Shown here in pieces: positions 1 to 33,379 of a stretch of 33,379 nucleotides of DNA; position 1 is the first letter of the stretch, and every line of letters begins with the position of its first letter. The stretch comes from Chthoniobacterales bacterium (lineage in GTDB: Bacteria; Verrucomicrobiota; Verrucomicrobiia; Chthoniobacterales; JACTMZ01). The notes under the pieces are model-generated. The model did no database searches and was not told the origin of the DNA. It was given only the letters and a program-made list of their open reading frames with translations. The stretch is taken from the NCBI GenBank assembly GCA_021463515.1, contig JAJTYZ010000057.1, positions 1 through 33,379 of the forward strand, in the 5' to 3' direction. Made by a program: the position numbers and the translations under genes.

Positions 1-1
1 C

Positions 2-844
2 CTCCGGGAAAACGGAGCGGCCGCCCTCTATTTTCATCACGTACAACCGTTGCTTGACACCCTGAATGCTAGAAAAATCCGGCCATTGCTTTGGCATGAC
101 ATGATGCTCACGTGGGATGACGAGGCACTGCGGAATATGGGGCGGCAGGCGGGCATTGTTATCTGGGGTTATCACGGCCACCCGGATGAGTCGCCGCATC
201 ATTTTAGTTCGCAGCAGATCGCCAGGTTTGCGGAGCTTGGTCTGACGACTTTCGGAGCGACGGCGTTTAAGGGCGCGGAAGGAACCAATGTGGATCGTCC
301 GGTTTTCGCCAGCCGCATGAAGAATGCCGCAGGGTGGGTGGAAATTTCGCAGCGTCACCATTTGGCGGGCCTCATCACCACCGGATGGAGCCGCTATTGC
401 TATAACACCTGCCAATGCGAGGCGTTCGAGGCGTGTCTGGATATCCTTCTCGCTCAAGCTCTCTTGATGCACGATGGACATTACCCGGAGGACATCATGG
501 CACAAGCCCCGGAAATGATCGGAAAACTTTGGAAGCGTGAAGAAGGGGAACGCTATGCCAAAGTGCGAGCGGCGGCGGAGCATTTCGCGGCGATGCACGA
601 GGATGTCTGGTATGACGTTCGCACGCATCTTTCGCATTGGGCCGCTCTACGTCATGATCCGCGCAGAAGGCCCTCTGCGCTCTACCAGCAGACTTTTGAG
701 AAACATTATGAGGCTGCCGTCAAAAGCGGTGAAGAATACCGTGCTGCACTTGCGCCCTTGATTCCAGGAGCCTGCCTGGACGCCTATTTCATGGAGCGCC
801 TCACGGCAGTTAAATTGGTAAAAGACATTCCCCTGCCTTCGTAA
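2..844 (+). CDS. Glycoside hydrolase family 20-like protein, C-terminal part (open at left edge)
   Basis: Frame is open from base 2 (LRENGAALYFHHVQPLLDTLNARKIRPLLWHDMMLTW...). The 'LLWHDMMLTW' and 'AGIVIWGYHGHP' segments resemble TIM-barrel beta-N-acetylhexosaminidases. Confidence 0.55.
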   Translation, partial: LRENGAAALYFHHVQPLLDTLNARKIRPLLWHDMMLTWDDEALRNMGRQAGIVIWGYHGHPDESPHHFSSQQIARFAELGLTTFGATAFKGAEGTNVDRPVFASRMKNAAGWVEISQRHHLAGLITTGWSRYCYNTCQCEAFEACLDILLAQALLMHDGHYPEDIMAQAPEMIGKLWKREEGERYAKVRAAAEHFAAMHEDVWYDVRTHLSHWAALRHDPRRRPSALYQQTFEKHYEAAVKSGEEYRAALAPLIPGACLDAYFMERLTAVKLVKDIPLPS

Positions 845-845
845 A

Positions 846-1022
846 ATGGAGCCTACGTTTTCTCGAATTCTCAAAGACTATCAGGAACGGCATCAGATCA
901 CCCAGAATGAAACGGCGACGAAGTTGGGCATTTCGGTGCGCACGCTGCAGAATTGGGAGATCGCTCGGAACATGCCGCGTGGCTTCGGGCTGCGGGCCTT
1001 GATCGAAGCTTTGGCACGCTGA
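846..1022 (+). CDS. Small XRE/Cro-type helix-turn-helix protein (58 aa), copy A
   Basis: Manual translation MEPTFSRILKDYQERHQITQNETATKLGISVRTLQNWEIARNMPRGFGLRALIEALAR*. HTH pattern 'TQNETATKLGISVRTLQNWE'. Too short for the supplied ORF track. Confidence 0.8.
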   Translation: MEPTFSRILKDYQERHQITQNETATKLGISVRTLQNWEIARNMPRGFGLRALIEALAR

Positions 1023-1094
1023 CGTTATCGGTCTTTGGAATTTTGAAGAGTGCTACGCAGTCCCCAGCTTTTTTACGGCCCATTGATTGAGGCT
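870..1094. repeat. Segmental duplication copy A (HTH body plus 3' end of hicB)
   Basis: Closely similar to 2498-2725, from 'ctcaaagactatc.ggaacggcatcag' to 'cccattgattgaggct'. Confidence 0.85.
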
Positions 1095-1370
1095 TATCCC
1101 TTCGCTTGCGGCTTCGGCAATGAGTCGGCGATGCAGTGTTGGCGGAATGCGGACGACGAATTTCCCACTGCACGGTTTCTCGGGTTGTTCCCCTCGCTTA
1201 GCACAGAATGCCAGATAATCCTCCACGCTTTCCCTTAAAGCTTTTTTTAGCTCATCAACGGTCTTGCCTTGGAAGGTCACAACGTCGCGCAAACCGATCA
1301 CTTCACCGTGGAAGATTTCGGCGTCATCATCGTAAGCCACATTTCCAGTATATCCTTTGTATGTCATCAT
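1053..1370 (-). CDS. hicB: HicB-family antitoxin (type II TA)
   Basis: MMTYKGYTGNVAYDDDAEIFHGEVIGLRDVVTFQGKTVDELKKALRESVEDYLAFC... then 'SLNQWAVKKL': HicB fold followed by a ribbon-helix-helix-like C-terminus. Confidence 0.85.
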   Translation of the reverse strand: MMTYKGYTGNVAYDDDAEIFHGEVIGLRDVVTFQGKTVDELKKALRESVEDYLAFCAKRGEQPEKPCSGKFVVRIPPTLHRRLIAEAASEGISLNQWAVKKLGTA

Positions 1371-1621
1371 GGTTCAACTCCCGCTTCGGTGAGAAACCGC
1401 CTCACGCTTTTGAGTGCGCCTTTATCCGTGTTCGGTGCTGGGTGCGGACGATGGAATACAGCTCTTATCCCTTCCAAAGCCACGCGAACCCGTGAACCAG
1501 AACCTTCGGAAACTTCCGCGCCTAAAGCACAAAACAGCTTCTCGATATCGCGCCACGCCACATCGCCTCGCACGGGTTGTTCGAACACCTTTCGAAGCGT
1601 CTGGCGGTGCTTGTTGTTCAT
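1367..1621 (-). CDS. hicA: HicA-family toxin
   Basis: 84 aa, 'WRDIEKLFCALGAEVSEGSGSRVRVAL...FHRPHP', stop overlaps hicB start by 4 nt. Confidence 0.8.
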   Translation of the reverse strand: MNNKHRQTLRKVFEQPVRGDVAWRDIEKLFCALGAEVSEGSGSRVRVALEGIRAVFHRPHPAPNTDKGALKSVRRFLTEAGVEP

Positions 1622-1630
1622 TCATAAACT

Positions 1631-1659
1631 ATGATACTGATGTGCAGTATCGTTGTCAA
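1631..1659 (-). promoter_or_regulatory. hicAB promoter with internal operator-like inverted repeat
   Basis: Minus strand reads TTGACA-acgatactgcacatcag(17 nt)-TATCAT. The perfect 7-bp inverted repeat GATACTG-N5-CAGTATC (1633-1651) lies in the spacer and -10. Confidence 0.75.
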
Positions 1660-1818
1660 CCTAGAAGTTTGTGGTATAGAGCAACCTGGATTCTGTCCTT
1701 GCATGGGTGGAATTGTCGTGCTGCCCCGTGCCTTCTAATTGGGGGACACCAACACCTCCACGCGAAATTTAGAAAAAATTAACGACGATGAAGACAAGAA
1801 CACAGAGGAAGTACTTGT

Positions 1819-1832
1819 ATTGTATCCACAAT
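1819..1832. promoter_or_regulatory. Short inverted repeat upstream of dinJ-like antitoxin
   Basis: ATTGT-atcc-ACAAT, 17 nt before the ATG at 1850. Possible autoregulatory operator. Confidence 0.3.
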
Positions 1833-1849
1833 GAGACCACATTCAAGGC

Positions 1850-2110
1850 ATGAGTAAAACGGCCACAATACGCACCCGCATTGAACCAGACCTCAAAAGC
1901 GAAGTGGATGACATTCTCTTTCAATTAGGGCTTACGGCTTCGGAAGCAGTACAACTCCTTTACCGGCAAATCAAGTTGCAGCGCGGCTTTCCCTTCGAGG
2001 GGCGGATTCCCCATAGTCTGACCGTGCGCACCTTGAAGGCCAGCCAATCAGGGGAGAATGTGAAACGCTTCGATCGCAAGGAAGAACTCTACGCCGATCT
2101 TGGTTTGTGA
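1850..2110 (+). CDS. RelB/DinJ-family antitoxin
   Basis: MSKTATIRTRIEPDLKSEVDDILFQLGLTASEAVQLLYRQIKLQRGFPF: typical RelB/DinJ ribbon-helix-helix. Confidence 0.9.
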   Translation: MSKTATIRTRIEPDLKSEVDDILFQLGLTASEAVQLLYRQIKLQRGFPFEGRIPHSLTVRTLKASQSGENVKRFDRKEELYADLGL

Positions 2111-2382
2111 GGACTTTCAGCCGAACCCGTCAATTTAAGAAAGACGTCAAACGTGTTGGCAAGCGTGGAAAGGACATGGCTCAACTTCGGGTGATCCTTG
2201 ACTTGTTGATTGAGGGCAAGCCTCTTCCAGCAGAATATAAAGATCATCCCCTGCGCGGCGACTTTTTTGGAAGTCGAGATTGCCATATTGAGCCGGATTG
2301 GGTGCTAATCTACACCCTTACCGAAAAGGACACCCACGTTTGCTTTGAACGAACAGGGACACACAGTGACCTATTTCGCTGA
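2107..2382 (+). CDS. YafQ/RelE-superfamily mRNA interferase toxin
   Basis: 'RQFKKDVKRVGKRGKDMAQLRVILDLLIEGKPLPAEYKDHPLRGDFFGSRDCHIEPDWVLIYTL' matches the YafQ pattern. GTG start overlaps the antitoxin stop. Confidence 0.9.
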   Translation: MRTFSRTRQFKKDVKRVGKRGKDMAQLRVILDLLIEGKPLPAEYKDHPLRGDFFGSRDCHIEPDWVLIYTLTEKDTHVCFERTGTHSDLFR

Positions 2383-2443
2383 ATTTGTTGACGTGCGGCG
2401 TCTCTAGACATTACCTCGATTCTCTGCCTACGCTTCTCACGTA

Positions 2444-2650
2444 ATGCTGCCCATACCCAAAGTGCCACCTATCACCTCCGAACAATTTGCCCGTCTCCTC
2501 AAAGACTATCGGGAACGGCATCAGCTCACTCAGAATGAGGCGGCGGCGAAATTGGGTGTTTCGGTGCGCACGTTGCAGAATTGGGAGATCGCCCGCAACA
2601 TGCCTCGTGGCTTTGGGCTGCGGGCCTTGGTGGGGATTTTGGCACCCTGA
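2444..2650 (+). CDS. Small XRE/Cro-type helix-turn-helix protein (68 aa), copy B
   Basis: Near-identical to the protein at 846-1022: LLKDYRERHQLTQNEAAAKLGVSVRTLQNWEIARNMPRGFGLRALVGILAP. Confidence 0.8.
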   Translation: MLPIPKVPPITSEQFARLLKDYRERHQLTQNEAAAKLGVSVRTLQNWEIARNMPRGFGLRALVGILAP

Positions 2651-2725
2651 CGTTATTGGTCTTTGAAGTTTTGAAGATTAGTGCTACGCAGTCCCCAGCT
2701 TTTTTATAGCCCATTGATTGAGGCT
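2498..2725. repeat. Segmental duplication copy B
   Basis: Same content and orientation as 870-1094. Similarity ends abruptly after 'ttgattgaggct'. Confidence 0.85.
2684..2725 (-). pseudogene. hicB C-terminal remnant (SLNQWAIKKLGTA*)
   Basis: Minus-strand translation reproduces the last residues of the intact HicB (SLNQWAVKKLGTA). The upstream part is missing. Confidence 0.75.
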
Positions 2726-2739
2726 GCCTCCTTTTGCGT

Positions 2740-3840
2740 TCACAACTCTAGCGGAACATCCAAATTTGACAAAAGGCGGCGGCCCTTTTCTGTCACTACA
2801 ACCATATCCTCGTGTCGCGCTCCACCGATTTTGGGATAATACAGTCCGGGCTCTACGGTGAATACCTGCCCGGCTTGAAATACCGCTGCTGCAAAGCGTG
2901 GTTCCTCGTGCAAATCCAACCCCAGCCCATGCCCTGTACCATGGAAAAACCCCGTCCAACGTCCGTCCTCCTGCTTCGTCTCATAACCCTTGGCCTTAAA
3001 AAAATCCAACACTTCTGCATGAACCTTTTTTCCTTTCACTCCAGGCTTAATCGCACGGATAGCGAGTTTCTGGGCGTCACACACCGTCTGCCACAGGGCG
3101 CGTTGGGCGTCGTCGGCGCGGCCTTTGACAACCGTTCGTGTCAAGTCACCAAAATACCCCGTCTTTCTGTCTTTAGGAAATACATCTAAAATTATCAATT
3201 CCTCCGCACACAATGGCCCGCTCCCGCGTTCATGCGGGTCGCATGCCTGACGTCCGCCCGCAACAATGGTGCCATCGGCAAGCCCCCCCGCTCGCAGGAT
3301 CGCGATGTCAATTTCCGCTCGTAAAAGTTCACTAGTCAGGGTCTGCCCACCCCACGTCAAAAGGCGTTTTGCCCCGATCCTTGCCGCGCGAAGAATTTCG
3401 ACTGCTCGTAAAATTCCAATTTGCGACAACTCGGCAGCCTGACGAATTTTTTTCAATTCTCCTTGTGTTTTGATGGTGCGTTGCGGCCAAAAGTGTCCCT
3501 TCGTTGGAATGACCTTAATTCCTGACGCCTCCAAACTCCGTGCCAATCCGAGCGGAAAATTTCCCGGAACTTCGATGCGCCGTATTTTTTGATTCCGCAA
3601 TAAGGCCACGATAGCACCGCCCGCAATCTTCTTTTTTTGGGCTTCCTTCGTCAGCTCGCTCCACGAAAGTACCTCATCCACCTGCGCTTCTCGTCGCCCG
3701 CGATCAATTTCCAGATCGCTGAGGAGGAGCATTTTTTTCCCTTTGTGTTCCAAAAATAAAAAAGCATCCGGCGCATGAAATCCGGTTGCATAAAGCATGT
3801 CCGCCGATTCCGGGCTTCCCGCATAAATAAGCTTAGCCAT
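2740..3840 (-). CDS. M24-family metallopeptidase (Xaa-Pro aminopeptidase-like)
   Basis: 'ELIILDVFPKDRKTGYFGDLTRTVVKG', 'GFFHGTGHGLGLDLHEEP', 'VFTVEPGLYYP' are M24 metal-binding motifs. Confidence 0.9.
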   Translation of the reverse strand: MAKLIYAGSPESADMLYATGFHAPDAFLFLEHKGKKMLLLSDLEIDRGRREAQVDEVLSWSELTKEAQKKKIAGGAIVALLRNQKIRRIEVPGNFPLGLARSLEASGIKVIPTKGHFWPQRTIKTQGELKKIRQAAELSQIGILRAVEILRAARIGAKRLLTWGGQTLTSELLRAEIDIAILRAGGLADGTIVAGGRQACDPHERGSGPLCAEELIILDVFPKDRKTGYFGDLTRTVVKGRADDAQRALWQTVCDAQKLAIRAIKPGVKGKKVHAEVLDFFKAKGYETKQEDGRWTGFFHGTGHGLGLDLHEEPRFAAAVFQAGQVFTVEPGLYYPKIGGARHEDMVVVTEKGRRLLSNLDVPLEL

Positions 3841-4001
3841 CGTTAAAGGTTACCTCGTTGGAGCCGCCAAGATGCGCAGGAGTACCCAGCGATGCAAGCG
3901 CGGGGAATATTGGTCATGCTTAAGTGTGCTTGTGATGCAGGGTGATTGCATGATGTTCGGATTTGGTTTTCTATGTTATATGCTGTATTGATAGCAATCA
4001 G

Positions 4002-4973
4002 ATGATTTCAGCAGAGCATCCTTTTGAAGCGTGGTTAACGATCTGTCGGGAGCAAATTGAAGGGTTTCTCCAAAACCCTCCAGCATTACGATGGGATGAT
4101 TTTTGGCTGAATCCGAGAAGATTGCGCGGCAGTGATTTTTTGATGCGATGGTCTCAAGGAGTTTGGAGTGAAAATCGCTTGGTAGAAGCTGTCAATTCCA
4201 CGAAGGATTTTATAGCACTTCCCTATGGCCCGAGTGGTACCGCGCCGACTAAAAATGTCAGGGAATTTGAGCTATATTTTGAGCGTTTGGAAGCGGCAGG
4301 GTTGGGGCATATTAAAAGGCCTGATTTGCTCATTTTTTCAAAGAACAGCCGGAACATTATAGAGCAAACCGTAGCCGAAATCGGCGGGAGTTCCGAGCTT
4401 CCCTTTGTTAAGGAAGAGCATCCACTGATACAAACACTTTTACGTCATGCGTTAATAGCTGTTGAATGTGAAAACAGCCTTTGGCGCACACAAAGGATGC
4501 CAGATTTTAAAACGCCGCTGCGACCACAACGACGATTGAATGGAAAACTCGGGCTTAAAAAAACTGCTGTTTTGCCGACGATTATCATTAAGGAAGAGGA
4601 TCGTGAACCTTTGAGGCGATGGCAGGAAGCTCATCGGGTTCCTCTCCATATTTGGCATGTATTTTTTGATAATGCTTACGGATTAGCATTCGATCGTGCC
4701 GAACAGTTAATTGCTGAAGGGTTAACGGAGCCTACAATACAGGTTTTTCAGGCTCCCGGGGGCGCGACAACGAAAAAGGCGATCTTTAAACACTATTACC
4801 ATTATGGTTATTCTTTGGGGAGAAGTTCTGAGGAACCCCGATTGCAGCCGGAATTTGTGGAGGATAAAAACGGACACATTTTACCTTATGTTACTTTTAT
4901 CGGTGGGAGATTGGAGTTATCGGAATCGGCTCTTGTGCTTTTGCGCCAAGTTGCTGCGGAGCGCGGGGTATGA
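4002..4973 (+). CDS. Type II restriction endonuclease, tentatively AccI-like
   Basis: Four-nt overlap with a downstream N6-adenine MTase. 'RLRGSDFLMRWSQGVWSE', 'RPDLLIF' and 'ALIAVECENSLW' suggest a PD-(D/E)xK-type nuclease. Family from recall, so tentative. Start taken at MISAEHPF. Confidence 0.7.
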   Translation: MISAEHPFEAWLTICREQIEGFLQNPPALRWDDFWLNPRRLRGSDFLMRWSQGVWSENRLVEAVNSTKDFIALPYGPSGTAPTKNVREFELYFERLEAAGLGHIKRPDLLIFSKNSRNIIEQTVAEIGGSSELPFVKEEHPLIQTLLRHALIAVECENSLWRTQRMPDFKTPLRPQRRLNGKLGLKKTAVLPTIIIKEEDREPLRRWQEAHRVPLHIWHVFFDNAYGLAFDRAEQLIAEGLTEPTIQVFQAPGGATTKKAIFKHYYHYGYSLGRSSEEPRLQPEFVEDKNGHILPYVTFIGGRLELSESALVLLRQVAAERGV

Positions 4974-6514
4974 CAGTTCCTATACAAAATCAACAAACCC
5001 TTCCCTCTGCCGGTGCCGCACGAGAGGCGTTGAGAGAAAAGGGGCAGTTTTGGACGCCTTTGTGGTTAGCAAAAGTTATGGCAGCATGGGTTACGGGATT
5101 AAAGCCTCCGCAGCTCTTTGATCCTGCTGTCGGCCCCGGAACCTTTTTTGCCGCCGCACGAGATGTAGGGTACCAAGGGGATTTTGCAGGTTATGAAGTG
5201 GATCACGCCTCTGTTCTTGAAGGCAAATATCTTAATTTGGAACCGTCCGATTTTTATCAAGTGGTTCTTGGTGATTTTATAGAAACAGAGCAAGAGCCTT
5301 CTTTCTCCGCGATTATTTCTAACCCGCCTTATATTCGGCATCATCGCCTCAGTGAAAATCGAAAGGCTCAACTAGGCACCATCGCCCAAGAAGTTTTGGG
5401 CTTTACGTTAGACGGGCGCGTCGGCCTTCATGTGTATTTTTTGCTCAAATGCCTTGAACTTCTTTCTGAGGGTGGGCGGCTTGCTTTTCTTCTTCCTGCT
5501 GATGTCTGTGAAGGGGTTTCTTCAAGAGCACTTTGGTATCGCCTTTGTGAACGATTTTACCTAGAGGCCGTTTTGACATTTGATAAGTCAGCAGCTCCAT
5601 TTCCCCAAGTGGATACCAATGCCATTGTCTTTTTGATTTCCAATAATGAGCCTAAGAAAATCATGCGATGGATTCGTGTTCTAGAGCGTGATGAACTCGC
5701 CCTCCGACGATTGTTGCAGGATGGAAAAAATGCAAAGGCTCGTTCAAGTGCTTACATTTGTCGTGAACGCCCCTTGTCTGAAGCACTTCGCACCGGCTTG
5801 TCACGTTCCGTTCGTACATCTTCTTCACATGGGATTTCTTTAACGCGCTTGGCCCGCGTTGTTCGTGGCATCGCTTCAGGTGCCAATGATTTTTTCTTTT
5901 TAACAGAGCGGCAGATTGACGAATTAGAGTTGGATTCCCGTTGTTTTGTCAGAGCTATTGGAAGAACAAGGGATTGTCGGGCGGAAAAAATGACCCATAA
6001 AATTTTGAATGAACTTGAGATGAAAGGGCGTCCGTCATGGCTGCTTTCCCTCGATCATTCGCTTAAAGAAACGTTGTCGCCCCCAATGCGTGCTTATCTT
6101 GAATGGGGAGAATCGCAGGGATTTCATGAGCGGGCCCTCATTAAAAGCCGTCGGCCTTGGTATAAGATGGAGCGACGGGAGCCACCGCCTATTTTATTTG
6201 CTTATCTCGGGCGCAGGGATTGCCGCTTTATTTTAAATGAAGTAGGCGTTGTTCCGCTGACTGGTTTCCTCTGCGTTTATCCGCACGACTCGCGACCTGA
6301 AGAAATAGAGAAACTTTGGCGTGCTTTAAATCACCCTGCCACCTTGGCTAATTTGGCGTTTGTTGGGAAATCTTATGGAGGAGGTGCCATCAAAGTAGAG
6401 CCGCGTCAATTGGAGGCACTAGAGATTCCTTCCTTTGTATTATCAGAAACGCATACGCTCCCATTGAAAGCACCCGCAATAACACCTCCTTTTCCACAAT
6501 TTGCAGAATCGTAG
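4970..6514 (+). CDS. N6-adenine DNA methyltransferase (gamma class, Eco57I/TaqI-like architecture)
   Basis: 'LFDPAVGPGTFFAAA' (SAM motif I), 'AIISNPPYIRHH' (NPPY), C-terminal region consistent with target recognition. Confidence 0.92.
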   Translation: MTVPIQNQQTLPSAGAAREALREKGQFWTPLWLAKVMAAWVTGLKPPQLFDPAVGPGTFFAAARDVGYQGDFAGYEVDHASVLEGKYLNLEPSDFYQVVLGDFIETEQEPSFSAIISNPPYIRHHRLSENRKAQLGTIAQEVLGFTLDGRVGLHVYFLLKCLELLSEGGRLAFLLPADVCEGVSSRALWYRLCERFYLEAVLTFDKSAAPFPQVDTNAIVFLISNNEPKKIMRWIRVLERDELALRRLLQDGKNAKARSSAYICRERPLSEALRTGLSRSVRTSSSHGISLTRLARVVRGIASGANDFFFLTERQIDELELDSRCFVRAIGRTRDCRAEKMTHKILNELEMKGRPSWLLSLDHSLKETLSPPMRAYLEWGESQGFHERALIKSRRPWYKMERREPPPILFAYLGRRDCRFILNEVGVVPLTGFLCVYPHDSRPEEIEKLWRALNHPATLANLAFVGKSYGGGAIKVEPRQLEALEIPSFVLSETHTLPLKAPAITPPFPQFAES

Positions 6515-6515
6515 A

Positions 6516-6555
6516 GCATGGCACCTTGCGAAGCGCAAGATTCCTTGCTTCATGC
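6516..6555. other. Nested inverted repeat after the MTase gene
   Basis: GCATG-gcac-CTTGCG-aag-CGCAAG-attccttgctt-CATGC. The inner 6-bp arms are perfect and there is no T-tract. Confidence 0.4.
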
Positions 6556-6664
6556 CAGCTCGTAAAACCGCTTAGGGCACTCGTGGCATGTCGCGAGAGA
6601 AAATTTTGAGTTTTCAAATTCGCACGGGATTGAATGCCTTGGTAGGGTTCGTTATACTGGAAGA

Positions 6665-7636
6665 ATGAAGATATTTGTCGCTGGGGGAGCGGGGTATATT
6701 GGAAGTATTTGCGTGGAGCAAATGCTAGATCGTGGGCATGAGGTGGCGGTGTTTGATAATCTGACGGAGGGACATCGTGCGGCGGTGGATTTGCGGGCGA
6801 CGTTTTATGAGGCGGATTTAGGGGATCGTGACGCCGTGGTGCGGGCTATGGGAGAGGCCGCTCCCGATGCGATCATGCACTTTGCAGCCAGTGCTCTTGT
6901 GGGAGAGTCCATGACGAATCCTTCAAAATATTTCCGCAATAACGTGGCCAATGGCATCAATCTCCTCGATGCCATGGTGACCTGGGGCGTCAAAAAGTTC
7001 GTTTTTTCCTCCACGTGCGCCACCTTTGGGATTCCTGAAAAAATGCCGATTGATGAATCCTTGCCTCAGCATCCGATCAATCCTTACGGCGAATCGAAGC
7101 TTATGTTTGAGCGTATGTTGCGGTGGTATGACGAAATACACGGACTGCGTTTTACGGCGTTGCGCTATTTTAATGCGGCCGGTGCTTCTAAAAAATTTGG
7201 TGAAGATCACCGGATTGAGACGCATTTGATTCCTAACATTCTCAAGGTGGCTCTCGGCCAAAAGGAAGCGGTGGAAATCTATGGCACCGATTATCCGACA
7301 CCCGATGGAACTTGCATTCGTGATTATATTCACATTTTAGATTTGGCCGATGCGCATATTCTGGCCTTGGATCGCGAGGAGAGTGACTTTTTTAATATCG
7401 GTACGGGAGGCGGAACGTCCGTGCGCGAGGTGATTGATTGCTGCCGCCGCGTGACGGGGAGAGAGATTGCCGTGGTGGAAAAATCTCGACGCTCAGGCGA
7501 TCCGCCGCGGTTGGTGGCAGGGTCGGAAAAAATTCGTCGTGTGCTGGGTTGGGAACCGCGATTTGAGAGTATCGAAGCGATTGTGACGAGTGCCTGGCAT
7601 TGGCATCAGCAGCATCCGCAGGGATATGGAGATTAA
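6665..7636 (+). CDS. galE: UDP-glucose 4-epimerase
   Basis: 'GGAGYIGSICVEQML' Rossmann motif, 'NPYGESKLMFERML' YxxxK, 'DGTCIRDYIHILDLADAH'. Confidence 0.95.
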   Translation: MKIFVAGGAGYIGSICVEQMLDRGHEVAVFDNLTEGHRAAVDLRATFYEADLGDRDAVVRAMGEAAPDAIMHFAASALVGESMTNPSKYFRNNVANGINLLDAMVTWGVKKFVFSSTCATFGIPEKMPIDESLPQHPINPYGESKLMFERMLRWYDEIHGLRFTALRYFNAAGASKKFGEDHRIETHLIPNILKVALGQKEAVEIYGTDYPTPDGTCIRDYIHILDLADAHILALDREESDFFNIGTGGGTSVREVIDCCRRVTGREIAVVEKSRRSGDPPRLVAGSEKIRRVLGWEPRFESIEAIVTSAWHWHQQHPQGYGD

Positions 7637-7692
7637 AGAAACAGCCGATTTGTTTTGCTTCGTACGGCAGGTTTTTTAGGCTTCGAGGGTTC

Positions 7693-9993
7693 ATGCGCAA
7701 ACTTCTGTCAGCCTGCTTCCTTCTTTGGAGCCTTGCAGCTATTTCTCATGCTCAATTCGGGAGCTTCACGGATACACCGATTGAAATTCAAGCGGATGGT
7801 GAAACGCGCTTTGTGGGCGGGGTGGCGGTGGCGGAGGACAACGTTCAAATTCACTACGCCGGCACGGATATTTATACCGACTATGCCGAATATAATCCCG
7901 AGACACGCGAGGTGCTGTTGCTGGGGAATATCCGTATTTATCACGAAGGGCGCATCCTCACGGGGCAACGAGCGGTGTATAATTTGGAGAGCAAAAAAAT
8001 ACGGGCACTCGACTTTGAAGGCGGGGATCAGATCATTAAATTCAGCACCCTGAGCCTGCAAGCACCCACGCTCAAGGAGTTTCGTCCACGGGCCTTGACC
8101 CTTACCACGAGTGACAGCTCCGAACCGGATTACCGGGTGAAAGCAAAAGCGGCGCGTATTTATCCCGATGATCGGGTGATTCTCTCGAATGCGACGCTTT
8201 ACGTGGGAGAGACGCCGGTGTTTTGGTTTCCTTATTTGTATGCGCCGTTGGGGAAAACGGGATGGAAAATTCAACCCGGTTACAACTCCACGTGGGGTGC
8301 CTTTTTGCTTTTGGGCTATCGGTTTCCGCTGACAAGTAAGACCGATGCGATGGCACGCTTTGACTATCGCAGCGAGCGTGGCGTGGGCGTGGGGATTGAC
8401 CTTTCCGCAAATTACGGACCTAAAAATTTGAGCTCGGGAAACTTTCGTGCCTACTACGCCAACGACACCAATCCCGGCACAAACGACACGGCCTTTGATC
8501 GCTCCGATGTGCCGAGCAGCGATCGCTTCATGGTCAATTTCCAAAATCGCCTCGTGGCTAATGAGGATGTTTATGCCACGACGGATATCAATAGCATCAG
8601 CGATCAATACTTTCTTGAGGATTATTATCCTGGAGAGTTTCTTCGCGACCCGCAGCCAGACAACAACCTCTCGCTCAATTGGCTTACGGAAAGCTTTCAG
8701 TTCAACCTGCTCACGCGATGGCAGATGAACAACTGGCAGGAAGTCACGTCGCGACTACCGGAATTTTCATGGACTGCAAAACAGACACGCTTGTTTGGGT
8801 TGCCGATTTTTTACGATGGCTCCACGCGCCTCGGCTATCTCCGCAAACAATATCCATCCGGCCAACAACCACAGTACATCACACAACTTCAAGAAGCAGT
8901 TTTTCGTCCGGGGCTCATGGATTTAAACACCGGAATCCTCAATGGCTATGACGCCTTCCGTTTTGATACTTTCCATCAATTTTCTTATCCGCGCACATAT
9001 TTCGGATGGCTTTCCTTAATTCCGAAAGCCGGATTTCGCGGCACGTACTATGACCGCACAGGAAACTCCACGCTTGTTTCCCTCGGTGAAAGCACGGGAG
9101 GTGGAACGTTTCGTCCGGTCTTTAACATCGGTCTCGAAGGATCATTTAAACTTTCCGCCGTGTATGAAAAACCTCAGTCGAGATTTTTCGGATTGGATGG
9201 GATCAAACATGTCATCCAGCCATTTTTTAATTACGCCTACGTGAATAATGCTGGCACGGCGGCGAATGAAATCCTGCAGTTTGATCAATTGGTTCCTTCG
9301 ACGATTCTTCCGTCGCTCAATTTCCCGCAATTTACGGCGATTGACAGCCTTGATACCTCCAACATTCTTCGGCTTGGCGTTCGTAATCGTCTGCTTACGC
9401 GTCGCGATAATGACACATTTGAGTGGTTTGCGTGGGAAACATTTGGCGATATCAATTTCGATAATCCTTACCAGCAAGATGCCGGGTCATTATCCAACCT
9501 TTACAACAACATCCTTTTCTCTCCAGTGCCGTGGATGGGTGTGGGCTTAGCAACGCAGGTGCCTCTAACCGAACAAGGCTTCACCGATTTCAACACCTAC
9601 GTAACATGGCAGCCAGCTCGCGATTTTTCCTTCATGGTTTTTCAGCGCTATATCGAGAGCAATCCGTATTTTCAGGATGACAGCATAGCAGGTGCCACAG
9701 CGTATTGGCGCATCAATGACAACTGGGCGGCGAGTGCGGGCGCGACTTACGATTTCACTTACAGCACGACACAAACGCAGCGCTATATGTTACATCGTGA
9801 TTTGAGTTCTTGGCTGCTTTCCGCCGGATTTCTTGTCACCGACAATCGCGCGACTTTTGGAGGAACCACCAGTGGTGATGTGAGCGTCGGTTTCCTCCTC
9901 ATGTTGACGCTTAAAGATGCGCCGCAAATTAATTTGCCCTTGGCGTTCGATGTGCTGGGTGCTCAGCAAAACCAGCAGCAGCGCGGGTATTGA
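7693..9993 (+). CDS. lptD: LPS-assembly protein LptD (OstA domain plus outer-membrane barrel)
   Basis: Signal peptide MRKLLSACFLLWSLAAISHA, OstA-like 'YTDYAEYNPETREVLLLGNIRIYHEG', 'PVFWFPYLYAPLG', barrel-like C-terminus. Confidence 0.88.
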   Translation: MRKLLSACFLLWSLAAISHAQFGSFTDTPIEIQADGETRFVGGVAVAEDNVQIHYAGTDIYTDYAEYNPETREVLLLGNIRIYHEGRILTGQRAVYNLESKKIRALDFEGGDQIIKFSTLSLQAPTLKEFRPRALTLTTSDSSEPDYRVKAKAARIYPDDRVILSNATLYVGETPVFWFPYLYAPLGKTGWKIQPGYNSTWGAFLLLGYRFPLTSKTDAMARFDYRSERGVGVGIDLSANYGPKNLSSGNFRAYYANDTNPGTNDTAFDRSDVPSSDRFMVNFQNRLVANEDVYATTDINSISDQYFLEDYYPGEFLRDPQPDNNLSLNWLTESFQFNLLTRWQMNNWQEVTSRLPEFSWTAKQTRLFGLPIFYDGSTRLGYLRKQYPSGQQPQYITQLQEAVFRPGLMDLNTGILNGYDAFRFDTFHQFSYPRTYFGWLSLIPKAGFRGTYYDRTGNSTLVSLGESTGGGTFRPVFNIGLEGSFKLSAVYEKPQSRFFGLDGIKHVIQPFFNYAYVNNAGTAANEILQFDQLVPSTILPSLNFPQFTAIDSLDTSNILRLGVRNRLLTRRDNDTFEWFAWETFGDINFDNPYQQDAGSLSNLYNNILFSPVPWMGVGLATQVPLTEQGFTDFNTYVTWQPARDFSFMVFQRYIESNPYFQDDSIAGATAYWRINDNWAASAGATYDFTYSTTQTQRYMLHRDLSSWLLSAGFLVTDNRATFGGTTSGDVSVGFLLMLTLKDAPQINLPLAFDVLGAQQNQQQRGY

Positions 9994-10028
9994 GGACGTC
10001 ATAATTTTGGGGACGCACACCATTTTTC

Positions 10029-10838
10029 ATGAACCAAGCACCTGTTGCCGTTTTTGATTCCGGCGTTGGTGGGCTCACGGTGGTTAATGCTCTTCGTCGT
10101 GAACTTCCCGATGAAAATATTCTCTATCTCGGCGATACAGCACGTGTTCCCTATGGCGGAAAAACGCAGCGTACGATTGAGCGTTATAGCGAAGAAATTT
10201 CGCGAATGCTTGTCGGTGAAGGCGCGAAAATGATCGTTGTTGCATGCAACACCGCCTCGGCTTTGGCGTTGCCGCACCTTCGCGAGATTTTGTCCGTGGA
10301 TGTTGAAGGCGTGATTGCACCCGGGGTTCGTGCTGCGCTTGCAACCACGCGCTCAGGGCATATAGCCATTATGGGCACGAAAGCCACCATCGGCAGCGGT
10401 GCTTATGAACGTGCCCTGTGCGAAGCACGCTCGGATATTCAGGTGACGAGCGTCCCTTGTCCGTTGCTGGTACCGCTGATTGAGGAGGGTCTCCTCGAGG
10501 ATGAAGTCACCGACATGGTGCTGTCACGTTACCTTGCGCCTTTGCGGGAAAGTGGAGCGGATACTTTGGTGTTGGGATGTACCCATTATCCCTTGTTGGC
10601 GCGTGCAATTTCTCGCTGCGTAGGAGAAAAGCTGACCTTGGTAGATTCTGCCGCAAACTGCGCTCATGCGGTAGCCGAAACGCTAAATAGAAATGGCCTT
10701 CGTGCTTCATCTTCGCAGAGTGGAAAGTTGCGGCTAGGATTTACCGATCCTCCTGATCGCTTCCTCGAAGTGGCCGGTCGCGTTCTCGGCCTTGATACCA
10801 CGGGCGCGGAACTACGCCATGTTCCTCCGCTGGATTGA
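10029..10838 (+). CDS. murI: Glutamate racemase
   Basis: 'VAVFDSGVGGLTVVNAL', 'VVACNTASALAL', 'LVLGCTHYPLL'. Confidence 0.96.
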   Translation: MNQAPVAVFDSGVGGLTVVNALRRELPDENILYLGDTARVPYGGKTQRTIERYSEEISRMLVGEGAKMIVVACNTASALALPHLREILSVDVEGVIAPGVRAALATTRSGHIAIMGTKATIGSGAYERALCEARSDIQVTSVPCPLLVPLIEEGLLEDEVTDMVLSRYLAPLRESGADTLVLGCTHYPLLARAISRCVGEKLTLVDSAANCAHAVAETLNRNGLRASSSQSGKLRLGFTDPPDRFLEVAGRVLGLDTTGAELRHVPPLD

Positions 10839-10854
10839 AGTGGTGCGATACTGC

Positions 10855-11394
10855 TTAGGCAGCCGCTGTGGCTTCGTGTAGAGGCTGCGACGCTTCCAAC
10901 TTTCCGCCAAACTTTGTGTAAAGAAATTTGGAGGACACGGTGTTCGGACGCGCAAAGCCCAAGGCTTCTTTGGTGCCGTGTTGGCGGAGAGTCTCGAGAG
11001 TGGCACCGAGTAATGCTGCACCAATGCCTCGATTGCGGTATTCGCTGAGGACGCACGGGCCACTCACTAAATGCACGCCCTTATCTTCGGGACACACGAC
11101 GTATGCTGAAGCCGCAATCACGCGGTTGCCGTGTTGAACGAAAAGACAAAAGGTGTCATCGCCAAACACCTTTTTCACATGAGGCAACACAACTTCTTCA
11201 ATATGGTGAGCGCACCCGCTCCAATCCGGATCAAGTTCGTAGCTGGAGCGAATAACGCGAAGTGCCGTGTTGAGATCTGATTTATCGGCGGCGCGAATGA
11301 GGAAGGGCTTGGCAATAGCACTGATTTCCGAGGGAAGCCCGGAAAGATTCCAGCGGAAAAGGCAGAGTTTGGTTGGCTTTGATTTAAAGGCCAT
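10855..11394 (-). CDS. GNAT-family N-acetyltransferase
   Basis: 'HLVSGPCVLSEYRNRGIGAALLGATLETLRQHG' acetyl-CoA binding motif. Confidence 0.88.
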   Translation of the reverse strand: MAFKSKPTKLCLFRWNLSGLPSEISAIAKPFLIRAADKSDLNTALRVIRSSYELDPDWSGCAHHIEEVVLPHVKKVFGDDTFCLFVQHGNRVIAASAYVVCPEDKGVHLVSGPCVLSEYRNRGIGAALLGATLETLRQHGTKEALGFARPNTVSSKFLYTKFGGKLEASQPLHEATAAA

Positions 11395-11417
11395 GAGTAA
11401 TGAGCGCGAACTAGAAA

Positions 11418-11564
11418 TTAAGAATCAGTTTTGTCGTTGCGAGAGATCCACCAGATGGTTCCCAGAACCGCTGACACCACAACCGCTAGTGATCCAAATC
11501 CCAACATAAAGCGATAAATTGTATTTTGGCGGGTAGAAAAGTCAAACCGATTTCGAGATTCCAA
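11418..11564 (-). CDS. Small single-pass membrane protein (about 48 aa)
   Basis: Manual minus-strand translation LESRNRFDFSTRQNTIYRFMLGFGSLAVVVSAVLGTIWWISRNDKTDS* from a TTG. It fills the NUDIX-GNAT gap and overlaps the NUDIX stop. Confidence 0.5.
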   Translation of the reverse strand: MESRNRFDFSTRQNTIYRFMLGFGSLAVVVSAVLGTIWWISRNDKTDS

Positions 11565-12027
11565 AAAAATCTCTCAATACCTCACGATAAACTCCCTGCT
11601 TCATAGGTGGCGCAAGATATACGGGAAAATCTTTCACGGCAACCCAGCGCAATGCCACAAACTCGCCACAGCTTTGGTGTAAATCGAGTACAGGCAGACC
11701 TTTCTCTCGAAGGCGACAAAGAAAGTAAGTCTGCTCCTGCCCGTAAAATCCACGTGCATCTTTTCCTTTGGGGAAATCGTAACGATAAGGTCCACGTTGT
11801 TCGATGATTTCATAAAACGAAGAGGCCAGCGCAATTTCCTCCAAGACCTCTCGCCTCACGGCATCCTCCAAGCACTCGCTACGATCCACGCCGCCTTGGG
11901 GAAATTGCCAGTTTTCCCGATAATCCGACCGCTGCCCAATGAGCACCAGTCCGTCATGATTTTGCAAAATCGCAGCCACATTGGGGCGATAGCTTTTCTT
12001 CATGAGGGGAGTGTGAAGACGCTCCAT
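11542..12027 (-). CDS. rppH: NUDIX hydrolase, RppH-like RNA pyrophosphohydrolase
   Basis: 'YRPNVAAILQNHDGLVLIGQRSDYRENWQFPQGGVDRSECLEDAVRREVLEEI' NUDIX box in RppH context. Start uncertain (12126, 12027 or 12003). Confidence 0.82.
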   Translation of the reverse strand: MERLHTPLMKKSYRPNVAAILQNHDGLVLIGQRSDYRENWQFPQGGVDRSECLEDAVRREVLEEIALASSFYEIIEQRGPYRYDFPKGKDARGFYGQEQTYFLCRLREKGLPVLDLHQSCGEFVALRWVAVKDFPVYLAPPMKQGVYREVLRDFFGISKSV

Positions 12028-12113
12028 TCCTGCCGCAAGCACGGAGGCCGTAGCATAGTGGGTAGCTTCGCCCCGTTCTTGTCGCATGAGATGCGAATGA
12101 TAAAAGGGAGTTT

Positions 12114-12908
12114 GTGCGGAAGGCATTTTTATTCAGGGTTGTGATGGTAACCACTTTACTGTGCAAAGGCGTCGCCGTTGCCGCAGAGGTGCCGCAACGC
12201 GTCGTGAGCCTTGCGCCTAATCTTACGGGGATGGTGACAGCTCTTGGTGCGGGAAATCGTCTCGTGGGAGTGACGCCATTTTGTCAGGCACCTGCAAATA
12301 TTATTCGTGTAACGGGTGGCATTCAGGCAGAAGCGGAGACAGTGCTGGCTTTGGCACCGGATTTGGTTTTGGTCACGCCATTGACTTCGATGGCAACGCG
12401 ATGGCAGATGGCCCACTTGGGATTGCGTGTTGAAGTTGTGGACATTCAATCCTTGGAAGATATTCGGCGGGCCATGCTGCAATTGGCGCATTGGTTGGGT
12501 GTTGCTGAACCCGCGTTGCCACGTTCTCATGCTTATCCTTCGGTTGGCACCGGCGTGTTGTTGTTTGGCGCGGATACGGGTTACAGCGCGGGGCGGGGAA
12601 CTCATGCGAATGAAATTTTACGTGAGGCAGGGATTTCCAATATCGCGGCAGAGCTTGGTACGCCGTGGCCCATGCTTAATGAGGAGTTTATTTTATCTCG
12701 GGAGCCTGACTGGATTCTGGTGGCAGATTTTGGAAATGCGTCCACCGAAAAAGTTCTCACCATATTGCGCACGCATCCGATTCGACGTTATTTACGAGCG
12801 GTTCGCGAAGGGCGGGTCATTACGGTTCCAGCCTCGGTGTTTTCGGTACCCGGCCCTGCGGCATTGGAAGCGGCACAATCCTTGCACAAAGCCATTTCCA
12901 CTCGATGA
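12114..12908 (+). CDS. Periplasmic substrate-binding protein, BtuF-like (cobalamin/iron-siderophore)
   Basis: Signal sequence, then 'QRVVSLAPNLTGMVTALGAGNRLVGVTPFC...ALAPDLVLV'. Confidence 0.85.
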   Translation: MRKAFLFRVVMVTTLLCKGVAVAAEVPQRVVSLAPNLTGMVTALGAGNRLVGVTPFCQAPANIIRVTGGIQAEAETVLALAPDLVLVTPLTSMATRWQMAHLGLRVEVVDIQSLEDIRRAMLQLAHWLGVAEPALPRSHAYPSVGTGVLLFGADTGYSAGRGTHANEILREAGISNIAAELGTPWPMLNEEFILSREPDWILVADFGNASTEKVLTILRTHPIRRYLRAVREGRVITVPASVFSVPGPAALEAAQSLHKAISTR

Positions 12909-13690
12909 AAAACATCGCCGTAAAAGCATTCAAACTATGCGCCGGTTACGAGCGAGAAGATGTTCTGCGATCTGTAAGTTTTGAGCTTCACACCGGGGAA
13001 GTTTTGGGGGTTGTGGGGCCCAATGGGAGCGGCAAGAGCACCTTGCTTCGCGCTCTTACCGGATTGCTTCCTTTGCGCTCGGGAAAAGTGCAAATGCAAG
13101 GACGCGCTCTTCCTTCTCTCAGTGCCAAAGAGCGAGCGCGCCTTTGCGCCGTGCAACCACAAATTGAAATGCCTCTTTTCGATTACAGCGTTCGTGATTT
13201 TGTTTTACTGGGACGTCATCCTCATCGTGCGCTCCTTGGTGCCGCGCATCCCACCGATCACGAGGCTGCAGAACGTGCGCTACGGCGCGCCGGGATGAGC
13301 GAGATGTCAGAACGTAGCATCCGCGCCTTAAGCACGGGGGAATGGCAACGCGCCTTACTTGCGCGGGCTTTAGCGCAAGAAACGCCTTTGCTCTTTCTCG
13401 ACGAACCAGCAGCGCACCTCGATCCCGGGCATCGTTACGCGATCCATCTGCTCCTGCGTCAACTTGCCCATAAAGAAAATCGTGCAGTGCTTTGCATTTC
13501 TCATGATTTAAATCTTGCGGCGGAGTTTTGCGACCGTCTGATGCTCCTTCGCGCCGGATCGGTTTTAGCACTTGGAACGCCCGAGGAAGTTTTGCAGGAA
13601 AAAATTTTGCAGGAACTTTTTGGCTGCGCGGCATTGCGTGTAGCAATCAATCCGCACACCGGACGACCGGGAACCGTTTTTGCATCATGA
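12905..13690 (+). CDS. ABC transporter ATP-binding protein (BtuD/FecE type)
   Basis: Walker A 'GPNGSGKST', signature 'LSTGEWQRALLARAL', Walker B 'LLFLDEP'. Confidence 0.93.
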   Translation: MKNIAVKAFKLCAGYEREDVLRSVSFELHTGEVLGVVGPNGSGKSTLLRALTGLLPLRSGKVQMQGRALPSLSAKERARLCAVQPQIEMPLFDYSVRDFVLLGRHPHRALLGAAHPTDHEAAERALRRAGMSEMSERSIRALSTGEWQRALLARALAQETPLLFLDEPAAHLDPGHRYAIHLLLRQLAHKENRAVLCISHDLNLAAEFCDRLMLLRAGSVLALGTPEEVLQEKILQELFGCAALRVAINPHTGRPGTVFAS

Positions 13691-14667
13691 GCACCCTCGC
13701 ACGCTTAATTTTATTGGGAGTACTCACTTTGGCGCTCCTCATTATTGCCGTCTGCGTGGGGCCGACATCCTTATTGAATTTTTCCTCGCTATGGCACTTG
13801 CTGCGTGAAGGAGCCTCAACGCCGGAACTTCAACGCGCCTCATTGGTGCTTTGGGAACTACGTTTGCCACGCGTGTTTCTTGCGGCGGGAGTGGGGGCGA
13901 ATCTCGCGCTCGGCGGATTACTTTTGCAGGCGATTTTTCGCAATCCGCTTGCAGAGCCATATCTGCTTGGCCTTTCGTCCGGTGGCGCATTAGCCGCAGT
14001 ATTAGCGTTGGCGGCGGGAATGACTTCCGTAACGTGGCCTGCTTTGGGCGGAAGCCTTGCCGTGGCATTGCTTGTCCTTCTTCTCTGCCGTCATCGAGTG
14101 GCATCCGATCTTCCCTCGTTGTTGTTGGCGGGTGTGGCACTTGGCGCGTTGGCACAGGCTTTCACCACGGCGACTATTCTACGTTTTAATCCGGAAGCTC
14201 TACGTGGGATTCTTTTTTGGCTCATGGGGAGTTTTGCAAATCAAGGTTGGTCGGCTGTTGCACTCGTGCTCCCTACAGCTGTGATAGGATTTATTTTTAC
14301 GCTGTTTTTGCATCGCCCTTTGGACTTGTTGGCCATCGGAGGCGAGAGCGCCCATCACCTCGGCGTCCCCACTCATGCCGTGCAAATTATGGGCATTGCT
14401 CTTGCTGCCGCCTTGGCAGCAGTGACGGTAGCCGTTTGTGGAACGATTGGATTTGTCGGTCTTATGGCACCGCATCTTGCACGCCGCGTTGCAGGTGCGC
14501 CCCATGCGGTGTCTGTACCTGCAAGTCTCCTCCTTGGCGTGATGCTTACCGTAGGCTCCGATCTCGTCGCTCGCACTCTGCTTGTTGGTACAGAACTTCC
14601 CGTGGGCGTCGTTACGGGTGCCCTTGGGTGCATGTTTTTCCTCGCTCTCCTACGGCAAAAGCGATGA
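13687..14667 (+). CDS. FecCD/BtuC-family ABC permease
   Basis: 'LRLPRVFLAAGVGANLALGGLLLQAIFRNPLAEPYLLGLSSGGAL', 'GTIGFVGLMAPHLAR'. Start overlaps the ATPase stop. Confidence 0.93.
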   Translation: MSTLARLILLGVLTLALLIIAVCVGPTSLLNFSSLWHLLREGASTPELQRASLVLWELRLPRVFLAAGVGANLALGGLLLQAIFRNPLAEPYLLGLSSGGALAAVLALAAGMTSVTWPALGGSLAVALLVLLLCRHRVASDLPSLLLAGVALGALAQAFTTATILRFNPEALRGILFWLMGSFANQGWSAVALVLPTAVIGFIFTLFLHRPLDLLAIGGESAHHLGVPTHAVQIMGIALAAALAAVTVAVCGTIGFVGLMAPHLARRVAGAPHAVSVPASLLLGVMLTVGSDLVARTLLVGTELPVGVVTGALGCMFFLALLRQKR

Positions 14668-14677
14668 CCATGGGCGC

Positions 14678-15091
14678 ATGGTAAAAGTTTCCATACGTTA
14701 CGATGGCGCTTTGCGTTGTACGGCGCAGCATGAGCCTTCAGGATCAAAGTTAAGCACCGATGCCCCGGTGGATAATCATGGCAAAGGAGAACTATTTTCT
14801 CCCACAGACCTCGTAGGAACAGCTCTTGGCTCGTGCATGGCGACGGTAATGGGCATTGTTGCAGACCATCACGCGGTGGATTTGAGTGGGATGAAAATTG
14901 AAATCACGAAGGAAATGTCCGACAACGCGCCACGCCGTATTGCGCGACTCGCCGCAGATGTTCACATCCCGCTCGCCTCGGACCATCCGCAGCGAGCATC
15001 CTTGGAACGAGCCGCCCTTACATGCCCCGTCCTGCGTAGTTTAAATCCGAGCATTGAAACACCTGTGGAGTTCCATTGGAGGCATGAGTAA
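14678..15091 (+). CDS. OsmC-family protein
   Basis: '[26 protein letters not shown]' and '[20 protein letters not shown]'. Confidence 0.88.
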
Positions 15092-15120
15092 ACTCACGGA
15101 ACTTTTGCCTCATTTTTTCT

Positions 15121-15999
15121 ATGCACAATAACACCCTTAAAATCGGTTTGCCCTCCGGCAGCCTCATGGAGCAAACCCTGACATTATTTGCCAAGGCAGG
15201 TTTCCATGTGACAGGAGCGCGTCGTTCTTATCGCCCTACGGTAGATGATCCAGAGTTGATCGTTCATTTGCTGCGTGCGCAGGAGATCAGCCGCTATGTG
15301 GAGCAGGGGTTTCTTGATTGCGGAATTACCGGGCGCGATTGGGTGGCGGAAAACGGTTCGGATGTGGCCTCGCTTTGTGATCTTCCGTATAGCAAAGCTA
15401 CTTCGTCGCCCACGCGTTGGGTGGTTGTGGTGCCGGAAGATTCCCCAATCCGCACTGTGGAGGATCTCGCCGGCAAACGTGTGGCCACGGAGGCTGTGGG
15501 GCTGACACGAGAGTTTTTTCGTCGGCGCGGCGTGGAGACCGAAGTGGAATTTAGCTGGGGTGCAACGGAGGTTAAAGTTCCCGATTTGGTAGATGCCATC
15601 GTAGATATCACCGAGACAGGCTCCTCACTTAAAGCCAACAAACTCCGCATTCTCGAAACCATCATGGAGTCTTATCCGGTGTTCATTTCCAATCGCGAGG
15701 CGTACTCCGACGAATGGAAACGTGGGAAGATGGACCGCGTGTTGCTGTTGCTTCAAGGGGCGTTGGCGGCACGCGATAAGGTCGGACTAAAAATGAATCT
15801 TCCCGAAGCTCACATTGAGAATTTGCTTGAGCAATTGCCCTCTCTTCGGAATCCTACGATTTCACCTTTGGCTCACGATGGCTGGGTTGCTATCGAAACA
15901 GTCATCGATGAGAAGGTTGTCCGCGAAATTATCCCGAAGCTTAAAGCACTCGGGGCCGAGGGCATCATAGAGTATCCTCTAAACAAACTGGTTTATTAA
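15121..15999 (+). CDS. hisG: ATP phosphoribosyltransferase (long form)
   Basis: '[23 protein letters not shown]', '[24 protein letters not shown]', C-terminal regulatory domain '[38 protein letters not shown]'. Confidence 0.95.
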
Positions 16000-16007
16000 C
16001 GTACAGC

Positions 16008-16112
16008 ATGGGTTCGATTAAAAAACGGCGGAAGGCGAAAATCGCCAAGCACAAGCGTCGCAAGCGCATGAAGCTTAATCGCCACAAGAAGCGTTTGCGC
16101 TACAAGAGCTAG
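16008..16112 (+). CDS. AURKAIP1/COX24-domain (mS38-like) small ribosomal-type protein, 34 aa
   Basis: Manual translation MGSIKKRRKAKIAKHKRRKRMKLNRHKKRLRYKS*. Short and extremely basic with the 'KKRR..I.KHKRRKR...NRHKK' pattern. Too short for the ORF track. Confidence 0.82.
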   Translation: MGSIKKRRKAKIAKHKRRKRMKLNRHKKRLRYKS

Positions 16113-16128
16113 GGGCTATTGTAAGCCC

Positions 16129-17862
16129 ATGTTCGTGCGTCTCCGGTTGCGTTTTGTCGCCGCCCGATTCGCGCTTGCGTGCGCCTTCATTATTCCCGCA
16201 CCGCAGGCGTACGCTCTGGCGTGCGATGCCGGATTGCCTGCCGATCCCGTCAGGCGAACGACGAGCGTACTGACATCCGCCGCCGACCGTCGTGTCGAAG
16301 CGATGGCGCATGTCGCTGCGGGTTCGCTTGCGGAAGATGATGGGCCGGATGATGCGCTGCTTCATTATCAACGTGCCCTCGATCTCGATCCCTCGAACGC
16401 GCCTCTTGCGCGGCAGGTGGCGGGTATTCTCCTGCGCCGAGGCGAAGCACCCGAGGCATTGTCGGTGTTGAAAGATGCTTACAAGCACAATCCAAATTCC
16501 GGAGAATTAGCCCTCCAAATAGCCGGGGTTTACGTGGTGAGTTTGCGAAAATTTGATTTGGCAGCGCGTTATGCCACGCAAGCTCTCAAGTTGGCACCCG
16601 ATCTCATCGAGACATATCAGCTGCTTTATACCATTCGACGGGCAACCGGCCAGTTGGCGGATGCCGAGGCATTATTGCGCCAGGCGGCTGCGAGGCCCAC
16701 GAAGCAGGCGAAGTTTTGGGCGGGATTGGGAGATCTCTATTTGCGGCAAGTTCTCGCTGCAGAGGATGCCGATATTAAACACGCCACCGATGTAGCGCTG
16801 ACACATTACCGACATGCGGTGAAGTTAGCCCAACAGGATGCGGCGGTGTTATTGCGTGCGCTGAATTTCTTTTCGTCCTCCGGATACTTTGAGGATGCCA
16901 TTTCCTGCGCGCGTCGCCTCTTGGTTTTGGATCCCTCGGATACCGTTTCGCGGGAGAAATTGGCATTAGCCTTAGCATCGCTTAAATACGATGACGAAGC
17001 TTACAAGGAGCTAGAGATCGTGGTGGCAGAAAATCCTGCCAGCTTAGCGGCCTATCGTATGCAGGGAGAAATTCTTTTGCGCCGTGGAGATAATGCCGGA
17101 GCGGCGGACAAATTTGAAAAGGCACTCGTTTTGCACGATGAAGACCCGCGGCTTTATCTCGAATTGGTAGATTTGTGTCTTAAAAGCGGCGACATCGCCC
17201 GTGCCACGCGATGGCTCGGCGAAGCGCGGATGAAATTTAATCGCCTCCCGCAAATGCCCTATTACGAAGGGCAATTGCTTGGTCAACTCCAACGCTGGCG
17301 GGAGGCTCTCCATGCCTTTAACCTGGCCGCCGACCTTGCCGCGAAATATCAGCCATCATTCCTTACGCCGGAGTTTCATTTTCAGCATGGCATGATGGCC
17401 GAGCGGGCGGGTGATCACGCGGAAGCTGCTCGCTATCTGCAGGCGTGTCTTGCTCTTGATCCGAATTATACCGAAGCTCTCAATTACCTTGGATACATGT
17501 GGGCGGAGCGCGGAGAAAACCTTGCTTTGGCGGAGGAATACATTCGCCGCGCCTTGCAAAACGATCCCAGCAATCCCGCATTTCTCGATAGCCTTGGTTG
17601 GGTGTTGCATCAACAAGGGCGTTATCTCGAAGCACTCCCGCTGCTGGAGCAAGCGGCGCGGGCGCTTATGCAACCGGATGCCACCATCGAAGAACATCTT
17701 GGGGATGTGCTGGAAAAACTCGGGCGCAAACAAGAAGCACTCAAAGCTTGGGAACGCGCCTCAACACTCGAAGGCGCTTCACCAAGATTACCAGCAAAAC
17801 TTCAGTCCGTCAGTCGCAGTCTCGCTTCTTCATCCACCGAAGAAAAAGCCGTGAAGCCCTAG
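16129..17862 (+). CDS. Tetratricopeptide-repeat protein (probably exported)
   Basis: Repeated TPR signatures, e.g. 'YLQACLALDPNYTEALNYLGYMWAERG', 'ALQNDPSNPAFLDSLGWVLHQQGRYLEALPLLEQA'. N-terminal signal-like segment. Confidence 0.92.
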   Translation: MFVRLRLRFVAARFALACAFIIPAPQAYALACDAGLPADPVRRTTSVLTSAADRRVEAMAHVAAGSLAEDDGPDDALLHYQRALDLDPSNAPLARQVAGILLRRGEAPEALSVLKDAYKHNPNSGELALQIAGVYVVSLRKFDLAARYATQALKLAPDLIETYQLLYTIRRATGQLADAEALLRQAAARPTKQAKFWAGLGDLYLRQVLAAEDADIKHATDVALTHYRHAVKLAQQDAAVLLRALNFFSSSGYFEDAISCARRLLVLDPSDTVSREKLALALASLKYDDEAYKELEIVVAENPASLAAYRMQGEILLRRGDNAGAADKFEKALVLHDEDPRLYLELVDLCLKSGDIARATRWLGEARMKFNRLPQMPYYEGQLLGQLQRWREALHAFNLAADLAAKYQPSFLTPEFHFQHGMMAERAGDHAEAARYLQACLALDPNYTEALNYLGYMWAERGENLALAEEYIRRALQNDPSNPAFLDSLGWVLHQQGRYLEALPLLEQAARALMQPDATIEEHLGDVLEKLGRKQEALKAWERASTLEGASPRLPAKLQSVSRSLASSSTEEKAVKP

Positions 17863-17876
17863 CCCCCAAGTTGCAC

Positions 17877-18980
17877 TCACTCCATGAGAGCCGATGCAAT
17901 TTCATCGGCGAGAAGACGTCCGCGTGAGGTGAGGCATAGGCGCGATCCGTTCTGCTCAAGCAAACCTTCCGCACAAAGTTGTGCAACCAAGTCTGGATGT
18001 GCCGCGAGGAGATTTCCCGGAAGTCCAACATTCATCCGCAGACCAAAAGCAATTTTTTCTGCAACGCGTATTTTCGACGTGAGAAGCTCTTCATTTCGCA
18101 GCGGACGAACGCCGGCGTTGATGGCACGAACATAGGCTGCTGTATCGGGAACATTTTGCCAGCGACGCTCGCCGAGGGTGGACCATGCACTGGGGCCAAG
18201 GCCGAGATAATCACCCCCCTCCCAATACGCCATGTTGTGACGACACGCGTAACCTGCGCGGGCGTAATTTGAGATTTCATATTGTGCATAGCCGCCCTCA
18301 GCAAGCCATGCTGCACCACACTCAAAAAATGCCGCATCATTTTCCACATCTTCCCGAAACTCGCCTTTGACTTTTCGCCGAAAAAAATCGGTGTCCTCTT
18401 CGTAGGTGAGACAATAAGCGGAAATATGCTCGGGCTCGAGTGCTATGGTCTCGCGAATACTTTCTTCCCATTGCCTCAGTGTTTGCTCAGGGATGCCGTA
18501 GATAAGATCGAGATTGATATTGGTAAATCCGACCTCGCGTAAAATCTGAAAGGACGTGCGTACCTGAGAGGCGTCATGAACACGCCCGAGAGTTTCGAGA
18601 AGTGCCGCATCCCACGTTTGCACGCCCATACTCACGCGGTTAATGCCGTGGTTGCGCAGGAGAGCGGCTTTTCGTGACGTGACGGTTGCCGGATTCATTT
18701 CGAGGGTGAACTCTTCGATACCTGAAAAATCGAGATGTGCCTTGAGTCCGAAAAAAAGTCGCTCTAGTTGACTGACAGAAAGTGCGGAGGGCGTACCTCC
18801 TCCAATGAAAATAGTTCGCGGCATCGCGTTGTGCCCGAAAAGTTCTGCCTCACGAACAATGGCATCCACTAAAGGGTCTGCTTTTCCCGGGCCGGCAATT
18901 TCTTTGTAAAAGCTGCAATACGGGCAGATTTGCAGACAAAACGGAATATGGATGTAGAGATGCTGCACGCAGTGCATCAC
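17877..18980 (-). CDS. hemW: Radical SAM protein HemW (coproporphyrinogen oxidase-like)
   Basis: 'LYIHIPFCLQICPYCSFYK' CxxxCxxC, 'FIGGGTPSAL', 'EFTLEMNPATV', 'YGIPEQTLRQWEESI'. Confidence 0.92.
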   Translation of the reverse strand: MMHCVQHLYIHIPFCLQICPYCSFYKEIAGPGKADPLVDAIVREAELFGHNAMPRTIFIGGGTPSALSVSQLERLFFGLKAHLDFSGIEEFTLEMNPATVTSRKAALLRNHGINRVSMGVQTWDAALLETLGRVHDASQVRTSFQILREVGFTNINLDLIYGIPEQTLRQWEESIRETIALEPEHISAYCLTYEEDTDFFRRKVKGEFREDVENDAAFFECGAAWLAEGGYAQYEISNYARAGYACRHNMAYWEGGDYLGLGPSAWSTLGERRWQNVPDTAAYVRAINAGVRPLRNEELLTSKIRVAEKIAFGLRMNVGLPGNLLAAHPDLVAQLCAEGLLEQNGSRLCLTSRGRLLADEIASALME

Positions 18981-20065
18981 GGGCGGAGCGAGTCTACCGC
19001 TATGCGAAGATCATCTTCCGTCACATCTTTGACGACACGCGCCGTACCAAGTTGGGAGCTGACGACAAAACGGATATTACCTCCGTCAAATTTCTTATCA
19101 TGCCGCGTTGCTGCAAGAATAGTGTCCGCATCGAGATTTTCCGGCAGCCGTAAAGGCAGACCATAGGCAAGCAGTTTCTCGCGAACCCGCTGGGCATCGG
19201 ATGCAGGAAGCCCGTATTTTCGCTGTGAAATTTCCAAGGCAGCACACATGCCGAGGCTAATGGCTTCGCCGTGAAGCAGGGTGCCATAACCCGCAACATT
19301 TTCGATGGCATGGCCAATGGTATGCCCAAAATTAAGCAGGGCACGTTGCCCGGTGCGTTCCATTTCGTCTTCCTTCACAATGGTTGCTTTAATGGCGATA
19401 TTGTGGGCGATGACGGAAGAAAGTGAACTTCGTGGCTGGCTGGGTTTTAAAGTATCGAGCAATGCGGCGTCCCGAATGACGGCGTGTTTAATGACTTCGG
19501 CAAATCCTTCGCGGTATTCGCGATCGGGAAGGGTTTCGAGTGTGGTGGTGTCGGCGAGTACGAGACGTGGTTGATGAAAGGAACCAATGAGATTTTTTCC
19601 CGCCCGTGCGTTGACCCCCGTTTTCCCGCCGATGGAACTATCCACCTGCGCTACGATGGTGGTGGGAATTTGAACCAAAGGAATCCCCCGCAGGAAAATG
19701 GCGGCAACAAACCCTGCAAGATCGCCAACAACACCACCGCCAAGGGCCACAAGGAAGCTTCCTCGATCCAATCCGGCACTCAGCAGACGATTCACCACAT
19801 TTTCTGCGGTGGCCATGGACTTCGATGTTTCCCCTGCAGGAACTGCGAGCAGATGAGCATCGTAACCCCCAGCAGTAATCGAATCCATGACAACAGAGCC
19901 GTGAAGACGTCCGACAGTTTCATCGGTAATGACGGCGCAACGTCCGCTTATTTTTTCGTCGGCGCAAAACTCGCCGGTGCGTGCAAGAAGACCGGTGCCG
20001 ACCAACACGCGGTAGCTGTTGCTTGGAAGAGCGACAGGAATTTCGAGGAAGTGATCGTTGTTCAC
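18977..20065 (-). CDS. aroB: 3-dehydroquinate synthase
   Basis: '[47 protein letters not shown]', '[13 protein letters not shown]'. Confidence 0.96.
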
Positions 20066-20841
20066 GTGAGAGTTTGAGAAGCAAAGAGGGCAGCACCGAC
20101 AATGCCCGCGTGATTTTGAAGTTGGGCTGCGACGACGGGGGTTTTTGCCATTTCTTGAACGACAGGAAGAAATTTGTCGCCTTTGCTGCTCACGCCTCCG
20201 CCGATAATTATGAGGTCGGGGCTGAGGAGTGCCGCATAACAGGCGACAACTTCACCCACACGTTGCCCCCAGTCTTTCCAATTGAGATTTTTTTCATCGC
20301 GAACGCGCCCCGAAGCCCGTTCTTCCGCTTCTTTGCCCCGCACCTCCATGTGGCCGAGTTCGGTGTTGGGTAGAAGCTTTCCATCGAGAAATAAAGCACT
20401 CCCAATGCCCGTGCCCAGCGTAAGCATAAGCACTGTCCCACGTATGCCGCGTCCCGCGCCGTAGCGCATTTCCGCAATCCCCGCCGCATCGGCATCGTTG
20501 AGCACAGCAACAGGACGTCCCAATCGAGCGGTAAAAAGTGTCGCTGCTTCGAAATCAATCCAACCGGCATCCATATTCGCGGCAGTGAGCGTGCGGCCAT
20601 TTTTAATAACCCCAGGAAATGTAATGCCCACGCAGCCCTTGGCCTGCGGAAATTTAGCGACCAATTCTAAAATCACGCTTGCCACAGCATCGGGGCGCGA
20701 AGGCGAGGGCGTCACGATGCGCTCACGCTCGGTGAGTAGCTCCCCTGTTGCAAGATTTACCGGGGCACCTTTGATTCCCGAGCCGCCAATATCTATGCCA
20801 AGCGGTGTCATAATTTCCGATTGCACCTTACTCGCCACCAT
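20062..20841 (-). CDS. ppgK: Polyphosphate glucokinase (ROK-type)
   Basis: '[16 protein letters not shown]', '[38 protein letters not shown]', '[18 protein letters not shown]'. Confidence 0.88.
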
Positions 20842-20907
20842 CGGACAAGGTAGAAAATTTACGGGTTTCCGCTTGGCAACGGAGCGTCATGCGCCGTAAA
20901 TGCCACG

Positions 20908-21624
20908 ATGCCTGTGAGGGTTGATTTTCACGTGCATTCATTTTTTTCGATGGATGGCGTTAGTAGTCCGGAAGACATTATTATCGCTGCCAAACGTGCG
21001 GGGCTTCATGCTTTAGCAATCACGGACCACAATACATGTGAGGCCGTGGATTATATGATAGAGCGTGGGCTCATGCGTGCGGATGGTTTGCCAGTGGAGG
21101 GATTTCTTGTGATTCCGGGGGTCGAAGTGACGACATCGGACGGCCATTTATTGTGTCTGGGGTGCCAACTTTCTCCGACGCTTAAAGGCCGAGCGGCGGT
21201 GGAAGTTTGCCGCCTCGCGCAGGAAGCAGGCGGCATGTGTATCGCACCGCATCCGTATGACTTATTTCGTGCGGGCATCCGCGAAAACGTGTTGGACACC
21301 CTCCCGCTCGATGGGCTGGAGGTTTTCAATGCCGCCATCACCTTCAAGCGACACAATCGAAAAGCTTATGACTATGCGCAGAGGCGTGGATTACCCATGA
21401 CGGCAGGAAGCGATGCGCACCATGCGGATGCTGTGGGAGTGGCAAGTACGATTGTAGAAACCGAGGACTTTTCCGTGCGAGGCGTCTTGACGGCTATGAA
21501 AATGCGAACGGAACTTGCGCAGCGTTATTTGAGTAAACGCCAGACAATTCGCAAAACGTGGAATAATTGGTTCCGCCTGCGAAGCCGTACGCGAGCGGCT
21601 CGTGCGATGAAAAAGCAGGCGTAG
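20908..21624 (+). CDS. PHP-domain phosphoesterase-like protein
   Basis: 'VDFHVHSFFSMDGVSSPEDIIIAAKRAGLHALAITDHNT', 'GSDAHHAD'. Confidence 0.9.
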   Translation: MPVRVDFHVHSFFSMDGVSSPEDIIIAAKRAGLHALAITDHNTCEAVDYMIERGLMRADGLPVEGFLVIPGVEVTTSDGHLLCLGCQLSPTLKGRAAVEVCRLAQEAGGMCIAPHPYDLFRAGIRENVLDTLPLDGLEVFNAAITFKRHNRKAYDYAQRRGLPMTAGSDAHHADAVGVASTIVETEDFSVRGVLTAMKMRTELAQRYLSKRQTIRKTWNNWFRLRSRTRAARAMKKQA

Positions 21625-21730
21625 AAGAAATTGAAGATGTGGGAAAAAGTCGCCTGACGCATTTCTTTGCCACCTTCCATGCTTGAGCCGACGTGTAAAC
21701 TCCGCCACTCTGCAGATCGCTTCGCTTGCC

Positions 21731-22810
21731 ATGCCACTTCTCGAATATATTTTCCAACGATTACGCCGTCACCCCAAGCGCATCGTGTTTCCTGAAGGTG
21801 AAAACTCCTGCGTCCTGCGTGCAGGGCGGCGCTTTTACGAATTAGGACTTGGGGTGCCCATTCTTCTCGGACGTAAAGCGGTGATCGAAAAAATCGCCAA
21901 CAAGGAAGGAATCCCCTTCGACCATTTTGGCGTCATCAATCCCGAAACATCCTCCGATTTACCGGATTTCTGCCGATTTCTGGAAACGCTCGATCGCTAT
22001 AAAAACTTCGGACTTTCCGATACACGCACCATTTTACTGAATCCGAATTATTTCGCGGCGATGATGGTACAGTATGGGCGTGCCGATGGTGTGGTGGGAG
22101 GTGTGGAGTCGCCGACAAATGCGTTTTTACGTCCGTTGTTGCGCTTGGTGAAACCCACGGGAGTAGGGCATTTAGTGAGCAGTTGCCTCGTGGTGGATAC
22201 GCGACGCCCGGATATTGGGAGTGACGGGATTTTGATTTTAGCGGATTGCGGAGTGATTCCCACGCCGGATGTTGAGCAGCTGGCGGAAATTTCCATGCAA
22301 GCGGCGCATTTATGCCGCCAGTTAACCAGCGACACTCCGCGTGTGGCGTTGTTGAGTTATTTTACCAAAGGCAGCACAGGTGTCACGGGTGCAGGGAAAT
22401 TAGCGGCGGCAGCCGCTCTTGCCAAACAGCACTGTCTTACACAACACCTCGACGTTGAAGTGGATGGCGAGCTTGAAGTGGATGTGGCACTTCTCCCTGC
22501 GGTGGCACGCGCCAAGGCTGTCCAAAGTACGGTTGCGGGTCGTGCCAATGTCCTTGTTTTTCCCGATCTCAACAGCGGAAGCATTGCGGGAAAACTTACC
22601 GAAATTCTGGGCGCACGCACCTACGGCCAGATTCTCACCGGACTTTCCAAACCCGCTGCCGTTGTTTCGTGTGCCGATGGCGTGGAATCTCTCACGACGG
22701 TGGCAGCGATTGTTGGATTGCAGGCCATTGAAATGCGTCGCCTACAAGAAATGGCGGAGGAAGAAAAACGCAAACGCGATGCGGCGAGTGTTGGGTCTGT
22801 TCCTTGGTGA
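21731..22810 (+). CDS. Phosphate acyltransferase (phosphotransacetylase-like)
   Basis: 'KRIVFPEGENSCVLRAGRRFYELGLGVPILLGRK', 'YGRADGVVGG', 'KAVQSTVAGRANVLVFPDLNSGSIAGKL', 'QILTGLSKPAAVVS'. Confidence 0.88.
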   Translation: MPLLEYIFQRLRRHPKRIVFPEGENSCVLRAGRRFYELGLGVPILLGRKAVIEKIANKEGIPFDHFGVINPETSSDLPDFCRFLETLDRYKNFGLSDTRTILLNPNYFAAMMVQYGRADGVVGGVESPTNAFLRPLLRLVKPTGVGHLVSSCLVVDTRRPDIGSDGILILADCGVIPTPDVEQLAEISMQAAHLCRQLTSDTPRVALLSYFTKGSTGVTGAGKLAAAAALAKQHCLTQHLDVEVDGELEVDVALLPAVARAKAVQSTVAGRANVLVFPDLNSGSIAGKLTEILGARTYGQILTGLSKPAAVVSCADGVESLTTVAAIVGLQAIEMRRLQEMAEEEKRKRDAASVGSVPW

Positions 22811-22829
22811 GCTTTTTATTTTCGGCATG

Positions 22830-24278
22830 TCACCACGTTTCACCGATGACAGGGCCGCGGTCGGATGGAAAAAGTTCAAATCCTTTTTCCACATTGCGCA
22901 GGGGCACCACACCGCGCCAGCCGGTCAGCCCGGGAAAGGGCGGGAGTGGATCGGGCCATTCACTCTGCTGCATCGAAGTACCGGAACCATGATCTTCCGC
23001 TCGTGCATCTTCTTCTCGTGCAGCGATGGCTTCGAGTTGCACCCAACCCGGCGGATTAAACTCGAGGCGAAAAGGCGGCATTTCTTCATTGAGTGGTGCT
23101 GCTAATAAACTGCGCCATCCGACTAAAGCTCCAAGCCCCGTATAAAAGTTGGCACTAATTCCCGCCAATAATCCATGGTCTCCCACCACACCTTCCTGAC
23201 GTCGCTCCGCCAGATAATTGGCTAACAAACGAGGTGGTTTTTTGGTCGAGGAAAGCTTCGCAAATTCGATGATGCCACCCGCGATGGCTTTGGCGAGTTG
23301 TTCACGCCATTCGACAGAATTGAGCAACCGCGCATCGCGTGGATTGCTTAAAAACCCACATTCCACCAGCACCGCAGGTGTTGTCGCACGACGTAAAACC
23401 GCAAATCGCGCTCGCTTTACTCCACGATCCATCATCGTCACATGACCCAGCATGGAATGTTGAATGGCAGTCGCCAGGGTGTGACTTGCATGATCTTTCG
23501 TGTGCCCTAATTCGTTAGAAAAATTCCGTCGCTCTAAAAAGTTATCATTGCTATTTGGTGCGCCACGGGGAGTGAGCGAGTAAACTTCAAGCCCCGTTGC
23601 TGGTGAAAAACGTTGGCCCGAATCGTTGCAATGAATGCTCACAAAGATGGTTCCCGGGTCTTCGCGTTGAAGCCGTGTGGCGGCTGCCGGACGACCTTCC
23701 AGCGGAATGAAGTTGTCGCCTTTGCGCGTAATGAGTACGCGAAGCCCGGCAGCCTTCAAATACACACGCACCCGTCGGGCAATGTCGAGATTGTAGTTTT
23801 TTTCCGAGCCGCTGCGATTGACGGCACCGCGATCATGGCCGCCATGCCCCGGGTCGAGAACCACCGTGCGAAATGGTTGAAGCTGCGGAATCCGTTGGGG
23901 ACGCATCAAGGGATCAATCGTTTTCGATAAATCCATGCGTGAAATGTACATTGTCCCTGCAAAATATAGTGGCGGGAAGGAGAGCCAATGTTTCACGCGG
24001 TCTATCCGCGCTTCCCGTGAGCCCCCGGTAAACTCCATAATCCGTCCTTCCGAAATCAGCACCATTCCGCGTTCTCCACGTGGCATGAGGCGCATCCCAT
24101 AAAACTGCGCCACTTGCGAAAGCGGCACGTAATCACGCCCGCCAAGTCGCTGAATCCTCCACGTCGCCGCAGCACATTCGCTTTCTAAAAAAAGCACGGC
24201 AACAATCACCAAGAACAAAATTGGTATTCCTCGTGACAATCCGCATCGCCCCATAATTTTTCGATTTCTACCCATCAA
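22830..24278 (-). CDS. N-acetylmuramoyl-L-alanine amidase (Amidase_3)
   Basis: 'RTVVLDPGHGGHDRGAVNRSGSEKNYNLDIARRVRVYL', 'FVSIHCNDS', 'AVLVECGFLSNPRDARLL'. N-terminal hydrophobic segment. Confidence 0.92.
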   Translation of the reverse strand: MMGRNRKIMGRCGLSRGIPILFLVIVAVLFLESECAAATWRIQRLGGRDYVPLSQVAQFYGMRLMPRGERGMVLISEGRIMEFTGGSREARIDRVKHWLSFPPLYFAGTMYISRMDLSKTIDPLMRPQRIPQLQPFRTVVLDPGHGGHDRGAVNRSGSEKNYNLDIARRVRVYLKAAGLRVLITRKGDNFIPLEGRPAAATRLQREDPGTIFVSIHCNDSGQRFSPATGLEVYSLTPRGAPNSNDNFLERRNFSNELGHTKDHASHTLATAIQHSMLGHVTMMDRGVKRARFAVLRRATTPAVLVECGFLSNPRDARLLNSVEWREQLAKAIAGGIIEFAKLSSTKKPPRLLANYLAERRQEGVVGDHGLLAGISANFYTGLGALVGWRSLLAAPLNEEMPPFRLEFNPPGWVQLEAIAAREEDARAEDHGSGTSMQQSEWPDPLPPFPGLTGWRGVVPLRNVEKGFELFPSDRGPVIGETW

Positions 24279-25012
24279 TCACTCTCTTCATTTTCCTCCG
24301 AAGGCGGTGCGAGGCGACGATATTCTTCGATAACTTTTGTAGCCGTATGGCCGAGAAGTACGGCGACTAAGATGGTCAACAATAGTCCCCCGCCCCAAAT
24401 GAAATACTCCGTGGGTCCGGGTTGAGATTGTCCGCGCAAAATACCAAGGCCCAATTGCCCCAGCGTCCCGAGATAGCAGTAGAGAAAAATTCCGGGCAAC
24501 CGCCCCAGTGCCACCCACTTGAGGCAGGTTCCAAAGCGAACCTTGGTAATGCCGTAAAGATAGTTAAAAAGACTGATGGGAAAAAGTGGATTGAGCTGAC
24601 TAAAAAAAATGATGCGTGGACCGTGTCGAACGATGGCTTGATCGAGTGCAGCCCAATGCCGATTACGTAGGAGCTTGCGTCTTACAAAAGTTCGTCCAAG
24701 TTTACGCCCGATAAAAAATGCGATGGCCGCGCCTAGCAGATTGCCGCTAAGCACCAAGACAGTTCCCCACCACATTCCAAAAAAAAATCCTCCGCCAAGG
24801 CTTAGGATTCCCCCGGGCAAAAAAAACACCGTCGCTACCATCACCATCAAAGGATAGAGAACCCCCCCCCAAGCGCCCCAACTGTTCACAGAATTTTGCA
24901 CGCCCTCCACCGTTCCCAGCAACGCATCCGATCCCGCAAGCAGCATGAGTACGGCAACTACGACGAGAGTGATGACGATTTGTAGGAGAATCGAACGCAC
25001 GGCAGAACTCAT
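24275..25012 (-). CDS. TVP38/TMEM64-family (SNARE-associated/VTT) membrane protein
   Basis: Multi-TM, 'PGGILSLGGGFFFGMWWGTVLVLSGNLLGAAIAFFIGRKLGR', 'LNPLFPISLFNYLYGITKVRF'. Start taken at MSSAVRS. Confidence 0.9.
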   Translation of the reverse strand: MSSAVRSILLQIVITLVVVAVLMLLAGSDALLGTVEGVQNSVNSWGAWGGVLYPLMVMVATVFFLPGGILSLGGGFFFGMWWGTVLVLSGNLLGAAIAFFIGRKLGRTFVRRKLLRNRHWAALDQAIVRHGPRIIFFSQLNPLFPISLFNYLYGITKVRFGTCLKWVALGRLPGIFLYCYLGTLGQLGLGILRGQSQPGPTEYFIWGGGLLLTILVAVLLGHTATKVIEEYRRLAPPSEENEESD

Positions 25013-25025
25013 AGCGAGAAATTCC

Positions 25026-25265
25026 TCATGGTGCGCCTGCGTCGCTGCTTTGTGGTGCTTGCATTTCGGATTGTGGAAGAGAAAACACCACAACCTTTAC
25101 CGATCTTATCGGAAATTTTGCATACAAAAAGGCGGTGCTATATCCAAGGAGAACGAACAAAACAGCCAAAAGCTGAATAGGAATTTCTGGCCAACTTGAG
25201 CCTGACTTTTCGTTGGAAGCGGATGCCATGTCTTCAGCATCCGGCGACATTGTTGATCTTGGCAA
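25026..25265 (-). CDS. Small single-TM protein upstream of the TVP38 gene
   Basis: 79 aa with one clear TM (IPIQLLAVLFVLLGYSTAFLYA). A GAGGAA-like RBS for the next gene overlaps its stop. Confidence 0.6.
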   Translation of the reverse strand: MPRSTMSPDAEDMASASNEKSGSSWPEIPIQLLAVLFVLLGYSTAFLYAKFPIRSVKVVVFSLPQSEMQAPQSSDAGAP

Positions 25266-25321
25266 CGCAATTTTCCTTGGGTTAAACGCAACAAAGAGTG
25301 CAGCATAAGCCCCCTTTTCAA

Positions 25322-26224
25322 ATGAATACCGATCGTCCCATCACCGAATTGCTCTCCTCCGGGCGATCTCTGCTCTCCGTAGAATTTTTTCCGCCGAAAA
25401 CTGAAGCAGGAGGCGTGCAACTTTTGGAGGCGGCGGAAGCTCTCAAGCCCTATCGTCCGGACTTTGTTTCCATTACCTATGGGGCAGGCGGTTCGACGCG
25501 CGAGCGCACGTTTCGATATGCGAAAATTCTTCGTGAGCAATTTGGCTGGCTCGTGATGCCGCATCTTACTTGCGTGGGTTCGACACGCGATGAGCTACTG
25601 GAAATTGTGGCCGGATACCATGCGGATGGCATTCGCAACATCATGGCTTTACGCGGCGACCCACCAAAGGGGACGGATACCTTTGTTCCGAGTCCGGATG
25701 GACTGCGCTATGCAAGTGATCTCATTGCGCTCATTCGCGAAAACTTTCCCGATATGTGTTTGGGTGCCGGAGCTTATCCCGAAAAACACCCCGAGTCGGC
25801 TACGATGGAACAAGACCTCATTCACCTCCGCACTAAAGTGGATGCTGGTGCGTCTTTTCTCACGACACAGCTTTTTTTTGACAACGAGCACTACTTTCGC
25901 TTTTTGCATGCGTGCCGCAGTCGTGAGATACATCTTCCGGTGTTGCCCGGCTTACTTCCCGCACTTTCGCTTTCCCAAGTGCAACGTTTTGGCCCCATGT
26001 GTGGATCGTCATTGCCTCGCGCTCTCGTGGAGCAGCTCCACGTCGTAGATGAGCATCCCCGTGCGGCGGAAGCCGTGGGCGTCACATGGGCGTACCACCA
26101 AATTCGGGAGCTCCTACGACACGGCGCCCCCGGCATTCATCTTTACATTCTCAATCGTTCGTCAGCCGCCATCACCTTGGCTCGCTCGCTCGAAAGAAAC
26201 GACCACTCATCCAACCATGCCTGA
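25322..26224 (+). CDS. metF: Methylenetetrahydrofolate reductase
   Basis: 'LLSVEFFPPKTEAGGVQLLEAAEAL', 'FVSITYGAGGSTRERT', 'HLTCVGST', 'NIMALRGDPP'. Start at the ATG rather than the upstream GTG. Confidence 0.95.
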   Translation: MNTDRPITELLSSGRSLLSVEFFPPKTEAGGVQLLEAAEALKPYRPDFVSITYGAGGSTRERTFRYAKILREQFGWLVMPHLTCVGSTRDELLEIVAGYHADGIRNIMALRGDPPKGTDTFVPSPDGLRYASDLIALIRENFPDMCLGAGAYPEKHPESATMEQDLIHLRTKVDAGASFLTTQLFFDNEHYFRFLHACRSREIHLPVLPGLLPALSLSQVQRFGPMCGSSLPRALVEQLHVVDEHPRAAEAVGVTWAYHQIRELLRHGAPGIHLYILNRSSAAITLARSLERNDHSSNHA

Positions 26225-27752
26225 CCAACCAGCTGTCAATCCGCTTCGCGAAAATCTTGTGACACGCCCTGTACCCGATCCTTGCGCCCTCGTGATCTTC
26301 GGTGCCACGGGCGACCTCACCCATCGCAAACTTATTCCGGCACTCTACAATCTCGCTGCGGACGGCAATCTTCCGGGTTCCCTTGCCGTTGTTTGCTTTG
26401 CACGTCGCGATAAAACGAATGAAGGATTTCGCCAAGAGCTGGGGGAGTCCACGCGCCAATACTCGCGGCAGCCCGTGAATGAAAAACTTTGGGAACGTTT
26501 TGCGGCAAATATTTTTTATCACCAAAGTAATTTTCATGATGCTGCGGGTTACGCCTCTCTCGCGGGTGTGCTCGAGGATTTGGATGCGCATCACGGCACA
26601 CGCGGGAATCGCTTATTTTACCTCGCAACGTCGCCCACGGAATTCGACACCATTTTACAAAACCTACACGACAGCGGGCTAAGTCATGCTAAGGCAGGCT
26701 CGTGGGCGCGGGTGGTGATTGAAAAACCTTTTGGAACCGATTTGCCAAGCGCACAACATCTCAACGAGGCTGTTCATGCGGCATTTCCTGAGCGTGATAC
26801 CTTCCGTATTGATCACTATCTCGGCAAAGAAACCGCGCAAAACATCATGGTGCTGCGCTTCGCCAATACGATTTTTGAGGCATTGTGGAATAATCGCTAT
26901 GTCGAAAGCGTGCAAATCACCGCTAGCGAAACGATGGGGGTTGGCACACGGGCCGGGTATTACGAAAATGCCGGAGCTCTACGCGATATGGTGCAGAATC
27001 ACATGCTACAACTTCTCTGCCTCACCGCGATGGAGCCGCCTTCCGATCTGGGTGCCGATGCCGTGCGCGATGAAAAAGTTAAAGTTCTTCGCGCCTTACG
27101 GCCCCTCGTGGGCGACGCCGTGGCGGAGAATGTGGTGCGCGGACAATACACGGCGGGGTTCATCAATGGTGACGAGGTTCCCGGCTATCGTGCGGAACCG
27201 GGTGTGTCACCCGAATCTATGACGGACACCTACGTGGCCTTGCGCCTTCACATTGATAATTGGCGTTGGGCGGGCGTCCCATTTTTTGTCCGGGTGGGGA
27301 AACGTCTGCCCAAGTCGGGTACCGAAATTGCCATACAATTTCGTGAAACGCCTCCGGTGTTATTTAATCATCAAAGCCAGCTGCGTGATCCCAATGTGCT
27401 CGTGATTCGTATTCAGCCGGATGAGGGCATTTCCTTCCGCATGGCCGCAAAAATGCCCGGGGCGTTGTTGCAAATTGAACCCGTGAAGATGGATTTCCAT
27501 TACGGCACTTCCTTTGGCAAAGCAACGCCCGAAGCTTACGAGCGATTGCTGCTGGATGCTATGAGCGGCGATGCCACGCTTTTCGCTCGTCACGATGAAG
27601 TGGAGGAAGCGTGGAAATTCATAGATGGCATTCGCGAGGCGTGGACCGATGGTGATGCGCCGCGCCTTGATTTTTATCCTGCAGGTTCATGGGGGCCAAT
27701 AGAGGCTGACGAACTGCTAGCCCAAGGCGGAGTCACTTGGCGGAGGCTGTAA
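26217..27752 (+). CDS. zwf: Glucose-6-phosphate 1-dehydrogenase
   Basis: 'VIFGATGDLTHRKLIPALYNLA', 'RIDHYLGKETAQNIMVLRFAN', 'RVGKRLPKSGTEIAIQF'. Overlaps metF by 8 nt. Confidence 0.97.
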   Translation: MPDQPAVNPLRENLVTRPVPDPCALVIFGATGDLTHRKLIPALYNLAADGNLPGSLAVVCFARRDKTNEGFRQELGESTRQYSRQPVNEKLWERFAANIFYHQSNFHDAAGYASLAGVLEDLDAHHGTRGNRLFYLATSPTEFDTILQNLHDSGLSHAKAGSWARVVIEKPFGTDLPSAQHLNEAVHAAFPERDTFRIDHYLGKETAQNIMVLRFANTIFEALWNNRYVESVQITASETMGVGTRAGYYENAGALRDMVQNHMLQLLCLTAMEPPSDLGADAVRDEKVKVLRALRPLVGDAVAENVVRGQYTAGFINGDEVPGYRAEPGVSPESMTDTYVALRLHIDNWRWAGVPFFVRVGKRLPKSGTEIAIQFRETPPVLFNHQSQLRDPNVLVIRIQPDEGISFRMAAKMPGALLQIEPVKMDFHYGTSFGKATPEAYERLLLDAMSGDATLFARHDEVEEAWKFIDGIREAWTDGDAPRLDFYPAGSWGPIEADELLAQGGVTWRRL

Positions 27753-27755
27753 CGT

Positions 27756-28835
27756 ATGATGGCTGAGACCATGTTCCTATCACCCGGGTTGCCCGTGGAA
27801 GTCAGCGACATTGAGCACGAGCTTGCATGCCTCTGGAAGAAATCGGATGCCTCAAAATCCCGGGCGTCGTTAGTCAATTTTGTCGTGTACAGCGAGGCGC
27901 CCGATGCCATCGAAACCAACACCCCGTTACTGGCAAGTTTAGCGTCGGAACACGCCTTTCGTGCATTGCTGGTGCAGGCGAATCCTTCGGCGTCCACCTC
28001 GGAAATTCATGCATGGATCACGGCGCATTGTCATTTGCGCGGTGCGGGATTGAAGGAGGTTTGCAGCGAACAAATCACTTTTCAGCTCAATGGAAAATCC
28101 GCCGGACGCCTCTCCAGCATTGTGTTTGCGCACCTCGACACCGATCTCCCATTTTACCTTTGGTGGCAGGGCGAGTTACCACGTGAACCGGAGCCTCAGC
28201 TTTGGGCGTGGGTGGATCGCCTGCTTGTTGATAGCACGTCTTGGAGTCGGCCTGTGGAGCAGTTTTCCATCGTTCGACAAATTGAAATCCTAGGGCGTGG
28301 ACGCTGCGCTGTGGATGATCTTGCATGGACGCGGCTTTTTCATTTGTTTTATGCGACAGCGCATATTTTCGATCTTCCTGCCGCACGACAGCGCATTCCT
28401 CAACTGCAACATCTCGAAATTCATTATGGTGCAGGCCATGAAATGACCGCTTTGCAATTGCTCGGATGGATTGCTAGCCGCTTTAGATGGAATCTCGATG
28501 TCGAAGAAGCACGCCCTGTCTTTCGTCGTCCCGATGGAGGAACTGTAACGTTTGTTTTGACAGAAGACGCTCGGTCAAAATTTTCCATTGCCTCACTTTT
28601 GATGAAGTTTTCCGATGGAACGGCTTCGGTGCAGCGGGAGGATTCTGTGGAATTTTATTTGCTCGATGTTTCCATAAAAGACACGCCCCACTTCGTTCAC
28701 ATGCTCCCGGCCGGACGTGAGGATATACGGCAAATTCTTCTCTCGGAACTTAGCCGTTCTAGTTTTCATCCGCTTTTCTGGCCTGCTATTCACGCTATTG
28801 AACCGCTGATTTCCCATCCGTCGCCGGACTTGTAA
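27756..28835 (+). CDS. opcA: OpcA-like glucose-6-phosphate dehydrogenase assembly protein
   Basis: Immediately downstream of zwf; 'SRASLVNFVVYSEAPD', 'SSIVFAHLDTDLPFYLWWQGELP', 'DVEEARPVFRRPDGGTVTF'. Confidence 0.82.
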   Translation: MMAETMFLSPGLPVEVSDIEHELACLWKKSDASKSRASLVNFVVYSEAPDAIETNTPLLASLASEHAFRALLVQANPSASTSEIHAWITAHCHLRGAGLKEVCSEQITFQLNGKSAGRLSSIVFAHLDTDLPFYLWWQGELPREPEPQLWAWVDRLLVDSTSWSRPVEQFSIVRQIEILGRGRCAVDDLAWTRLFHLFYATAHIFDLPAARQRIPQLQHLEIHYGAGHEMTALQLLGWIASRFRWNLDVEEARPVFRRPDGGTVTFVLTEDARSKFSIASLLMKFSDGTASVQREDSVEFYLLDVSIKDTPHFVHMLPAGREDIRQILLSELSRSSFHPLFWPAIHAIEPLISHPSPDL

Positions 28836-28871
28836 AGGCCATCTTCCAGTCGCTATTCTACGCGCTCTCTT

Positions 28872-29636
28872 ATGCGTAAAAAAATCATTGCGGCGAACTG
28901 GAAAATGAACATGACAGCGGCGGAAACGGCGGCCTTTATGGAAGATTTGGAGGTCGAACTTAAGAATCTCGAACATGTGGATGTTGTCATTATTCCCCCG
29001 TTTACCGCACTGCCACGCCTCTCCGAAATCGCGGCCAATGTTTCCGGCATTTCTATCGGCGCCCAAAATATGTGGCATGAAGCTTCGGGCGCCTACACCG
29101 GTGAGATCAGTGCCGCCATGCTGCGCGAATTTTTTACACGCTATGTCGTCCTCGGCCATAGCGAGCGTCGCACGATTTTTGGCGAGACGAATGAACTCGT
29201 GAATAAAAAGGTCAAAGCCGCCCATGCCGCCAACCTTCGCCCCATTCTCTGTGTTGGTGAAACGCTCGCAGAACGTGATGCGGGAACGCATCATGCAGTT
29301 CTCGCCCGTCAACTTCGAGAAAGCCTTGCGGGTCTCACGGAAGAGCAGATGCTCGATACTGTCATCGCCTATGAACCCGTATGGGCCATTGGAACAGGCC
29401 GCACCGCAACTCCTGAACAAGCACAAGAAGCTCACGCTTTTATCCGCAAAATCATTGGAGAAATTTTCAATTCTTCTACTGCTGCAAAAGTTCGCATTCA
29501 ATACGGTGGAAGCGTCAAACCAGATAACGCCAAGGAACTTTTGCACCAGCCCGATATTGATGGTGCCCTCGTCGGCGGCGCGAGCCTCGATCCACGTAGC
29601 TTCGCAAAAATCGTTCAAGCGGCCTCTGCCGAGTAG
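28872..29636 (+). CDS. tpiA: Triosephosphate isomerase
   Basis: 'KIIAANWKMNMT', 'YVVLGHSERR', 'VIAYEPVWAIGTGRTATPEQAQE', 'IQYGGSVKPDNAKEL'. Confidence 0.97.
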   Translation: MRKKIIAANWKMNMTAAETAAFMEDLEVELKNLEHVDVVIIPPFTALPRLSEIAANVSGISIGAQNMWHEASGAYTGEISAAMLREFFTRYVVLGHSERRTIFGETNELVNKKVKAAHAANLRPILCVGETLAERDAGTHHAVLARQLRESLAGLTEEQMLDTVIAYEPVWAIGTGRTATPEQAQEAHAFIRKIIGEIFNSSTAAKVRIQYGGSVKPDNAKELLHQPDIDGALVGGASLDPRSFAKIVQAASAE

Positions 29637-29639
29637 TTT

Positions 29640-31448
29640 TTAAGGTCGAACTTTATCGGGTCTTGCATAGACCTCAATTTCGCGGCCACCAACTTCAAAA
29701 TTGCCTACGGATTGGTAGGTGTCGGAGATGAAGGCTGTGAGATCCGCCGCCCAATTTTTGAAACGAGAACGTTCCGTGTGATTGATGGCGCGATTATCTA
29801 TCACAATGACAGCCGGGCGAAATTTTTCGATGCGTTCCTTGGCCTCCTTTTGGAAGCTCCCACCGGCAACCGTATCATCAATGTAGAGATCGTATTCGTA
29901 GCTTGGACGATCCGTCATGAAATTGATTGTGGGGGAGTAGGGATAGCAAATCACATATTCTCTCGGTGCCGCGTGGTTGAGTACGGCATCGCGCAATCCG
30001 GCGAGCACGGGCGCGTCTTCGGGGAGAACTTTCACATGGACATTGTTGAGACCACGAAACTCGGCAAGTTCGTCGTAGAGAATGATGGTACCGGCTTCCT
30101 CACGCGGCATGATGGCTTTAAAATAAATCGGTACAAGCAGTGCAGAGAGAATGACGGCAATCCATGCGGATGTGCGCCAGATGTGGCTTCGCGCATCATA
30201 GGCGGATTTCCAAAAGGCATAGGCGGAACAAGCGACAGCCGGCAGAAAGGGAATCATAAACTCGCTAAAATGCGGCGCGTCGGGACGAAAGAAAAAGTAC
30301 TGCGGAAACAATGTCAACGCACATCCGGTCGTGACGAGAATAACTAAGGCATGGGCTTTGCTTTTTTCATCACCGCGAAAAATGGAAACCCCAAGAAGCA
30401 GTGCGGCCACAGTGACAAATCCTGAAATCCAAAATACCGGGAAATACATGCCGAGACCCAAAAACCGATTGGAGGGACGTTCCGCCTGCCAAATTTTCAA
30501 CAAAGGCGGACGCGCTAGGCGGGCATCACGACCTTCGTCGCTTTTCGGAGCGGGAGTGATGGAAGGATTGGGAGCAGCGTTTGCGGTGCTGCTGGTGGAA
30601 ATGGCAGGAGTGGGCGGCGGAGAAAGCTTTTGAATTTCGCGCTGAAGCTCGTAGCGCAACATTCCGATATAATTGGTGTATTGATCGAGGAAGGCTGTGC
30701 CAAATCCACGCTCATAGGCATGCCACGTGACAGCTCCATGAATCCCTACGAGAAGGACGACACCAAGCAAAGTGCCAAGGAATGTGGTGCGCAGGCGTGT
30801 TGTAAAATGGTCTCGCGCTCCGAGAGGATAGAGAATGGCAAGGCCTAGCCAAATAAGGCACAGCAATAACGACGGCTCAATACGCATTAGAAATGTGATA
30901 GATAAGGCAACGCCAACAAATCCCATCCGGGCGATTTGCCGCCGCGTGGACGACGCAGGGAATACGTAGCCTTTGAGAAATGCAAACATGGGCAACACAC
31001 CGATAAGCCCCATGTAATTGCGGAACATCATACCCGGCACCAACACGAGAATAACGCCAACAGCCGTCGCAAGCCACGCTTGACGTGTGACAGCGCGGAC
31101 AATGCCAAAACCGAGAAGTGCATTGAGAATACACAGCGCGAAAAAGAAAAAGCGCATGGCAATGTAGTCAGGCCCGGTGATTTTGAAGAGCGCAACGAGT
31201 GGATAAAACCACAGGAGATTGTAGCCGAGAAAAGTATCCACGATGGGGCGTTGTCCCTCCATGAGCCGCATCGCCAGCACCGCATTGAGCCCGCCTTCGC
31301 CGCCGAGGTTAAGCCCCGTGCGATAGTAAGTGCTGTAATAAATGAGGGCGGTCAGCACCAAAACGAAAGGTGCCCAACGTGCGAGAAATTTTTCCAATGT
31401 TTGCGCCCAAACGCTGATGCGCCCATTGGCTATTTCCGCAAAATTCAT
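29640..31448 (-). CDS. Multi-pass membrane protein, GT-C (ArnT/PMT)-like glycosyltransferase
   Basis: Many TM segments, 'TGLNLGGEGGLNAVLAMRLMEGQRPIVDTFLGYNLLWFYPLVALF', soluble C-terminus. Start taken at MNFAEIANG. Confidence 0.65.
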   Translation of the reverse strand: MNFAEIANGRISVWAQTLEKFLARWAPFVLVLTALIYYSTYYRTGLNLGGEGGLNAVLAMRLMEGQRPIVDTFLGYNLLWFYPLVALFKITGPDYIAMRFFFFALCILNALLGFGIVRAVTRQAWLATAVGVILVLVPGMMFRNYMGLIGVLPMFAFLKGYVFPASSTRRQIARMGFVGVALSITFLMRIEPSLLLCLIWLGLAILYPLGARDHFTTRLRTTFLGTLLGVVLLVGIHGAVTWHAYERGFGTAFLDQYTNYIGMLRYELQREIQKLSPPPTPAISTSSTANAAPNPSITPAPKSDEGRDARLARPPLLKIWQAERPSNRFLGLGMYFPVFWISGFVTVAALLLGVSIFRGDEKSKAHALVILVTTGCALTLFPQYFFFRPDAPHFSEFMIPFLPAVACSAYAFWKSAYDARSHIWRTSAWIAVILSALLVPIYFKAIMPREEAGTIILYDELAEFRGLNNVHVKVLPEDAPVLAGLRDAVLNHAAPREYVICYPYSPTINFMTDRPSYEYDLYIDDTVAGGSFQKEAKERIEKFRPAVIVIDNRAINHTERSRFKNWAADLTAFISDTYQSVGNFEVGGREIEVYARPDKVRP

Positions 31449-31540
31449 GCGCCAGAGGCTAGCGTGGCAACCTCTCCTGCGGCAAGGCGTCGCCGTGTTT
31501 GGAGTTGATGGAATGTCGCCCTCTCGAAACACTCTCTCCC

Positions 31541-32728
31541 ATGCCTCAAGTGCCTGCCTTTGCTTACATTTTCAAAAGGTTTCCTATGTTTGCGCAGACC
31601 TTTATTGCACGGGAAATTGAAGGCTTGGCGCGGCATGGTGTGGAGCCGCTCATTTATAGCATGCAGCCACCGCAAGACGCAGCGCGACAGGAAGGTTTTG
31701 CGGCATTGGAGGCACGAGTACAAACGCTGCCTTCGAGAGCACAATTGAGTGCGGATATTATAACGTCAGGATTAATTGGACGCCTTCCTGCCGCCGCATT
31801 TTTTTACGGACAATGGTTAGGGCGTCATGCCCGCCGTCGCCGTGAAGCATGGTGGTTGGGACCGCGTCTTCGAGCAGCGGGAGTACGTCATGTACACACG
31901 CACTTTGTAGGCCCGTCGGCTTGCACCGCGTGGTGGTTGCATCGCGACTTTGGCATTACCTACAGCATCACGGCGCACGCGAATGATTTTCTAAGTGATC
32001 ATGAAGAGGCACCTGGGCGCCAGGTCTTATTGAAGGATGCGAATTTCGTTATTGCGGTGAGCGATTATAGTCGCAGGTTGTTGGTAGAAAAATTTCCGCA
32101 GACCCGAGTGATACGGCTTTACAATGGAATGTCGCTGGCAGAATTTCCCGAGCGCATCCCTTCCTCGCCGCCACTCTTGGTTTCGGTCGGGCGTCTTGTG
32201 GAAAAAAAGGGCTTTGGTGATCTCATTGAAGTTTGCCGCCTGCTGCGTGAACAAGGTCTGCCTGTGCGTTGCAAAATCATTGGCGATGGACCGTTGGAGG
32301 CCGAGTTACAAACTCAAATAGGGGTGCTGGGGTTGGAAGGCGTGGTTGTGCTTGTAGGCCCGCAGGCGCAGCCGGAAATTCGTGCTGCACTTGCCGAAGC
32401 GAGTGCTTTTGTTTTGCCATGCGTCGAGGAAAAAGCGGGAGGTATGGATATTCTTCCCACAGTTATCATGGAAGCCATGGCGGCAACGGTTCCCGTTGTT
32501 TCGACAACATTAGCGGGCATTCCCGAAATGGTCGTCGAGGGGAAAACAGGTTTTTTGGTCTCCCCGCACGACACAGTAGCCGCCGCCGCCGCCGTGCGAA
32601 CTTTGCTCGAAGACCCGGAAAAGGCACGCGAGATGGGCGAAGCAGGATTCCGTCATGCAGCGTCGGTATTTTCCGAAGATGTAACCATCCCGCAATTACT
32701 CAGACTCTTGCAAACATCTACACGATAA
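31541..32728 (+). CDS. Glycosyltransferase family 4-type protein
   Basis: 'FPMFAQTFIAREIEGLARHG', 'LVSVGRLVEKKGFGDLIEVCRLL', 'PCVEEKAGGMDILPTVIMEAMAATVPVVSTTLAGIPEMVVEGKTGFLV'. Confidence 0.93.
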   Translation: MPQVPAFAYIFKRFPMFAQTFIAREIEGLARHGVEPLIYSMQPPQDAARQEGFAALEARVQTLPSRAQLSADIITSGLIGRLPAAAFFYGQWLGRHARRRREAWWLGPRLRAAGVRHVHTHFVGPSACTAWWLHRDFGITYSITAHANDFLSDHEEAPGRQVLLKDANFVIAVSDYSRRLLVEKFPQTRVIRLYNGMSLAEFPERIPSSPPLLVSVGRLVEKKGFGDLIEVCRLLREQGLPVRCKIIGDGPLEAELQTQIGVLGLEGVVVLVGPQAQPEIRAALAEASAFVLPCVEEKAGGMDILPTVIMEAMAATVPVVSTTLAGIPEMVVEGKTGFLVSPHDTVAAAAAVRTLLEDPEKAREMGEAGFRHAASVFSEDVTIPQLLRLLQTSTR

Positions 32729-32794
32729 AACTTGTTTACTCTACTAGAGCAAGCGCAAAGCTTTCGCGGCACCCCACAAGACTCCGTGCGCTAA

Positions 32795-33340
32795 ATTTTT
32801 CGGCGAAATCCTCAGCGAGCCAAAGAAATGGAAGCGACTCGGAAAAGCAAACTCGCTGCCGTCGAAAGTCAAATTCTCCAAGCCAACACCTATCTCGACG
32901 AGCATCCGCGTGCCGCCGTAGATACCGCACTCAAGGCGGTGAATAAAAAGATTCTCAAACTCAAACTCGACTCCTGGGTAACCATCAAAGCCGTGGACGG
33001 TCAGCGTAAAGCCGAAATGGACATAGATGAATCACAACGCCGAGAAGAAGCCAAACTTGACGGATGTTACGTTCTTAAAACCGATCTCACGGCTGCCCAA
33101 ATCACCAAAGAGGATGTGCATGCACGTTACAAAGATTTAGCCCATGTAGAGCAAGCCTTCCGCACATCGAAGACCGTGGAATTGGAGATGCGCCCCATTC
33201 ATGTTCGCACCGAGAAAAGCACACGCGGGCATACTTTGGTGATAATGCTGGCCTATCGCCTGATCAAGGAACTTCTCCGCTGCTGGGAGGGTTTAACCCG
33301 CATATTTCATACAGGAGATGATCTTGAGATGAATTGGTAG
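32795..33340 (+). pseudogene. 5'-truncated IS1634-type (IS4-like DDE) transposase
   Basis: 'RRNPQRAKEMEATRKSKL...', 'LDGCYVLKTDL', 'RYKDLAHVEQAFRTSKTVELEMRPIHVRTEKSTRGHTLVIMLAYRLIKEL'. The frame is closed by TAA at 32792 and the N-terminal catalytic part is absent. Confidence 0.85.
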
Positions 33341-33379
33341 CTTAATACACCTATAATGAAAGACTTGCTGAAGAGGCGC

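Follow-up and report, generated by a model that had tools for sequence, protein, structure and literature searches.

A 33,379-bp stretch of a Chthoniobacterales genome, analyzed over its whole length and called the window here, contains an endonuclease gene next to a DNA methylase gene and almost no GTMKAC sites. AccI of Acinetobacter calcoaceticus cuts GT^MKAC, and a sequence-only reading had recognized the AccI family and proposed that the pair acts on that target. The question is whether these genes recognize the sites that are missing. We conclude, with a probability of about 0.8, that 4002-6514 encodes a tandem Type II restriction-modification (R-M) system of an AccI-fold subfamily, that RTCGAY is its most likely target, and that the loss of GTAGAC and GTATAC is a separate matter. 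The RTCGAY assignment is based on statistical association.

An AccI-family nuclease gene and an adenine methylase gene in tandem

The first gene, R (4002-4973, plus strand), encodes a 323-residue protein matching Pfam RE_AccI (PF09545) at 6e-17 and 62 bits, with a cut-off of 22. All 58 aligned members of its subfamily match this profile. PADLOC labels R a Type II restriction endonuclease (REase_II) and its neighbor a Type II methyltransferase. An in-frame TTG lies upstream at 3963, but the ATG at 4002 is preferred; this start had been chosen earlier, and the homologue L030 (contig G008:C10) bears it out, with 323 residues and an equivalent start. The second gene, M (4970-6514, plus strand), overlaps R by 4 nt and encodes a 514-residue N6-adenine DNA methylase with Eco57I, N6_Mtase, and M_Eco57I_C domains. 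From its sequence and an alignment with M.TaqI, M has a motif I (DPAVGPGTFF, residues 51-60, 5120-5149, plus strand) predicted to bind AdoMet and a motif IV (NPPY, residues 118-121, 5321-5332, plus strand). M shares NPPY, the Eco57I/N6_Mtase domains, and the M.Eco57I C-terminal domain with the M.TaqI/M.Eco57I class. It is distant from M.TaqI itself (5e-6), and its partner is an AccI-family nuclease. Its class and motif IV predict m6A as the methylated base.

A search for R homologues returned 121 homologous stretches in Bacteria and Archaea, and we used the best 80 of the 121. M lies immediately 3' of R in 79 of these 80 loci. In the sole exception, L096, the contig stops 332 bp past the R match. 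The genes are thus separate, adjacent, and conserved as a pair, as is expected of a Type II R-M system. The R frame is interrupted by stops in four homologues (L039, L046, L059, and L085).

When the subfamily was aligned together with two distant proteins of the AccI family, invariant residues emerged in R: E57, K105-R-P-D108, E155, K197, and E199, which span a candidate active-site region (4170-4598, plus strand), and D200, which follows directly (4599-4601). These residues probably have a catalytic role. An AlphaFold2 model of R has a pLDDT of 85, which is fair confidence. Foldseek comparison of the model with the PDB gave weak nuclease matches that included D212, Hjc, and RecU, all with E values of at least 0.02, so the likeness of the predicted structure to PD-(D/E)XK nucleases is weak. 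Searching the PDB by sequence, with either R or its profile, turned up no relative.

The pair has probably moved horizontally. Its G+C content is lower (0.46 for R and 0.47 for M, against 0.52 for the window), and the pair in a second genome of the genus, G008 (R 67% identical), is followed by apparent recQ and mnmA genes rather than galE, as judged by reading open reading frames. A search of plasmids and phages with R found no close homologue; there was one distant match on an archaeal plasmid (26%), which is annotated "AccI family." Upstream of the R-M genes, at a distance of 1.6-2.9 kb, are two toxin-antitoxin modules, HicA/HicB (1053-1621, minus strand) and RelB/YafQ (1850-2382, plus strand); an M24 peptidase gene (2740-3840, minus strand) sits between them and the pair. 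At the other end of the window, a 170-residue open reading frame (32828-33340, plus strand) resembles, on visual inspection, the C-terminal portion of an IS transposase but has no Pfam match.

Two sets of sites missing from the window and its genome

An exact count confirmed the single GTMKAC that had been found by eye in the window: a GTCTAC at 18992-18997, with no GTAGAC, GTCGAC, or GTATAC. Scanning error is therefore not the cause. The earlier expectation of about 33 was too high. Base composition gives 32.5, but Markov models give 12.6 (order 1), 10.1 (order 2), and 5.5 (maximal order), and synonymous-codon shuffling gives 10.2 ± 3.1, with a minimum of 3 in 300 shuffles. The Poisson probability of one site or none is 0.027 under the maximal-order model and 4e-4 under codon shuffling. 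Therefore, the window alone is suggestive of a deficit.

The whole genome is decisive. The window's genome (G000) is a draft of 2,113,811 bp in 140 contigs and is 66% complete. It has 17 GTCGAC, 42 GTAGAC/GTCTAC, and 18 GTATAC sites, compared with about 166, 247, and 90 expected when a maximal-order Markov model of a 431-kb sample is scaled up. All three are thus at 0.10-0.20 of expectation, and the genome-wide Markov comparison upholds the proposed avoidance. In the 431-kb sample itself, there were 13 GTMKAC sites versus 103 expected (0.13).

RTCGAY comprises ATCGAT, ATCGAC/GTCGAT, and GTCGAC. The last of these is also a member of GTMKAC. The window has one RTCGAY, an ATCGAT at 15904-15909, versus 18.1 expected under the maximal-order model or 21.3 under codon shuffling. 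This deficit is larger than that for GTMKAC, and it had been overlooked. In the 431-kb sample, RTCGAY occurred 19 times versus 207 expected (0.09).

Composition, codon use, stop-codon avoidance, or miscounting might in principle produce such deficits without restriction. GTAGAC and GTCTAC do contain TAG or CTA, and the order-1 expectation is well under the uniform one. However, shuffling that keeps both protein sequence and codon use predicts 153 ± 10 GTMKAC and 293 RTCGAY sites in the sampled coding DNA of G000, in which there are 13 and 17. Therefore, codon bias, raised earlier as a partial cause, is excluded. The same shuffling of a congener that lacks the genes, G010, gives ratios of 1.00 for GTMKAC (121 versus 121) and 1.10 for RTCGAY. 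Codon shuffling and the contrast within the genus together refute a compositional origin, which we regard as having virtually no chance of being right.

We also scanned the G000 sample for all six-base palindromic degenerate motifs in which each member is depleted. By z-score RTCGAY ranked first and GTMKAC third, with RGCGCY (ratio 0.43) between them, and RTCGAY and GTMKAC are the strongest depleted coherent motifs of this kind. Members of NTCGAN outside RTCGAY, such as ATCGAA (1.52), CTCGAC (1.39), and ATCGAG, are undepleted, although CTCGAG (0.48) and TTCGAA (0.43) are depleted, as is GTGCAC (0.24) among the GTNNAC hexamers. GTNNAC and GTYRAC were rejected as wider single motifs, because GTTAAC (0.87), GTCAAC (0.92), GTCCAC (1.05), and others are near expectation. 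Further palindromes are avoided in G000, including GTGCAC, CCGCGG (0.36), GCGCGC (0.36), ATGCAT (0.39), and RGCGCY, suggesting more past or present R-M systems.

Site avoidance in genomes with and without the gene pair

Among 11 genomes of the window's genus, R and M occur in G000 and G008 only. These two have 95 and 22 ATCGAC sites, whereas the other nine have 1,710-3,270, and per megabase they are the lowest of 57 relatives. (The G008 figures are whole-genome counts, as its sample is skewed to contigs that hold sites.) GTAGAC counts do not divide the genus in this way. They are 42 in G000 and 8 in G008, but G009 (152) and G003 (210) are also low.

We then compared 47 carrier genomes from many phyla, with R 56-74% identical. 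Observed/expected ratios here are rough, since each expectation comes from one 4-13 kb locus. The ATCGAC ratio had a median of 0.13 and was below 0.35 in 39 of the 47. GTAGAC, which is diagnostic of AccI specificity, had a median of 0.81 and was below 0.35 in 17 of the 47. Cultured organisms with the pair include Anabaena sp. FACHB-1237 and Dolichospermum circinale AWQC310F. The two cyanobacterial carriers had ratios of 0.06-0.10 for ATCGAC and about 1.0 for GTAGAC, and many Chloroflexota carriers had 0.04-0.2 for ATCGAC and above 2 for GTAGAC. Eight carriers showed little ATCGAC avoidance (for example, L079 at 0.96 and L083 at 1.40). In 840 kb pooled from around the 80 homologues, the ratios were 0.28 for ATCGAT, 0.27 for ATCGAC, 0.18 for GTCGAC, and 1.14 for GTAGAC. 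The Rhodocyclaceae, which belong to another phylum, provided a second taxon with non-carrier controls. The carrier has 87 ATCGAC sites in 4.0 Mb. Of 60 members of the family, 59 have counts of 1,432-7,918; the remaining one, G163, has just 136 in 2.1 Mb, compared with more than 1,400 in other relatives, and we predict that it carries an RTCGAY system.

A genome with a more AccI-like protein, G046, served as a family control. Its 85-kb sample has no GTCGAC (30 expected), no GTAGAC (6), and no GTATAC (1.5), but 43 ATCGAC sites versus 41 expected. The G046 protein scores 130 bits against PF09545, compared with 62 bits, in two stretches, for R. It is about 30% identical to R and has the KRPD motif, E155, K197, and E199-D200 in common with it. 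Gene order also differs, being tandem in the window and convergent in G046. R shares the AccI family profile, but AccI targets GTMKAC, whereas genome avoidance points to RTCGAY for the window's pair.

By computation, then, RTCGAY avoidance follows the R-M genes, in that ATCGAC is avoided in 39 of 47 carriers and in two taxa with non-carrier controls, and ATCGAT, ATCGAC, and GTCGAC are all depleted in the samples and pooled loci. GTMKAC avoidance does not follow them, either among the 47 carriers or among the congeners. Of the sequence-only reading, the AccI family, the N6-adenine methylase partner, and genuine GTMKAC avoidance all stood; GTMKAC as the enzyme's target was not supported, given the medians of 0.81 for GTAGAC and 0.13 for ATCGAC. 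Homology points, indirectly and at the level of the subfamily, to a different specificity.

That reading made the pair an AccI isoschizomer and the sole cause of the depletion. The PF09545 match, the pronounced scarcity of GTMKAC in both G000 and G008, and the avoidance of GTAGAC in all eight verrucomicrobial carriers examined are in its favor. However, most carriers do not avoid GTAGAC, the loss of ATCGAT and ATCGAC in G000, G008, and 39 of 47 carriers is left unexplained, and G003 and G009 partly avoid GTMKAC without having the genes. We therefore consider an isoschizomer improbable.

In Type II systems, the methylase marks host sites and the endonuclease cuts unmarked DNA. What we say next on cleavage, the methylated base, the cut position, activity in the window's strain, and why the other GTMKAC sites are gone is inferred. 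M would methylate the adenine in each RTCGAY half-site, and R would cut unmethylated incoming DNA, as well as host sites that escape methylation. Occasional failures of marking would then select against host sites, and long exposure could have stripped the host genome of most RTCGAY, GTCGAC among them. That GTAGAC, GTCTAC, and GTATAC are scarce too would reflect a second, separate avoidance, imposed by another GTMKAC system that has been lost or lies in unassembled sequence.

Mutation at methylated bases, such as cytosine deamination, is an alternative way to lose sites without restriction selection, and methylation-linked mutation is established for 5-methylcytosine. However, M has NPPY and N6-adenine methylase domains, and the products expected from RTCGAY, TTGA and TCAA, are not enriched relative to G010 (ratio of 1.01 for C to T at position 3). 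This explanation is very improbable.

RTCGAY is a known R-M motif, and the AccI family is also known. RTCGAY is listed as a restriction motif of Bifidobacterium breve UCC2003 (PMC12592239, citing Bottacini et al. 2018). As listed there, the motif of that Type II system equals the one assigned here. The link of a large PF09545 subfamily to RTCGAY appears new. Annotation by family name would call this widespread subfamily AccI and assign an incorrect target to it. Comparing genome-wide site avoidance in carriers and non-carriers is a cheap way to obtain testable specificity predictions for uncultured bacteria. Such predictions can help in making the DNA of these bacteria transformable and in the discovery of new restriction enzymes.

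The remaining loss of GTMKAC sites

G000 and G008 have truly lost GTAGAC and GTATAC sites, and RTCGAY does not account for this. A motif depleted around an R-M gene is thus not necessarily the target of the enzyme. G003 and G009 have ratios of 0.27 and 0.22 for GTCGAC, 0.47 and 0.46 for GTAGAC, and 1.34 and 1.28 for ATCGAC, and searches of both genomes found no AccI-family R or related M. Rusinov et al. (2015, PMC4687349) tied avoidance to resident R-M systems and described traces of lost systems in genomes that lack the genes. What is seen in G003 and G009, a partial avoidance, fits such traces, and it is possible that they once had a system of this kind. Our use of avoidance differs from that study in that it gives a subfamily a new specificity. 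GTAGAC avoidance is dispersed over the R tree, with 11 changes compared with 14.8 after shuffling, a pattern that fits an unlinked cause.

The main alternative is that, in the verrucomicrobial clade, one pair has a composite target made up of RTCGAY plus GTAGAC/GTCTAC/GTATAC. If so, a single R-M system would have emptied the genome of both sets of sites. On the R tree, the window's clade has five members, and all of them avoid both site sets, GTAGAC included. Furthermore, searches of the G000 and G008 assemblies found no second AccI-like system. Even so, the union is not one simple degenerate motif, since ATAGAC, ATATAC, and ATCTAC are not avoided; GTMKAC loss occurs alone in G003 and G009, where the genes are absent; and the verrucomicrobial carriers G057 and G087 have a separate AccI-like protein. 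We consider a composite target unlikely, though less so than the other alternatives, and prefer RTCGAY as the target with a second, separate avoidance.

In G057 (C226:6561-7385) and G087 (C98:3508-4287), this second, more AccI-like PF09545 protein is encoded beside a window-type R. The two kinds of protein can therefore co-occur. The G057 copy of the AccI-like gene has a TGA within its matched frame.
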